A DNA stretch of 64,000 bases from Deltaproteobacteria bacterium. GTDB lineage: Bacteria > Desulfobacterota > Desulfobulbia > Desulfobulbales > Desulfurivibrionaceae. The stretch's first letter is position 1; every line of letters begins with the position of its first letter. Positions 1 through 64,000 of this stretch are shown here, piece after piece. The DNA lies in NCBI GenBank assembly GCA_021802645.1, contig JAJZRO010000004.1, positions 62,001 to 126,000 of the forward strand. The letters are read 5' to 3'. The translations under genes were made by a program, and so were the position numbers. The notes below the pieces were generated by a model that was given only the letters and a program-made list of their open reading frames with translations, searched no databases and was not told the origin of the DNA.

Positions 1-879
1 GCCGCCATCGTCGCCTACCGCTACTGGCCGGGCAGCGGTGCGCCTCCGCTACGGTGGCGCACCGGATTACTCGTCATGCTGGCCGTGGCGCTGCCGTGGT
101 TTGTGGTGGTGGTGGCCAAGCATCCGGCCCTGATCGACTACTTCCTCGTCCACGAGGTCTACGGCCGGGTGGTCACCGGCGAGCACAGCCGCAACAGCCA
201 ATGGTACAAGGCCTTTGTCATCTACCTCCCCGTCCTGTTGCTGGGCACCCTGCCATGGACCTTCTGGCCGGTTCGCGCGGTTTCTCGAGCGGTCCGTGCC
301 CTGCGGTGGCCACCCAAGGCGCCGCAGGATCGTTCCCAGGACCAGGAGCTCTTCCTGCTGCTTTGGGTCCTGCTGCCCCTGGTGGTCTTCATGGTGTCGA
401 GCTCTCGCCTGCCGCTCTACCTGCTGCCCCTCTTTGTGCCCCTGGCGCTTCTTGCCGCCCGCGGCCTTGAGGCGTCGTCCTTTGTCTGGACGCGGTGGCG
501 GGTGGCCGGGGTGGTGCTGTGGTGCCTGCTGCTCGTCGCCCTGCGACTCATCGCCGCCAGGGTGCCGACCACGAAGAATGCCGCTCCCCTGGCGCGGGCC
601 ATCGCCGCCCTGCATGTCACGCCGTTCTCGGAGGTCGCCTTTTATGGGACCGATCCGGTGCACAGTATCAATCTGTATCTCGACAAGGAGGTCGAGGATG
701 TTTCCGCAGCCACCTTGGATGACGAGCTGCTGGAGGATGAGGTGACACTGTGGGTGGTGCCGCCGCCGATTGTTCCCTCGTTTTTGCAGGAGGCGGTGCG
801 CTACGGGAAGGATTTCCAGACCGTTGGCAGCTTTGGCGACCGCTACGTCTTTCTGCGGGAGCGGCCACCAGCGCGGTGA
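1..879 (+). CDS. ArnT/PMT-like (GT39-type) glycosyltransferase, C-terminal part
   Basis: The 5' end lies outside the window; the frame is open from base 1 and stops at 877-879. About 292 residues are visible. They contain several hydrophobic segments and the loop found in membrane glycosyltransferases of the ArnT/dolichyl-phosphate-mannose mannosyltransferase type (PWF...VVVAKHP, then EHSRNSQWYK and GTLPWTFWP). Family members transfer a sugar from a polyprenyl-phosphate donor to lipid A or other envelope acceptors on the periplasmic side of the inner membrane. The catalytic N-terminal loop is not visible, so the substrate cannot be judged. The next gene is convergent. Confidence 0.8.
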   Translation, partial: AAIVAYRYWPGSGAPPLRWRTGLLVMLAVALPWFVVVVAKHPALIDYFLVHEVYGRVVTGEHSRNSQWYKAFVIYLPVLLLGTLPWTFWPVRAVSRAVRALRWPPKAPQDRSQDQELFLLLWVLLPLVVFMVSSSRLPLYLLPLFVPLALLAARGLEASSFVWTRWRVAGVVLWCLLLVALRLIAARVPTTKNAAPLARAIAALHVTPFSEVAFYGTDPVHSINLYLDKEVEDVSAATLDDELLEDEVTLWVVPPPIVPSFLQEAVRYGKDFQTVGSFGDRYVFLRERPPAR

Positions 880-925
880 GCGATCTTGGTCGGGGGCTTG
901 TCGTTGAGCCCTGCCCACGAACCTT

Positions 926-1807
926 TTATAGCCGGCGATATGCGGCGAGCAGGTCGTCGAGGGACTCGATGGCGTAGGGATCGAGAGCCAAGAGGCGGGC
1001 CGCGGCCTGGTAGATCAGGGTCGGGGTCACGCCTGCTTCGCGCATGGCGTGGAGCGAGAGGGCGTTGTCCGACTTCGAGAGCTTCCGGCCCCCTTCGCCG
1101 GGGATGAGGGCATGGTGGTGGAAGGTGATGGCCCGGAACGGCGCGCCGGTTGGGCCTAGCTTGCTTGCCAGAAAGAGTTGTGCCGCGGTGGAGGCGAGGA
1201 GATCGGCACCCCGCACGATGCAGGTGATGCGATCGTCCAGGTCGTCGACCAGGCTCGCGAGTTGGTAGGCGGGCTGGTGGTTCCGTCGCCAGAGCACGAA
1301 GTCGCCCATGAGGGAGCCAAGGGGGACTGCCGCGCTGCCGACCTGGACCACGGTTTCCGCCGGCACCCCGACACGGATGGCGTGTTCGCCGTCCGGCACC
1401 TCTCGCCGCTCCCGGCAGGTGCCGGGGTAGAGGCCGGTGGCCGATTGCGCCCGGATCTCCTTGCGGGAGCAGGTGCAGGGGAAGAGGGCGTTCGTGGCCG
1501 AGAGTTCGGCGAGCACCGCCCGGTAGCGCTCCCGGCGCAGCAGTTGGGAGTGGTGGTGCTGGAAGTCCTCAGGACCGCTGGGTCCCTCCTCCCAGGTGAT
1601 GCCGAGCCAGTCGAGCTGACGAAAGATGTCCTCGATGTATTCCGGCTGGGTGCGGTCGCTGTCGGCATCGTCGATGCGCAGTTTCAGGGTGCCTCCCGCT
1701 GTGCGCACCCTGAGCCAGGTGAGCAGAAAATTCACCGCGTTGCCTAGGTGAAGGTAGCCGCTGGGCGTGGGGGCAAGGCGGGAGCGGAGGGGGGCAGAGG
1801 GGTTCAC
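926..1807 (-). CDS. gluQ: Glutamyl-Q tRNA(Asp) synthetase (GluQRS)
   Basis: Truncated GluRS paralog that loads glutamate onto queuosine at position 34 of tRNA-Asp. Visible are the HIGH-type motif (TPSGYLHLGNA), the acidic RIDDADSDR segment, a zinc-site pattern (CTC...Y...C) and the KLSKS signature (GRKLSKSDNA); there is no anticodon-binding domain, as expected for GluQRS. I chose the GTG at 1805-1807, giving 293 residues, the usual length. The in-frame ATG at 1889-1891 would add about 28 residues translated from the neighbouring repeat element and resembles nothing. An AGGGGAGG lies very close to the GTG, so the exact start is uncertain. Confidence 0.9.
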   Translation of the reverse strand: MNPSAPLRSRLAPTPSGYLHLGNAVNFLLTWLRVRTAGGTLKLRIDDADSDRTQPEYIEDIFRQLDWLGITWEEGPSGPEDFQHHHSQLLRRERYRAVLAELSATNALFPCTCSRKEIRAQSATGLYPGTCRERREVPDGEHAIRVGVPAETVVQVGSAAVPLGSLMGDFVLWRRNHQPAYQLASLVDDLDDRITCIVRGADLLASTAAQLFLASKLGPTGAPFRAITFHHHALIPGEGGRKLSKSDNALSLHAMREAGVTPTLIYQAAARLLALDPYAIESLDDLLAAYRRL

Positions 1808-1858
1808 GCCTCCCCTATACCGGAAAAACCACAGCGCGACAAGAGGACCCTTGTTGTT

Positions 1859-2234
1859 CCTTTTCTTTGCGTGCCCAAAGAAAGGAACCAAAGAAAGGGC
1901 ACCCGATCACTTGGCCCACTTAAGGTGGGCTTCCCTGCGCTCCTCGAAGACGCCGGGAGTTTGAAAACTCGGCTTCGCCTCAAACAGTTCAAACTCCATT
2001 TTCGGCGCCTTCTGCGGTGCTCGGCTGCGTGAAACGGGTTTTAACCCCGTCCTGTCCCGCCGCAGGGCGCAGCCGCTGGCGGATGAAGAACGCTGTGCTG
2101 TCTGAGCCAGGGATGGCGAGTTCACAGCGTTCCCAGCAGCGGCGAGTACCTGCGGGAAGTCCGTCAGGACCGGGACAGTCGGGGTGCCCTTTTCTTGCCA
2201 CCTTCTTTTGGGCAAGCAAAAGAAGGTGGGAAAA
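1859..2234. repeat. 376-bp intergenic element with inverted terminal repeats
   Basis: The two ends (about 1859-1904 and 2182-2234) carry the same motif in opposite orientation: GGTGCCCTTT, then a CTTTGG-type stretch, then TTTGGGCA and GCAAA. The interior contains further hairpins, for example GGCCCACTTAAGGTGGGC around 1913-1930 and GAGTTTGAAAACTC near 1957. Reading frames through it give low-complexity, unrelated peptides, so I regard it as non-coding. It sits between the 3' end of the BzaF/ThiC-like gene (stop at 2239) and gluQ and could act as a mobile non-autonomous repeat or a structured RNA. From memory, similar GCCCAAAGAAAGG-type spacers occur in other proteobacterial genomes, but this was not checked. 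Confidence 0.55.
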
Positions 2235-2238
2235 GCGG

Positions 2239-3573
2239 TTACACTGCGGAATCCTCCCTCTGGCCACCGCACTTGTCGCCGCGGATGTCGTCCTTGAAGA
2301 GCGAGATGCCGCGCTCCATGGCGCAGAAGTCGCCGCACATGGTGCAGGTGCGGGTGTTCTCCGGCACCCGGCTGGCGCGGATCTTCTTCGCCTGCTCCGG
2401 GAACATGAGATACTCCAGCTGCTTCTCCCAGTCGGTGTCGCGGCGCGCCTTGGCCATCTCCTTTTCCCGCTCGCGGCGATTGGGATAGCGGGCGATGTCG
2501 CCGATCCGCGCAGCCAGCCTCGTGGCGCGCACCCCTTCCCGCACATCCGCTTCGTTCGGCAGGGCTAAGTGCTCGGCCGGGGTGATGTAGCAGATGAGGT
2601 CGGCGCCGTAGCGCACCGAATGGGCCGCGCCGATGGCAGCGGTGATGTGGTCGTAGCCCGCGCCGGTGTCGGCCGGCAGCGGCCCCAGCACATAGTAGGG
2701 GGCGTTGCCGCTCATCCGCTTTTCCAGCATGATGTTGCCCTCGATCTCGTCGAGCGGCACATGGCCCGGCCCCTCCACCATCACCTGGCAGCCCATTCCC
2801 CGGGCGATCTCGGCCAGTTCGCAGTTGATGATCATCTCCGCCATCTGGGCGCGGTCGTGGCTGTCGTGGATGGCGCCAGCGCGGATGCCGTTGCCCAGGG
2901 AGAGCACCGAATCATATTTCTTCATGAGTGCACAGACCCGGTCGAACTGCTCGTAGAGGGGGTTTTCCCGCTGGTTATGTTCCATCCAGGAGACCATGAA
3001 GGTGCCGCCTTTCGAGACCAGGCCGCCGTAGCGGTAGCCCTGCTTGCGGAGCCGCTCGATGCTGAAGCGGTTGATGCCGCAGTGGATCGCCATGAAGGAG
3101 ATGCCGTCGGCGAGCTGCCGTTCGATGAGTTCGAAGAGGTACTCCGGGTCGAGTTTGTTCGGGTCGTGGTACTTCCGGCTCGCCTCGGCAAAGGCCTGGT
3201 AGAGGGGCACGTTGCCCACCGGCAACGCGGTGGCCGCCAGCACCTCGCGCCGGATGTGGTCGAGGTCGCCACCGGTGGAGAGTTCCATCAGGGTGTCGGC
3301 CCCTTCCTCCTCGGCGGCCCGGGCCTTGGCGGTTTCGAGCGCCAGGTCGGCGATGTCCGACGAGGTGCCGATGGAGGCGTTCACCTTGGCGCGGAGGCCG
3401 GTACCGATGCCGGTCACCTTCTGCGCGGGGCGGTTGGGGTTCATCGGGATGACGATCTCGCCGGCGGCTACCAAGGCGCGGATGGTCTCGGGGGCAAAGC
3501 CTTCCGCCTCCGCCACCTGCTGCATGGGGGTGGTGATGCTACCGTCACGGGCCAGTTCCAGTTGGGTCTTCAT
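2239..3573 (-). CDS. bzaF: ThiC-family radical SAM enzyme, probable 5-hydroxybenzimidazole synthase (BzaF)
   Basis: 444 residues, clearly ThiC superfamily: KVNASIGTSSD, GADTLMELSTGGD, MVEGPGHVPLDEIEGN, GYDHITAAIG, CYITPAEHLALP and a C-terminal cysteine cluster CTMCGDFC for the 4Fe-4S/SAM site. ThiC makes HMP phosphate from AIR for thiamin; the paralog BzaF converts AIR to 5-hydroxybenzimidazole for the lower ligand of cobamides. I favour BzaF because the leader carries a cobalamin riboswitch rather than a TPP riboswitch, and because usual ThiC signatures are altered (SLGNGIRAG for SLGDGLRPG, LPADTGAGYDH for LVTDIAPGYDH). The Cys spacing is CX2CX3C. The start at 3571-3573 follows AAGGAGCAGCAC. 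A genuine ThiC remains possible. Confidence 0.68.
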   Translation of the reverse strand: MKTQLELARDGSITTPMQQVAEAEGFAPETIRALVAAGEIVIPMNPNRPAQKVTGIGTGLRAKVNASIGTSSDIADLALETAKARAAEEEGADTLMELSTGGDLDHIRREVLAATALPVGNVPLYQAFAEASRKYHDPNKLDPEYLFELIERQLADGISFMAIHCGINRFSIERLRKQGYRYGGLVSKGGTFMVSWMEHNQRENPLYEQFDRVCALMKKYDSVLSLGNGIRAGAIHDSHDRAQMAEMIINCELAEIARGMGCQVMVEGPGHVPLDEIEGNIMLEKRMSGNAPYYVLGPLPADTGAGYDHITAAIGAAHSVRYGADLICYITPAEHLALPNEADVREGVRATRLAARIGDIARYPNRREREKEMAKARRDTDWEKQLEYLMFPEQAKKIRASRVPENTRTCTMCGDFCAMERGISLFKDDIRGDKCGGQREDSAV

Positions 3574-3607
3574 GTGCTGCTCCTTTGTTTGTCCTCCGGC
3601 CGCGGGC

Positions 3608-3647
3608 AAAAAAAATTCCGCACCGCCGACAACGGCGATGCGGAATT
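3608..3647 (-). terminator. Rho-independent terminator acting as riboswitch expression platform
   Basis: On the minus strand a near-perfect hairpin (GAATTCCGCA..CGCCG, loop TTGT, CGGCG..TGCGGAATT) is followed by eight T residues. It lies between the cobalamin aptamer and the bzaF/thiC start codon, the position expected for transcriptional control by B12. Confidence 0.8.
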
Positions 3648-3664
3648 CTCTGGACGGATGGTTC

Positions 3665-3824
3665 CTTGTTTCCAGCCTGGCAGGTCTTCTGACTTGCGGC
3701 TCGTCCCTCGGCCGCGCCTTCCCGCCTTGCGGCAGTGGCATTGTGCGGCGTCGGTCCCCGCTCACAGCGTTGGCCCAACGTGACGGAATCGCACCGTCTT
3801 CCCTATTCTCCCGTTTTCCCTTCT
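3665..3824 (-). promoter_or_regulatory. Cobalamin (B12) riboswitch upstream of bzaF/thiC-like gene
   Basis: Read on the minus strand, the leader shows the ordered cobalamin-aptamer blocks: AGGGAAGACGGTGCGATTCCG (matching GGGAA-N-GGTG-N-TCC), then CCAACGCTGTGAGCGGGGACC (matching the CAACTGT-AGCGG block), and finally AGTCAGAAGACCTGCC (the B12 box). A rho-independent terminator follows directly. The boundaries are approximate. Known role of the class: binding adenosyl- or other cobalamins to switch off downstream genes. No TPP aptamer (THI box) was seen, which matters for the identity of the regulated gene. Confidence 0.85.
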
Positions 3825-3929
3825 CAATCACGCGGTAACGTTGTCGGCTGCGCTGCGCGGCTCCTCGCCGTACTCACTGTACTGTCTCGGAGCTGCTCGC
3901 TGGCCTCCGCGTTCCCATCTTGATTTAAG
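3823..3929 (-). repeat. Dispersed intergenic repeat, copy 1
   Basis: About 107 bp. On the minus strand it reads TTAAATCAAGATGG, AACGCGGAGGC, CCGAGACAGTACA, GTACGGCGAGGAGC, GCAGCCGACAACG, then GTTACCGCGTGATTGAG. The same blocks in the same order occur at 60718-60862, with an extra insert there. The ends are roughly inverted (TAAATCA / TGATTGA). It abuts the 5' edge of the cobalamin riboswitch. Confidence 0.7.
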
Positions 3930-3966
3930 AAGGAAAGGGGCACCAAACTGATGATGTTTGTGCCTC
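3927..3966 (-). terminator. Probable terminator of the DAHP synthase gene
   Basis: Minus strand: GAGGCACAAAC, loop ATCATCA, GTTTGGTGCCCC, then TTTCCTTCTT. It is about 30 bases past the stop of the DAHP synthase gene, before the repeat and the riboswitch of the next gene. Confidence 0.6.
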
Positions 3967-3995
3967 TGCGGGCACGGAGTTACGTTACTCGGTCG

Positions 3996-5342
3996 TTATT
4001 TCTCCCGCAACAGTTCGGCGATCTGGAAGGCGAGTTCCAGGCTCTGCTCGGCATTGAGCCGCGGGTCGCACATGGTCTGGTAATTCTGGGCCAGGTGGTG
4101 GGCCATGATGTTGCGGCCGCCGCCGGTGCATTCGGTGACGTTCTCGCCGGTCATCTCGAAGTGCACGCCGCCCGGCACCGTGCCCTCGGCCCAGTGGATC
4201 TCGAAGAAGGTGCGGATCTCCTGGAGGATGTCGTCGAAACTCCGGGTCTTGTGGCCGGTTTCGGCGGTGTAGGTGTTGCCGTGCATGGGGTCGCAGCTCC
4301 ACACCACCCGCAGGCCCTCCTGCTTGAGCGCCCGCACCAGGGGCGGCAGGCCGGCACCGATCTTCTTGGCGCCGAAGCGGGTGATCAGGGTGAGGCGGCC
4401 CGGTTCGTTGGCCGGATTGAGCGCCTGCACCAGCTTCTTCACATTGTCGATCTCGTGGTTCGGCCCGATCTTGACGCCGATCGGGTTGTGCACCCCGCGG
4501 AAGAACTCGACATGGGCGCCTTCGATTTGGCGGGTCCGCTCGCCGATCCACAGCATGTGGGCCGAGCAGTCGTACCAGTCGCCGGTGGTGGAGTCCTGCC
4601 GGGTCAACGCCTGCTCGTAGCCGAGCAGCAGGGCCTCGTGCGAGGTGAAGAAACTCGCCTGCCGGAGCTGGGGGATGTCGGTGTCGAGCCCCACGGTGCG
4701 CATGAAGTTGATGGCCAGGTCGATCTGGGCGGCCAGCCGCTCGTACTGCTGGCCCTGGGGTGAGGTTCTGACGAACTCGTTGTTCCAGGCGTGGACCCGG
4801 TCCAGGGCCGCGTAGCCGCCGAGGGTGAAGGCGCGCAGGATGTTCATGGTGGCGCAGGAGAGGAAGTACCCCTTGACCATGCGCTGGGGGTCGGGCCGCC
4901 GCGCCGCGGGGGTGGGATCGATCCCGTTGACCATGTCGCCCCGGTAGCTCGGCAGCTCGACGCCGTTGATTTTTTCGGTGTCGGCCGAGCGAGGTTTGGC
5001 GTACTGGCCGGCCATGCGGCCCAGTTTCACCACCGGCTTGCCGCCGGCATAGCTCATGATCACCGCCATCTGCAGGATGACCTTGAGTAACTCACGGATG
5101 GCCGGGGCGGTACACATGGCGAAGTTCTCGGCGCAATCGCCGCCCTGGAGCAGAAAACCGTTGCCGGCCTCGACCTCGGCCAGCTTCTGCTTGAGGTCGC
5201 GGATCTCGCCGGCAAAGACCAGCGGCGGCAATTGGGAAATGGTCGCCACCGCGTCCTGGTATTCCTGGGAATCCGGCCACTTGGGCTGCTGGAGGGCCGG
5301 GAAGTGCTGCCAGCTTGTCTTTGTCCATTCACGCGATGCCAT
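3996..5342 (-). CDS. Class II 3-deoxy-7-phosphoheptulonate (DAHP) synthase
   Basis: First enzyme of the shikimate pathway (PEP + erythrose 4-phosphate to DAHP). 448 residues, the normal length for the plant/mycobacterial class II type and unrelated in sequence to E. coli AroFGH. Visible family blocks are LLQGGDCAENF, PVVKLGRMAGQYAKPRS, LPSYRGDMVNG, FFTSHEALLLGYE, SAHMLWIGERTRQ, GVKIGP, WSCDPMHGNT and GGVHFEMTGENVTEC. These include the conserved Cys, His, Glu and Asp expected to bind the metal. The ATG at 5340-5342 follows GGAGA at a good distance; the longer in-frame start has no site. The gene has its own downstream terminator-like hairpin. Confidence 0.95.
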   Translation of the reverse strand: MASREWTKTSWQHFPALQQPKWPDSQEYQDAVATISQLPPLVFAGEIRDLKQKLAEVEAGNGFLLQGGDCAENFAMCTAPAIRELLKVILQMAVIMSYAGGKPVVKLGRMAGQYAKPRSADTEKINGVELPSYRGDMVNGIDPTPAARRPDPQRMVKGYFLSCATMNILRAFTLGGYAALDRVHAWNNEFVRTSPQGQQYERLAAQIDLAINFMRTVGLDTDIPQLRQASFFTSHEALLLGYEQALTRQDSTTGDWYDCSAHMLWIGERTRQIEGAHVEFFRGVHNPIGVKIGPNHEIDNVKKLVQALNPANEPGRLTLITRFGAKKIGAGLPPLVRALKQEGLRVVWSCDPMHGNTYTAETGHKTRSFDDILQEIRTFFEIHWAEGTVPGGVHFEMTGENVTECTGGGRNIMAHHLAQNYQTMCDPRLNAEQSLELAFQIAELLREK

Positions 5343-5473
5343 GGCGTTTTCTCCAGGTGCTTGAGCCACGAAACCCACCAAAGAACCCGAAAGGGTTTTG
5401 GTGGTGGTTCGTTATGGATGGCCGTGCAGGTTGAAACATTTCGTGCCTTTCGCGGATTTGGTGGCCATTCTCT
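5343..5473. other. Intergenic leader of DAHP synthase with a hairpin
   Basis: On the minus strand it contains CCACCAAAACCC, loop TTTC, GGGTTCTTTGGTGG, a strong stem-loop without a T-tract, about 60 bases before the DAHP synthase start. No leader peptide rich in aromatic residues and no T-box is obvious. It may be a processing or attenuation structure. Confidence 0.35.
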
Positions 5474-6049
5474 TCAGCCCTCTTTGGCACTCGGCAGGGC
5501 GCAGGGGCCGCCGGCGCAGCAGGCCTCCACGTCGAAGGCGTTCAGAATCCGCAATTCCGGTTCCCGGCGCGCTTCCGGCACCGGGCTGCAATCCCGCTCG
5601 GCGGCCAGGGCCGCGGCCTGCTCCTTGCTGGGGATGGCATCGAGGCCGGTGGCGAGCACCTTGCCGCTCCGGGTGTCGAGCAGTTCGGCATCCTCGCCAT
5701 TGGTCACCACCGTAAGCGGGATGAGGCGCGCCTGGTCCAGCACCCGGGCGGCAGCGATGGCCGGCCGCTCGCGGGTCACGAGGGAGCCGGGGCCGTAGCG
5801 CACCACCATCACCCGCTGGCCACCCGTCGAAACTACCAGATCGATCTTGGAGGTCACGAACTGGTGGGCAAAGAGGGTCTCGATCCGGAGCCGGGGTTCG
5901 AGGTCCGCCTTGGCAAAGCCTTTTTCCTCGACCAAGAGCCGCGCTAGTTTCTGACGGTAGCGCTCGTCGTCGGTGTCCACCAGGGATTCGCCGGTGAGGT
6001 AATCCGTCAGGTGTCCATAGATCATGTGGTGCGAGGGGATGTCCGCCAT
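5474..6049 (-). CDS. HsdR N-terminal-like (PD-(D/E)XK fold) protein, probably non-catalytic
   Basis: 191 residues. The middle (IETLFAHQFVTSKIDLVVSTGG, then VMVVRYGPGSL) resembles the HSDR_N-type nuclease-fold domain seen as a stand-alone protein in many deltaproteobacteria. The Asp of the fold is present (IDLVV), but the E-x-K that should follow is replaced by V-V-R-Y, so nuclease activity is unlikely. The C-terminus is Cys-rich (EACCAGGPCAL). It lies 89 bases downstream of the AcsE-type methyltransferase in the same direction. The role is unknown; the link to C1 metabolism rests on position only. The start at 6047-6049 follows GGGAGAGG. Confidence 0.65.
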   Translation of the reverse strand: MADIPSHHMIYGHLTDYLTGESLVDTDDERYRQKLARLLVEEKGFAKADLEPRLRIETLFAHQFVTSKIDLVVSTGGQRVMVVRYGPGSLVTRERPAIAAARVLDQARLIPLTVVTNGEDAELLDTRSGKVLATGLDAIPSKEQAAALAAERDCSPVPEARREPELRILNAFDVEACCAGGPCALPSAKEG

Positions 6050-6074
6050 GTGCGCAACCTCTCCCGAAATGCAA

Positions 6075-6096
6075 CGAGGGGGCCGCAGCCCCCTCG
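6075..6096 (-). terminator. GC-rich hairpin after the AcsE-type gene
   Basis: Minus strand CGAGGGGGC, loop TGCG, GCCCCCTCG. It lies between the methyltransferase stop and the start of the HsdR-N-like gene. There is only a weak T-rich tail, so it could be a leaky terminator or a processing site. Confidence 0.45.
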
Positions 6097-6138
6097 TCAT
6101 GAGCCGCCTAACGCAAGCGGCTATCTCTTTTGCCGCTC

Positions 6139-7035
6139 TTACAACTCAAGCCAGGACTCGCTAAAGACGTTCTGGCCGGAGAGGACCTTATAGGTCTTAT
6201 AGTGCTCCAGGGCGGTGCCGGTCAAGGTGGAGGGATCGGGATCGTTGCCGTCCATCATGCCATGGACCATGTCCACCAGGTTCTGGCGCTCGCCCTTGCA
6301 AATGGCCATCAGCTCGCTGTCGTAGGCGTTGACGATGGCGGTGGTGAGACCGTATTTCATCAGCATGATGAGGTAGGTGCGGTCAAGGTACTTGCGCAGG
6401 TGCTCGGCCACGCCGTTGCTGACGTTGGAGAGGCCCACGGTGGAGCCGGCGCCCGGCGCGATCTCCTGCAGCATGCCGAGGAATTCGAGGCCCGAGGCGA
6501 TCTGGTCGGCGCCCAGGGTGATGGGGGTGGCGATCGGGTCGAAGATCATCTTCTCGTTGGGGATGCCGGCCTCGGCCAGGGCCATCATGAGGTCGACCGC
6601 CATGGCGGCGCGCTCGTTGGAGTCGCGCGGCATGCCGTCCGGGCCCCACAGCAGGGCGATGACGTTGCAGCCCGCCTCGGCGGCCACCGGGATGAGCTTC
6701 TGCATGCGCTCCGGCTGGGCGGAGATGGAGTTCATGATGGCAACGCTCTTGTTCTTCACCACACCAAAGCCGGCGGCCATGGCATCGGTATTGGTGGTGT
6801 CGAGGCAGAGGGGCAGGTCGGTCACGGCTTCGACGGTCTGCACGACCCAAGGCATCAGCTCGGTGCCGTCCTTGCGGGCCGGGCCGATGTTGAGATCGAG
6901 ATAGGAGGCGCCGGCCGCGGCTTCCTCCTTGGCCATCTCCTGCACGGGGGCGGGATTGCGCTCCTTCATGGCGGTGCCGCTGCGCTTGCCCATGATGTTG
7001 ATGCTCTCGGCAATGGCTAATACCTTCTGGGACAT
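6139..7035 (-). CDS. acsE: Methyltetrahydrofolate:corrinoid/iron-sulfur protein methyltransferase (AcsE/MtrH type)
   Basis: 298 residues with the pterin-binding TIM-barrel pattern: LAIAESINIMGKR, GASYLDLNIGPARKDG, LPLCLDTTNTDAM, IMNSISAQPERMQ, FDPIATPITLGADQ and STVGLSNVSNG. Family role: moves the methyl group of methyl-THF to the cobalt of the corrinoid iron-sulfur protein in the Wood-Ljungdahl pathway, or to a related corrinoid protein. The start ATG at 7033-7035 follows GGAGAAGAGG. It has its own promoter at 7145-7173. The carbonyl branch (acsABCD) is not in the window, but a RACo-type corrinoid activator is 1.8 kb away on the same strand. Confidence 0.88.
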   Translation of the reverse strand: MSQKVLAIAESINIMGKRSGTAMKERNPAPVQEMAKEEAAAGASYLDLNIGPARKDGTELMPWVVQTVEAVTDLPLCLDTTNTDAMAAGFGVVKNKSVAIMNSISAQPERMQKLIPVAAEAGCNVIALLWGPDGMPRDSNERAAMAVDLMMALAEAGIPNEKMIFDPIATPITLGADQIASGLEFLGMLQEIAPGAGSTVGLSNVSNGVAEHLRKYLDRTYLIMLMKYGLTTAIVNAYDSELMAICKGERQNLVDMVHGMMDGNDPDPSTLTGTALEHYKTYKVLSGQNVFSESWLEL

Positions 7036-7144
7036 GCCTCTTCTCCTTTCGTTGACGTTGGCACTATATGTCCGACCCGCAGGCCGTGATTTTCTGACGT
7101 GATGCCCGCTCGCTTGCGCCGGAATGAGGAACGGGTAACGCGGA

Positions 7145-7173
7145 AAAATAGCGTCAAAAAAAGAGGATGTCAA
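7145..7173 (-). promoter_or_regulatory. Sigma-70 promoter for the AcsE-type gene
   Basis: Minus strand TTGACA (7168-7173), 17-bp spacer, TATTTT (7145-7150). It predicts a leader of about 100 bases before the ATG at 7035. Confidence 0.7.
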
Positions 7174-7238
7174 CAGACAATGACGCCCGGTCGGAAAAAG
7201 GAAGGGCGAAGGCCAGGCGACGGGGAGAAGGGCGGTGA

Positions 7239-7268
7239 GCGGAGCCGCGGAAGAGGGTGCGGCTCCGC
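7239..7268 (-). terminator. Stem-loop after the Met/Gly-rich protein gene
   Basis: GCGGAGCCGC / GCGGCTCCGC inverted repeat with a 10-base loop, 13 to 42 bases past the stop of the upstream minus-strand gene. No T-tract; a structural terminator is likely. Confidence 0.45.
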
Positions 7269-7280
7269 CGAAGAGGGGGA

Positions 7281-7685
7281 TTAACGGCCGCGACCACCAC
7301 CGTGGCCCATGCCGCCACCCATACCACCCATCCCGCCACCCATACCACTGGAACCACCGCTGCCGCCCATCATGCCGCCCTGGTCCTGGCGTTGTTGCAT
7401 GCGTTCCTGCATCTGCTCGCGGGTCTGCTGGTTCATGCCGTTGCCCATGCCGGCGCCTTGGCCCTGCATGTATTGCTGGCGCTCCGAGGGGCTCATCTGT
7501 TGCATGCGTTTCATCCACTCGTTGTGGAAGGCGTTGCGCTCCTGCTCGGTGGCGTTCTGCATGGTGGTGCGCATATTCGCCAGTTGGGAGGTGGTCATGG
7601 CGCTGTAGTCGGTGACAGCCCAGGCCGTGGCGGCACCAAGGCCGATGGTGAGCAACAGGGTGGTGGTGGAAAGAAGACGACGCAT
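7281..7685 (-). CDS. Small periplasmic protein, DUF1104-like, with Met/Gln/Gly-rich tail
   Basis: 134 residues. A signal peptide (MRRLLSTTTLLLTIGLGA...WA) is followed by a helical part (DYSAMTTSQLANMR, then NEWMKRMQQMSPSERQQY) like DUF1104-type small exported proteins. It ends in a Gln/Met stretch and a Gly-Met-rich tail with GMGGGMGGMGGGMGHGGGRGR. Met- and His-rich tails can bind copper or silver, but nothing here proves that. The ATG at 7683-7685 follows AGGAGG. It is monocistronic, with a hairpin after it. Confidence 0.75.
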   Translation of the reverse strand: MRRLLSTTTLLLTIGLGAATAWAVTDYSAMTTSQLANMRTTMQNATEQERNAFHNEWMKRMQQMSPSERQQYMQGQGAGMGNGMNQQTREQMQERMQQRQDQGGMMGGSGGSSGMGGGMGGMGGGMGHGGGRGR

Positions 7686-7933
7686 GGTGTTCCTCCTGTG
7701 ATTGAGTGATGCCGAATGGTTACCGTCTGGCCTCGATATTCTCACAAAGAGTGCCATGAGGGCATGGTAAACGCATAACCATTCGCCATGATGGGGAAAA
7801 ATCCGCCGGCCATGGCGTCATGGTCCGGTTCGCGGGCCAAGTCGCTGGATAGATTTTATCTAACTTTTCGGTGGCGAGGAGCATTTTTTATCGAGGCCGG
7901 GCAGGCGGTGGGATACGCAGGGGGCAGGCAGGG
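7686..7933. other. Intergenic region, no gene seen
   Basis: About 250 bp between the stop of the glycosyltransferase gene and the start of the Met/Gly-rich protein gene, both on the minus strand. It is AT-richer than its surroundings (for example TAGATTTTATCTAACTTTT near 7850), so it may hold the promoter of the small protein. No ORF or structured RNA was recognised. Confidence 0.4.
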
Positions 7934-8686
7934 TTATTCGCCTCCGGCGCGACCGCCGAGCCACTGCCGGAAAAGGAAGCGGGCCAAATCGCCCCCTCGA
8001 TGGGCGGCGGCGGCGGGAGGGGCGCTGTCGACCGCCACTGCCGCCGGGTAGAGCGCCAGCCGCCAGCCCGCGTGGGCGGCGCGGCGACAAAAATCGGCGT
8101 CGGCATAGCTGACGCGGAAGCCAGGGTCCAGGAAGCCGATGTCATCCAGCACCTCCTGGCGGAAGAGCAGGGCGCGGTCGGAAAGCCAGGCGGCGGGGAA
8201 TGGGGTCTCTTGCCCGACCGGGAGCGGCAGTGGTGGCCGGCGGAAAAGCCCTGGCAGCGGGCCGGCATTGGCGAGGCTGGTGCCATCCGGAGCGGTCAGT
8301 CGCGGGGCTGCCAGTCCCAACTCCGGCCGGTCGTCGAGCAGCACCAGCAGGCGGTAAAGCGTCTGGGGCTGCAGGAGGAGGCTGTCGGCCCAGAAGGAGA
8401 GATAGCGGCCGGTGGCCAGGCGCAGGGCCTGGTTCAGCGCGGCGGCCTGGGTGGCGCCAGCCTCTTCCTCAAGAAAGAGCACCGCCGGAAAGGCGCGGAA
8501 GAGCCCCGCCGTCGGGGGGTGGTCGCGACGGTAGACGACGATGGCCTGGTAGGCGACGGGATCGGCGGTGGTGGCAAGGGCCCCCAGGAAGCCGTGCAGT
8601 TGTTCCGGGCGACCGCTGTAGGAAAGACAGAGCGAGAGGTCAGGGGTGATCTCCAAGGTCGCTCCCCTATTCCAGTTTGCCTTCAA
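7934..8686 (-). CDS. Glycosyltransferase family 2-like protein
   Basis: 250 residues with a GT-A/GT2 layout: LSLCLSYSGRPEQLHGFL at the start, EEEAGATQAAALNQALRLATG, then FWADSLLL where the DxD metal motif normally sits, LGLAAPRLTAPDG, and DIGFLDPGFRVSYADADFCRRA typical of the rhamnosyltransferase-like branch. The DxD is reduced to A-D-S, so activity or metal use is uncertain. It could add sugars to a cell-surface polysaccharide, but it stands alone here with no other polysaccharide genes next to it. Confidence 0.75.
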   Translation of the reverse strand: MKANWNRGATLEITPDLSLCLSYSGRPEQLHGFLGALATTADPVAYQAIVVYRRDHPPTAGLFRAFPAVLFLEEEAGATQAAALNQALRLATGRYLSFWADSLLLQPQTLYRLLVLLDDRPELGLAAPRLTAPDGTSLANAGPLPGLFRRPPLPLPVGQETPFPAAWLSDRALLFRQEVLDDIGFLDPGFRVSYADADFCRRAAHAGWRLALYPAAVAVDSAPPAAAAHRGGDLARFLFRQWLGGRAGGE

Positions 8687-8811
8687 GCTGATACCGTTGT
8701 CGGCGACACAGCGCCGCTCGCCGATGGGCGTCGCCCAGCCGCTGCCTGCGCGGTCTCAACTCGAATGCCTGCGGGAAGAGTATCATCCGATTGCAATGGG
8801 GAATTGATCAG

Positions 8812-10752
8812 TTACCCGCGCTTTTCCGGCAGTTTGGCCTGCACGGTCGGGAAGAGGCTCATGTCGGTGTGGGGCAGGAAGAGCGAGGCCATGTAGTGGT
8901 TCATGAACTGGGCGCTCTCCGAGAGCTCCATGTTGGTGATGAGCGAGCTGACGATCATGCGTTCGCGGAAGCGGACATGGTCGGTGAGGCTGATCTGGCA
9001 GCCGAGCATGGAGCCGTTGCCCAGGTAGTAGAACTTCTCCCGGGCGATGTCGGGCAGAAGCCCGATGCAGATCGCCTGCTCCAGATCGATGTAGGCCCCG
9101 AAGTTGCCGGCCATGATCACCCGGTCCAGGTCCGCAAAGGTCATGCCCACGGATTCGAGCAGGGTGACGTAGCCCGCGTACATGGCGCCCTTGGCCCGGA
9201 TCAGGTTGTCGAGGTCCACCTCGGTGATGGCGAGGTCTTCGCCCATCAGGGTTTCCTTGGACCAGGCCAGCACGTACTCGTAGCCGTCGGCTCCTTCGCG
9301 GATGCGGGGGTGATCGAGGCCGCGGTTGAACTTGCCCTGCTGGTCGATGACTCCGGCCTCGAGCAGCTCGGCCACGATGGCGATGAGCCCCGAGCCGCAG
9401 ATGCCGCACGGCTTGATGCGGTCGATGGTGATGATCATCGGTTCGAGCGTCTCGGGGTGGATGTGGAAGTTCTCGATGGCGCCGGCATTGGCCCGCATGC
9501 CGTGCCTGATGCCGCCGCCCTCGAAGGCCGGACCCGCCGAGCAGGCGGCGCAGACCATCCACTCCTCGTTGCCCACCACGATCTCGCCGTTGGTGCCGAT
9601 GTCGATGAAGAGGGTGAGTTCCGGGCTTTTGTACATCTGGCAGGCATGGACGCCGGAGATGATGTCGCCACCCACGTAGCTGGCCACCGCCGGGTAGAGG
9701 AAGAGGCGGACCGAGGGGTGGGCGTGGATGCCCAAGGAGGCGGCGCGGGTCAGCGGGAAGTGGCTGCAGATCGGCACATAGGGCGCCTCGCGCAGATACT
9801 TCGGGTTGAGCCCCAGCAAAAGGTGGCTCATGATGGTGTTGCCCGCCGCCATGATGTAGCTGATGTTGCTCGGGTTGATCATCACCTTGGTGCAGACCGT
9901 GTCGATCACCGCATTGATGGTGTGGACCACCTTCTCCTGCAGGGTTTTCAGGCCGCCGGGCCGCTGGGAATAGATGATGCGGGAGATGACGTCCTCGCCG
10001 CAGCTGATCTGGTCGTTGTAGGCGCTGGCCTCGGCGATCACCTCGCCGGTGTTGAGGTCGATCAGCACCCCGCACACCGTGGTGGTGCCGATGTCCACCG
10101 CCAGGCCATAGAGCTGCCCGGTGGTGTCGCCGGGCTCCACCGCGATGATGCGGTCCGGCTCTTCGGCGCGCTTGCCGCGCAGCAGGATGACCGTGCATTC
10201 CCAGCCCGCCTCGCGCAGGATGAAGGGCAGTTCCATCAGGAGCTCCGGGTGGTCGTAGGTGGGCTCGGCGCAGTCGTGACACTTCTGCTTGATGGCCCGC
10301 ATCAGGCGCTGCAAATCGGGCACGTTGTCTGCCAGGGTGGGCGGATCGAGGGTGAGGAACCGTTTTTCCACCGGCGGCGCCACCTGCCAGGAGCCGATGA
10401 GATGATCGAGGGAGCGGGCCGAGATGGCGCGGGTGGTTTTGGGCTTGGCCTTGAGCGACTTGCCGTTCTTGCTTACCTGCTCCGGGATGCGAACGGTGAT
10501 GTCGTCAATGACCGAGCTCTGGCAGGCGAGGCGGAACCCGAGGTCGAATTCCTCGGCCTTGAGGTTCGCCTTTTCCGAACGCACCTCCCCTGATTCGATC
10601 CGCACCTTGCACTTGCCGCAGACGCCGTCGCCGCCGCAGGAGGCCTGGATGAAGAGGCCGGCCTTGGCCGCCGCAGCGAGGAGGTTTTCGCCCGGTTCGG
10701 CTTGGACGGAGAGGTTGTCGGGCAGAAAGGTGATCGTGGGCATCGGTTGCAC
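8812..10752 (-). CDS. Reductive activator of corrinoid proteins (RACo/DUF4445, ferredoxin-ASKHA protein)
   Basis: 646 residues. The N-terminus is a plant-type 2Fe-2S ferredoxin domain (C39, C45, C48 and C77; CGGDGVCGKC). After a linker comes an ASKHA ATPase core: GLAVDIGTTTVCGVLID, FIDIGTNGEIVVG, SAGPAFEGGGIRHGM and VIMAGNFGAYIDLEQA. Such proteins use ATP and an electron to return inactive Co(II) corrinoid proteins to Co(I), which fits the AcsE-type methyltransferase nearby. The longest start is a GTG (10750-10752); an ATG three codons later (10743) is equally good. The upstream region contains no other gene. Confidence 0.88.
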   Translation of the reverse strand: MQPMPTITFLPDNLSVQAEPGENLLAAAAKAGLFIQASCGGDGVCGKCKVRIESGEVRSEKANLKAEEFDLGFRLACQSSVIDDITVRIPEQVSKNGKSLKAKPKTTRAISARSLDHLIGSWQVAPPVEKRFLTLDPPTLADNVPDLQRLMRAIKQKCHDCAEPTYDHPELLMELPFILREAGWECTVILLRGKRAEEPDRIIAVEPGDTTGQLYGLAVDIGTTTVCGVLIDLNTGEVIAEASAYNDQISCGEDVISRIIYSQRPGGLKTLQEKVVHTINAVIDTVCTKVMINPSNISYIMAAGNTIMSHLLLGLNPKYLREAPYVPICSHFPLTRAASLGIHAHPSVRLFLYPAVASYVGGDIISGVHACQMYKSPELTLFIDIGTNGEIVVGNEEWMVCAACSAGPAFEGGGIRHGMRANAGAIENFHIHPETLEPMIITIDRIKPCGICGSGLIAIVAELLEAGVIDQQGKFNRGLDHPRIREGADGYEYVLAWSKETLMGEDLAITEVDLDNLIRAKGAMYAGYVTLLESVGMTFADLDRVIMAGNFGAYIDLEQAICIGLLPDIAREKFYYLGNGSMLGCQISLTDHVRFRERMIVSSLITNMELSESAQFMNHYMASLFLPHTDMSLFPTVQAKLPEKRG

Positions 10753-10880
10753 TGGCTCAAGGGGTTCAAGGCACCGGAAAACAACTCACAAAAGATAGCA
10801 GGATCACTTCGGCTGTCAAGCACTCCTTTTGGCACCACCCCCTTTCCGCCGGCCCCGGATGATGCGGTGCGCGAAAAAGG

Positions 10881-10909
10881 TTGTACGCCGGGGGGAGGTT
10901 CGGTAAGCT
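10881..10909 (+). promoter_or_regulatory. Sigma-70-like promoter for mscS-kinase operon
   Basis: TTGTAC (10881-10886), 17-bp spacer, TAAGCT (10904-10909). The MscS start is 29 bases further, with CAGGAGCAGGGAC before the ATG. Confidence 0.5.
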
Positions 10910-10938
10910 GGCCATAGACAAGGCACAGGAGCAGGGAC

Positions 10939-11907
10939 ATGGGCAAACCATGCCGGAAAAAAGGGAGTGGGATGCTGGCCGTGGCCGGTGGCTTGACGAC
11001 GGAGCCGGCCGTGGCGGTGCGGCAGGGGGTGACCGACCTGTGGCATGAGGTGCGCTCCTGGTTTCACGAGAGCCTTTTTGAGATCGGCAAGACCGAGGTG
11101 ACCGCCGCCGGCATCTTGCGGGTGGTGGTGATCTGGCTGCTCGCCTGGTGGCTGGCCAAATTCACCGTGCAGGCCCTGAACCGCATGGCCGCCAAGCGGC
11201 AGGTGGTGATCTCCCCCCCATCGCTCTATGCCCTGAGCCGGGTCATTCATTACACCATCGTGGTGGTGGGCCTCATTATCGGCCTTTCCTCCATCGGCAT
11301 CGATTTCAGCAACTTCGCCCTGCTGGCCAGCGCCTTGGGTGTCGGCATCGGCCTGGGGCTCCAGAGCATTGTCAACAACTTTGTCTCCGGCCTCTTCATC
11401 CTCTTTGAAAAGAGCCTCAAGGTGGGCGATCTTATCGAACTGGCCTCCGGGGTGGTGGGCGAGGTGCGGGAGATCAACTTCCGCAACACCCGGATTACCA
11501 CCGCCGACAATATCGACGTCCTGGTGCCCAACTCCGAATTCGTCAACGGCCGGGTGACCAACTGGACCCTGGACGACAGCGTGAGCCGCATCCGGCTGCC
11601 GTTCGGCGTCGCCTATAGCGCCGACAAGGAAGAGGTGCGGCGGGTGGCGCTGGCGGTGGCTGCCGGTCTGCCCCATACCCTGAAGGGCGCCGCAGAGCAG
11701 GCGCCGCAGGTCTGGCTCAAGGGGTTGGGCGAGAGCAGCCTCGATTTCGAGCTGGTCGTCTGGCTTACTCCGGCGGCGGGCCGGCAACTGGCGGTGGTCC
11801 GTTCCGACTACCTCTGGGCGATCCATGACGCCCTGGTGGCCCACGGCATTGAAATCCCCTTTCCGCGGCGCGATGTGCGGCTGCTGCCGAAACAGCGGGA
11901 GGGGTGA
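10939..11907 (+). CDS. Small-conductance mechanosensitive channel (MscS family)
   Basis: 322 residues. A short N-terminal part and helices VVVIWLLAWWLAKF and IVVVGLIIGLSSIGI are followed by the pore helix (ASALGVGIGLGLQSIVNNF, VSGLFILFEKSLKVGD) and the beta domain (INFRNTRITTADNIDVLVPNSEF, VTNWTLDD). It should open under osmotic down-shock to release solutes across the inner membrane. The ATG of the hybrid histidine kinase follows its stop codon by three bases, so the two are co-transcribed; the kinase may respond to the same stress, which is inference. Confidence 0.92.
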   Translation: MGKPCRKKGSGMLAVAGGLTTEPAVAVRQGVTDLWHEVRSWFHESLFEIGKTEVTAAGILRVVVIWLLAWWLAKFTVQALNRMAAKRQVVISPPSLYALSRVIHYTIVVVGLIIGLSSIGIDFSNFALLASALGVGIGLGLQSIVNNFVSGLFILFEKSLKVGDLIELASGVVGEVREINFRNTRITTADNIDVLVPNSEFVNGRVTNWTLDDSVSRIRLPFGVAYSADKEEVRRVALAVAAGLPHTLKGAAEQAPQVWLKGLGESSLDFELVVWLTPAAGRQLAVVRSDYLWAIHDALVAHGIEIPFPRRDVRLLPKQREG

Positions 11908-11910
11908 CGG

Positions 11911-14862
11911 ATGAGCGGCTTCAAAACGCCTCTGCGCTGTACCCTTGAAAACAAGCTGCCCTGCGGGTTGTTGGCGTTGCTGGTGCTGCTGCTCGTCGGG
12001 GTGCTGGCTGGCGGCCTCTGGTTTTATCGCGTCCAGGAAGCGGCGCACCGGCAAGCGGTCGAGGCCAACCTCGCGGCGGTGAGCCGGCTCAAGACCGAGC
12101 AGATTGTCCAGTGGCGTCACGAAAGGCTGGCCGATGCTGCCTATGTGCAAGAGACCCCCTTTTTTCTCGCATACCTGCCGGCGCAGGTGGCGGGGACGGC
12201 GGCGGCCACGATCACCGATGGCTTCCGGGTGCGGTTTCGCTCCATGCGAAACAACTTCGGCTATCAGGAGTTGCTGCTCGTTGACCCGACGGGCCAGGTG
12301 CTGCTGAGCCTCGCCGGTGAAACCGGCACCATTGCGCCGCCCGCGCTACAGGCCTTGGCCACGGCTTTCCGCACGCGGCAGCCGGCTTTGAGCGAGTTAC
12401 ATGCCGGGCCGGACGTTGCGCCGCCCCACCTGGATGTGGTGGCGCCCTTCTTTGCAAGCAGCGCGCCGGATGCCCCGCCGGTGGGCGCCATCGTGCTGCG
12501 GCGCGAGGTGGGGCGATTCCTTTACCCCATGCTCAATGCCTGGCCGGTTCCCAGCCAGACCGCTGAAACCTTAATCGTCTGTCGGGAGGGGGATGCGATC
12601 CTCTATCTGAATCCCTTGCGTTTCGGGCCCGGGGCGGCCCTCACCCTGCGCATGCCCTTGAGTCAGAAGGACGTGCCCGGCGTACAGGTGGTGCTGGGAA
12701 AACGCGGCGTGGTCGAGGGTCGGGATTATCGCGGGGCCAAGGTGCTCGCGGCGGTGGATGCCATTCCCGATTCCTCCTGGTTCCTGGAGGCCAAGATCGA
12801 CGAGACCGAGGCCCTTGCCGGCTGGCGCGAAGAGGCGATCCTTATTCTCGGCCTGCTGGTCGCGCTGTTGGCGGCGGTTGGCAGCGCCATGGTGGTGGTC
12901 TGGCAGCGGAATGCCCGGGCGCATTATCAACAGTTGTACCGGGCGGAAGCCGCGCTGCGGGAAAGCGAGAGCCGCTATCGCCTCCTGTTCGAGAGCAATC
13001 CCCATCCCATGTGGGTTTATGACCTGGAGACCCTCGCCTTCCTGGCGGTCAACGATGCGGCGGTGCGGAATTATGGCTATTCCCGGGAGGAATTTTTCCG
13101 CATGACCATCGCCGACATCCGGCCGCCCGAGGAGGTGCCGCGTCTGTTGGCGAACGTCGCGAGAGTGGCGGACGGGATGGGCGCGTCAGGGATATGGCGC
13201 CACCGGAAAAAGGATGGCACCCTGATCGAGGTGGAAATCACCACGCACACCTTGGATTTTATCGGCAGGAAGGCCAAGCTGGTGCTGGCGCACGACGTGA
13301 CCGAAGAGCGTCGGGCCGAGCAGGCGCTCAAGGAGAGCGAACTCCGCTTCCGCACCTTGGCCGATTCGGGCCAAGCCCTCATCTGGACCTCGGGGTCGGA
13401 CAAGCTCTGCGATTACTTCAACCAGCCGTGGCTTGCCTTTACCGGTCGCACCCTGGAACAGGAGCTGGGCAACGGCTGGACCGAGGGGGTGCATCCGGAC
13501 GACTTTGCCGGCTGCCTGGCCACTTACGTGCGCGCCTTCGACCGCCGGGAGCCCTTCACCATGACCTACCGGCTGCGGCGGCATGACGGCGTCTACCGTT
13601 GGATCGTCGACAGCGGCACGCCCCGCTACGACAGCCAGGGGAATTTTCTCGGCTATCTCGGCCACTGCCTCGACATCACCGAACGCAAAGCGGCGGAGGA
13701 GGAACGGGAACGCCTTCAGGCCCAGCTGCTCCAAGCCCAGAAGATGGAAGCGGTCGGCCGGCTGGCCGGTGGAGTGGCGCATGACTTCAACAACATGCTC
13801 CAGGCCATTCTGGGCTACACCGAGCTTTCCCTGCACGAGTTGGAAACCGGCAGCCCGGTGGCCGAGAACATTCAGGAGATTGCCAAGGCAGCTCGCCGCT
13901 CCGCCGACCTTACCCGTCAGCTCCTGGCTTTTGCCCGCCGGCAGCCCGCCAATCCCAAGGTGCTCGACCTGAACGAAACGGTTTCCGGCATGCTCAAGAT
14001 GCTCCGGCGGCTGGTGGGGGAGGATATCGATCTCGCCTGGATGCCGGCGCTGGAGCTTTGGCCGGTGAAGATCGACCCCTCGCAGCTCGATCAGGTTCTG
14101 GCCAATCTCTTGGTCAACGCCCGCGACGCCATTGCCACGGTGGGCAAGGTCACCATCGGCGCCGACAATGCGGTGTTCGATGCAGCTTACTGCGCCGAGC
14201 ACCCAGGCTTTACGCCCGGCGACTATGTGGTGCTGACCGTGAGCGATGACGGCAGCGGCATGGACAAGCAAACCCTGGCCCAGCTCTTCGAGCCCTTCTT
14301 TACCACCAAACCGGCCGGCCAGGGAACCGGCCTGGGGCTGGCCACGGTGTACGGCATCGTCAAGCAGAACAACGGTTTCATCAATGTCTACAGCGAACCG
14401 GGTCAGGGCACGACCTTCAAGATCTATCTGCCACGCTGCGCGGAGAAAGAGGCGCGCCAGACAGAAGCCGCCGAGGCGCTCCCGCCTCCCGGCGGGACCG
14501 AAACGGTGCTGCTGGTCGAGGACGAGACGATGATCCTTACCTTGAGCCGCTCGATGCTCGAACGCCTCGGCTACACGGTCTTTGCCGCCGCCTCGGCCGC
14601 CGAGGCGATCCGGCTGGCCGAAGAACACGCCAGCGAGATCGCGCTCCTCATCACCGACGTGGTGATGCCGGAGATGAATGGTCGTGACCTCGCCGCGCGC
14701 CTCATGGCCGTCAATCCGGCGCTTCGCTGCCTCTTCATGTCCGGCTATACGGCGGATGTGATCTCCCACCGCGGCATGCTGGAGAATGGCGTCCGTTTTC
14801 TGCAGAAGCCCTTTTCGATCCACGACCTGGCGGTCAAGGTTCGCGAGGCGCTGGGAGGATGA
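11911..14862 (+). CDS. Membrane hybrid histidine kinase with two PAS domains and a receiver domain
   Basis: 983 residues. TM1 is near residues 17-35 and a periplasmic sensor region of about 260 residues follows. TM2 is near 300-325 ([20 protein letters not shown]). PAS1 begins about 350 ([18 protein letters not shown]) and PAS2 about 475. The dimerisation helix carries the phospho-acceptor His ([17 protein letters not shown], about 620). The HATPase core has N and G boxes ([23 protein letters not shown]). A C-terminal receiver starts at about 864 (VLLVEDETM) with its Asp in [12 protein letters not shown]. No DNA-binding output domain is present, so a separate partner is needed. The start lies 3 bases after mscS. 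Confidence 0.93.
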
Positions 14863-15019
14863 GTGGTTTCGGTGGCCGGCAGAATGGCGAATTACAAGGA
14901 TGGAACGATTCATGCGCCGCCGCAGAAGAGGTGACGATGCCCTGCTGAGGCTCTCCCAGCGCGGTCGCTTCGCCGGAGCGCTGTTTAACCAGTCGCCAAG
15001 CGGAGTTTTTCTTCCCTGA

Positions 15020-15047
15020 TTGACAAACACAGCGCTCCGGGTAAGCT
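15020..15047 (+). promoter_or_regulatory. Possible sigma-70 promoter before the nitrilase-RfaE2 gene
   Basis: TTGACA (15020-15025) and TAAGCT (15042-15047), 16-bp spacer. The predicted transcript start would fall almost on the ATG at 15055, so either the message is nearly leaderless or the true start is a later GTG. The match could also be chance. Confidence 0.35.
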
Positions 15048-15054
15048 GGGGGGC

Positions 15055-16341
15055 ATGGAAAAAGGTGTGAAAAGCTCATTGGCCCCCTATCGGGCGGGCT
15101 TTGTCCAATTCCCGGTGGTGATGGGCGCCCCGGCCGCCAATCTGGCGGCGGTACGCGAGGGCTTGGCCAAGCTCAGGCCCTCTGGTCCCGGCATTATCGT
15201 GCTGCCGGAGCTGTGGGCCACCGGCTTTGCTTATGACCAGTTGCCGGCGCTGGCGGCGGCGACTCCCCAACTCCTGCGCGAATTGCAGGCCGAGGCCGCG
15301 CGTTATCGGATGCATCTTGCCGGCTCGCTGCCCGAAGCGGTCTTCACCGAGATCGGCAGCGCCATCCACAACACCCTCTATCTGGTCGGCCCCCAAGGCG
15401 TTTGCGGCCAGTACCGCAAGCAGCAGCTCTTTGGCCCGATGGCAGAGGACCTTCATTTCGCACCGGGCGACGATCCGCAGCCCATGGCAACCAGCCTCGG
15501 GCTCATCGGCGGCTTGGTCTGCTACGATCTGCGTTTTCCCGAACTGGCGCGCCATCAGGCCGCTCAGGGCGCGGGGATGTTGGTGGTCTCGGCCGAGTGG
15601 CCCGCCGCCCGCCTGCACCACTGGCAGGCTCTGGTGCAGGCGCGCGCCATCGAGAACCAGCTTTTTGTCGTGGCCTGCAACACCTGCGGCAGGGTGGGCG
15701 GCACCGAGTTTGCCGGTCATTCTCTGGTGGTCGGTCCGGATGGAACAGTGCTGGCCGAGGCCGATGCGGACGCGGCCGCCACCCTCGTGACCATCGACCA
15801 AGCGCTGATTGCCGAGGTGCGCCAGCGCTTCCGCACCGTGGGGGTCTCGCCCCACCGCCACCACGACCAGAACAAGATCATCGACCTGCTGCCGCTCGCC
15901 GAGGTGGTAGCCCGCTATAAGGCGGTGGGCCGGAAGGTGGTCTTCACCAACGGCTGCTTCGATATCCTCCACCAGGGTCATGTCACCTATCTGGAGGCGG
16001 CGCGCAAGGAAGGGGACCTGCTCATCGTCGGGCTCAACTCCGACCGTTCGGTGCGGTCTCTCGGCAAGGGCGACGACCGGCCGGTGAACCACGAGCAGAG
16101 TCGGGCCCGGGTGCTGGCCGCCTTGGGCTGCGTCGATTTCGTGGTGGTTTTCGATGAAGAGACCCCGCACCACCTTATCACCACCTTGATGCCCGACGTG
16201 CTGGTCAAGGGCGGCGACTGGCCGGTGGAGAAGATCGTCGGCGCGCCCGAGGTGCTGGCCGCCGGCGGTCGGGTGCTTTCCATCCCGCTGGTGGACAACT
16301 TTTCCACCACCCGTCTGCTGGAAAGGATCAGAAACTCGTAA
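15055..16341 (+). CDS. Fusion of a carbon-nitrogen hydrolase with D-glycero-beta-D-manno-heptose 1-phosphate adenylyltransferase (RfaE2)
   Basis: 428 residues, one uninterrupted frame. Residues about 12-262 form a nitrilase-superfamily amidase with the full triad: Glu52 (VLPELWATG), Lys122 ([10 protein letters not shown]) and Cys156 ([12 protein letters not shown]). Residues about 275-428 are RfaE2/Hld[21 protein letters not shown] with the HxGH motif (306-309), [42 protein letters not shown] and [10 protein letters not shown]. RfaE2 makes ADP-heptose for LPS core; the amidase part resembles omega-amidase/NIT proteins and its substrate is unknown. Both halves look intact. No rfaE1 kinase or LPS operon adjoins it. 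Confidence 0.9.
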
Positions 16342-16450
16342 TCTCTCCTCTTTTGCCTTATCGGAACCTATCCCAATTTTCATGGTCTTTTAACAGTGAG
16401 ACCTTATGGTGGAAGGAAAGGCCGAGGCCTGCGCACGGCAAGGAGGGGTT

Positions 16451-16672
16451 ATGGCTCACAAACAACGGAAAACCGCTCAGAAACGCGCCCTCGAAAAGGC
16501 GGCCAAGTATATCTGCACCAGTAAATGTGGTCTCTGCCCCATGGTGGTGGAGCACTTCAGCTGTCCTCACCGCTGTACCCTGCGCACCAAGCCCTGGCAG
16601 TGCTGGCTGGCCTATTTCACCGCGGCCGCCGGGAACAAGCAAGGCTCGGCGGTCACCCCGCAAGGAATCTAG
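16451..16672 (+). CDS. Small Cys-rich protein of unknown function
   Basis: 73 residues after an excellent AAGGAGGGG site. The N-terminus is basic (KQRKTAQKRALEKAAKY). The core has seven cysteines in the order C-x4-C-x2-C, HFSCPHRC, then WQCW, suggesting a metal-binding knuckle. There is no signal peptide or membrane segment. It is 109 bases downstream of the RfaE2 fusion and convergent with the next gene. I do not recognise the family; ribosome-binding-site quality and Cys conservation pattern argue that it is real. Confidence 0.6.
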   Translation: MAHKQRKTAQKRALEKAAKYICTSKCGLCPMVVEHFSCPHRCTLRTKPWQCWLAYFTAAAGNKQGSAVTPQGI

Positions 16673-16688
16673 GGTGCCGTGAAGGCCT

Positions 16689-17213
16689 TTATCCTTCCTC
16701 GCCGTCGGGAAGACACAGCCGCGGCCAATCGGCCGGCAAGTGGCAGGGCACCACGGCCAGCAGACGCCAGAAGCCTTCCAACTCTTCCGCCGTACAGTTG
16801 ACCACCGAGGAGCGTCGCCCTTCCTGCACCTCCCGCGCCTCCACATGGAGAAAGGCGCAGAGCTGGTCGGCGATTTCCGCGCGCAAGCCCTGCGGTTCGG
16901 GCCGCTGCTGCCGCGCGAGGAACTTGCCCAACCGCTCCCAGTTGAAGATGCAGCGCCTGACCCCGCGATAGATGCGGAGGTCACGGTTGGCCGGGTCAAG
17001 GTCGCGGAGCATGATCTCGCGGTAGCGGGCGATGACCTGTTCCTCCAAATGCCGAAGATCGACGGCGTTGAGCGTCAATCCCGGCCCCTCCGGGTCGGCG
17101 GTGAGGTAATGGAGCGCGCTGTGAAAGGCGATCTCCGGAATCTCCCCAGAATTTCTGACGATCAACAGTTCTTCCTGGAGCAGGGTTTCCTTGTCCGGCA
17201 TGGTCATGGGCAA
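16689..17213 (-). CDS. Hypothetical cytoplasmic protein
   Basis: 174 residues, not recognised. It is soluble, acidic and mainly helical by appearance (LLQEELLIVRNSGEIPEIAF, then LEEQVIARYREIMLRDLDP and YRGVRRCIFNWERL). The C-terminal part reads SSVVNCTAEELEGFW. There is no signal peptide, membrane segment or catalytic motif. Two ATG codons (17213 and 17204) are possible and neither has a strong ribosome site. It is 73 bases downstream of the ApbE gene on the same strand and could be co-transcribed with it. Confidence 0.6.
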   Translation of the reverse strand: MPMTMPDKETLLQEELLIVRNSGEIPEIAFHSALHYLTADPEGPGLTLNAVDLRHLEEQVIARYREIMLRDLDPANRDLRIYRGVRRCIFNWERLGKFLARQQRPEPQGLRAEIADQLCAFLHVEAREVQEGRRSSVVNCTAEELEGFWRLLAVVPCHLPADWPRLCLPDGEEG

Positions 17214-17286
17214 TCGTGGGCGGATGATGCGCGTGGTTCGAGGCCGCGCGCGGTGTGTTCAGCGGCAAGAGGCATCTGTCCACCAA

Positions 17287-18339
17287 TCAAAGCGAAGGGG
17301 TTGGTTTGGTCAATGTAATTTTGTTTTTAATCCCATCCGACAGAATGACTTTCCCGTTACAGTCGATAAAAATGACATCAAAGCCAAGCTTCTTCGCAAT
17401 GGCCAAGCCTTTTTCCGGGCCAAGGATGAACAACTTGGAAAAGCCATCGGTGGTGGTATTGTCATCGGCCACGATCGTGGTGCTGCCGCACTGGCGCGAG
17501 GGATAGCCGGTGTGGGGGTCCAGCAGATGGTGATACCGGACCCCGTCTTTTTCGAAATATTTCATGTAATCGCCCGAGGTGGAAAAGGCCTTGTCGGAGA
17601 GTTCGACGGTGGCGATGACCTTGTCATCCACGCCCTTCTGCCGGGGATTCTGGATGCCGACCGTCCACAGCGTCTCATCCGGTTTTTTCCCCAGCGCGCG
17701 GATCTCGCCCCCCACCGAGACGACGCCGGAGGTGATGCCATGGCGATGCAGCACCTGGACGACCTTGTCCACCGCGAAACCCTTTATGATGCCACCAAGG
17801 TCTATCTGAACGCCTTTTCGCTTGATGAAAACTGTCGAGGCGTTCTTATCGATAACAATATTTTTGTAGCCAACGACTTTTCGTTTCTCCTCGATTTGTT
17901 GCTTTGTCGGTATAATCTTATGTTCTATATCCCAAAGCTTTACCAGCGGTCCCATGGTTACGTCAAAGGCACCATCGGTCATTTCTGATGTGTATATAGC
18001 TTTTCCCAGTATTTCAAGCGTGTCTTTCGATACCTTGATAGGTTTCTTCCACGCCTCTCTGTTAATCAGAGAGAGTTCACTTGTCTCTGAATAAAAATTC
18101 AGCAGTCTTGCCAGTCGATCAAGCTCATCGAATGAGGCGTCTATTGCCTTCTCTGCCTGGGTTTTGTTTGGCGAGACCACCGTAATGCTGACGATGGTGT
18201 ACATCGATGTTCTCGTTTCTTTGAAAATCCGCTCCGTTGCACGCGAACATGCACCAACAAGGGCAACGGCAACACACATAACTATCGTCATTGCCGCCGT
18301 AACCTTTCTGGATCGCACGATATTTGAAGACATCGACAT
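17287..18339 (-). CDS. apbE: FAD:protein FMN transferase (ApbE family), lipoprotein
   Basis: 350 residues. A signal sequence ends in a lipobox (VALVGAC), so the protein should be a periplasm-facing lipoprotein. The ApbE core shows RLLNFYSETSELSLIN, GAFDVTMGPLVKLW, IDLGGIIKGFAVDKV, VSVGGEIRALG and HHLLDPHTGYPS. ApbE covalently attaches FMN to Thr in Rnf/Nqr-type or cytochrome-linked flavoproteins. The 5' half (about 17830-18340) is clearly more AT-rich, with AAA, ATA and AAT codons, than the 3' half or the neighbours, which hints at acquisition or mosaicism. No obvious flavoprotein target is in the window. AAAGGA precedes the start. Confidence 0.9.
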   Translation of the reverse strand: MSMSSNIVRSRKVTAAMTIVMCVAVALVGACSRATERIFKETRTSMYTIVSITVVSPNKTQAEKAIDASFDELDRLARLLNFYSETSELSLINREAWKKPIKVSKDTLEILGKAIYTSEMTDGAFDVTMGPLVKLWDIEHKIIPTKQQIEEKRKVVGYKNIVIDKNASTVFIKRKGVQIDLGGIIKGFAVDKVVQVLHRHGITSGVVSVGGEIRALGKKPDETLWTVGIQNPRQKGVDDKVIATVELSDKAFSTSGDYMKYFEKDGVRYHHLLDPHTGYPSRQCGSTTIVADDNTTTDGFSKLFILGPEKGLAIAKKLGFDVIFIDCNGKVILSDGIKNKITLTKPTPSL

Positions 18340-18685
18340 TCCTTTGGTAAAATTTGCCAGACGCCGACAGCGTAGCCCCTGGGCAGTTGTAATACCTCAC
18401 ACCTCCCCTGTCCCGCAAGGGCGGGAACCATCCCCTGACAAAAACAGGGGAGAGTCCGGCGCGCTGCCCCGAGGCCGTGACGGCCAACCGGTCTGGGTAC
18501 CACAGAGAGGCATGCTATTTGGCGCTGCCGGCACCTCTCCCCCTGGCCGGTGAAAATTTCCTTAAAGAGCTTCACGGGTTATACCGATGTAAAAGGACAA
18601 AGCCATATAGATTTTGCACCGTTGCCTTGGAGAGGGCACGGGGTGCGGCCGGAGTTTCCGGCACGGAGAGAGAAGGAGGAAGAGG
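18340..18685. other. Divergent intergenic region between apbE and the FlgO operon
   Basis: About 346 bp with no convincing gene. It contains a spaced inverted repeat (TCCCCTGT near 18405, ACAGGGGA near 18446), possible upstream signals for apbE and a sigma-28-like promoter near the right end. Confidence 0.5.
18563..18589 (+). promoter_or_regulatory. Sigma-28 (FliA)-like promoter for the FlgO operon
   Basis: TAAAGAGC (18563-18570), exactly 11 bases, then TACCGATG (18582-18589). The FliA consensus is TAAAGTTT-N11-GCCGATAA, so the core TAAAG and CCGAT and the spacing all match. It lies 97 bases before the first FlgO-family start codon. Confidence 0.55.
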
Positions 18686-19369
18686 ATGCACTCAGTCGCT
18701 GAGAGGTTTCCGCGTCACCGCCCGTGGCGCGGCCTGATCTGTTGCGGTTTGTTGGCCGTCGTCTTCTTGTTGCCCCGGCCGGCCCAGGCGTTTTTTTTCG
18801 ATAGTCCCTCCGCGCCGGCGACGCAGCCTGCCCCCCCGCCGGTGAACGAGGCGGCGAACCTGCACGATCAGCTCAAGGAGCTGGCGGCCGGACTCTTTGG
18901 CAGCCTGCACGACGCTGATCCGGAGAATGGCGACCTCGCCGGCGGTCTCATTGTCTGCTCCTTTGTCGATCTCAAGAAACTTTCCCGCACCTCCTCCCTT
19001 GGCCGCTATGTCGCGGAACAGCTCATGGGTGAGCTGCAGCAGCATGGCTATACCGTGGTGGAGCTGCGCAAGGGCACCAGTGTGCTCGTCCAGGAGAAAC
19101 GGGGCGAGTTCGGGCTTTCCCGCGATCCGGCGCAACTGCGTCCGGATGCGGCGGCCGCCGCCATGTTGACCGGCACCTATACGGTCACCGGCGAGCAGGT
19201 CATCATCAATGCCCGGATCATGGACAATCGAACCGCCGTACTGCTCGCCTCGGCCTCCGCCGTCATCCCGAAGAACAAGGTGGCGAGCTTGCTGCTGGCC
19301 GACAGCACCTCACTTGTCACCTCGCACAAGAGCGAGGCGCCGATCTATATGAAACAGTTGGAGCCCTAA
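18686..19369 (+). CDS. FlgO-family outer-membrane/periplasmic protein
   Basis: 227 residues. A signal peptide (LICCGLLAVVFLLPRPAQA) and a Pro/Ala-rich spacer precede a FlgO domain: GGLIVCSFVDLKKLSRTSSL, GRYVAEQLMGELQQHGYTVV, LSRDPAQL, LTGTYTVTGEQVIINARIMD. In Vibrio, FlgO is an outer-membrane protein needed for normal flagellum function; here the assignment is by domain only. The start ATG follows AAGGAGGAAGAGG. It is the first of four same-strand genes with a FliA-like promoter in front. Confidence 0.82.
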   Translation: MHSVAERFPRHRPWRGLICCGLLAVVFLLPRPAQAFFFDSPSAPATQPAPPPVNEAANLHDQLKELAAGLFGSLHDADPENGDLAGGLIVCSFVDLKKLSRTSSLGRYVAEQLMGELQQHGYTVVELRKGTSVLVQEKRGEFGLSRDPAQLRPDAAAAAMLTGTYTVTGEQVIINARIMDNRTAVLLASASAVIPKNKVASLLLADSTSLVTSHKSEAPIYMKQLEP

Positions 19370-19474
19370 ACGATTTGTTTGGTGTGGGATAATGAAGCGG
19401 GCAAGGGGAAGGATTCCTCCTGTCCCATGCAGATAAACGCAGGCAAGGTCCAGGTTCAGGGAGGAAGAAAAAAC

Positions 19475-20197
19475 ATGAAACGATATCGTGTGCAGGTCTT
19501 GGCGGGGTGCATGGGGCTGTTGCTCGGCCTTGGCAGCGTTTCCTGCGCGAGCAAGACGGCGCAGACCGAGGAACCGGCCACTCCGCAGAAGAATGCGGCC
19601 ACCGAAGCCAGCCAGCCGCCGGCTGCGGCGGAAGGCCAGCGGGTACCAACCAACCAGCAGGTCTTCCAGTACCTGCCCGATACTTCCAAATCGCTCGGCA
19701 CCGAGACCCTGCTTTCGGACATCTCCAAGGAGATCGCCGGCAAGGTCTATTATGAGTTGAAGGACGACGGGGAACGGAATTTCACCGCCAAGGTGGCGGT
19801 GGTCTCGGCGGTGCCTATTTCCGACCTCAAGCGTGACAGCGAATTTGGCCGGATCATGGGAGAATATCTCATGACCGACCTGGCGGATCGCGGCGTCAAG
19901 GTGACGGAGTTGCGGCTCGCCAAGGAGATCAGCATTCTGCCGCAGACCGGCGAGTTCATCCTGTCCCGCAACATAGCCGAACTGGCCAACCATGCCCCGG
20001 AACTCGATTATGTGGTGGTCACCACCTTTTCCAACACCCGCAAGACCTTGATCGTTCAGGGGCGGTTGGTGGCACTCAAGGATGGCCAGGTAAAGACCGG
20101 CTGGCGGTATACCCTGCCGCTGAACCGTGAGCTGCTCGGCCTCTTTTCGCCGGGGGAGGCGCCGTTCAAGATTGCCGTGAAGGGTGCGTACAAATGA
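19475..20197 (+). CDS. FlgO-family lipoprotein
   Basis: 240 residues. The signal peptide ends in a lipobox (LGSVSC), giving a lipid-anchored protein. The FlgO-like core is VAVVSAVPISDLKRDSEFG, RIMGEYLMTDLADRGVKV, LAKEISILPQTGEFILSRN and YVVVTTFSNTRKTLIVQGR. It is a divergent paralog of the preceding protein; the conserved TGTY segment has changed to TTFS. GGGAGGAAG stands before the ATG at 19475. The next gene overlaps its stop codon by 4 bases, indicating translational coupling. Confidence 0.8.
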   Translation: MKRYRVQVLAGCMGLLLGLGSVSCASKTAQTEEPATPQKNAATEASQPPAAAEGQRVPTNQQVFQYLPDTSKSLGTETLLSDISKEIAGKVYYELKDDGERNFTAKVAVVSAVPISDLKRDSEFGRIMGEYLMTDLADRGVKVTELRLAKEISILPQTGEFILSRNIAELANHAPELDYVVVTTFSNTRKTLIVQGRLVALKDGQVKTGWRYTLPLNRELLGLFSPGEAPFKIAVKGAYK

Positions 20198-20742
20198 AGG
20201 AGCACGAACCGACTATGATAACGAAACATCTGGCTCGCTTCGGTGCCGCCTGCCTGTTGCTCGTGGCGGCGGGTATGGGGTGGGCGCCGTCGGCCTTCGC
20301 CCTGGACGGCGTCAACGGCGAGGCGGTCGCAGCCAAGCCAGAACCGCCGGCGGCCAACAATTACGCCTCCCTTTCCCATTTGGTAACCATGGTCTGCGGT
20401 GAGGCGATGGGGCAGTTTTATAACTTTTTCAGCGCCGCGCCGGTAACGGTGGACCCCTTCCTGGTGGCGGGCGAGTTTCCCGCCGGCCACCGGGTGACCC
20501 TGCTGGGCGCCACCTTGGCCGATCAGATGAGCGCCGACATCAACAATGAAGCAGTGGCCCAGCCGGCCGCCGCCGGCGCCGCCCATGAACAACGCCTGCG
20601 CGGCCTGATGCAGGAACTGGACGGCTATCTGCGTATTCACATGAGCGCCCAGAACAGCCGCGGGGAATCGCGTTCCTACGTGGTGACGGTGGAGATGTCG
20701 GAGCCGATTTACCGTGCGCTCCATACCTATGTGATGATGTAG
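20194..20742 (+). CDS. Exported protein of the FlgO operon, unknown function
   Basis: 182 residues with a signal peptide (LLLVAAGMGWAPSAFA). The mature part (SHLVTMVCGEAMGQFYNFFS, VDPFLVAGEFPAGHRVTLLG, then ADQMSADINNE) looks like a reduced relative of the FlgO fold with a C-terminal domain ending YRALHTYVMM. It overlaps the previous stop codon by ATGA; a second ATG at 20215 is also possible. I do not recognise a named family. By context it may be the third subunit of the same envelope structure, like FlgP or FlgT in vibrios, but sequence similarity to those is not claimed. Confidence 0.65.
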   Translation: MKEHEPTMITKHLARFGAACLLLVAAGMGWAPSAFALDGVNGEAVAAKPEPPAANNYASLSHLVTMVCGEAMGQFYNFFSAAPVTVDPFLVAGEFPAGHRVTLLGATLADQMSADINNEAVAQPAAAGAAHEQRLRGLMQELDGYLRIHMSAQNSRGESRSYVVTVEMSEPIYRALHTYVMM

Positions 20743-20769
20743 CGATCCTGTTGAGGCGGTGCGAAACGA

Positions 20770-22806
20770 ATGGCTGACGAAGCAAAAAGCAGCGGCGATA
20801 TCGACGATTGGTTGGCCGACCTTGACGAGGAATCGGGCGAGGCGGACGCGGCTGCCCCGGCAGGGGAGTTGGATCAGTCCGATATCGACGCCCTGCTCGG
20901 CAACGTTACCCCGGCGTCGACGGGGGGCACTCCCGTGGCGAGCGGGGATAGCGCGCTGGAGCTTGATCAGTCGGACATCGATTCCCTGTTCGGCGAGGCA
21001 GGCCAGGCCGCAGCCGTGGCCGCCACCCCAGCCGCCACCGCCCCGGTTGAGGCCATGGAAGACCTCAGCCAGGCAGGGATCGATGAATTGCTCGGCGGCG
21101 GGCCAGCCCCGGCGACTGCCGGCACTGGCGAGGTCGGGTTAGCGCAGGACGACATCGACAGCCTTTTTGCCAGCTCCCCGCCGGCCAAAGAATCGCCGCT
21201 GGCCGAAGGCGAGGAGACGCCGAGCCAGGAGGAGATGGATGCGCTGTTCGGCTCCATCGGCATGGGACCGGGCGAGGACGCCACCCTTGCCACGTCGGCT
21301 CCCCCCTCGGCGTCCGGATCGGCGCCCGCCGAGGAACCGGAGGTGGATACGACGCTGCACAAGCCGGGTGCGAGCGCCGATGATTTTGCCCTCGATGATT
21401 CCGGTTTTGCCAGCGATGCCTTCGCGTTTGACGACAGCATCCCCGATATTCCGGATGAAACCACGCTGTCAGCCGAAAAGCCGATGCCGGCCGCCAAGGC
21501 GGCAGCCGCAGCCAAAGAGGATATTTTCGCCGAGACCGGCGCGGCGCAGGAGGACCTATCCGCCCTGCTCGCGGCCGGAGAGGAAACAACCGGGACCAAA
21601 GGGGGAGGGAAACCGTCTACCGCCATGTCATCCTCAATCAGCAAGTCCACAATAGGCGTTGCCTGCCTCATCATGCTGGCGCTGGGTGGTGGGGCATATT
21701 ATTTCATGACCCGCCCCAAAACCGTCTCCCCGCCGCCTCCGCTGCCGGTGACGGAGCCAGCCAAGCCGGCCGCCCCGGCCCAGCCGGCCAACCATCCGCC
21801 GACCGTCAAGGATGAGGAGGTGAAGATCGATGAGGCGAGCAATACTGCCGTCATCAACCTGACCGCCCAGGATGCCGACAACGACAAGCTTCAGTTCGAG
21901 GTCGTCAAGCCGCCGGAGCACGGGCGGCTCTCCGGCGACCCGCCTCACCTCACCTATTTGCCCAATCCCGATTTTCCGGGGGAGGACACCTTTGAGTTCC
22001 TGGCCTCCGACGGCAAGGATGCGAGTCCGCCGGGTCGTATCCACATCGTTGGCAAGGATATGCGGCAGCAGGCCGTGGCCAAGAAGGAAGAGTGCAAGAA
22101 GGGTAAGGCGGCGAAGCCGGTGGTGAAGGCGGTGGATCTGATGCTGACCACCATGAGCGGCCGGCCGCTGGTCATCGATTGGCAGAGGGTGTGGAAAAAG
22201 GCAAACCGCTCTGCCTACGGCCGCGCGGTGCAGGTCGAGATTGTCGAGGCGGGGCTGAGGGGCGGCGAGCTGACCCGGTTGGGTCCGTCACGGTCCCGCT
22301 ACCTGCCGCAGCGCTATTTCAGCGGCACCGAGGTGATCCGCTACCGCTTCCACAAGGGCGGCATCGCTTCCCCGACCAGGCAGCTTCTGGTGCGGGTGGT
22401 GCCGGGGGGCTTTGCGCCGACGCTGGTTTTGAAACCGCTCGCCAAGGCCTATCAGGTTGGGGAGACCGTGGTGCTCGACGCGCGGGCGACCAGGAGTGCC
22501 ACGCCCGATGCCCTGACCTTCAAATGGGAACAGGTGGGTGGCACCGCGATTCTATTGGAGCCCATGAATTCGCAGTCTTCGGCGGTGGCGTTTATCATGC
22601 CTTCTTTCTTCAGCAGTGAAAGGGCGCCGCAGCCGGTGGTGCAGGTGACGGTGACCGATGCCTTTGGTCGCCGGGCCTCCCGCACCATTACCGTGGGGGT
22701 GGAACCGAGGCACCGGAGCCCGAGCGCCTTGTGGCGGGGAACGCCGGATGGCGAAGTGGCGCAGGATCCACCGCTGCCGCAGGGCGCCTATCCGGGGCGA
22801 TTGTAG
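20770..22806 (+). CDS. Membrane protein with an array of FliM-like CheY-binding motifs and Ig-like periplasmic domains
   Basis: 678 residues. The acidic cytoplasmic half (1-290) repeats a motif close to the FliM N-terminal peptide LSQAEIDALL: LDQSDIDALLG (34), LDQSDIDSLFG (65), LSQAGIDELLG (99), LAQDDIDSLFA (124), PSQEEMDALFG (151) and a degenerate AAQEDLSALLA (258). One membrane segment follows (about 294-312), then a Pro-rich stretch, a cadherin/Ig-like domain (about 345-430; DADNDKLQFEV, GEDTFEFLASDG) and a C-terminal PKD-like domain (about 550-645). The FliM peptide binds phosphorylated CheY. The protein could therefore couple chemotaxis signalling to an envelope or flagellar structure; this is inference from motif and operon. 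Confidence 0.7.
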   Translation: MADEAKSSGDIDDWLADLDEESGEADAAAPAGELDQSDIDALLGNVTPASTGGTPVASGDSALELDQSDIDSLFGEAGQAAAVAATPAATAPVEAMEDLSQAGIDELLGGGPAPATAGTGEVGLAQDDIDSLFASSPPAKESPLAEGEETPSQEEMDALFGSIGMGPGEDATLATSAPPSASGSAPAEEPEVDTTLHKPGASADDFALDDSGFASDAFAFDDSIPDIPDETTLSAEKPMPAAKAAAAAKEDIFAETGAAQEDLSALLAAGEETTGTKGGGKPSTAMSSSISKSTIGVACLIMLALGGGAYYFMTRPKTVSPPPPLPVTEPAKPAAPAQPANHPPTVKDEEVKIDEASNTAVINLTAQDADNDKLQFEVVKPPEHGRLSGDPPHLTYLPNPDFPGEDTFEFLASDGKDASPPGRIHIVGKDMRQQAVAKKEECKKGKAAKPVVKAVDLMLTTMSGRPLVIDWQRVWKKANRSAYGRAVQVEIVEAGLRGGELTRLGPSRSRYLPQRYFSGTEVIRYRFHKGGIASPTRQLLVRVVPGGFAPTLVLKPLAKAYQVGETVVLDARATRSATPDALTFKWEQVGGTAILLEPMNSQSSAVAFIMPSFFSSERAPQPVVQVTVTDAFGRRASRTITVGVEPRHRSPSALWRGTPDGEVAQDPPLPQGAYPGRL

Positions 22807-22834
22807 ACCGCGGCCGGTGAAGAACAGTCACGAA

Positions 22835-22868
22835 AAGGGCGCCCTGTTGCGGGCGCCCTTCTTTTTGT
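22835..22868 (+). terminator. Bidirectional rho-independent terminator
   Basis: AAGGGCGCCC, loop TGTTGC, GGGCGCCCTT, then CTTTTTG on the plus strand; the minus strand also shows TTTTC after the stem. It ends the FlgO operon and the convergent rpe operon. Confidence 0.85.
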
Positions 22869-22880
22869 GCTGGGGTGGTG

Positions 22881-23558
22881 TTAGCGGCCGGAGCAGGCCG
22901 CTTTCATCGCCGCGATTTCCTTGGCGTAATCCTGCTTGCCAAAGACGGCCGAACCGGCCACGAAGATGTTGGCCCCGGCCGCATGGACCGGGCCGATGGT
23001 GGCCGGGGTGATGCCGCCGTCGATCTCGATGCCCACCTCCAGCCCCCGAGCCTCGATCATCGCCTTCAGGGCCCGGATTTTTCCGAGCGTCGAGGGGATG
23101 AAGGACTGCCCGCCAAAGCCGGGGTTGACGCTCATCAACATCACCAGATCGATCTCCTCCAAAATGTAATCGAGCGTGCTCAGCGGGGTGGCGGGGTTGA
23201 GCACCACCCCCGCTTTTTTACCCAGATCCCGGATGCGGCCGACGGTCCGGTGCAGATGGTAGCCGGTCTCCACATGCACGGTGATCCAGTCGGCGCCGGC
23301 CTCGGCAAAGTCGTCGAGGTAGCGGTCGGGGTTTTCGATCATCAGGTGGACGTCGAGCGGCAGCTTGGTCACCTTGCGGACCGCCCGCACCACCAGCGGG
23401 CCGATGGTGATGTTCGGCACGAAGTGGCCGTCCATCACGTCGATATGGATGACTTCGGCGCCGGCCCGTTCCACGGCGGCGATCTCCTCGCCCAGGCGGG
23501 CAAAGTCGGCGGAGAGGATGGAGGGGGCGATCATCAGCTGTTGCATGGCGTTGGGCAT
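22881..23558 (-). CDS. rpe: Ribulose-phosphate 3-epimerase
   Basis: 225 residues, full length. The TIM-barrel enzyme interconverts ribulose 5-phosphate and xylulose 5-phosphate in the pentose phosphate pathway. Signatures: [73 protein letters not shown] and IEIDGGIT. Metal-binding His and Asp residues are in place. It starts 10 bases after the M16 peptidase gene and is co-transcribed with lgt and that gene. The start could be at 23558 or four codons later (MQQLMIAPS). Confidence 0.96.
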
Positions 23559-23568
23559 GGGAGATCGT

Positions 23569-26316
23569 TTAATAGGTTGAGGGATCCGGCAGGGCAGGGC
23601 CGGCCTTGCTTTCGTTGCCCACCGTCACCATGACATGATGCTCGGGCTGGATGTACTTTTGGGCGATGGCCAGCACGGTGGCGGCGTCCACCTGCTCGAT
23701 GGCCTGCACATAACGCTGGCCGTAATTCTCGCCCAGCCCGTAAATCTCGTTCAGAGCCATTTCCAGGGCCTGGGCATTGTTGGTCTGCAGTCCCAGCCGG
23801 TAGTTGCTGATCAGCACGTTCTTGGCCTTGGCGAGTTCCTCCGGGCTGATCTCGTGGTCGCGGACGCGGTAAAGCTCTCGCCAGATGGCGCGAATCGCCT
23901 CCTCCTGCTTGTCGGGGCTGGTGCCGACATAGACGCCGAAAGAGCCGGTGTCGGTGCCGAAGAGGGAGAAGGAGGAGAGGCTGTAGGCCAGGCTCTCCTT
24001 GTCGCGCAGTTCGGTGAAGAGCCGGCCGCTCTGGCCGGAGAGCACGGTGTCGAGGACTTCGAGGCCGTAGCGGTCCGGGCTGGTCAGGGTGGTGCCGAGG
24101 AAGCCGACGATGATGTGCACTTGCTCCTTGTCGCGCGGGATCCTGATCAGCCGGGGTGAGGCGGGCGGAGCCGGCAGCAGCGCGTCTTCCTTGACGGAGG
24201 CGGAGGGCGGCGCGGTCCAGTCGCCGAACAGGCGTTCCACCTCGGCCTTCACCTGGTCCGCTTGGACGTCGCCGGCCACGGCCAGCACCAGCTGATCCGG
24301 CCGGGCGTGTTCTTCGTAGATGGTGCGCAGCTGTTCGACCGTGAAGGAGCGTAGCGCCTCCTCCGAGCCGGCGGTGTCGAGACCGTAGGGGTGGCCTTCG
24401 AAGAGATGCTTGTTGAATTCCCGGAAGGCGACGGAGGGCAGGGAATCTTCCTGGTTTTTGAGCTGGGCCAGGAGTTCGGGCCGCACCTTTTCCGCCTCGC
24501 TGGGATCGAAGGCCGGGGTGCGGATGATGTCGCGCAGCAGCCCGAGGGCCTCGCCGCTGAAGCGGGCCAGGAAATCGGCCTTGACGCCGAAGGTGTTCTT
24601 GCCGTTGAAGCCGGTGATGCTGCCGGCCATGTCGGCCACGGTCCGCGCCAGCTCCTGGGCGGTCATGCGTGCGGTGCCCTTGGGCAGCAGTTCGCTGATG
24701 AAGGCGAAGGCGCCGTTGGTCCGCAGGGTTTCGCTCCGGAGACCGCCGGGAAAGACGGCTTGCATGGAAACCGTGGGGATTTCCGGGTTTTCGCGGACCA
24801 GCAGGCGGATGCCGTTGGCGAGGCGGTAGCGCACCTCTTTCCCCGGCGTATGGTCGTGTTGTGCGGCGGCGGGTGGCGGTTGCTGTTGCGCGGCGGCTGG
24901 TGGTTGTTGCTGCTGCGCCGCGGTTTCCGCCTCGGCGATGATGGCGGCAAGGGTGGTGGCCGGCAGGGAGACTCCGCCGTCGTTGGGGGTGATGAAGCCG
25001 ATGGTGAGGCCGGTCGGCAGCAGGTAGCGGTTCGCCACCCGCTGCACATCCTCGCTGGTTACCGCTCGTACCCGGCTGAGATAATCCTCCTCCCGCGGGT
25101 CGCCGGTGAGCATCTCGAAGGAGCCCAGCACCCGGGCCTGGCCCTCGACCTTTTCCAGATTGAAGACAAAGTCGCTTTCGAGATTGCGCTTGGCCCGCTC
25201 CAGCTCCTCGTCGCTGACCGGGGCGTATTTCATGCGAAAGGCCTCGGTCAGCGCGCCCCTGACTGCGGCCTGGGCGTTGGCGGCGTCGAGTACGGCGGTG
25301 ATCTCCAAGAGGCCGGGATCGTGCGGGGTGAAGGCCGAGGCATCGACGCGGTAGACCACCCCCTGGTCGTTGCGCAGTGCCTCGTAGAGCCTGGAGACCT
25401 CGCCGTTGCCGAGGATGTGGGCCAGCACGTCGAGGGCCGGGGTATCGGGGCTCGCAAAGCCGGCGATGGGAAAGGCGATGGCCAGGTGGGTCTGGTTGAT
25501 GGCATCCTTTTCAAGGAAGAGCCGCGGCGCCTGCTGCGCCGGCTCCTGCGGCAACTCCGGCGCCGGGGTGCCGCCCCGGGGCAGGGCGCCCAAGGTGGCG
25601 TTCACCTGTTGCAGGACCTCGTTGTCCGCCACATCGCCCACCACCACCACGGTGAAGTTTTCCGGGACATAGTGGCTGGCCATATAGGCAAGGATGTCGT
25701 CACGGCTGATGGCGGTGACGCTTTCCTCGCTGCCGCTGATCGGCAGGCGGTAGGGATGCACGGTGTAGGCCGCGGCCATCAGCTCCTCATAGAGCCGCAG
25801 GTTGGGGCGGTCGCGGCGCATGCGGATCTCTTCGAGCACCACCTTCTTTTCGCGTTCCAGCTCCGCCGGATCGAAGGTGGAGTGGAGCAGGGCGTCGCTC
25901 AAGACCGAGAGAGCGGTGGACCAGTAGCGGGCCGAGAGGGTGGCGTGGTAGACCGTGTATTCATAGGAGGTGTAGGCGTTGATGCGGCCGCCCACCGCCT
26001 CGATGTCGGCCGCCACCTGGCCGGGCGGCCGGGTGGGGGTGCCCTTGAAGATCATGTGCTCGATGAGGTGGGTGATGCCCGCCTCCTTGGGCGACTCGTA
26101 GACGCTGCCGGCCTTGACCCAGATCTGCACGGTGGCGACCCCGGTGCCCGGGGTTTCCTTGACGATCACCGACAGGCCGTTGGCCAGGGTGTCCTTGTAA
26201 AGGTGGGGGGCGATTTCGGCGGCAAGGGCTGGGGAGGTCTGCATGGCGGCCATGATACCAGGGATCAGCAAAAGAAGAAACAGTTTCAGCCGGCGGCAGA
26301 CGAGGTAGCGGTTCAT
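23569..26316 (-). CDS. Exported M16-family zinc peptidase, two tandem peptidase units
   Basis: 915 residues. A signal peptide ([14 protein letters not shown], then ALA) leads into a full M16 unit with the inverted zinc motif HLIEH (83-87) and a downstream Glu (VLEEIRM). A Gln/Pro/Ala-rich linker (around residues 472-510) joins a second unit that begins [17 protein letters not shown] and has no HxxEH ([13 protein letters not shown]). This follows the usual split of M16 proteins into an active and an inactive half, here in one chain. It probably degrades or processes peptides in the periplasm. The ATG at 26314-26316 follows CAGGAG. It sits between lgt and rpe in one operon. Confidence 0.92.
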
Positions 26317-26411
26317 GCGGAACTCCTGGGGTGCAAGGTTCGACCACGGCTGGGCGCTGGTCTGCGTGCGCGAGCCATTGCCATTCAGTGTAGAATGCTC
26401 CTGACCCGCCG

Positions 26412-27203
26412 TCAAGGCGCGGCTTTGGGCCGCCGGAGCAGCAGGAGGAGGCCGGCGCCGATCATCAGGCTGCTCAGGAGTTGGCCCATGGTGAAGAGAC
26501 CGAAGAGGAAACCAAGCTGGGCGTCGGGCTCGCGGAAGCATTCGACCAGCGTGCGGATCAGGCCGTAACCGATGAGAAAGAGGGCGAGCAGGCTGCCCTG
26601 CCGCCAGCCCCGCCGCCAGTAAGAATTTTTCGCGGTCCACAGCAGCAGGAAGAGCACCACCCCTTCCAGCAGGCTTTCATAGAGTTGCGAGGGATGGCGG
26701 GGCAGCGGGCCGCCCTGGGGAAAGACCATGGCCCAGGGCACGTCGGTGACCCGGCCGAAGAGTTCGCCGTTGATGAAGTTGCCGAGCCGCCCCAGGCCCA
26801 GGCCGATGGGGGTGGTGACGATGTAGACGTCGGCGGTCTGGAGGAAGTCGAGTTTGGCGCGCCGGCAATAGAGGTAGCCGCCCAGCAACAGCCCGACCAG
26901 GGCGCCGTGGAAGGACATGCCGCCTTCCCAGGTGGCCGGGATTTCGGCGGGATGGGCGAAATAGTAGGCCGGGTTGTAAAAGAGCACGTAGCCCAGCCGG
27001 GCGCCGAGCACCAGGCTGACGATGAGGGCGAGGTTGAGGTTGTCCACGTGCTCACCCAGGCGGGTGAGGCGGAACTTGATGACCTGGTGGCGCACCAGGA
27101 GGTAGGAGGCGGAAAAGCCGAGTACGTACATGAGACCGTACCAGCGGACCTGGAGCGGCCCGAGGCGAAGGATGACCGGATCGATGGTGGGATAGGGGAG
27201 CAT
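26412..27203 (-). CDS. lgt: Prolipoprotein diacylglyceryl transferase
   Basis: 263 residues, multi-spanning inner-membrane enzyme that transfers diacylglycerol to the lipobox Cys of prolipoproteins. Conserved pieces are VRWYGLMYVLGF, GGMSFHGALVG, the signature GRLGNFINGELFGR with the essential Arg and Asn, and HPSQLYES. Its substrates in this window include the NodT lipoprotein, the FlgO-family lipoprotein, ApbE and the OB-fold lipoprotein. The ATG at 27201-27203 is the family start (MLPYPTIDPV). It is the first gene of the lgt-M16-rpe operon. Confidence 0.97.
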   Translation of the reverse strand: MLPYPTIDPVILRLGPLQVRWYGLMYVLGFSASYLLVRHQVIKFRLTRLGEHVDNLNLALIVSLVLGARLGYVLFYNPAYYFAHPAEIPATWEGGMSFHGALVGLLLGGYLYCRRAKLDFLQTADVYIVTTPIGLGLGRLGNFINGELFGRVTDVPWAMVFPQGGPLPRHPSQLYESLLEGVVLFLLLWTAKNSYWRRGWRQGSLLALFLIGYGLIRTLVECFREPDAQLGFLFGLFTMGQLLSSLMIGAGLLLLLRRPKAAP

Positions 27204-27320
27204 GGGGTGTGGTCTCTGGTTCTGCCGGCCGCGGGCGGCGGCCGGGCGGTTGTCAAACCGGGGCGAACCCGGTATCATCAGCAAACCCCTCCATGATGCT
27301 CAAAAGCGCGGTATTTGGCA

Positions 27321-28994
27321 ATGAAAATAACCCTGTTTGCGGTCAATGCCCGCTACACCCACTCCGCTCCGGCGCTCTTCTATGTCCGCAACACGCTGGA
27401 GGCCCGGCTGCCCGCCGCGGTCATCCGCCTGCGCCAGCACACCATCAACGACCCCTACCACGAGACCCTGCTCACCCTCGCCGCCGACCAGCCGGACGCC
27501 TTGTTCGTTTCCGCCTATATCTGGAACGCCGCCATCCTGCGCCGGTTGCTCATCGACCTGCGCCAGCTTTTTCCGCAGGTCCCCCTGGTGATCGGCGGGC
27601 CGCAGGCCCCCTGGCTCGGATTGCCGCCCGAACTTTCCGCCACCGTGGTGCATGGCCCGGTGGAGGGGCTGCCGGCGGCCTTTTATGCCGATCTGGTGGA
27701 GGGGCGATTGGCGCCGGCATATCGCGCCGATTGCCTTGCCGCCTTTGCCATGCCCTACCGGGATGAGGATTTTGCCGGCGAACTCCGCCATCGCCAGCTC
27801 TACTACGAATCCGCCCGCGGCTGCCCCTTTGCCTGTTCCTACTGCCTTTCGGCCACCCAGCGCGGGGTGCAGGTTCAGGCGCTTGCCGTGGTGTGCGAGG
27901 AGCTGGCGCAAATTCTCGCCCACCGGCCCGCGGTGCTCCGCTTCGTGGACCGCACCTTCAACGCCGATCCGGCCCGGGCCCTGGCCATCTGGCGGTTTCT
28001 CGCCAGAGAGGCAACGGAGACGGTCTGCCATTTCGAGATCGCGCCCGACCTCTTCACCCCCGCGATGCTCGATTTCCTCCGCACCATACCGCCGGGCCGC
28101 TTCCAGTTCGAGCTCGGCCTGCAATCGACCCACACCCCGACCCTGACCGCCATCAACCGCCGGACGGACCTGGGGCAGGCCTTTGCCAACATCCGGGCGT
28201 TGGCGGCCTTGAACACCATCCATCTCCACCTGGACCTCATCCTCGGCCTGCCCTTTGAGACCAGGGAGAGCTTTCGGCAGTCGTTCAACGACGCCTTTGC
28301 CTTGGCGCCCCACTATCTCCAGATGGGGCTGCTCAAGGTGTTGCCCGGCACTCCCCTGGCGGACCAGGCCGTGGCGTATGGCCTCGTTGCCGAGGTCGAG
28401 CCGCCTTACGCTCTGCTGGCCAACCGCTGGCTCGATCATGCGGCGCTGGCGGAGCTCTTCTGGCTCGGCGAGACCGTGGAGGCCTTCTGCAACAACCGCT
28501 ATTTCCGAGCCTTTTTTAGCTATCTCCGGCAGCAGGCGGCCGATCCCTTTGCCTTCTTTGTGGAACTGCGCGATCGTTGCCAGGCACAGGGGCTTTTCAA
28601 CCGGGCCAGGACCCAGGAGACGCTGAGCGCGGTGCTGGCGGCAGTTGCGGCCACCAAGCAAAACGGTGCGCTGCTGCTGGAGTTGCTGCGCTACGATTGG
28701 CTCGCCTGCGGCCATCGCTTTGTGCCCGCCCACCTGGAACCGCTGCCGCTCAAGGAGACCCGCGACCGGCTCTGGCAGCGGCTGCCTCCCGATTCTCCGC
28801 CCTACTTTACCGCCCGGAGCCGCAGCGAGTTTTTCAAGCGGGCGGTCTTTGCCCCCTTTTCCGGCGTTCTGCTTACGGCGGTGGGCTTTGCCGACCCGCC
28901 GGCCCGCGGCGGGTCGGTCTGCTTCCTGCCCGAACAGGAACAAGGCGTACTGCCGCGCCAGCGGGCCGTGTTGTTCCCCGAAACCAGAGCCTGA
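27321..28994 (+). CDS. B12-binding-domain radical SAM protein with DUF4080
   Basis: 557 residues. Residues 1-~130 resemble a cobalamin-binding domain (ITLFAVNARYTHSAPALFY, VSAYIWNA, PLVIGGPQAPWLG). A radical SAM core follows with CPFACSYC (CX3CX2C), RFVDRTFNADP, FQFELGLQSTHTPTL and LDLILGLPFET, and then the C-terminal DUF4080-type region. Members are thought to carry out methyl transfers or rearrangements, but most are uncharacterised, and I cannot name a substrate. An in-frame TTG two codons upstream is less likely than the ATG at 27321. The next gene starts 61 bases later with a strong ribosome site, so the two may work together. Confidence 0.88.
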   Translation: MKITLFAVNARYTHSAPALFYVRNTLEARLPAAVIRLRQHTINDPYHETLLTLAADQPDALFVSAYIWNAAILRRLLIDLRQLFPQVPLVIGGPQAPWLGLPPELSATVVHGPVEGLPAAFYADLVEGRLAPAYRADCLAAFAMPYRDEDFAGELRHRQLYYESARGCPFACSYCLSATQRGVQVQALAVVCEELAQILAHRPAVLRFVDRTFNADPARALAIWRFLAREATETVCHFEIAPDLFTPAMLDFLRTIPPGRFQFELGLQSTHTPTLTAINRRTDLGQAFANIRALAALNTIHLHLDLILGLPFETRESFRQSFNDAFALAPHYLQMGLLKVLPGTPLADQAVAYGLVAEVEPPYALLANRWLDHAALAELFWLGETVEAFCNNRYFRAFFSYLRQQAADPFAFFVELRDRCQAQGLFNRARTQETLSAVLAAVAATKQNGALLLELLRYDWLACGHRFVPAHLEPLPLKETRDRLWQRLPPDSPPYFTARSRSEFFKRAVFAPFSGVLLTAVGFADPPARGGSVCFLPEQEQGVLPRQRAVLFPETRA

Positions 28995-29055
28995 CTTTCT
29001 ACTCGCGAGTGGTTACTGTGTAGGAAAGCGGGAAATATCCCGCAGGGAGGGTACA

Positions 29056-29841
29056 ATGCCGCGCACCGTCGATTATGCCAAACTGATCGAGTTTGTCGCC
29101 GACCGCCGCAAGGTACACGGCGGTTATGGCGCCACCCACGAACTGCCGGCCACGGTGGAGGATACCTACCAGGCGGTGGGGCTGCTGGCGGCCGTCGCCG
29201 CCTTTGCCGAGCCGGAGGTGGCGCCGGCCACCGACGAGGCTCTGGCCGCCTATCTGCAACGGGTGGAGAACCGGCCGTGGCTGGGGTTGATTACCACCTT
29301 CCAGCTCCTGGCCACCAGCCGGCGGCTCGGCCTGCCGGTGGATGCGGCCCGGGTGCGGGCCTATGCCGAGGCGGCCCTGGCGACGGCGCCGTCGCTTGAA
29401 ACCAGCTACTATGTCGCCCGCTTGGCCCATGAGGTGATGGATGGTGCGGTGGGGGAGTGGCTGGGGCCGGCTCCGGTCCTTGTCCTGCCGGAACGCCGGG
29501 GCGTCGATCAGGTGCGGATGCTGCTCACTCTCAAGGCCCTGCTGGGCCAGCCGGTGGCGGCGGCAGCGGAACTGGCCGATTGGCTCCGGCAGAGTCAGAA
29601 CGGCGATGGCGGCTTCGGCTTCTTTCCCGGCACCACCTCGTTCATCGAGAACTGCCACAGTGCCCTGGCGGCCCTGGCCCTGTTGGGTGCGAAGCCGGCC
29701 GAGCCGGCGGTGGCGCGCGCCTTTGTCGTCTCCTGCCAGACCGGTTTCGGCGGCTTTGCCCGCAACCCCGGCGCCGCCCCCTTCCTCGACGCGAGCTGGC
29801 ACGCCATCCGCGCCCTGGAGCTGCTGGATGCGATGGCCTAG
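29056..29841 (+). CDS. Prenyltransferase/squalene-cyclase-repeat protein
   Basis: 261 residues. The alpha/alpha toroid repeats appear as ENRPWLGLITTFQLL, QSQNGDGGFGFFPGTTSF and QTGFGGFARNPGAAPFLDA, the QxxxGGF-type repeats of prenyltransferase beta subunits and squalene cyclases. It is about half the length of a squalene-hopene cyclase and lacks a DxDD motif, so it is unlikely to cyclise triterpenes alone. CAGGGAGG stands before the ATG at 29056. It overlaps the stop of the convergent alcohol dehydrogenase gene by 4 bases. The function is unknown; the neighbouring B12-radical SAM gene is a possible partner. Confidence 0.75.
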   Translation: MPRTVDYAKLIEFVADRRKVHGGYGATHELPATVEDTYQAVGLLAAVAAFAEPEVAPATDEALAAYLQRVENRPWLGLITTFQLLATSRRLGLPVDAARVRAYAEAALATAPSLETSYYVARLAHEVMDGAVGEWLGPAPVLVLPERRGVDQVRMLLTLKALLGQPVAAAAELADWLRQSQNGDGGFGFFPGTTSFIENCHSALAALALLGAKPAEPAVARAFVVSCQTGFGGFARNPGAAPFLDASWHAIRALELLDAMA

Positions 29842-30983
29842 ATTGCCAGTTGCAGAATCTCGGCGATGGCAGCCGGGGTGTAAAGGTCGGCGATGCCCCA
29901 CTGCCGGGCCAGGCCGTGGGCGTTCTCGCTGATCAGCGGGATATCGCCGGCCGGAATCCCCGCCTCGCCCAAGCGCACCGGCGCCTTGATCTGGCGGAAC
30001 CAATCCTCCAAGGCCTTGATCCCCGCCTCCGGCGTCGGCAGCCCAAAGAGTTCCTGGCTGAAGCGGAGGAACTGTTCGGGATTTTTGCCATGGTACCAGC
30101 GCATCCAGGCCGGCACCACGATGGCAAGCCCGGCGCCGTGCGGGATGTTGTAGAGGGCGGAAAGCGAGTGCTCGATCATGTGGTTGGGGAAGGAGTAGGG
30201 GCCGATGCCGGCCGGGGTGAGGCCGTTCAAGGCGAGGGTGGCGGCCCACATGAAGGAGGCGCGCGCCTCGGCGTGGTTCGGGTTTTCGAGAATGCGATCG
30301 GTGGTCTCCATCACCGTTTTGACGATGCTCTCCACCAGCCGATCCTGCAAGCGGGTGCCTGTCTTTTTGGTGCAGTAGCCTTCGAGCACATGGGTGATGG
30401 CGTCCACCGCGCTGTAGGCGGTGTAGTCCGGCGGCACCGTGTGGGTGAGCACCGGATTCAGGATCGAGACCCGCGGGTGGACATGGATGGAGGCGATATT
30501 GTATTTCTGTTTGGTCGCCTCGTTGGTGAGGACCGAGTTTTTGTTCATCTCGCTGCCGGTGGCGGCGATGGTCATGATGGAGAAGACCGGCAGCGCGGCG
30601 GTGACCTCGCGGCCCGTGTAAAATTCCCAGAGATCGATGTCAGTCGCCGCGCCCACCGCGATGGCCTTGGCCTCGTCGAGGACCGAGCCGCCGCCCACCG
30701 CCAGGATCGCCGCCACTGCCTCCTTTTTCGCCAGCGCCACCCCCTGGCGGGCATGGGAGAGCACCGGGTTGGAAACCACCCCGTCGAGGGCGACAAAGGC
30801 GACCCCGGCCTTGGCCAGGCTGGCGGATACGCGATCGAGGAGCCCGCTTTTCTTGGCCGACCCCTGGCCGGAGAGCAGCAGCACCCTGGCAACGCCGGCG
30901 GCCTTGATTTCGGGACCGATCTGGTGTTCGGTGTCGGCGCCGAAGATGATCTTGGTGGGGTTGTGGAAGGTGAAGTCGTACAT
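29838..30983 (-). CDS. Iron-containing alcohol dehydrogenase
   Basis: 381 residues of the Fe-ADH (group III, butanol dehydrogenase-like) family: MYDFTFHNPTKIIFGADTE, RVLLLSGQGSAKKSGL, VAAILAVGGGSVLDEAKAIA for NAD(P) binding, and metal ligands in DAITHVLEGYCTKK, FPNHMIEHSLSALYNIPHGAG and the following WMRWYH. It likely reduces an aldehyde or oxidises an alcohol in fermentation or alcohol use. The start at 30981-30983 follows GGAGGTCCGCC. It is monocistronic. Confidence 0.93.
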   Translation of the reverse strand: MYDFTFHNPTKIIFGADTEHQIGPEIKAAGVARVLLLSGQGSAKKSGLLDRVSASLAKAGVAFVALDGVVSNPVLSHARQGVALAKKEAVAAILAVGGGSVLDEAKAIAVGAATDIDLWEFYTGREVTAALPVFSIMTIAATGSEMNKNSVLTNEATKQKYNIASIHVHPRVSILNPVLTHTVPPDYTAYSAVDAITHVLEGYCTKKTGTRLQDRLVESIVKTVMETTDRILENPNHAEARASFMWAATLALNGLTPAGIGPYSFPNHMIEHSLSALYNIPHGAGLAIVVPAWMRWYHGKNPEQFLRFSQELFGLPTPEAGIKALEDWFRQIKAPVRLGEAGIPAGDIPLISENAHGLARQWGIADLYTPAAIAEILQLAI

Positions 30984-31094
30984 GGCGGACCTCCTGTCAA
31001 GTTTTGCCGGCGGACGACCGAAAAGGCGAAAAAAGGGGTAGTCCGACGTTGGTCGCATCATGGCGGCTCCTCTTCCTCCACGCAAGGGAAAAGT

Positions 31095-31406
31095 ATGCAC
31101 CGTCCGCTCCGCTCCGCAGGCCTGTTGGCCCTACTCCTCCTCTGGGCGACCTCCCCTGCCATGGCCGCCACCGCCGAGGCCGCCCGCTATGGCCTGGGCG
31201 AGCCGGAGCCCTTGGATAGCACGGGCGACCAGCCGCCGGCCGCCGCCCTTGCAGCCAGTCCCGCGCTCGCTCCCGCCAGCCCGAAGGTCGAGAAGGCGGA
31301 CCAACCCTTCCGCATCCGTCTTGCCGGGGCGCCGCGCCCGTCGTCGCCCGTCGCCACGGGCAGCTCCTCTCCCGCCGGCCTGCGCTATCATCCTGCCGAT
31401 CACTGA
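31095..31406 (+). CDS. Small secreted hypothetical protein
   Basis: 103 residues: a clear signal peptide (LLALLLLWATSPAMA), then a Pro/Ala/Ser-rich, probably disordered chain (ALAPASPKVEKADQPFRIRL) ending LRYHPADH. There are no domains. AAGGGAAAAGT precedes the ATG. It is not recognised. The rich Ala/Pro composition is also what GC-rich DNA yields by chance, so the main support is the signal peptide. Confidence 0.45.
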   Translation: MHRPLRSAGLLALLLLWATSPAMAATAEAARYGLGEPEPLDSTGDQPPAAALAASPALAPASPKVEKADQPFRIRLAGAPRPSSPVATGSSSPAGLRYHPADH

Positions 31407-31496
31407 GCCCTCTGCTTTTCTGGTTGCTGTTTTGCCGCGCTGATCGTCCCGCCATCCCGCCGTGGTGGCCTGTGTCGCCCGGCCCGCAAAAAGTAC

Positions 31497-31535
31497 TTGA
31501 CGAATCCAAACGGATATTTCAAATTCATATTTGAA
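31497..31535 (+). promoter_or_regulatory. Promoter and TetR-type operator of the MacAB-NodT efflux operon
   Basis: TTGACG at 31497-31502 is a -35 candidate. A palindrome TTCAAA-N6-TTTGAA occupies 31518-31535, where the -10 element should be, and lies 20 bases before the TetR start codon. A repressor bound there would block transcription, the classic autoregulatory layout. Confidence 0.6.
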
Positions 31536-31554
31536 CTAAGCGGAGACGGATGGT

Positions 31555-32265
31555 ATGCGGAAACGACGGAGCGATGGCCAGGAGACCAGCGAACAGCTGT
31601 TGGTCGCGGCCAGCGAGGTGTTTGCCGCCAAGGGCTTCCGGGCGGCGACCATCGCGGAGATCTGCAAACGGGCCAAGATCAATACCGCCGCCGCCAGTTA
31701 CCACTTCGGCGGCAAGGCGGCCCTCTATGTGGCGAGCTGGCGCTATGCCTTCGAGCGCTCGTTGCGCAACTATCCGCCGGATGGCGGCGTCTCTTCCGCT
31801 GCCCCGCCGGAGGAGCGCCTGCGCGGCCGCATCCTCTCGCTCATGCGCCGCATCCTCGACCCGCAAAGCCACGTGTTTGATATCGCCCATACCGAGATGG
31901 TCAGCCCGACCGGCCTGTTGGCGGAAACCATCCGGCAGTCCACCGGGCCCATCTTTCAGGGGCTCAATGAACTGATCCGCGAGCTGCTGGGGCCGGCTGC
32001 CTCCGAACAGCAGGTCCGCCTTTGTCAGATGAGCATCCACGCCCAATGTTTCGGCCCGCTGCTGCGGGAACGGCGGCGCAAAATGGCGCCACCCGAGCGA
32101 TTGCCGCCGGGGCCGGAACCGGTGCTGGACGAGGTAGAGGTGCTGGCCGACCATGTGACCCGTTTCAGCCTGGCCGGCATCCGGGAACTCCGGCAGGCAC
32201 CGGCAGGGAAGGCCTCCCCGCTGCGCGAAGCCCCACAGAGAAAATGTTCAAGAGGTCCGGCATGA
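31555..32265 (+). CDS. TetR-family repressor (CecR/DUF1956 C-terminal domain type)
   Basis: 236 residues. The N-terminal helix-turn-helix is typical (LLVAASEVFAAKGFRAATIA, ICKRAKINTAAASYHFGGKA), followed by a DUF1956-like ligand domain (RMRRILD region, FDIAHTEMVSPTGLLAETI). It probably controls its own efflux operon: the macA start codon overlaps its stop (ATGA) and a palindrome lies over the promoter. It is paralogous to the TetR at 41457-42095, which ends the second efflux operon. Confidence 0.92.
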   Translation: MRKRRSDGQETSEQLLVAASEVFAAKGFRAATIAEICKRAKINTAAASYHFGGKAALYVASWRYAFERSLRNYPPDGGVSSAAPPEERLRGRILSLMRRILDPQSHVFDIAHTEMVSPTGLLAETIRQSTGPIFQGLNELIRELLGPAASEQQVRLCQMSIHAQCFGPLLRERRRKMAPPERLPPGPEPVLDEVEVLADHVTRFSLAGIRELRQAPAGKASPLREAPQRKCSRGPA

Positions 32266-33575
32266 AAAAACCACCCCTGAAGCTGTTGGTGCCCGTGGCG
32301 TTGCTGGTGATGGTAGCCGTCGCGGTGTGGCAATGGCGGCATCAGCACAATGGCATTCCCCAGTTCCGCACCGCCGCGGTGACCCGCGGCGACCTCATGG
32401 TCACCATCAATGCCACCGGCACCGTGGAGCCGGAGGAGGTGATCGATGTCGGCGCCCAGGTGGCCGGCCGCATCGTCGCCTTTGGCCAGGATGCCAAGGG
32501 TGGCACCGTGGACTACGGTTCGCCGGTGAAGGCCGGCATGGTGCTGGCCCGCATCGATGATTCGCTCTATGCCGCCGACGTGGCCTCGGCCAAGGCACAG
32601 CTCGTCTCCGCCAAGGCCGGGTTGCAGAAGGCCGAGGCCGATCTCTTCAAGGCGACCCAGGATTGGAAGCGGGCCCAGCAGCTTGGCCCCTCCGAGGCCC
32701 TTTCCCAGAGCAGCTACGATACCTACCACTCCACCTATAAGACCGCGGTGGCCCAGGTGGCGGTGAGCAAGGCCGCCATCGGCCAGGCCGAGGCCGCCTT
32801 CCAGCGCGCCCAACGCAACCTCGGCTACTGCACCATCACCTCGCCGGTGGACGGCATGATCATCGACCGCCGGGTCAACATCGGCCAGACCGTGGTGGCC
32901 AGCCTCAACGCCCCCAGCCTCTTCCTGCTCGCCAAGGATCTTACCCGCATCCAGGTCTGGGTGGCGGTGAACGAGGCGGATATCGGCCGCATCCATCCCG
33001 GCATGCCGGTGCACTTTACGGTGGATGCCTTCCCCGGCGAGACCTTCCGGGGCGAAGTCGGCAAGATCCGCCTCAATGCCGCGATGAACCAGAACGTGGT
33101 CACCTACACCGTGGAAATCCGCACCGACAACCAGAATGGTCGGCTGCTGCCCTATCTCACCGCCAATGTCGAGTTCGAACTGGAGCACAGCGTCAACGTG
33201 CTGCTGGTGCCCAACGCGGCCCTGCGCTGGATGCCGACTGACCCACAGCAGGTAGCGCCGCAGTTCCGTGCCCTGCTTGCCGCCAAGGAAAAGGGCGGCC
33301 GTCCTGGCCAGGAAGAGGGCGGGCCAAAGAAGGACGCCGGAATGATTCGGAGCAAGCGGCTCTGGCTGCTGGAGGGGAATCAGGTGCGGCCGCTCATGGT
33401 GCAGGTCGGCCAGAGCGACGGTCAGTTTACCGCGGTGAGCGGCGACGGCCTGCAGGAAGGGTTGCAGGTAGTCACCGGCATCCGGCCGCAAGGGGCGGCT
33501 GGCGGCCAACAAGGCGGCAATCCCTTTACGCCGAGCTTTGCCCGCGGCGGCCGTCAGAACCAACGTTCGCAATAG
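32262..33575 (+). CDS. macA: MacA-like periplasmic adaptor (membrane fusion protein)
   Basis: 437 residues. One N-terminal membrane anchor (LLVPVALLVMVAVAVW) precedes lipoyl/barrel-sandwich halves (GTVEPEEVIDVGAQVAGRI, YCTITSPVDGMIIDRRVNIG) flanking a coiled-coil hairpin (about 110-190), then beta-barrel and membrane-proximal domains (VEFELEHSVNVLLVPNAAL). It joins the MacB ABC transporter to the outer-membrane channel to export macrolides, peptides or heme-like compounds. I start at the ATG 32262, which has AAGAGG at good distance and overlaps the tetR stop. The Gln/Gly-rich tail has no counterpart in E. coli MacA. Confidence 0.93.
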   Translation: MKKPPLKLLVPVALLVMVAVAVWQWRHQHNGIPQFRTAAVTRGDLMVTINATGTVEPEEVIDVGAQVAGRIVAFGQDAKGGTVDYGSPVKAGMVLARIDDSLYAADVASAKAQLVSAKAGLQKAEADLFKATQDWKRAQQLGPSEALSQSSYDTYHSTYKTAVAQVAVSKAAIGQAEAAFQRAQRNLGYCTITSPVDGMIIDRRVNIGQTVVASLNAPSLFLLAKDLTRIQVWVAVNEADIGRIHPGMPVHFTVDAFPGETFRGEVGKIRLNAAMNQNVVTYTVEIRTDNQNGRLLPYLTANVEFELEHSVNVLLVPNAALRWMPTDPQQVAPQFRALLAAKEKGGRPGQEEGGPKKDAGMIRSKRLWLLEGNQVRPLMVQVGQSDGQFTAVSGDGLQEGLQVVTGIRPQGAAGGQQGGNPFTPSFARGGRQNQRSQ

Positions 33576-33586
33576 GACTTGTCAGG

Positions 33587-34293
<707 letters not shown>

Positions 34294-34297
<4 letters not shown>

Positions 34298-35667
34298 CCT
34301 CCTATACCGTGGCCCGCACCGCCTTTCGCGCCTTGCGGCGCAACCCCATGCGCGCCATGCTCACCACCCTTGGCATCGTCATCGGGGTGGGTGCGGTGAT
34401 CGCCATGATGGAGATCGGCGCCGGTTCCTCGGCCGCCTTGCAGAAGAGCATCGCCAGCATGGGCGCCAATGTCCTGGTGATCCACCCCGGCGCCGCCTCG
34501 AGCGGCGGGGTGACCTTCGGCGCCGGCAGCGCCACCACCCTGACCCCGGAGGACTGCGAGGCGATCCAGCGCGAGTGTCCGGCGGTGCGTTATGCCGCGC
34601 CGATGGTGCGGGCCCGCACCCAGGTGGTTTACGGTAGCCGCAACTGGATTCCCACCTATATTTACGGCACCACCCCGATCTATCTCGAGGTGCAGAACTG
34701 GGGGGCGTTGGCCGAGGGCGAGCCCTTCAGCGACCGCGACGTCATGAACGCCAACAAGGTCTGCCTGCTGGGCCAGACCCTGGTGCGCGAACTCTTCGAG
34801 GGCGCCTCGCCGGTGGGCAAGGAGGTCCGCATCCAGAACGTCGCCTTCCGGGTAGTGGGGGTGCTGCCGGCCAAGGGCGCCAACATGATGGGGCTCGATC
34901 AGGACGATATCGTCCTGGCCCCCTGGACCTCGATCAAATACCGGGTGACCGGCTCCTCGCTGAGCAGTGGCAGCAGTAGCGCCAGCAGTAGCAGTACCAG
35001 CAGCGACACGGTGAATACCTTAAACAACCTCTATCCCGGCAGCAGCGACCTGTATCCGGACCGTTCGACGGTCCAGGCCGCCGACCAGCCGCTGCCGGTG
35101 CGCTTCGAGAACATCGACCAGATCATGGCCACTGCGCAAAGTGCCACGGAAATCGAGACCGCCATCAGCCAGATCACCACGCTATTGCGCGAACGTCACC
35201 ATATCCGCCCCAATGAGGACGAGGATTTCAATATTCGCGACCTGACCGAGCTGACCAAGATGCTGACCTCCACCACCACCCTGATGACCAATCTGCTGTT
35301 GGCCGTGGCGATGATCTCGCTGGTGGTGGGCGGGGTGGGAATCATGAACATCATGCTGGTGTCGGTCACCGAACGCACGCGGGAGATCGGCCTGCGCATG
35401 GCGGTGGGCGCCCGGGCTCGCGATATTTTGCGGCAGTTCCTGGTGGAATCGGTGGTGCTCTGCCTGGTGGGCGGGGCGCTGGGTATCGTCTTGGGCCACG
35501 GCGGTTCGCTGCTGGTACGCCTGCTCTTGCACTGGCCGGTGGCCACCTCGCCGATGGCCATCGCCGCGGCGGTGCTGGTCTCGGCCTCCGTCGGCATGGT
35601 TTTCGGTTTCTATCCGGCCTGGAAGGCCTCGAAACTCGACCCCATCGAGGCGTTGCGTTATGAATGA
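34294..35667 (+). CDS. MacB-like ABC transporter permease with a Ser-rich insertion
   Basis: 457 residues. TM1 (MLTTLGIVIGVGAVIAMMEI) is followed by a large periplasmic MacB_PCD domain, and three C-terminal TM helices belong to the FtsX-like domain (LLLAVAMISLVVGGVGIMNIM, SVTERTREIGLRMAVGARARD, MVFGFYPAWKASKLDPIEALR). Near residues 224-243 the periplasmic domain carries a run of Ser with Gly, Ala and Thr (SSLSSGSSSASSSSTSSD), coded partly by AGCAGT repeats; this is not usual for MacB and is probably a flexible loop. It acts with the ATPase, MacA and the NodT channel. Confidence 0.93.
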
Positions 35668-37150
35668 ACAACGAACGAATTCCCCTGGTGCGGCGATGAT
35701 GACTTCCCCTGCCCAACTGACTGGCCGGTCTTCTCCCAGGCGGCACCTTTTGCCGTGCTGCCTGCTTGCGCTGACCCTGACCGGCTGCGCGGTGGGGCCG
35801 GACTTCCAGCGACCGCGGGCCGATTTGCCCGCGAACTGGGTAAACGCCAGCGCCGCCAATGCCCAAGCGGTATCCGACCAGGAACTGCGCTCCTGGTGGA
35901 CCAAATTCAACGATCCTCAGCTCACCTCGCTCATTGAGCGGGCTCGGGCCGCAAATCTTGATCTGCGTATGGCTGCCGCGAGGGTGCGACAGGCGAGGGC
36001 GTCCAAGGGGATCGCCTTTGCCGCTCTCGGCCCCACCGTGGACGCCAGCGGCTCCTACACGCGAAGTCGGAACGCCACCACCGGCGTGAAGGCAGATCTT
36101 TACCAGGCGGGCTTCGATGCCGGTTGGGAGCTTGATTTGTTCGGTGGCGCCCGCCGCGGCGTCGAGGCGGCCGAGGCGGACCTCGCCGCCGCGCAGGAGG
36201 GGCAATCAGGGGTGCTGGTGAGCCTTGCCGCCGAGGTGGCAAGCAATTACATCACCTTGCGGACCACGCAGCAACGGCTGGCAGTGGCCCGGCAGAATTT
36301 GGCGGCCCAGGAGAAGACGGCGGAAATCACCCGCCAGCTCTATGCGGCCGGTTTCAGCAACCGCCTCGACCTGAGCAACGCCGAAGCGCAACGCGCTACC
36401 ACTGCCGCCGAGATGCCGGTATTGGAAGCCGCGGTGCGGCAGACCATGCACAACCTGGCGGTGCTGCTGGGCCTTCCGCCCGGCGCGCTGCTCACCGAAC
36501 TGACCCCCCCTGCGGTGGTGCCGGTGGCCGCCACCGAGGTGCCGACCGGGATCCCCTCCGACCTTTTGCGCCGGCGGCCCGATATCCGCCAGGCCGAGGC
36601 GGCCCTCCATGGTGCCACCGCCCGGATCGGCGTCGCCACCGCCGACCTGTTTCCTCGCTTTACCCTTTCCGGGGCGATGAATTTCAGCGACCCCAGCCTC
36701 GGCTCTCTCTTTACCTGGGCTGCGCGCGGCTGGACCTTCGGCCCTTCGGTGAGCTGGCGCCTCTTTGACACCGGTCGCACCCTGGCCAACATCGAACTGC
36801 AAAAGGCGATGCAGGAGGAGGAGGGGCTCGCCTACCAAAAGACCGTGCTGGTCGCGTTGCAGGAGGTGGAAAATTCGCTGGTTGCCGCGAGCAAGGAGAA
36901 GGAGCATCAGCAGGCCCTGACCGAGGCGGTGGCGGCGAACCAGCGGGCCACCGAACTGGCGACCCGCCTTTACCGGGCCGGGGAAACCGATTTCCTCTCG
37001 GTGCTGGTGGCCCAGCGGTCGCTCTATGCCGCACAGGATGCCTTGGCGCAGAGCACCGGCACGGTGGCCACCGATCTGGTGGCGCTCTACAAGGCGCTGG
37101 GCGGCGGCTGGGAGGAAAAGACGGCCGCCGACCAAGCCGCCTCGCCTTGA
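35660..37150 (+). CDS. NodT/OprM-type outer-membrane efflux lipoprotein
   Basis: 496 residues. A signal peptide with lipobox (LALTLTGC) is followed by two OEP repeats: FQRPRADLPANW, LDLRMAAARVRQARASKGIA, GWELDLFGGARRGVEA, VASNYITLRTTQQRLAVA, PSDLLRRRPDIRQAEAAL and RLYRAGETDFLSVLVAQRS. It forms the outer-membrane exit duct for the MacAB pump encoded just upstream; its start codon overlaps the permease stop by 8 bases. The in-frame ATG codons at 35696 and 35699 are alternatives with a shorter signal sequence. Confidence 0.94.
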   Translation: MNEQRTNSPGAAMMTSPAQLTGRSSPRRHLLPCCLLALTLTGCAVGPDFQRPRADLPANWVNASAANAQAVSDQELRSWWTKFNDPQLTSLIERARAANLDLRMAAARVRQARASKGIAFAALGPTVDASGSYTRSRNATTGVKADLYQAGFDAGWELDLFGGARRGVEAAEADLAAAQEGQSGVLVSLAAEVASNYITLRTTQQRLAVARQNLAAQEKTAEITRQLYAAGFSNRLDLSNAEAQRATTAAEMPVLEAAVRQTMHNLAVLLGLPPGALLTELTPPAVVPVAATEVPTGIPSDLLRRRPDIRQAEAALHGATARIGVATADLFPRFTLSGAMNFSDPSLGSLFTWAARGWTFGPSVSWRLFDTGRTLANIELQKAMQEEEGLAYQKTVLVALQEVENSLVAASKEKEHQQALTEAVAANQRATELATRLYRAGETDFLSVLVAQRSLYAAQDALAQSTGTVATDLVALYKALGGGWEEKTAADQAASP

Positions 37151-37254
37151 CATCACCTCCGTAACCCTGCCGTCCGCACCCTTCCCGCGGTTTCGCCTCG
37201 GCGATCACGCGGGAGCATGCGGCAGTACCCGGCCCGCCTTCGGTCAGGAACTTT

Positions 37255-37295
37255 TTGACAAGCAGGGTGGGCGGCTGGTACAAATCAAACGTTTG
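37255..37295 (+). promoter_or_regulatory. Promoter and palindromic operator of the TolC-EmrAB-TetR operon
   Basis: TTGACA at 37255-37260, 17-bp spacer, GTACAA as a -10 at 37278-37283, then the perfect palindrome CAAACGTTTG (37286-37295) over the expected transcription start. AAACGTTTG-type boxes are common TetR-family operators, and a TetR gene closes this operon. Confidence 0.6.
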
Positions 37296-37337
37296 TTTAA
37301 CTCCTTTATGGCGGCGGACGGTCGCCGGAGGTTTTCG

Positions 37338-38669
37338 ATGTCGCGATGCCGTAGGTGGTGGTTTTCCTTGCTGGCGCTGGTTGCGTCCCCGGCCTGGGCG
37401 GCGACGGCGCCGCAGCCGCCTGCGGAGGTGCTGACCGTGGCGCAGGCGGTGACCATGGCGCTGGCCAACAATCCCACCCTGCGCAAGGCCGAAAAAACTC
37501 TGGCCGCCCGGCAAGAGGATGCCAAGGCGGCCTGGCGTGAGCGGCTGCCCAAGCTTTCCACGTCGTATTCCGCGGCGCGCCTTGCCGATGCACCCTATGC
37601 GGTGTTCGACGGCACCAAGGTGGTGACCGCCAGCCGCAACGAGGTGGCCTGGGACCTGACCCTGGCCCAGCCCCTCTTTACCGGCTTCGCCCTGGCCGCC
37701 AAAAACCGGATGGCCGAACTCGGCGTCGAGACCGGCGAGGTGGAACAACAGCTGGCGGTGCTCGAACTCACCGCCCAGGTCCGGCTCGCGTACTATGGCA
37801 TCTTCCGGCAGAAGCGGCTGCTGCAGGTGGCCGAGGAGACCGTGAACCAGCTCACTGCCCATGCCGAGGATGCCCGCCATTTTTATGAGCAGGGCATGAT
37901 CCCCTACAATGACCTGCTCAAATCGCAGGTGGCGTTGAGCAACGCCGAGCAGGCGCGGTTGCAGGCCAGGAGCGAACTGGAGATGGCGGTCGCCCGTCTT
38001 AATACCCTCCTGCGGGTACCCTTCGACCAGCCGACGGAGATCGTCGACCTCAAGCCCTCGCCCGGCCCCGTGCCCGAGTTTGCGCCCCTGGTCGAAGAGG
38101 CCCAGGCGAACCGCCCGGAACCGAAAGCCCTGCAACTGGCCATGGAAAAGAGCGCCCAGCAGACCCGCCTGGCGCGCAGCGCCTTTTATCCGACCATCGA
38201 CCTGGAGGGCCAGTACAGCCGCATGGGCGACAACGTCGGCGCCACCAGCAACGAGTACAGCAACGACCACAACGCCTCCATCGGCGTCAAGGCCACCTGG
38301 ACCCTCTTCGAATGGGGGAAGACCTGGGCGCAGGTGAACAGCCGGCTCCATGAGCGCGATGCCCTGGCGGCGCAGCTGGAAGAGAGCCGGGACGCCGTCC
38401 GGCTGCAGGTGAAGCAGGGCTGGCTGCACCTCAAGGTGGCCCAGGCCAGCATCAAAACCGCGGAGACCGCCCAGACCCAGGCCGAGGAGAACTTTCGCAT
38501 CACCCGCCTGCAGTACCAGAAGAGCATGGCTACCTCCAGCGACGTGCTGGACGCCCGGACCCTGCTCAGCGAAGCGGAATGGAATACCTGCAATGCCCTC
38601 TACGGCTATCTGAGCGCCCAGGCCGAGCTGGATCGGGCGCTGGGGCGCACCACCAAGGGAGAGCAATGA
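37338..38669 (+). CDS. TolC-family outer-membrane efflux protein
   Basis: 443 residues from the ATG at 37338, which has CCGGAGG seven bases upstream and leads straight into a signal peptide (WWFSLLALVASPAWA). An ATG at 37308 is in frame but has no ribosome site. Two OEP units follow: LTVAQAVTMALANNPTLRKA, LDLTLAQPLFTGFALA-like segment, FYEQGMIPYNDLLKSQVALS, LARSAFYPTIDLEGQYSR and LQYQKSMATSSDVLDARTLL. No lipobox Cys is present, unlike the NodT protein. It is the exit duct of the EmrAB-like pump that follows. Confidence 0.92.
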   Translation: MSRCRRWWFSLLALVASPAWAATAPQPPAEVLTVAQAVTMALANNPTLRKAEKTLAARQEDAKAAWRERLPKLSTSYSAARLADAPYAVFDGTKVVTASRNEVAWDLTLAQPLFTGFALAAKNRMAELGVETGEVEQQLAVLELTAQVRLAYYGIFRQKRLLQVAEETVNQLTAHAEDARHFYEQGMIPYNDLLKSQVALSNAEQARLQARSELEMAVARLNTLLRVPFDQPTEIVDLKPSPGPVPEFAPLVEEAQANRPEPKALQLAMEKSAQQTRLARSAFYPTIDLEGQYSRMGDNVGATSNEYSNDHNASIGVKATWTLFEWGKTWAQVNSRLHERDALAAQLEESRDAVRLQVKQGWLHLKVAQASIKTAETAQTQAEENFRITRLQYQKSMATSSDVLDARTLLSEAEWNTCNALYGYLSAQAELDRALGRTTKGEQ

Positions 38670-38695
38670 GGCGGCGCCCTCATGCATAGACTGCC

Positions 38696-39802
38696 ATGAT
38701 CAAACTTCCCCGCCTACCCCGCAAAAGAACCCTGGCCGCCATCATCCTCATCGGCGGCACCGTCATCCTGGGCGTGACCGCCGTGACCTTCATCCACCAC
38801 CGCATGGTCTATGCCATCACCGATGCCGTCTTCATCCGTACCGACAGCCTTACCAACCTGGGCTTCGACGGGGTGGACGGCCGCATCGTCACCATGACCA
38901 AGAACGAAGGGGAGCCGGTGCAGGCCGGGGAGACGCTGGCAGTAATCGACGACCGCCAGTATAAGCTGGCCGTGGAACGCCTGGCCGCCGACCTGGCCAA
39001 GCTCACCTTGAGCCGGGAGCGGATTGCCAAGGAAACCGAATTGAACCAGGGCATTGCCGACGACCAGGTGAGCCAGCTCCAGGCGGAGAAGGCGGCGGTG
39101 CAGGCGAAGGCCGCCGGGGTGGCCGCCGAGACCGCCCAACTGGAGCGCGACCAACGGCGCTATACCGAACTGCTTGCCGCCAAGGCCGTGGCCGCCCGCA
39201 AGGTGGAGGATGTGGACACTGAACTGACCGCCCGCCGCGAGGAACTGGCGGCGCTGCGCAAGCAGGCGGCGGCGGTGGAGGCGTCCTTGGCGGCCGCCCG
39301 GAAGAAGGTGACGCTCGCGGCAAGCAACCGCCTGCTGGTGAAGGAGACCGAACAGGCCATCGCGGCCGTGACCGCCTCCCTTGAGCAGGCCAAGGACAAG
39401 CTGGCCAAATGCGTGCTGAAGAGCCCGTTTGCCGGCCGGGTGGCCCGCCGCTTCGCGAGCCCCGGCGATGTGCTGGCGCCCGGGCAGGCGGTCTTTGCCC
39501 TGGTCGATCCCAAGGATGTCTATGCCGTGGCCCTGCTGGAGGAGAACAAGCTTGAAGGGGTGACGGCCGGCTCGCCGGCAACGCTCACCCTGGATGCCTA
39601 TCCCGGCCGGGAATTCAGCGGCGAGGTGCGGGAGGTGATGCCGGCCTCGGCCGCCACCTTCGCCCTGGTGCCTCGCGACATCTCGGCTGGCGAGTTCACC
39701 AAGGTGGCCCAGCGCATTCCGGTGCGGATCGCCATCACCGGCGGCGACCTCTCGCTGTTGCGGGTCGGCCTGGGCGGCGAGGTGGAGATCAAGCGGCAGT
39801 AA
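38696..39802 (+). CDS. emrA: EmrA/HlyD-type membrane fusion protein
   Basis: 368 residues. One N-terminal TM (AAIILIGGTVILGVTAVTF) precedes a lipoyl half (GRIVTMTKNEGEPVQAGETL), a long Ala/Glu/Lys-rich coiled coil (about residues 85-240), the second lipoyl half (LKSPFAGRVARRFASPGDVL) and a beta barrel (VTAGSPATLTLDAYPGREF). It bridges the EmrB carrier and the TolC-like duct. It is 26 bases after the tolC-like gene and 36 before emrB. Confidence 0.93.
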   Translation: MIKLPRLPRKRTLAAIILIGGTVILGVTAVTFIHHRMVYAITDAVFIRTDSLTNLGFDGVDGRIVTMTKNEGEPVQAGETLAVIDDRQYKLAVERLAADLAKLTLSRERIAKETELNQGIADDQVSQLQAEKAAVQAKAAGVAAETAQLERDQRRYTELLAAKAVAARKVEDVDTELTARREELAALRKQAAAVEASLAAARKKVTLAASNRLLVKETEQAIAAVTASLEQAKDKLAKCVLKSPFAGRVARRFASPGDVLAPGQAVFALVDPKDVYAVALLEENKLEGVTAGSPATLTLDAYPGREFSGEVREVMPASAATFALVPRDISAGEFTKVAQRIPVRIAITGGDLSLLRVGLGGEVEIKRQ

Positions 39803-39838
39803 AACCGCTGCCGAGGATTGCGGCAGCCAGGCAGAGCC

Positions 39839-41434
39839 ATGCAGCCAACCAACCCCAATCAGCCGGCCGCAGAAGAGCTTCCCCTCTACGAGACGGTCAC
39901 GCCGGGCTTCCGCGCCTTCCTCACCGTGATCGTCATGGTCGGCGCCTTCATGGCCATTCTCGATACCACCGTGGTCGACGTGGTGGTGCCCAAGATGATG
40001 GGGCCGCTCTCCACCGATCTTTACGGGGTGCAGTGGGTGATCACCGCCTACATGACCGCCGCGGCGGTGGGGCTGCTCCTCACCCACAGCCTGGGCCGCG
40101 TTTTGGGGCTCAAGCGCCTCTTTCTGATCGGCATGGTCATCTTCACCTCGGCCAGCGCCCTCTGCGGCCTGGCCGGTTCGCTGGCCGCCATGATCGGCTC
40201 CCGCGTGATCCAGGGTTTCGGCGAATCCTTCATCATGGCCTCGGCCCAGACCATCCTCTTTGCCATTTACCCGCCCGGCAAGCGGGGGCTGGCCATGGGC
40301 ATCTACGCCATGGGGGTGAGCTTCGCCCCCTCGCTGGGTCCCACGGTCGGCGGCTGGATCACCGACAACCTGAGCTGGCGCTGGGTCTTTTTCATCAACC
40401 TGCCGGTGGGGCTTCTCAACTTCGTGGCCGGCTCCTTCTTCCTGCCCATCATTACCCGCCACCGTGAGCGGTTGCGCTTCAACTTCGTGAGCTACCTGAT
40501 GATCGGCTCCTTCACCATCTCCGTGCTGGTGGTTCTCTCCAAGGGCCAGCAGCTCGGCTGGGGGCAGTCCAACCTCATCGTGGCCTTGAGTTTCGCGGCT
40601 GGGATCTTTCTGCTCCTTTATCTGTTGTCGGAACTCTTTTCCGAACACAAGCTCATCGACCCGGCCATCTTCCGCATCCGCGAGTATACCCTCTCCATGG
40701 GTTTCTACTTCACCACCATGGGGCTCTCCATCTATCAGCTCTTCTACATGCTGCCCCTCTACTACGAGACCCTCAAAGGGCTCACCACCTTCCAGACCGG
40801 CCTGCACATGCTGGCCTTCGCCATCTTCATCGCCCTGGTCTCGCCGTTGGCCGGCATACTGAGCGACCACTTCGGCCCCAAGAAGGTGCTGGTGGGCAGC
40901 GCCACCATCTATCTCCTCACCAGTTATTTCCTGATCCCCTCCCTCAACTACTACACGCCGTCGGTGCGGGCGGGGCTGCTCACCATCCCCCTGGGGATTT
41001 CACTCGGCGCCTTCTTCGCGCCGGTTTCGGCCCTGGCCCTGGGCAGGCTGGGCGACAAGACCGCCCAGGGGGTGAGCCTCATGCACTACCTGCGTTTTCT
41101 GGGGGGCTCGCTGGGCACCGCCATCGCCACCAACCATCTGGAGGCGCGCCAGGCGCTGCACTTCGAGAATATCAGCCTGCTGCAGAATCCTGGCTACGTC
41201 AACCAGTGGCTGAACCAGCAGAGCGCCGCGCTGGGCCGCTTCTTCCCGCCGGAGCTGGCCGCGACCAAGGCCAGGATCCTGCTGGGCACCGCCCAGGAGG
41301 TGCAGGCCAGGAGCTTCGCCTTTCAGGACGCCTTCCGCAACGGCTTTTTCTTCGCGGTGATCGGCGTCATCTTCCTGGCGCTCTTGATCCTCGATGGCCG
41401 CCGGAAAAAGGCCGAACCGGCGGTCAAAGAATAG
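39839..41434 (+). CDS. emrB: DHA2-family MFS drug transporter (EmrB type)
   Basis: 531 residues with about 14 membrane helices. Signatures: FMAILDTTVVDVVVPKMM, VQWVITAYMTAAAVGLLLT, GRVLGLKRLFLIGM, RVIQGFGESFIMASAQTILF and APSLGPTVGGWITDNLSWRW. It is a proton-driven exporter of hydrophobic drugs that works with EmrA and TolC. I chose the ATG at 39839; one or more upstream codons are possible. A 22-base gap leads to the TetR gene that follows. Confidence 0.95.
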   Translation: MQPTNPNQPAAEELPLYETVTPGFRAFLTVIVMVGAFMAILDTTVVDVVVPKMMGPLSTDLYGVQWVITAYMTAAAVGLLLTHSLGRVLGLKRLFLIGMVIFTSASALCGLAGSLAAMIGSRVIQGFGESFIMASAQTILFAIYPPGKRGLAMGIYAMGVSFAPSLGPTVGGWITDNLSWRWVFFINLPVGLLNFVAGSFFLPIITRHRERLRFNFVSYLMIGSFTISVLVVLSKGQQLGWGQSNLIVALSFAAGIFLLLYLLSELFSEHKLIDPAIFRIREYTLSMGFYFTTMGLSIYQLFYMLPLYYETLKGLTTFQTGLHMLAFAIFIALVSPLAGILSDHFGPKKVLVGSATIYLLTSYFLIPSLNYYTPSVRAGLLTIPLGISLGAFFAPVSALALGRLGDKTAQGVSLMHYLRFLGGSLGTAIATNHLEARQALHFENISLLQNPGYVNQWLNQQSAALGRFFPPELAATKARILLGTAQEVQARSFAFQDAFRNGFFFAVIGVIFLALLILDGRRKKAEPAVKE

Positions 41435-41456
41435 GCAACAAGGGGGGCGGGGGCGG

Positions 41457-42095
41457 ATGGCGACGGAACACCAACGGCGGCACGATACCCGGCAGCGCTT
41501 GCTGCGGGCCGGCGGCGAGGTGTTTGCCCGCGACGGCTTCCGGGGGGCGACCGTGCGACGCATCGCCCAGCGGGCCAAGGCCAATTTGGCGGCCATCGCC
41601 TATCATTTTGGCGGCAAGGAGGGGCTGTACCTGGCGGTGTTGGAGCAATCCTTTGCCGTAGCCCGCGCGAAGTATCCACCGGATATGGGAGTGGCCACGG
41701 AGGCCGGGCCGGAAGAGCGGCTGCGCGCCTTTATTACCGCCATGCTGCTGTGGATGCTGGATAAGGGAAAATTGTCCTGGCACGGCAAGCTGATGATCCG
41801 CGAGCTTGCCGATCCCTCGCCGGTTCTGGATCGGGTCGTGGAGGAGGCGATCCGACCACTTCACGACCGGCTGGCCGGCATTGTCGGCGAGCTGCTGGCG
41901 GCGGAGGCGGACAGTGATGCGGTACGGCTCACGGTGATGAGCATTCTGGGGCAGTGCCTCTTCTACCGCAACTCCCAACCGGTGGTCTCCCGCCTCTACC
42001 CCGGACGCTTCGATGCCGCCCGCATCCGGGAGCTGGCCGAGCACATCACCGCCTTTTCGCTGCGGGCCCTGCGGGGCGAGCGGGGAACGGGATGA
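41457..42095 (+). CDS. TetR-family repressor (CecR/DUF1956 type) of the EmrAB-TolC operon
   Basis: 212 residues. HTH: TRQRLLRAGGEVFARDGFRG, ATVRRIAQRAKANLAAIAYH, FGGKEGLYLAVL. The C-terminal part (FITAMLLWMLDKGK, MIRELADPSPVLDRVVEEAI, SILGQCLFYRNSQPVV) is the DUF1956-like effector domain. It is the last gene of the tolC-emrA-emrB operon and probably represses it through the CAAACGTTTG palindrome at 37286; this is inference. It is similar in length and HTH sequence to the TetR at 31555. Confidence 0.92.
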   Translation: MATEHQRRHDTRQRLLRAGGEVFARDGFRGATVRRIAQRAKANLAAIAYHFGGKEGLYLAVLEQSFAVARAKYPPDMGVATEAGPEERLRAFITAMLLWMLDKGKLSWHGKLMIRELADPSPVLDRVVEEAIRPLHDRLAGIVGELLAAEADSDAVRLTVMSILGQCLFYRNSQPVVSRLYPGRFDAARIRELAEHITAFSLRALRGERGTG

Positions 42096-42253
42096 GCCAT
42101 CGACATCGGCTGGGGGCTCGATTCGCGCGTCGTAACCCGGCCGGGGCGATGCGATTCCAGGGTCGTTTTGGTGGCTGGCGGCCGGACGGAGCCGCGGAAG
42201 AAAAGGAGGGGGAAGCCGCCGGGCCCTGAGCGGGCAGCGGTCGGAGGTGAATA

Positions 42254-43051
42254 TTATTTGCCGGTGGTTTCCTGCAGGAACTGGATCAGGCTCTGGGTCA
42301 CCTGGGTGCGTTCGTTGTCGATGGTGATCATGTGGTAGGAGTCATCCAGCAGGATCGTTTTTTTCGTGGCGGAACCGATGTGCTGTTCCACATATTCGGC
42401 ATTCTTGACGCTGGCCAGGTCGTCTTCCCGGGCATGGAGGATGAGGGCCGGCGCGGTCACCTGGGGCATGACCTTCTTGGTGGCCGCCGCCAACCGCAGC
42501 AGCTGATGCATGGCCGAGCAGGGGAAACGCGAGTAGCCGATGGTGTTTTCCTTGAGCCCTTTTTCCACCTGCCGCCGCAACCGCTCATTCTTGATGCCGA
42601 AGGGCTCGTGTTCCGTATAGTAGGCGAAGCGCCGGAAGGGCGTGTAGTAGACGATGCTGATCAGGAAGCGGTACCAGGGCGTGGCCCAGCCGTCAAAGGC
42701 CAGGGTGGTGGACATGAGCGCCAGGCTCTGCACCCGATTTTGCGGCTGCGCGGCGAGCAGCAGGGCCAGCACCGCCCCCATGCACAATCCCCCCACTGAG
42801 ACCGAGGCGTGGTTTTGCCGCAGTTCCGCCAGAGAGGCGCTGACGGTGCCATACCAGTCCTGCCAGCGGGTGCGGGCGAGGTCCGCATAGGTGGTGCCGT
42901 GGCCGGCCAGGCACGGCACCGCGACGGTGTAGCCGGCGCTGTGGAGTTTAAGCGCCAGGTGTTTCAGCTCAAAGGGGCTGCCGGTCAGGCCGTGGATGAG
43001 GAGAACGGCGTTCTCCCCTCCCGGCAGGATGATGTCGTCTTGGGGCGTCAT
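42254..43051 (-). CDS. Alpha/beta hydrolase (carboxylesterase/monoglyceride-lipase-like) with Cys nucleophile
   Basis: 265 residues. The fold is clear: AVLLIHGLTGSPFELKHLAL with the oxyanion HG, the nucleophile elbow GGLCMGAVLAL, the acid in LILHAREDDLAS and the His in DDSYHMITIDNE. The elbow has Cys where esterases of this group have Ser (G-x-C-x-G), as in dienelactone hydrolases and a few thioesterases, so the chemistry may differ from a normal lipase. Substrate unknown. It lies 36 bases after the class III aminotransferase in the same operon. Confidence 0.88.
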   Translation of the reverse strand: MTPQDDIILPGGENAVLLIHGLTGSPFELKHLALKLHSAGYTVAVPCLAGHGTTYADLARTRWQDWYGTVSASLAELRQNHASVSVGGLCMGAVLALLLAAQPQNRVQSLALMSTTLAFDGWATPWYRFLISIVYYTPFRRFAYYTEHEPFGIKNERLRRQVEKGLKENTIGYSRFPCSAMHQLLRLAAATKKVMPQVTAPALILHAREDDLASVKNAEYVEQHIGSATKKTILLDDSYHMITIDNERTQVTQSLIQFLQETTGK

Positions 43052-43087
43052 GATCTCCGTAAGGCAATCGTGTTGAGGGTGCCCGGG

Positions 43088-44470
43088 CTAGGCGGCACAC
43101 CGTTTGATGAGGGCCTCGAAGAGTTTCAGGAAGAGATCCATCTCCTCATACGCAATGGTGAGGGCGGGAGCCAGCGTAAAGGCGTTTTTGTAATAACCGC
43201 CCACATCGAGCACCAGACCGTACTCCTGCCCCTCCACCTTGATGTTGCCCTTCATGCCCTCCTGGAAGATGGCGTCGGTCAGCTCCCGGTCGGGGGTGAA
43301 GCGGTCCGGTTTCGTCAGTTCCACCCGGATGGCGAGCCCCAGCCCGTCGACATCCCCGATGACGGGATATTTCTTCTGGAGCTCCTTCAGGCGGCCGAGG
43401 AGATAGGCGCCTTTTTCCGGCACCAGCTCCTCGAGGCGGTGTTTCTTCATGTACTCCATGGCCGCGAGGCCGGCCGCGGTTCCCAGCGGATTGCTGGAAA
43501 AGGTGGAGTGGGTGGAGCCCGGCGGGAAGACCTCGGGGGCGATCAGTTCTTCCCGCGCCCAGAGGCCGGAGAGCGGATTGAGGCCGTTGGTGAGCGACTT
43601 GGCAAAGGCGACGACATCGGGTTTGACCCCGAAGTGCTCCATGGCCCAGAGCTTGCCGGTGCGGTAGAAGCCCATCTGGATTTCGTCGTCCACCAGCAGG
43701 ATGTTGTACTTGCGCAGGACCTGTTCCAGGCGGGAGAAGTATTCGGGCGGCGGCACGATGTAGCCGCCGGTGGCCTGGATCGGTTCGGCGAAGAAGGCGG
43801 CGTATTCGACCTCGTTGTCCTTCTTGTCGATGGCCCCGTAGTATTCGGTTTCAAAGAGGCGCGCGAATTCCTTGATGCAGTAATAGTCGCAACTCGGGCG
43901 CTCTTTCTCGTAGAAACAACGGTAGCAGTAAGGAAAGGGGATGAAGGTCGCCCGGTTGGCGAACTGGCCGTATCTTTTTCTATAGCGGAAACTGCTGGTG
44001 ATCTCGGTGGCGGCCAGGGTGCGGCCATGGTAGCCGCCCATGAAGGCGAACATCAGGGACTTGCCGTGCTTGAAATTCCTGACCAGCTTGATGCTGTCCT
44101 CGATGGCCTGGGCGCCGCCGACGTTGTAGTGGACCCGCCCTTTTTCGCCAAAGCGTTTTTCCGTCTCCTGGGCAATGGTGGTGGAAAGCAGGATTTTCTC
44201 CCGGTGTAGATACTGGGACGCCACCTGCGGCAGCCGCGTCATCTGACGATGGTGGGCCTCCTCGATCTCCCGGTTGCGATAGCCGAAGTTGACCGCGGAG
44301 TACCACATCTGCATGTCCAGAAAGGGCCGCTCCTCCTCGTCGAACATCCACGAGCCTTCGCAGCGGTTGAAGATGATGGGGTCCTTGAGGTAATGCACCG
44401 TGTCGCCGTAGGAACAGTATGTTGCCTCCAGCTTCAGTAACTCCTTGGTGGTGAGATCAGTAAACGGCAT
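43088..44470 (-). CDS. Class III PLP-dependent aminotransferase
   Basis: 460 residues. The fold-type I class III pattern is present: VHYNVGGAQAIEDSIKLVRN, AFMGGYHGRTLAATEIT, LVDDEIQMGFYRTGKLWA, the Schiff-base Lys in DVVAFAKSLTNGLNPLSG, and HSTFSSNPLGTAAGLAAMEY. Family members are omega-aminotransferases (GABA, ornithine, DAPA and others); the acceptor cannot be deduced. A Cys-rich insert (CYRCFYEKERPSCDYYC, near residue 185) is unusual and may bind metal. GGGAGCATCCCC precedes the ATG. It belongs to a tatA-HAD-aminotransferase-hydrolase operon. Confidence 0.9.
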   Translation of the reverse strand: MPFTDLTTKELLKLEATYCSYGDTVHYLKDPIIFNRCEGSWMFDEEERPFLDMQMWYSAVNFGYRNREIEEAHHRQMTRLPQVASQYLHREKILLSTTIAQETEKRFGEKGRVHYNVGGAQAIEDSIKLVRNFKHGKSLMFAFMGGYHGRTLAATEITSSFRYRKRYGQFANRATFIPFPYCYRCFYEKERPSCDYYCIKEFARLFETEYYGAIDKKDNEVEYAAFFAEPIQATGGYIVPPPEYFSRLEQVLRKYNILLVDDEIQMGFYRTGKLWAMEHFGVKPDVVAFAKSLTNGLNPLSGLWAREELIAPEVFPPGSTHSTFSSNPLGTAAGLAAMEYMKKHRLEELVPEKGAYLLGRLKELQKKYPVIGDVDGLGLAIRVELTKPDRFTPDRELTDAIFQEGMKGNIKVEGQEYGLVLDVGGYYKNAFTLAPALTIAYEEMDLFLKLFEALIKRCAA

Positions 44471-44532
44471 GGGGATGCTCCCTTATGGGCGATTGTTTCT
44501 GGAAAGAAAGAGGGAACTGCAATGGGCAGGGC

Positions 44533-45306
44533 TCAGGGCACCGAGGGTTGGAAGGCCGGAAGCGCCCGGCGGTGGCCGTCTTGCTGCGAAAGCGGGTTGC
44601 GATCGTGGGCGAGGAAGATGTCGTGTTGCTCCAGCACCGCCTGCACCACGGACGTGATTTCGGAAAAGTCCGCGAAGGGGGTGTGGGTGATCTCCTTGCC
44701 CAGACAGAAATCCGTAAGCTTGCCGCGGCAAAAGACATGATCCGCCTTTTGGGCGAGGCAAAAATCGCTGCGGCCATCACCGATGTGGACTATCGGGAGG
44801 CCTCTGGCCAACAATTCAGCGGTCTTGCACTTGCAGGTGCCGGCAAGGCAAGAGGCGTTGCCATTGGGGAACGTGGTGCGCAGGCCGCCCTTGCCTTCGT
44901 TGAGGCCGCTGGCGTACACCGGGATATCCTTGAGCCCCGCCTGCACGAAGATTCCCTCGATGATCGGGGTAAAACCGTCACTGATAATGGCGTACGGCAG
45001 GCCATAGCCGTTGAGCAACCCCAGGAAGTCGGAAAAGGTTGGGTCAATGGGCTGCCCTGCGGCGTATTCGATGACATGGGCCAAGGGGGCATCGATGAGG
45101 GACATCTGCCGGGTAAGGCATTCCTGCGAGCCGATCTCTCCGCGCTCCCAGAGGAATTCCGCCTCCTGCCAGCCATCACGGGCAAATTTTTTGATAACGG
45201 CGTCCGTCACATCCGCCTGGCTGATGGTACCGTCGAAGTCAATGGTGAAAAAAAAGGCTGGCCGGGTCGCCGGCGACGGCGAGGCATAGTCGGTTGACTG
45301 TCTCAT
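44533..45306 (-). CDS. HAD-IB family phosphatase, MtnX-like
   Basis: 257 residues. HAD motifs: nucleophile [11 protein letters not shown], motif [13 protein letters not shown], Lys after TCKCKTAEL, and motif [18 protein letters not shown]. The Cys-rich [12 protein letters not shown] segment matches the layout of MtnX, the phosphatase of the methionine salvage pathway. The neighbours metK and ahcY also belong to methionine/SAM metabolism, but other mtn genes are absent, so the true substrate is open. Its ATG overlaps the tatA stop (ATGA). The C-terminal tail after residue 230 looks unstructured. Confidence 0.82.
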
Positions 45307-45494
45307 TTCTGTTCGATCTCGGCCTTTTTTTCCTGATCTGCTTCACGTTCTCCCTCGGACAGGGCCTTCTTGAAGTCACGGATGCCCTTCCCGAGGCCTT
45401 CGCCCAATTGGGGAAGCTTGCCGGGGCCGAAGATTATCATGACGATGGCCAGGATCACCAGCAGGTGCAGCGGTTGGAAGAGTCCCTCAAACAT
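45303..45494 (-). CDS. tatA: Twin-arginine translocase TatA/TatE family subunit
   Basis: 63 residues: one N-terminal membrane helix ([16 protein letters not shown]), the conserved [20 protein letters not shown] amphipathic helix and a short charged tail ([14 protein letters not shown]). TatA forms the pore for folded proteins. It is unusually placed at the head of an operon of soluble enzymes (HAD phosphatase, aminotransferase, hydrolase) with no tatB/tatC nearby. The ATG at 45492-45494 has GGAGGCGCTGCAAGCC before it. Confidence 0.92.
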
Positions 45495-45713
45495 GGCTTG
45501 CAGCGCCTCCGTTGCAATGTTTGTCTGCGCCGCCTTTCGCGACGTGATGCTCGATGCTACCCCACGGAGATGAACGCAACATCTCCACCAGATTATATTT
45601 TGGTAAGGTTTGGGCGTTGAGAAGGTAAAGGAACAATCGATCGTCACAGCAGCACCAAGGGCGCGCCCCCCGGTGTGAGGAAGGCGCCCTTGGTTGTCCA
45701 GCGGTGGAGCCGC
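45495..45713. other. Intergenic region between ahcY and tatA with hairpin and promoter
   Basis: On the minus strand a 10-bp stem (CCAAGGGCGC / GCGCCCTTGG, 45655-45693) follows the ahcY stop and may terminate or stabilise the message. A TATAAT box at 45592-45597 could serve tatA, but its -35 is weak. No ORF was recognised. Confidence 0.5.
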
Positions 45714-48441
<2,728 letters not shown>

Positions 48442-48517
48442 GGATACGTTTTCTCCTCGCTGTACGAACGATAAGGGCGCCGCTGCCGGCGGTTTTAAGC
48501 CTGACACTTCCGTTGGC

Positions 48518-48545
48518 AAAGTAGCCTATTGGGCTGATCTGTCAA
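48518..48545 (-). promoter_or_regulatory. Sigma-70 promoter for metK-ahcY
   Basis: Minus strand TTGACA (48540-48545), 16-bp spacer, TACTTT (48518-48523). It gives a leader of about 70 bases to the metK ATG. Confidence 0.65.
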
Positions 48546-48553
48546 GGGAAATC

Positions 48554-49477
48554 TCAGGCAACTCCCTGTTCCAGCGCCTGGATTGCATCGGTCAACTCCC
48601 GGTTGACCGGGGTGGGAATGCCGAGGCGCTCGCCGATGGCCACCACGGCGCCATTGATGGCCGTGATCTCGGTGCGTCGTTTTTGGCGGACATCCTGGAG
48701 CATGGAGGAAAGATTGGCAGCCGTATCGCGGCAGACCGCCAGGGTGATGGCCACCGGGTCGGCGGGAATGGCGATATCCTGCGCCCTGGCAATCAGCGCG
48801 GCTTCCTCGACGGCGGCGATCAGCCGTTCCCGCGCCGCCGGGATCGTCAGCAAGGCGCCGTTGGGGCAATCATACAGGGCGGTAAGGGCGTTGATCCCCA
48901 CATTGACCAGCAGTTTCTGCCAGAGACTCTGGCGGATATCCCCGACCACCTCAGCGGCGAGGCCGGCACCTTGGAAGGCCGCGGCAGCCGCGACCAATTG
49001 CTGACGGGCCTCGTCGCCAGGGGCCTCGACAAAACCAAGTCGGGTAACGCCATGGCCGCCGTGGCGTACCTGGCCTGGCGCCCGCAGATTGGCGCCTTCG
49101 GTGGTGATTCCCAGTCCCCAGCGGCAGGAGGGGGGCAGGGATCCAAGGGGATCGAGATGGGCGATGCCGTTCTGAAAGGCAAGGAGGAGGGCATCGGGTG
49201 GCCAATGGGCCTGCACCCTTGCCAAGGCGTCGCGCACGGCATAGGCTTTGACGCAGAGCAGGAGCAGTTCGGTATCGGCAAGCGTGGCGGGATCGGCAGT
49301 AACCGGCACCGCCAGATGGTGGCGCATCCCGTCTTCTTCAAAAAAGACGCCCTGCTCGGCGAGCAGGGCGGCGCGTTGCGGCGTATGGTCCAGCAGACGG
49401 ACATGATGCCCGCCTAGGCCCAAGCGGGCGGCAAAGAGGCAGCCAAGGGCGCCGGGACCGATGATGACGATGCGCAT
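48554..49477 (-). CDS. panE: 2-dehydropantoate 2-reductase
   Basis: 307 residues. NADPH-dependent ketopantoate reductase of pantothenate/CoA synthesis. Seen: the Rossmann motif MRIVIIGPGALGCLFAARLG, LLLLCVKAYAVRDAL, LAFQNGIAHLDPLG, and in the C-terminal domain the catalytic-Lys segment SLWQKLLVNVGINALTALYD with SSMLQDVRQKRRTEITAINGA. Full length. It is followed by the metK promoter and lies 71 bases downstream of the OB-fold lipoprotein gene. Confidence 0.93.
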   Translation of the reverse strand: MRIVIIGPGALGCLFAARLGLGGHHVRLLDHTPQRAALLAEQGVFFEEDGMRHHLAVPVTADPATLADTELLLLCVKAYAVRDALARVQAHWPPDALLLAFQNGIAHLDPLGSLPPSCRWGLGITTEGANLRAPGQVRHGGHGVTRLGFVEAPGDEARQQLVAAAAAFQGAGLAAEVVGDIRQSLWQKLLVNVGINALTALYDCPNGALLTIPAARERLIAAVEEAALIARAQDIAIPADPVAITLAVCRDTAANLSSMLQDVRQKRRTEITAINGAVVAIGERLGIPTPVNRELTDAIQALEQGVA

Positions 49478-49548
49478 GGCAGGCTTTGCGTTCCCGTCTC
49501 CTCGCCGGCCCAGCCTTCCGAACTGGGCCGGCCGCCCGGAAAGCCCGG

Positions 49549-50427
49549 TTATTTCTGGAGTTTGGCCTCCTCGACGATCACGGCATAGACATAGCCGGCG
49601 CCGAAGTCCTTGTTGGTGGCGACCACCCCTTCCACGGTCACCACGGCGCCCTTCTGGGGCAGGTCGGTACTGGTTACCACCAGGTCATGGGTATTCTTCA
49701 TGGGGTCGCCGGTGCCATCCTGGAGATGAATCCAGTTGCGGCCCAAGATGTTGGTCGAGACCTTCATGATCTGGCCCCGGACTCGCACCTTTTTGCCGTT
49801 GAGTGCCGCAGCCTTGGCAAAAATATCGCCCACGGCATAGGCGTTCGCCCCCGTCGCCTTGGTCACCTTGACTTCGGCCATGGGCACCACCGCCTTACTG
49901 CTGCCCGGCACCATTTCGGAGCCGCCGGCCTGGGCGCCAGCTGCGGCCTCTTGCTGCATCGCCGTTTTAAAGGAGTCAGCCCCCATGCCCATCTCATGCG
50001 GTGGGCCAGCAGCCGGGGGGGCCATGCCGCCATGCGGCGAGCCGCCCGCTTTGGGCGCCTTGCCGATGAGACCGGTGGACATCACGATTTTCGGAAAGGT
50101 CCGCCCCAGGCCCTTGCTGGCAAAATTTTCTATGAGCTGGCCACTGGCCACCGAGACCTCTTCCCCGACCTTGACCTCGGTTTCCGGCACCGCAAGCCAG
50201 TATTCCCCGGCGGAGGTTGCCACCCGGATATAGCTGAAACCGCTGGCGGCCAAGACTTCCTGCACTTTGCCCGTCAAGGGAAAATTGAGCGCCGCCGCCG
50301 GTGCCGAGGCGGTTGCCGCAGGGCCGCTTGGGGTGCCGGGCGCCGGGAACCCTTCTTGTCTCTCTTTGCAGCCGACCAGCATCAGGGTCACTGCCATTGC
50401 CGCCACCAGGTACCTTTTCCCACGCAT
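49549..50427 (-). CDS. Lipoprotein with two OB-fold (NrfJ-like) domains
   Basis: 292 residues. The signal peptide ends in a lipobox (TLMLVGC). Two similar units follow: an early one (GKVQEVLAASGFSYIRVATS, GEYWLAVPETEVKVGEEVS) and a C-terminal OB-fold (VRVRGQIMKVSTNILGRNWI, HLQDGTGDPMKNTHDLVVTS), joined by a Gly/Ala/Met-rich linker. NrfJ-like proteins are found with multiheme cytochromes in deltaproteobacteria; no cytochrome gene is next to this one. It is located in the periplasm by its lipid anchor. Confidence 0.75.
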   Translation of the reverse strand: MRGKRYLVAAMAVTLMLVGCKERQEGFPAPGTPSGPAATASAPAAALNFPLTGKVQEVLAASGFSYIRVATSAGEYWLAVPETEVKVGEEVSVASGQLIENFASKGLGRTFPKIVMSTGLIGKAPKAGGSPHGGMAPPAAGPPHEMGMGADSFKTAMQQEAAAGAQAGGSEMVPGSSKAVVPMAEVKVTKATGANAYAVGDIFAKAAALNGKKVRVRGQIMKVSTNILGRNWIHLQDGTGDPMKNTHDLVVTSTDLPQKGAVVTVEGVVATNKDFGAGYVYAVIVEEAKLQK

Positions 50428-50578
50428 CTCGCTGTCTCCTCCCTCTCGATTGCCTTGGTTTCATTTGGTTGCTGCCCTGACTGCGGCAAGCGGTTTTTTA
50501 ACGCAAAAGCGCTCCCGCAGGATACCCTGCGGGGGCGCGGATGCAAACAAAATCCTCCGGCCGCCAGCCGGACCCCCT
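50428..50578. other. Intergenic region downstream of clpA
   Basis: About 150 bp holding the clpA terminator (50505-50537) and the likely promoter region of the OB-fold lipoprotein gene. No ORF. Confidence 0.5.
50505..50537 (-). terminator. Rho-independent terminator of clpA
   Basis: Minus strand GCGCCCCCGCAGG, loop GTATC, CTGCGGGAGCGC, then TTTTGCG. It lies 42 bases past the clpA stop. Confidence 0.75.
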
Positions 50579-52816
<2,238 letters not shown>

Positions 52817-52835
52817 ACGCGAAAACCTCTCGCCG

Positions 52836-53150
52836 TTACTCCCGCTCGATGGAGCATTTGAGCGGATATTCGTTTTTCCGGGCCAGATCGTGGACCAGCA
52901 CGACCTTGGTCTCGGCGACATCACGGGGGTAGACCCCGGCAATGCCGACCCCTTTCTGGTGGACCTGCATCATGATCTGATGGGCCTCGGCCGGATTCTT
53001 GTGGAAGACCGCCTCGAGGATCATGACCACGAAATCCATGGTGGTGTAATCGTCGTTGTGCAGCAGAACCTTATATAAGGAGGGCTTTTTGACCTGCTGC
53101 TGCTGTTCGGTAACGACCCAGCCGTCCTGCTGGCGATGCGGCGAACCCAT
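52836..53150 (-). CDS. clpS: ClpS adaptor protein
   Basis: 104 residues. Core VLLHNDDYTTMDFVVMILEA, AHQIMMQVHQKGVGIAGVY and the VHDLARKNEYPLKCSIE end match ClpS, which binds N-degron substrates and delivers them to ClpA. The ClpA start is 19 bases later, so the two are co-transcribed. A stem-loop lies between holA and this gene. Confidence 0.95.
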   Translation of the reverse strand: MGSPHRQQDGWVVTEQQQQVKKPSLYKVLLHNDDYTTMDFVVMILEAVFHKNPAEAHQIMMQVHQKGVGIAGVYPRDVAETKVVLVHDLARKNEYPLKCSIERE

Positions 53151-53279
53151 GCTGCCGTACTCCTCGATCCGGAACCCGCGCCTGATGGCACAGTCAATTT
53201 CTTTTTAATTGTAATCATTCTTACACAAGATGCACGGCCGGGGGGAGTGTTTTTTTCCCGGCCGCCGCGGGGGAGGGTT

Positions 53280-54656
53280 TCAGGCGGCAACGCCGGCCAC
53301 GGTGCGGAAGAGGAAGGCTTCGAGCACCAGGGACTCCGGCACGCTGGAGCCCTTGAGGCGGAACTCGGCCGCCAGCAGCTCGCGAAGAGCGATCTTGAGC
53401 CGGACCGTGGTGGTGCGCTCGGCCTGGCGGAAGGTCTTGTAGAGGACGTAAGGGTGGCCGGCGAGCAGGGGAGGCAGGGGGCGCGCCTCTTTCAGTCGGG
53501 GAAGATAGCCCTGCTGGAAGGCGGGGAAGGCAAGGCCCGGCGAATAGGCCGGCTCAGGCAGCTCCTGCAGCGAGCGGGCCAGCAGCAACTTGCGCAGGTG
53601 GTTGCGGAGGCCGGCCAGAATGGCGAGCGGGTGCATACCAGTCTCCTGGAGGCGGCGGCCGATGCGCAGCGACTCCCCGAGGTCGGCCTCGGCATAGGCC
53701 TCGGTCAGTTCGTAGAGCGCCTCCTCCCGGGTGCGTCCCACCATGGCATCCACCACGGCCCGTGTAATGACCTTGGCCTCGCCCACGGCCAGGGCCAGCT
53801 TTTCGGTTTCCATGACCAGGGCCATCGGCTGGAAGCCCACCCGGTCGAGCAAGAGGGGCAGTACCTGGGGTTCGATGGTCTTGCCGAAGGGCGCCAGGGT
53901 TTTGGCGACGAGGGCGCGCAGCACCTCCTCCTGCCCCTTTTTTGCTGCGCTGGTGGCGCCGCCCTCCACGGCAAGATCCACCACCACGCCGTGCTGTTCG
54001 ATGGCCTTGTAGAGTTTCTTGCGCTTGTCCACTGCCTCGGCGAGCAGGATCAGGGTATTGCCGCGGGGGATGCCGGCCGGCAGGGCCTGCAGGTAGAGTT
54101 CGCCCGCCTCGTCGGGCTGAGCCGCCGCGCTTGTTCCCGGTTCGGCGGAGGCCAGCGCCTCGGCCACCCAGCCGAGCTCCTGCGGCTTGGCAAAACCGAA
54201 GAGTTCCTGCCAGCGGGGGGCTGGGCACTCGGCCATCTCCTCGGACTGCCACTCCGGCGGAGTCATCTGGGCCAGGGCCAACATCTGGGTAAGATAGCGG
54301 GCGGCCTGGCGGTCGTCCTGGCCGTCCCTCGCCTTTTGGGCTTTGTCCCACAGGGTCTTGGCCACGGTCTTCGAGTAGAGCAGCCGGGAATCGACCACCT
54401 TCACCACCTGGCGACCACCGAAAAGGCTGTAGGTGCGGAGCAGATTGAGAGTGTGGATCGGATCCTCGCGGTCGCCGTCCACCACCTTGAGCCCCTGGCT
54501 GCGGGCGGCCTCCTCCGGCAAGAGGGCATCGATGAGTTCCGTGGCGGCCTGCTGGCAAAGATAGCGTTCGCCAGCCAGGAGATAGAGCGGGGCCGGGGCG
54601 TTGTTTTTGATCGCGGCAAGGAGTTTGGGCAGGTCGTCCCGACGATAGAGCGGCAT
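53280..54656 (-). CDS. holA: DNA polymerase III delta subunit
   Basis: 458 residues, about 110 longer than E. coli HolA. The clamp-loader delta core is visible: PLYLLAGERYLCQQAATELI, GGRQVVKVVDSRLL, TLILLAEAVDKRKKLYKAIE and the domain III part YELTEAYAEADLGESLRIGR, HPLAILAGLRNHLRKLLLAR. The extra length includes an insertion around residues 105-190 (AKPQELGWVAEALASAEPGT, rich in Ala, Gln and Pro). Delta opens the beta clamp. It faces away from nfo, and a promoter between the two serves nfo. Confidence 0.9.
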   Translation of the reverse strand: MPLYRRDDLPKLLAAIKNNAPAPLYLLAGERYLCQQAATELIDALLPEEAARSQGLKVVDGDREDPIHTLNLLRTYSLFGGRQVVKVVDSRLLYSKTVAKTLWDKAQKARDGQDDRQAARYLTQMLALAQMTPPEWQSEEMAECPAPRWQELFGFAKPQELGWVAEALASAEPGTSAAAQPDEAGELYLQALPAGIPRGNTLILLAEAVDKRKKLYKAIEQHGVVVDLAVEGGATSAAKKGQEEVLRALVAKTLAPFGKTIEPQVLPLLLDRVGFQPMALVMETEKLALAVGEAKVITRAVVDAMVGRTREEALYELTEAYAEADLGESLRIGRRLQETGMHPLAILAGLRNHLRKLLLARSLQELPEPAYSPGLAFPAFQQGYLPRLKEARPLPPLLAGHPYVLYKTFRQAERTTTVRLKIALRELLAAEFRLKGSSVPESLVLEAFLFRTVAGVAA

Positions 54657-54670
54657 GGGTTCGTTTCCCG

Positions 54671-54700
54671 TTGACCAGTGGCGAGGGGTGTTGCTATTTT
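54671..54700 (+). promoter_or_regulatory. Possible promoter of nfo
   Basis: TTGACC (54671-54676), 18-bp spacer, TATTTT (54695-54700) in an AT-rich patch, 95 bases before the nfo start codon. Confidence 0.45.
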
Positions 54701-54794
54701 TAATGTATGCCCCTTGTACACCTTTTCCCGGGTTGAGGAAAGGGGAAGCGCGTCTGCCTTCGCTCGGCTCGGATTTCCAGAGGGACCTCGTGCC

Positions 54795-55649
54795 ATGCCT
54801 TACTTAGGCGCCCATATGTCGGTGGCCGGTGGTCTGCACCTCGCCTTTGCCCACCTCCGCACCGTGGGGGGCGAGGCGTTGCAGATCTTTACCCGCAACC
54901 AGCGGCAGTGGCGGGCCGCGCCGGTGACCCCGACCGAGGCCCAGGTCTTCCGGGCGGCCTGGCAGGAGGCCGGCCAGCCGCCGATCGTCTCCCACGATTC
55001 CTACCTCATCAACCTTGCCAGCCCCAAACCGGAGGTGGCCGCCAAGTCGGTGCAGGCACTCGCCGACGAGCTGGAGCGCTGCGCAGTACTCGGCATCCCC
55101 TCTCTCATCATGCATCCCGGTGCCCACCTCGGTGCCGGGGTCGAGGCCGGCATCGCTCTGGTGGCCCGCAACCTCGACGCGGCGATCGAAAGGGCCGCCA
55201 AGGCGGAAGGCGTCTCGGTGCTGCTGGAAAACACGGCCGGGCAGGGGACCACCCTCGGCGGCCACTTCGCCGAACTGGCCGGCATCATTGCCGCCTCCCG
55301 CCATCCGGCCCGCCTGGGCGCCTGCTTCGACACCTGCCACGCCTTTGCCGCCGGGTACGATCTGCGGACCCCGGCCGCCTATCGCCAGACCTTTGCCGAG
55401 TTCGAAGGCACCATCGGCCTCCGTCGCCTCAAGTTCTTCCATCTGAACGACGCGATCAAGGGGCTCGGCAGCCACCTTGACCGCCACACCCACATTGGCC
55501 AGGGAGAGATCGGCCTGGAGGGCTTCCGGCTCCTGCTCAACGACCGCCGTTTTGCCCACCACCCCATGGTGCTGGAAACCCCCAAGGCGGCCGACCTGGT
55601 CGAGGATATCGAAAACCTCCGGGTCCTGCGGGGGCTTCTCCGCGGCTGA
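54795..55649 (+). CDS. nfo: Endonuclease IV (AP endonuclease)
   Basis: 284 residues. Cuts 5' of abasic sites in base-excision repair, using three zinc ions. Signatures: LGAHMSVAGGLHLAFAHLRT, ALQIFTRNQRQW, PIVSHDSYLINLASP, LIMHPGAHLGAG, VLLENTAGQGTTLG, CFDTCHAFAAGYD, FFHLNDAIKGLGSHLDRH and IGQGEIGLEGF. All zinc-ligand His, Glu and Asp residues appear present. Full length. It is convergent with the Nth-Xth fusion gene, whose stop is 36 bases away. Confidence 0.97.
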   Translation: MPYLGAHMSVAGGLHLAFAHLRTVGGEALQIFTRNQRQWRAAPVTPTEAQVFRAAWQEAGQPPIVSHDSYLINLASPKPEVAAKSVQALADELERCAVLGIPSLIMHPGAHLGAGVEAGIALVARNLDAAIERAAKAEGVSVLLENTAGQGTTLGGHFAELAGIIAASRHPARLGACFDTCHAFAAGYDLRTPAAYRQTFAEFEGTIGLRRLKFFHLNDAIKGLGSHLDRHTHIGQGEIGLEGFRLLLNDRRFAHHPMVLETPKAADLVEDIENLRVLRGLLRG

Positions 55650-55685
55650 GCGGCGCCATTCTGCTCCGGTTGGCGGGGCGCGGCC

Positions 55686-57158
55686 TCAGGCAAAGTCCAG
55701 GGCTACGGGGCAGTGGTCCGAACCGACCACCTCATCCAGAATGGCCGCGCTCTTCACCCGATCCACACTCTTTTGATCCACGCAGAAGTAATCGATCCGC
55801 CAGCCGATGTTCTTGGCCCGGGCGTTGAACCGATAGCTCCACCAACTGTACCGCCCCCCCTCCTGGTGCAACATCCGAAAGGTATCGACAAAGCCGGCCG
55901 CTAGGAAGGTGTCCATCCACGCCCGCTCCTCCGCGGTGAAGCCGGCATTCCGCACGTTCTGCTTGGGGTTGGCCAGATCGATCTCCCGGTGGGCGACATT
56001 GAAGTCGCCGCAGACCACGGTTGCCTTCTGGGCGGCCAGCCCCTGGACATAGGCAAGGAAGGCGGCATCGAAGCGCAGCTTGTAGTCGAGCCGGGTCAAC
56101 CCATGCTGGGCGTTGGGGAAGTAGGCGTTGATAAAATAGAAGTCCGGGTATTCCAGGGTGAGCACCCGGCCCTCCGCGTCGTATTCCGGCAGCCCCAGCC
56201 CAGAGCGCACCGCCAGCGGTTCGCTGCCGTGGCGGACATAGACCCCCACCCCGGCATAGCCCTTTTTGGCGGCTGGCGCCCAGTGCGCGGTGTAGCCGGG
56301 AAGCTGCCGCACCGCCTCCGGCAACTGTTCGGCCAAGGCCTTCACCTCCTGGATTGCCAGGATATCCGGCGCCAGTTCCGCCACCGTCGCGACAAAGTCT
56401 TTCTCGGCCGCCGCCCGTAGCCCGTTGACGTTCCAGGAGACAAACCGCCGCAGCCCCTGGGCCGCTCGTCTCCTCCGCGCCTTCTCCCGCGCCGCCGGCG
56501 GAACCCGCGGCGTCACCCCGCGCTGCGGGCACCAGGCAAGCACCGGGCAGACATCGCAGTGCGGCCGGACCGGCAGGCAGATACCCTGACCAAAGGCGAC
56601 CAGGATGGAGTTGACCGTCAGCCAGTATTGTTCGGGAAGCTTTTGGCGCAGGGCCATCTCGGTTTCCAGCGGGGTTTTGGTGTGGACATAGCCCCAGATG
56701 TTCATGATCCGGTGGACATGGGTATCGACGCAGACCGCCGGTTTCTTGAAGGCCACGGTCACCACCAGGTTGGCGGTCTTGCGCCCCACCCCCGGCAACG
56801 CGCAGAGTTCCTCCACTGTCTGCGGGATCACCCCGCCGAAGCGTTCCTGGAGCACCCCTGGCAGTTGGGCCAGGTGACGCGCCTTGGTGCGGAAAAACCC
56901 GACCGGGTAGATGAGCTTGGCAATCCGCTCCTCGCCAAGGCTTTCCAGGGCGGCCGGATCGCCGGCCCGGGCAAAGAGGCGCGCCGCCGCCTTGGCGGTG
57001 GTCTCGTCCTTGGTGCGGGCCGAGAGGATGGTCGCCACCAGGATCTTGAACGGATCGTGGGTCTGCACCGCGATCAGGTCCACCACCGGCACGGTCAGTG
57101 CCTGTACAGCCTCGGCCAACCGAGGCAACACTACACCGATTTCAAATTTTTTTTTCAT
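55686..57158 (-). CDS. Fusion of endonuclease III (Nth) and exonuclease III (XthA)
   Basis: 490 residues, one frame. Residues 1-~214 are endonuclease III: HhH LPGVGRKTAN (121-130) with catalytic Lys127, catalytic Asp145 in VDTHVHRI, and a 4Fe-4S cluster C194-X6-C201-X2-C204-X5-C210. A basic linker (about 215-236, KARRRR) leads to exonuclease III: FVSWNVNGLRAA, Glu271 in AIQEVK, GDFNVAH, RIDYFCVD and the catalytic His in SDHCPVALDF. One chain thus carries DNA glycosylase/AP lyase and AP endonuclease/3'-phosphodiesterase activities that act in sequence. The ATG at 57156-57158 gives the usual Nth N-terminus; an upstream in-frame extension is unlike Nth. Confidence 0.95.
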   Translation of the reverse strand: MKKKFEIGVVLPRLAEAVQALTVPVVDLIAVQTHDPFKILVATILSARTKDETTAKAAARLFARAGDPAALESLGEERIAKLIYPVGFFRTKARHLAQLPGVLQERFGGVIPQTVEELCALPGVGRKTANLVVTVAFKKPAVCVDTHVHRIMNIWGYVHTKTPLETEMALRQKLPEQYWLTVNSILVAFGQGICLPVRPHCDVCPVLAWCPQRGVTPRVPPAAREKARRRRAAQGLRRFVSWNVNGLRAAAEKDFVATVAELAPDILAIQEVKALAEQLPEAVRQLPGYTAHWAPAAKKGYAGVGVYVRHGSEPLAVRSGLGLPEYDAEGRVLTLEYPDFYFINAYFPNAQHGLTRLDYKLRFDAAFLAYVQGLAAQKATVVCGDFNVAHREIDLANPKQNVRNAGFTAEERAWMDTFLAAGFVDTFRMLHQEGGRYSWWSYRFNARAKNIGWRIDYFCVDQKSVDRVKSAAILDEVVGSDHCPVALDFA

Positions 57159-57210
57159 GGAGACCCTTGACGAACACGTTTCAAAAGGGAACAGTGTTTC
57201 ATATTTTAAC

Positions 57211-57239
57211 TTGACACCCCAGGCCGAGGGCATTATGGA
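57211..57239 (+). promoter_or_regulatory. Sigma-70 promoter for the TauE/SafE operon
   Basis: TTGACA (57211-57216), 17-bp spacer, TATGGA (57234-57239). It predicts a leader of about 170 bases before the ATG at 57418. Confidence 0.65.
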
Positions 57240-57245
57240 TAGGCA

Positions 57246-57417
57246 CCCTGATGCGGGCGGATATAGCAGAAAAATCACGCCGCACAAGGAAGGATGGCAG
57301 CCGGTGTCTGATGGAACATCAGGCAGCGACTGTTTCCACATGAAACACGGCCATGGGGATAATCATGCCTCAGGACCATCATAGGGATTCAGGGATCAGG
57401 AATAAAGGAGGAATCGT
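57246..57417 (+). promoter_or_regulatory. Long 5' leader of the TauE/SafE gene
   Basis: About 170 bases with small stems (CTGATG-GAA-CATCAG near 57308-57322, and a G-rich GATGCGGGCGGATATAG stretch) and no ORF. It ends with AAAGGAGGAATCGT before the ATG. I could not match it to a known riboswitch class. Confidence 0.4.
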
Positions 57418-58386
57418 ATGGGGAGCAAAACAAAGGGAGGGATGCTGCTGGCATCCCTCATCTGTTCGTTGGTGATGAGCCCGGCTTGGGTACTGGCCGA
57501 AGAGGCAGTGGCCATGACACCGCCGGTGGCCGACGTCACCTGGTGGAAATGGCCGCTGCTGTTGTTGTTGGTCACCTTTGTCATGGGCATTATCGCGGTG
57601 TTGGGTGGGGTTGGTGGCGGCGTGCTCTTTGTGCCGATCATCAGCGGCTTTTTTCCCTTCCATCTTGACTTTGTCCGCGGCGCCGGCCTGCTCGTCGCCC
57701 TTTCCGGCTCGCTCGCTGCCGGCCCCGGCTTACTCAAGGCCAATCTCGCCAGCCTGCGCCTGTGTATTCCCGTGGCGCTCATTGCCGCCACCATGGCCAT
57801 CGTCGGCGCCATGGTGGGCTTGGCCCTGCCGACCCACATCATCCAACTTGCCTTGGGCGGTACCATCCTCGGCATTGTGGCGATCATGCTCACTGCCAGG
57901 AAAAGCGCGGTGCCGGACGTGCCTCAAGCCGACAACCTCTCCTCGGCGCTGCGCATCTGCGGCATCTACCACGATCCGGCCCTGGGCGAGGACATCAACT
58001 GGAAGATCCATCGCACCCCGGCGGGGCTCGCCACCTTCATCGTCATCGGCTTCATGGCCGGCATGTTCGGCCTGGGCGCCGGTTGGGCCAACGTGCCGGT
58101 GCTGAATCTGATGATGGGCGCCCCGCTCAAGATCTCGGTGGCCACCTCCAAGTTTCTCCTCTCCATCACCGACACCTCCGCCGCCTGGATCTATCTGAAC
58201 AAGGGCTGCGTTATTCCGATGATGGTGGTGCCGTCGCTCATTGGCATCATGCTCGGTTCCTTTGTCGGGGTGCGACTTTTGAAGGTGGCCAAGCCTACCT
58301 TCATCCGCTGGATGGTTATCGCCATCCTGGCCTTTTCCGGCCTGAAGGCAATCCACAAGGCCCTGTCCGTCATGGGCATCATCTAA
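57418..58386 (+). CDS. TauE/SafE-family anion permease
   Basis: 322 residues. An N-terminal hydrophobic segment ending near VLAEEAV may be a signal peptide or TM1. Typical TauE/SafE halves follow: LLVTFVMGIIAVLGGVGGGV, LFVPIISGFFPFHLDFVRGAG and GFMAGMFGLGAGWANVPVLN, LMMGAPLKISVATSKFLLSI. Family members export sulfite, sulfoacetate or other organosulfur anions. The middle cytoplasmic insertion (about 160-200) is specific to this subgroup. It has its own promoter and a paired small membrane protein 28 bases downstream. Confidence 0.88.
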   Translation: MGSKTKGGMLLASLICSLVMSPAWVLAEEAVAMTPPVADVTWWKWPLLLLLVTFVMGIIAVLGGVGGGVLFVPIISGFFPFHLDFVRGAGLLVALSGSLAAGPGLLKANLASLRLCIPVALIAATMAIVGAMVGLALPTHIIQLALGGTILGIVAIMLTARKSAVPDVPQADNLSSALRICGIYHDPALGEDINWKIHRTPAGLATFIVIGFMAGMFGLGAGWANVPVLNLMMGAPLKISVATSKFLLSITDTSAAWIYLNKGCVIPMMVVPSLIGIMLGSFVGVRLLKVAKPTFIRWMVIAILAFSGLKAIHKALSVMGII

Positions 58387-58413
58387 CGCGAAGCCACCAA
58401 GGAGCAACTGAAT

Positions 58414-58860
58414 ATGACCACGGAAATGACCAAAGAAGCCGCTGTCGAACAGATTCTCTACGCCAGTATCCTCGAGAAGGGCATGTATTTCGGCCTGTTG
58501 TCGTTGATCGTCACCTTTGTCCTCTATGTCAGCGGTATTATGCCGGCGGTGGTTCCGTGTTGCGAGGTCGCGAACTACTGGCACATGCCGGTCAAGAAAT
58601 ACCTCGAGGCGGTGAACCAGAATTTCCTTCAGTGGGAGCATGTTCCCACCGGCTGGTCCTGGCTGAAGCTGGTCGGCAAGGGCGATTTTCTGAACTTCCT
58701 GCCGATCGCCACCCTTTCCGGGATCACGATTCTCTGCTACGCAGCCATTGTGCCAGGGCTTTTCAGGCGCGACGACAAGGCCATGGGACTGATGGCGTTG
58801 GCCACGGCGCTGGTGCTGGCCATCGCCGCCAGCGGGATCGTGGGGGGCGGCGCCCACTGA
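58414..58860 (+). CDS. DUF1634-like small membrane partner of the TauE permease
   Basis: 148 residues with three hydrophobic segments (YFGLLSLIVTFVLYVSGIM, LPIATLSGITILCYAAIVP, LMALATALVLAIAASGIVG). The conserved stretch is PVKKYLEAVNQNFLQWEHVP, then TGWSWLKLVGKGDFLNFLPI. Genes of this kind regularly follow TauE-type permeases in deltaproteobacteria, so it is probably a subunit or regulator of that transporter; the biochemical role is unknown. The two genes share a promoter and a terminator. Confidence 0.7.
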   Translation: MTTEMTKEAAVEQILYASILEKGMYFGLLSLIVTFVLYVSGIMPAVVPCCEVANYWHMPVKKYLEAVNQNFLQWEHVPTGWSWLKLVGKGDFLNFLPIATLSGITILCYAAIVPGLFRRDDKAMGLMALATALVLAIAASGIVGGGAH

Positions 58861-58888
58861 TTTTTTGCCGCAGCAGCGGAGGCAAGCC

Positions 58889-58922
58889 AGGCCGGCGGGA
58901 CGACCCGCCGGCCTTTTTTTTC
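58889..58922 (+). terminator. Rho-independent terminator of the TauE operon
   Basis: GGCCGGCGGG, loop ACGA, CCCGCCGGCC, then eight T residues. Strong. Confidence 0.9.
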
Positions 58923-58981
58923 GGGAAGAATCCCTTGACAGAAGCGGCCCTGCCCAGCAAGATTCCCCGGAGGAACAGACG

Positions 58982-60130
58982 ATGCAACGACAGATCAACC
59001 TACTTCGGGAATTTTCGGTACCGCTCATCGCCGGGGTCGTGGCGGCCCTGGCCTGGGCCAACCTGGCACCGGAGCAATACCACCATTTTCTGCACGCCCC
59101 CCTCCTGGGGTCGCTCAACTTCCACTTCCTCACCAACGATCTCTTCATGGTGCTCTTCTTCGGCATCGCCGCCGTGGAGATCACCGAGAGCTGTCTGCCG
59201 GGAGGTGACCTCTATCCCTTGCGCCGGGCGGTCAATCCCCTGCTGGCCACCCTGGGCGGAGTGACCGGCCCGATCCTGGTTTTTTTGAGCCTCAATGCGT
59301 TATTCGGCAGTCCCGCCCTGCTCCGGGGCTGGGGCGTTCCCACCGCCACCGACATCGCGCTGGCCTGGTTGGCGGCGAGTGCGGTCTTTGGCCGCCGCCA
59401 CCCCGCCATCTCCTTTTTGCTGCTGCTGGCCATTGCCGATGACGCCATCGGCCTCGTCATCATCGCCCTCTTTTATCCGAACCCGACCATGCCGGTCGAG
59501 CCGCTCTGGCTGCTGCTTACCGTTCTCGGCATGGGGGTCGCCTACCTGCTGCGTCGGCGCAAGACCAACAGCTACTGGCCCTACCTGCTCTTGGGCGGCA
59601 GCTTGAGCTGGGTCGGCCTCTTTGAGGCCCATATCCATCCCGCCCTCGCCCTGGTCTTCATCGTGCCGTTCCTGCCGCATCCGCCCAAAGAGCACAAGCA
59701 CCTTTTCGAGGACGATCCCCGGGACCTCACGCCGTTGGCCAGCTTCGAACACGAGTGGAAGGTGGTGGTGGACTTCGGGCTCTTCATGTTCGGCCTGGCC
59801 AATGCCGGGGTGGAGTTCGCCGCCATCGGCACCCCGACCTGGCTGATCCTCATTTCGCTGGCGGTGGGGAAAACCTGCGGCATCTTCACCCTCGGCTGGC
59901 TGGGCGCCAAACTCGGCTACCCGCTGCCCGACCGCATCCATACCAAGGAGCTACTCCTCATCGGTCTGGTGGGCGGCATCGGCATGACCGTCGCCCTCTT
60001 CGTTGCCGGCGAGGCCTATTCGGACCCCGTCATTCAGGGGGCGGCCAAGATGGGGGCCCTGTTCAGCTCGGGCTGTGCGGTGCTCGCCTTTGTCGCCAGC
60101 CGTTTGCTCAAGGTACGGCGTCTTTCCTGA
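58982..60130 (+). CDS. nhaA: Na+/H+ antiporter NhaA
   Basis: 382 residues, about 11-12 TM helices. Signatures: PLIAGVVAALAWANLAP, LMVLFFGIAAVEI-like helix, VPTATDIALAWLAASAVFG with the TDIA motif and the ion-binding pair in LLAIADDAIGLVIIALFY, KTCGIFTLGWLGAKLG and IGMTVALFVAGEAYSD. It exchanges Na+ (Li+) for H+ across the inner membrane for pH and salt balance. CGGAGGAACAG precedes the ATG. Confidence 0.93.
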   Translation: MQRQINLLREFSVPLIAGVVAALAWANLAPEQYHHFLHAPLLGSLNFHFLTNDLFMVLFFGIAAVEITESCLPGGDLYPLRRAVNPLLATLGGVTGPILVFLSLNALFGSPALLRGWGVPTATDIALAWLAASAVFGRRHPAISFLLLLAIADDAIGLVIIALFYPNPTMPVEPLWLLLTVLGMGVAYLLRRRKTNSYWPYLLLGGSLSWVGLFEAHIHPALALVFIVPFLPHPPKEHKHLFEDDPRDLTPLASFEHEWKVVVDFGLFMFGLANAGVEFAAIGTPTWLILISLAVGKTCGIFTLGWLGAKLGYPLPDRIHTKELLLIGLVGGIGMTVALFVAGEAYSDPVIQGAAKMGALFSSGCAVLAFVASRLLKVRRLS

Positions 60131-60253
60131 CCTATTGACCCTCCGGCGGCCACGGATTTTTGTTGCTGTGGCCCTGCCGATATGGCAAACACATAGGAAG
60201 GGCGTTTTGCTCGGTTGCTCTTTGTGCCATCACACCATGCTTCGGGGGGAATC

Positions 60254-60709
60254 ATGCGCGTTTTTCTCAGATCGGCAAACCGGCAACACAGCGGTTGCCG
60301 CCGCCGTGCGGAACTCGGCTTTTCGCTCATCGAACTGCTGATCGTCATGATTATCCTGGGGCTCATCGCCTCCCTGGTCGGACCCCGCCTCTTTGGCAAA
60401 CTCGGTGGGGCGCGGCAGGATACCGCCAAGACCCAGATCGAGATGTTGATGGCGGCGCTCGACGCCTTCCGTCTCGATGTCGGCCGCTACCCCAGCGAAC
60501 AGGAGGGACTGGGCGCCCTGATGCAGAACCCCGGGGTCAACAAGTGGGACGGCCCCTACCTCAAGAAAGAGGTGCCCATCGACCCCTGGGGCTACCCCTA
60601 CCACTACCAGAATCCCGGCCAGCACGGCGAGATCGATCTCTTTTCCTATGGTGCCGACAACAAGCCCGGCGGTGAAAAGGAAGACGCCGACGTCGGCAGC
60701 TGGCAGTAG
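60254..60709 (+). CDS. gspG: Type II secretion major pseudopilin GspG
   Basis: 151 residues. A 21-residue basic leader ends in G, followed by F and the prepilin motif (GFSLIELLIVMIILGLIAS); Glu at +5 is kept. The mature part has GspG hallmarks: LDAFRLDVGRYPSEQEGLGA and the calcium-loop region YGADNKPGGE. It forms the periplasmic pseudopilus after processing by the prepilin peptidase. First visible gene of a T2SS operon. GGGGGGAATC stands before the ATG. Confidence 0.94.
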   Translation: MRVFLRSANRQHSGCRRRAELGFSLIELLIVMIILGLIASLVGPRLFGKLGGARQDTAKTQIEMLMAALDAFRLDVGRYPSEQEGLGALMQNPGVNKWDGPYLKKEVPIDPWGYPYHYQNPGQHGEIDLFSYGADNKPGGEKEDADVGSWQ

Positions 60710-60717
60710 TTTCAATC

Positions 60718-60862
60718 CTAAATCAAGATGGAAACGCGAAGGCAGTGGATGGGCTTGCCCCATTGACGAACGAGCAGCGACGAGACAGTACACAGGGTAC
60801 GGCGAGGAGCAGCCTAGTGCGCCAGACAGCAGCGACAGCGGCGAAGTTAACGCTTGATTTAG
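60718..60862 (+). repeat. Dispersed intergenic repeat, copy 2, between gspG and gspE
   Basis: 145 bp bounded by a perfect 10-bp inverted repeat: CTAAATCAAG (60718-60727) and CTTGATTTAG (60853-60862). The inner blocks AACGCGAAGGC, CGAGACAGTACA, GGTACGGCGAGGAGC and GCGACAGCGG match copy 1 at 3823-3929. No ORF. It ends 4 bases before the gspE start codon. Confidence 0.75.
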
Positions 60863-60866
60863 CGGC

Positions 60867-62549
60867 ATGAGCCACGCGGTTTACTACGCCAAGAAGGACC
60901 GGCTCGGCGCCCTGCTCATTGCCGCCGGCCGGCTGCAGCCCCACCAACTGGAGCGGGCCCTGGCCCATCAGGATTCGGTGCCGCAGCGGATCGGCGAGAT
61001 CCTCCTCTCCCTCGGCCTCATCGGTGACGAGGATCTGACCAACGCCCTGGCCGAGCAACTCGACCTGCCGGTTTATGCCCCCGGGCCGACCGACACCTTC
61101 CTGCCCCTCGACATCTCGCCGCTCTTCCACCGCGCCCACCCCTTCTTGCTGGTGACGCGGGAGGGGGAGGCGCAACCGCTTCTCGTGGTCAGCGATCCCT
61201 TCGATCAGGAGCTGCTGAACGCCGCCCAACTCCTCTCTGCCTCGCCGCCCGCACTGGCACTGGCGCCGGAGCCCCAGCTCAAGAAGCTCGTCCAGACCCA
61301 TTACAACCTCGCCCTCCACGAGGCCGGCGAGGAGGGGGTGGCCATCGACGAGGACGACATCGACAGGCTCAAGGACATGGCCTCCGAGGCGCCGGTCATC
61401 AAGTACGTGAATACCCTGATTGATACCGCGGTGGGCCGCCGGGCCAGCGACATCCATCTGGAGCCGTTCGAGGACGGCATGAAGATTCGCTTCCGGATCG
61501 ACGGCACCCTCAACGATTTCGAGATTCCGCCCCACGCCATGCAGCCGGCGATTGTTTCGCGCACCAAACTGCTCGCCGGCCTCGACATTGCCGAGCGCCG
61601 CCTGCCGCAGGACGGCAAGATCGGGATGCGCATCGCCGGCCGCGAGATCGACCTGCGCGTCTCCACGCTGCCCACGGTCTACGGCGAGGGAGTGGTGATC
61701 CGCATCCTGGAAAAAGGCTCCATCATTCTCGACCTCGAACGGCTCGGCATGGCGCCGGCAATCGAGGCGCGCTTCCGCAAGCTCATCGCGGTGCCGGACG
61801 GCATCTTCCTGGTCACCGGCCCCACCGGCAGCGGCAAGACCACCACCCTGTACTGCGCCCTCAACCAGATCAACACCGGTGACAAGAAGATCATCACCGT
61901 CGAGGACCCGGTGGAATACCAACTGCACGGCATCAACCAGATCCAGGTGCGGCCGGATATCGGGCTGACCTTCAGCCGCGGGCTGCGTTCCATCGTGCGC
62001 CAGGACCCCGACGTCATCATGATCGGCGAGATCCGCGACCTCGACACCGCCGAGATCGCGGTGCAGTCGTCGCTCACCGGCCACCTGGTCTTTTCCACCC
62101 TGCACACCAACGACGCCATCTCGGCGGTGGTGCGGCTGCTCGACCTCGGGGTCGAGCGCTTCCTCATCTCCGCCTCCCTGCGCGGGGTGCTGGCCCAGCG
62201 GCTGGTGCGCCGCATCTGCCCGCACTGCAAGGTGGCGGCCGGCACCATCGCCAGCCGTGGCGTCCGCCCGAACGGCGAGGATTTCCCGGTCTACGAAGGC
62301 AAGGGTTGCCCGGCCTGCGGCCACAGCGGCTATAGCGGCCGAATCGGCATCTACGAACTGCTGGTGGTCGACGAGGCCCTGAACCGTGGCATCTCCCAAG
62401 GCCTCGATTTGGCCGAACTACGCGGTGTGGCGGAACAGAGCGGTTTTGTCACCATGTACGCCGACGGCCTCGATAAGGTCCGGCAGGGCGAGACCACCTT
62501 TGCCGAGGTGGTGCGGGTCTGCCGGGGGGCGGCAGATGGCGCTCTATAG
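60867..62549 (+). CDS. gspE: Type II secretion ATPase GspE
   Basis: 560 residues. The N1/N2 domains (LGALLIAAGRLQPHQLERAL, EILLSLGLIGDEDLTNALAE) precede the ATPase core: RASDIHLEPFEDGMKIRFRI, Walker A GPTGSGKTTT (about 320), Asp box TVEDPVEYQLHGINQIQV, Walker B DPDVIMIGEIRDLDTAEIA and His box GHLVFSTLHTNDA. The zinc module is CPHC...CPAC (about 450-480). It powers pseudopilus assembly. No Shine-Dalgarno is visible because the repeat ends just before the ATG. Its stop overlaps gspF by 14 bases. Confidence 0.95.
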   Translation: MSHAVYYAKKDRLGALLIAAGRLQPHQLERALAHQDSVPQRIGEILLSLGLIGDEDLTNALAEQLDLPVYAPGPTDTFLPLDISPLFHRAHPFLLVTREGEAQPLLVVSDPFDQELLNAAQLLSASPPALALAPEPQLKKLVQTHYNLALHEAGEEGVAIDEDDIDRLKDMASEAPVIKYVNTLIDTAVGRRASDIHLEPFEDGMKIRFRIDGTLNDFEIPPHAMQPAIVSRTKLLAGLDIAERRLPQDGKIGMRIAGREIDLRVSTLPTVYGEGVVIRILEKGSIILDLERLGMAPAIEARFRKLIAVPDGIFLVTGPTGSGKTTTLYCALNQINTGDKKIITVEDPVEYQLHGINQIQVRPDIGLTFSRGLRSIVRQDPDVIMIGEIRDLDTAEIAVQSSLTGHLVFSTLHTNDAISAVVRLLDLGVERFLISASLRGVLAQRLVRRICPHCKVAAGTIASRGVRPNGEDFPVYEGKGCPACGHSGYSGRIGIYELLVVDEALNRGISQGLDLAELRGVAEQSGFVTMYADGLDKVRQGETTFAEVVRVCRGAADGAL

Positions 62550-63753
62550 ATACACGGCGTTGGATCAGACCAACGCAAGCCGGGAGGGTGTCCTGGAGGG
62601 GGCGGATCAGGACGACGTGGCCAAACGCCTCATCCAGCAAGGGCTGCGCCCCCTGGCCATCCAGCCCCAGCTGGCCGGCCGGAGCAAGGCGTTGCCCTTC
62701 CTGGTCCGACTGCAGCAGGACAAGCTCACCCGCGCCGACCTCGCCTTTTTCACCGAACAGCTGGCCCTGCTCCTCAACTCCGGCCTCTCGCTGGACGCCG
62801 CCCTCCGCGCCTTGCGGCAGCACAGTCACAAACCCGCCTTCCGGCAGTTCACCGGCGAGCTGGAGAAAAAGCTCAAAGAGGGCAAGTCCTTTTCCCAGGC
62901 GCTGGCCGAGTATCCCGCCTTTTCGCCGATGTACCTCAACATTGTCCGAGCCGGCGAAGAGGGTGGGGCGCTGCCGGCGATGCTCGGCAAGATCGCCGAA
63001 TACCAGGCCACCTTTCAGGAACTTAAGCAGTTCATCATCTCCTCCTCGATCTATCCCGTTTTCCTCCTGGTGGTAGGGCTGGCGGCGGTGCTGGTGCTGC
63101 TCACCGTGATCCTGCCGCGCTTCGAGGTGCTTTTCGCCGACCTCGGCCACGAATTGCCCCTGAACGTCCGGATCATGATGGACACCGCCAAGGCGGTCAG
63201 CGGTCACCCTATCTTCACCGCCCTGCTCCTGTTCGGGCCGCCGGTCGCCGTCGGCTGGTACCTCAAGACGCCGGCCGGCCGCGCCTGGTTCGACCGGACC
63301 GCACTCCGGGTGCCGCTACTGGCCAGTTTCATCCAGGCGCTGGAAACCACCCGCATCTTCCGGACCATCGAGGTGCTGGTCAAGAACGGCGTCCACTTTG
63401 CCACCGCGTTGAAGATCGCCAGCGGGGTGGCGACCAATCAGGAATACCGCCGGCTGATGGGCCGCGCCACCGAGGCGCTGAAGGAGGGCCGCCAGATCAG
63501 CCACCGTCTCAAGGGGGAGGGGTTGCTGCCGGACCTGGCCGCGGACCTGCTGGCCATCGGCGAGGAATCCGGGCGGGTGGGCGAGGTGTGCGGCCAGATC
63601 GCCGACCACTACGAAAAGGAGCTGCGGTTGCGGGTCAAACGGCTGATCGCGGTGATCGAGCCGCTCTTTATTCTGCTCATCGCCCTGGTGGCCGGTTATG
63701 TGGTGATTTCCATGCTCTCGGTCATCCTGAGCATCAACGACATCGCCGGCTGA
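62536..63753 (+). CDS. gspF: Type II secretion inner-membrane protein GspF
   Basis: 405 residues, two T2SSF repeats: LAFFTEQLALLLNSGLSLDA, FSQALAEYPAFSPMYLNIVR, AGEEGGALPAML and, in the second, TTRIFRTIEVLVKNGVHFAT, DLLAIGEESGRVGEVCGQIA. Three TM helices (YPVFLLVVGLAAVLVLLTVI, IFTALLLFGPPVAVGWYL, PLFILLIALVAGYVVISML). It is the platform under the pseudopilus. The start ATG at 62536 lies inside the gspE end, so translation is coupled. Confidence 0.95.
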   Translation: MALYRYTALDQTNASREGVLEGADQDDVAKRLIQQGLRPLAIQPQLAGRSKALPFLVRLQQDKLTRADLAFFTEQLALLLNSGLSLDAALRALRQHSHKPAFRQFTGELEKKLKEGKSFSQALAEYPAFSPMYLNIVRAGEEGGALPAMLGKIAEYQATFQELKQFIISSSIYPVFLLVVGLAAVLVLLTVILPRFEVLFADLGHELPLNVRIMMDTAKAVSGHPIFTALLLFGPPVAVGWYLKTPAGRAWFDRTALRVPLLASFIQALETTRIFRTIEVLVKNGVHFATALKIASGVATNQEYRRLMGRATEALKEGRQISHRLKGEGLLPDLAADLLAIGEESGRVGEVCGQIADHYEKELRLRVKRLIAVIEPLFILLIALVAGYVVISMLSVILSINDIAG

Positions 63754-63759
63754 GGAACC

Positions 63760-64000
63760 ATGGCCGCCGCCCGCCCTCACCGTCTCGGTCGTCAGGGTTT
63801 TTCCCTCTTCGAACTGCTGCTGGTGTTGCTGCTGCTGGCGGTGGTTGCCGCTATCGCGGCCCCGGCGACCGGCCGCTTGCTTGACCAGCTCGCCTTCCGC
63901 AAGGAGACCGCCGCGGTGCTCGCCCAGCTTCGGGCGGCCCGGCTGCACGCAATCAGCAAAGGCAAGGCGGTGAACATCACGGTCGAGCCCGCGACCGCGC
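63760..64000 (+). CDS. gspH: Type II secretion minor pseudopilin GspH (start only)
   Basis: 80 residues visible, running off the window. Short basic leader ending in G, then FSLFELLLVLLLLAVVAAIA with Glu at +5, followed by RLLDQLAFRKETAAVLAQLR and HAISKGKAVNITVEP, typical of GspH/FimT. It starts 6 bases after the gspF stop. GspI or GspH is possible, but the AFRKE...LRAAR pattern favours GspH. Confidence 0.85.
   Translation, partial: MAAARPHRLGRQGFSLFELLLVLLLLAVVAAIAAPATGRLLDQLAFRKETAAVLAQLRAARLHAISKGKAVNITVEPATA

Follow-up and report, generated by a model that had tools for sequence, protein, structure and literature searches.

The window analyzed here, a 64,000-nucleotide stretch of a Desulfurivibrionaceae genome, encodes a 678-residue predicted inner-membrane protein, called the array protein below, whose acidic tail carries repeated peptides resembling the N-terminal CheY-docking peptide of FliM. 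Judged by its sequence, the tail probably binds CheY, and the protein is somewhat more likely to be located at the flagellar motor than elsewhere. The whole reading, in which a membrane-anchored multivalent docking tail is tied to the motor and collects phosphorylated CheY (CheY-P) beside the C-ring, is one that we regard as evenly balanced.

Architecture of the array protein

An earlier note on this DNA had described a reading frame encoding a membrane protein with an acidic tail, one transmembrane (TM) helix, and Ig/PKD-like domains. The frame is open and encodes 678 residues, and residues 1 to 288 contain 61 D/E versus 8 K/R. The single TM helix, which supports the proposed inner-membrane anchoring, is predicted by AlphaFold2, and the Ig/PKD-like domains are supported by a Pfam Big_9 match and a sub-threshold PKD match. 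The features of the protein are as follows.

20770..22806, plus strand: array protein, 678 aa, with an acidic disordered tail, one TM helix, and three beta-sandwiches (ORF, Pfam, AlphaFold2)
20797..20823, plus strand: N-terminal element DIDDWLADL, residues 10-18 (order-wide alignment)
20866..20901, plus strand: motif 1, ELDQSDIDALLG, residues 33-44
20959..20994, plus strand: motif 2, ELDQSDIDSLFG, residues 64-75
21061..21096, plus strand: motif 3, DLSQAGIDELLG, residues 98-109
21136..21171, plus strand: motif 4, GLAQDDIDSLFA, residues 123-134
21217..21252, plus strand: motif 5, TPSQEEMDALFG, residues 150-161
21442..21459, plus strand: PDIPDE, residues 225-230, in the cytoplasmic tail (family alignment)
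21538..21573, plus strand: degenerate motif copy, GAAQEDLSALLA, residues 257-268
21643..21708, plus strand: TM helix, residues 292-313 (AlphaFold2)
21790..22041, plus strand: Big_9/cadherin-like domain, residues 341-424 (Pfam, AlphaFold2)
22132..22404, plus strand: second beta-sandwich, without a Pfam match (AlphaFold2)
22459..22701, plus strand: third beta-sandwich, PKD-like, residues 564-644, below the Pfam cutoff (Pfam, AlphaFold2)

In the AlphaFold2 model, the tail is disordered and shows only short low-confidence helices (residues 37-43, 102-108, 126-133, and 153-159), which coincide with motifs 1, 3, 4, and 5, and the confident beta-sandwiches span residue 341 to about 645. We infer the membrane topology from the absence of a signal peptide together with the presence of the Ig-like domains. 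The Pfam scan returned solely Big_9/cadherin/PKD-type matches, all of them C-terminal. The middle and SpoA domains of FliM (PF02154), the CheZ domain (PF04344), the FlgO domain (PF17680), which is present in the neighboring flgO1 and flgO2 products, and a periplasmic LysM domain are all absent from the array protein according to Pfam. In fold searches, the model matched generic Ig/cadherin structures at low TM-scores. Two conserved elements of the tail had been overlooked in the earlier note. W14 of the N-terminal element is invariant in the order-wide alignment, and the element, also given as IDDWLDDL or DDWLDDL, resembles the C-terminal CheY-binding helix of CheZ (VDDLLDSL; CheZ peptide from PMC5760072). 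PDIPDE is invariant among 17 aligned orthologs of the family.

Motif copies and their conservation

The repeats claimed in the earlier note are present: five copies of L-x-Q-x-x-[IM]-D-x-L-[LF] and a sixth, degenerate one are found in the tail at the residue positions given above. The strict pattern [LIVMF]xQxx[IVLM]Dx[LM][LFM] occurs four times in the tail, and 100,000 shuffles yielded 17 single and no double occurrences; a looser pattern occurs five times, with 126 singles and no doubles in 100,000 shuffles. In 39 usable proteins, the array comprises 1 to 8 copies, with a median of 4, at a median spacing of 30 residues. Across 196 repeat units, D is found in 193 and L14 in 195, the I11 column is I in 176 and L, M, or V in the remainder, and the L15 column is L or F in 193. 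Q is invariant in these units, as the collecting pattern itself demands, and the neighboring columns A9, E10, A13, and N16 are more variable than the motif columns. Q, D, and L are also invariant in an alignment of 20 hand-picked units. In CheY-FliM complexes, the contacts of CheY include L6, Q8, I11, D12, L14, and L15 (PMC3774744), and these contact positions are the conserved columns of the array.

Similarity to FliM and CheZ of the same genome

A scoring matrix was built from the array units alone, with FliM left out, and was used to scan 311,730 windows from part of the genome, sampled so that the flagellar contig was covered. The top window outside the array was the N-terminus of the genome's own FliM, ILSQDEVDALLKG, which scored 15.8 bits and ranked after four array copies. 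Under the same matrix, E. coli FliM scored 23.6 bits, and the E. coli CheZ peptide was not recovered in the register entered. The likeness to CheZ is based on Q-x-x-[VI]-[DN]-x-[LM]-L. The C-terminal CheY-binding peptide of E. coli CheZ is QDQVDDLLDSLGF (PMC5760072); in the genome studied here, the C-terminal residues are MKQDLVDDLLAEFGF in CheZ and PLDQDTVNKMLEEFGF in a CheZ-like protein of 558 aa. Taken together, the matrix ranking, the contact columns, and the CheZ ends of the genome support the claim that the motif is of the FliM/CheZ CheY-docking type and not generic low complexity. A motif hidden Markov model (HMM) of 20 positions, run against the whole genome, retrieved the four array copies, one spurious match, and nothing else, and FliM was not retrieved at E <= 10. 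The CheY of the genome's own flagellar cluster keeps A90, I95, Y106, V108, T112, and K119 of the FliM-binding face. Two side observations concern further components. The 558-aa protein (L160:6214-7887) has two stretches that match CheZ and a CheZ-like C-terminus, and the gene immediately 3' of the flagellar cheY (L136:279-1172) encodes a product that matches FliL weakly and is extended by an acidic stretch at its N-terminus.

The flgO operon and its upstream element

The gene for the array protein follows three genes and a conserved bipartite element, which are listed below.

18562..18590, plus strand: bipartite element TTAAAG-N16-CCGAT, sigma28-like, upstream of flgO1 (conserved in orthologous operons)
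18614..19369, plus strand: flgO1, FlgO family PF17680 (Pfam; PDB relatives)
19379..20197, plus strand: flgO2, FlgO family PF17680 (Pfam; PDB relatives)
20194..20742, plus strand: flgO3, conserved and probably exported, with no Pfam family (the name is coined here and is not a FlgO assignment)

The proposed operon with FlgO-family proteins is supported by the Pfam matches of two upstream genes (E values of 5.8e-35 and 4.2e-26). Relatives of FlgO1 and FlgO2 in the PDB are chains named "FlgO domain-containing protein," with 58 chains in 9yds and another 174 spread over three other entries. The flgO3 product shows a weak fold match to the C-terminal domain of LpoB and has no profile match among PDB sequences. 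The gene order flgO1-flgO2-flgO3-array is kept in the loci examined, except in G006, which is without flgO3. The operon is surrounded by metabolic genes and lies outside the flagellar cluster. In Vibrio, FlgO, FlgP, and FlgT form the H-ring (PMC6375700).

AAG-N16-CCGAT is found upstream of flgO1 in 22 of 23 loci versus 0.41 expected, an expectation uncorrected for the choice of a pattern first spotted in these same sequences, and the other spacings tested gave no occurrence. Exact sigma28 spacing was rejected for this element, as its spacer is one base longer than that of the E. coli FliA consensus. A riboswitch was also considered and rejected, since no Rfam family was found. Elsewhere in the genome, no clear gene follows a copy of the exact pattern, and no flagellin gene by which the element could be calibrated was found in the loci examined.

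Distribution and association with canonical FliM

Orthologs of the array protein are present in 25 of the 27 genomes of the family and in 69 of the 243 sampled genomes of the order (E below 1e-40; counted from the table), with two to four candidates scored per genome, on which the absences rest. The phylum-wide search, in which two candidates were scored per genome, found no full-length ortholog beyond the order. The FliM matches in the order were split by E-value into 67 canonical and 105 divergent ones (hand count), the FliM fragments of G021 and G077 being assigned to the canonical group. Canonical FliM N-termini read MEQILSQDEVDALLKG, whereas eight examples of the divergent ones are like PILSKEEIADLL, without Q and D. 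The divergent FliM proteins of families f4, f11, and f12 (L115 to L122) have LSKxEIAxLL-like N-termini instead of LSQDEVDALL.

Array orthologs were found in 64 of the 67 canonical-FliM genomes versus none of the 105 divergent-FliM genomes. In the other three canonical-FliM genomes no ortholog was detected, which may be due to the small number of candidates scored. The remaining five ortholog-bearing genomes have no FliM match, but all have FlhA, and they are therefore most likely flagellated, with assembly gaps. Within family f15, the array protein occurs in the flagellated G061 and is missing from four genomes that have neither FliM nor FlhA. In the FlhA tree, the canonical and divergent groups are parted by one branch, so the contrast between them counts as one evolutionary event.

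Other components are distributed in a similar way. CheZ is found mostly in the canonical-FliM group, and FlgO matches mostly number four or more in canonical genomes versus mostly one in divergent flagellates. A short cheY was detected, at the threshold used, in 10 of the 11 canonical flagellar clusters examined, the eleventh, that of G031, ending at a contig edge, and none was found in the stretch read of eight divergent clusters. The FliM-binding face of CheY is nearly identical across the ten canonical-FliM clusters with a detected CheY. The co-occurrence with FliM, CheY, and FlgO that the earlier note had proposed to look for was observed (64 of 67 canonical genomes, 10 of 11 clusters, and conserved synteny), and occurrence in non-flagellated species, which the note had named as evidence against its idea, was looked for and not found (FlhA checked in 18 genomes). 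In the reduced genome of G006 (L123 and L028), flgO3 is lost and roughly one copy is left of the array, although canonical FliM, CheZ, and CheW-family genes are still kept; near-loss of the array in a lineage is therefore compatible with retention of chemotaxis genes.

Proposed role and alternatives

In the reading that we favor, the array protein sits in the inner membrane and its cytoplasmic tail would offer CheY-P a series of FliM-type docking peptides, and its periplasmic Ig-like domains, together with the FlgO proteins of the operon, would probably tether it to the basal body of the flagellum. The array would gather CheY-P next to the C-ring, compete with CheZ, and pass CheY-P to FliM, and switching may be sharpened or buffered as the outcome. 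Counting against this reading are the motif HMM, which did not retrieve FliM, the single branch behind the canonical/divergent contrast, the decayed array of G006, the three canonical-FliM genomes with no ortholog detected, and the position of the operon outside the flagellar cluster. A bolder possibility, which we hold to be less likely than not, is that the protein represents a new class of chemotaxis component. It would be a multivalent CheY-P antenna that spans the envelope as part of an accessory FlgO ring, and the motif copy number would set the size of the motor's local reservoir.

The earlier note had suggested a CheY-P sink or an envelope or flagellar brake. A CheY-P sink or buffer, which we consider unlikely, would sequester CheY-P from the C-ring or shield it from CheZ, so that tumbling is lowered or smoothed with no localization at the motor. 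The motif evidence for such a sink is identical to that for a protein close to the motor, and one face of CheY serves both CheZ and FliM (PMC3774744), but a pure sink needs neither the FlgO operon nor the large periplasmic domains, both of which are conserved. A serious rival, overlooked in the earlier note, concerns the partner itself: the tail may dock FlhG, a MinD-like ATPase, and the array protein would then be a landmark that sets flagellar number or position. The FlhG-FliM interaction goes through the FliM N-terminus (PMC12826062), flagellar and chemotaxis proteins have membrane landmarks in HubP and FimV (PMC8789113), and the genome's own flagellar cluster has a MinD-like ORF, assigned by eye, between the FlhF-like and sigma-factor/CheY ORFs. 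However, the conserved Q is a CheY contact that is also found in the CheY-binding C-termini of CheZ, which tilts the balance to CheY, and we rate FlhG as an improbable partner. It is more doubtful still that the client is a receiver-domain protein other than the flagellar CheY; further receiver proteins are present in the sampled genome, but the array tracks canonical FliM and the CheY of the flagellar cluster. An acidic, low-complexity spacer that docks nothing would agree with the acidic, disordered tail and its variable copy number, but it is very improbable given that the contact columns are conserved while the linkers diverge, that shuffles contain no double motifs, and that orthologs are confined to flagellates.

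In the usual account, CheY-P reaches the motor via one peptide per FliM. If the tail does collect CheY-P beside the C-ring, a conserved membrane protein carrying as many as eight of these peptides would add a second layer to the path from chemotaxis signal to motor, local CheY-P buffering would become testable through changes in copy number, and an apparently undescribed FlgO operon would gain a candidate role.

Comparison with known systems

The earlier claim that no protein of such architecture has been described agrees with the searchable literature, in which no multivalent FliM-like protein was found. The N-terminal peptide of FliM (EIDALL) has L-x-Q-x-x-[IV]-D-x-L-L and the contact positions in common with the array motifs, and the genome's own FliM is their best non-array match; FliM has one copy, whereas the array protein has several, is membrane-bound, and is without FliM or SpoA domains. 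The operon partners of the array protein belong to the family of FlgO in the Vibrio FlgO/FlgP/FlgT H-ring, whereas a FlgO domain is missing from the array protein, and no component of the H-ring is known to us to carry a docking tail in the cytoplasm. HubP has acidic cytoplasmic repeats, and HubP and FimV have LysM domains. Like the array protein, HubP and FimV are inner-membrane proteins with periplasmic and cytosolic modules (PMC8789113). The array protein differs from them in that its cytoplasmic part is N-terminal, Ig-like domains replace LysM, and its motifs are of the FliM type. The C-terminal helix of CheZ (QDQVDDLLDSLGF, PDB 2FMF, PMC5760072) shares the register Q-x-x-V-D-x-L-L with the array motifs. 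Unlike CheZ, the array protein has no phosphatase domain, and its motifs are internal and repeated. FliY is a C-ring component with one copy of the peptide. With EIDAL and CheC-like domains, FliY is likewise a second cellular protein with a FliM-type peptide (PMC12826062). Beside these systems, the array protein may represent a previously undescribed way of gathering the CheY signal near the motor.
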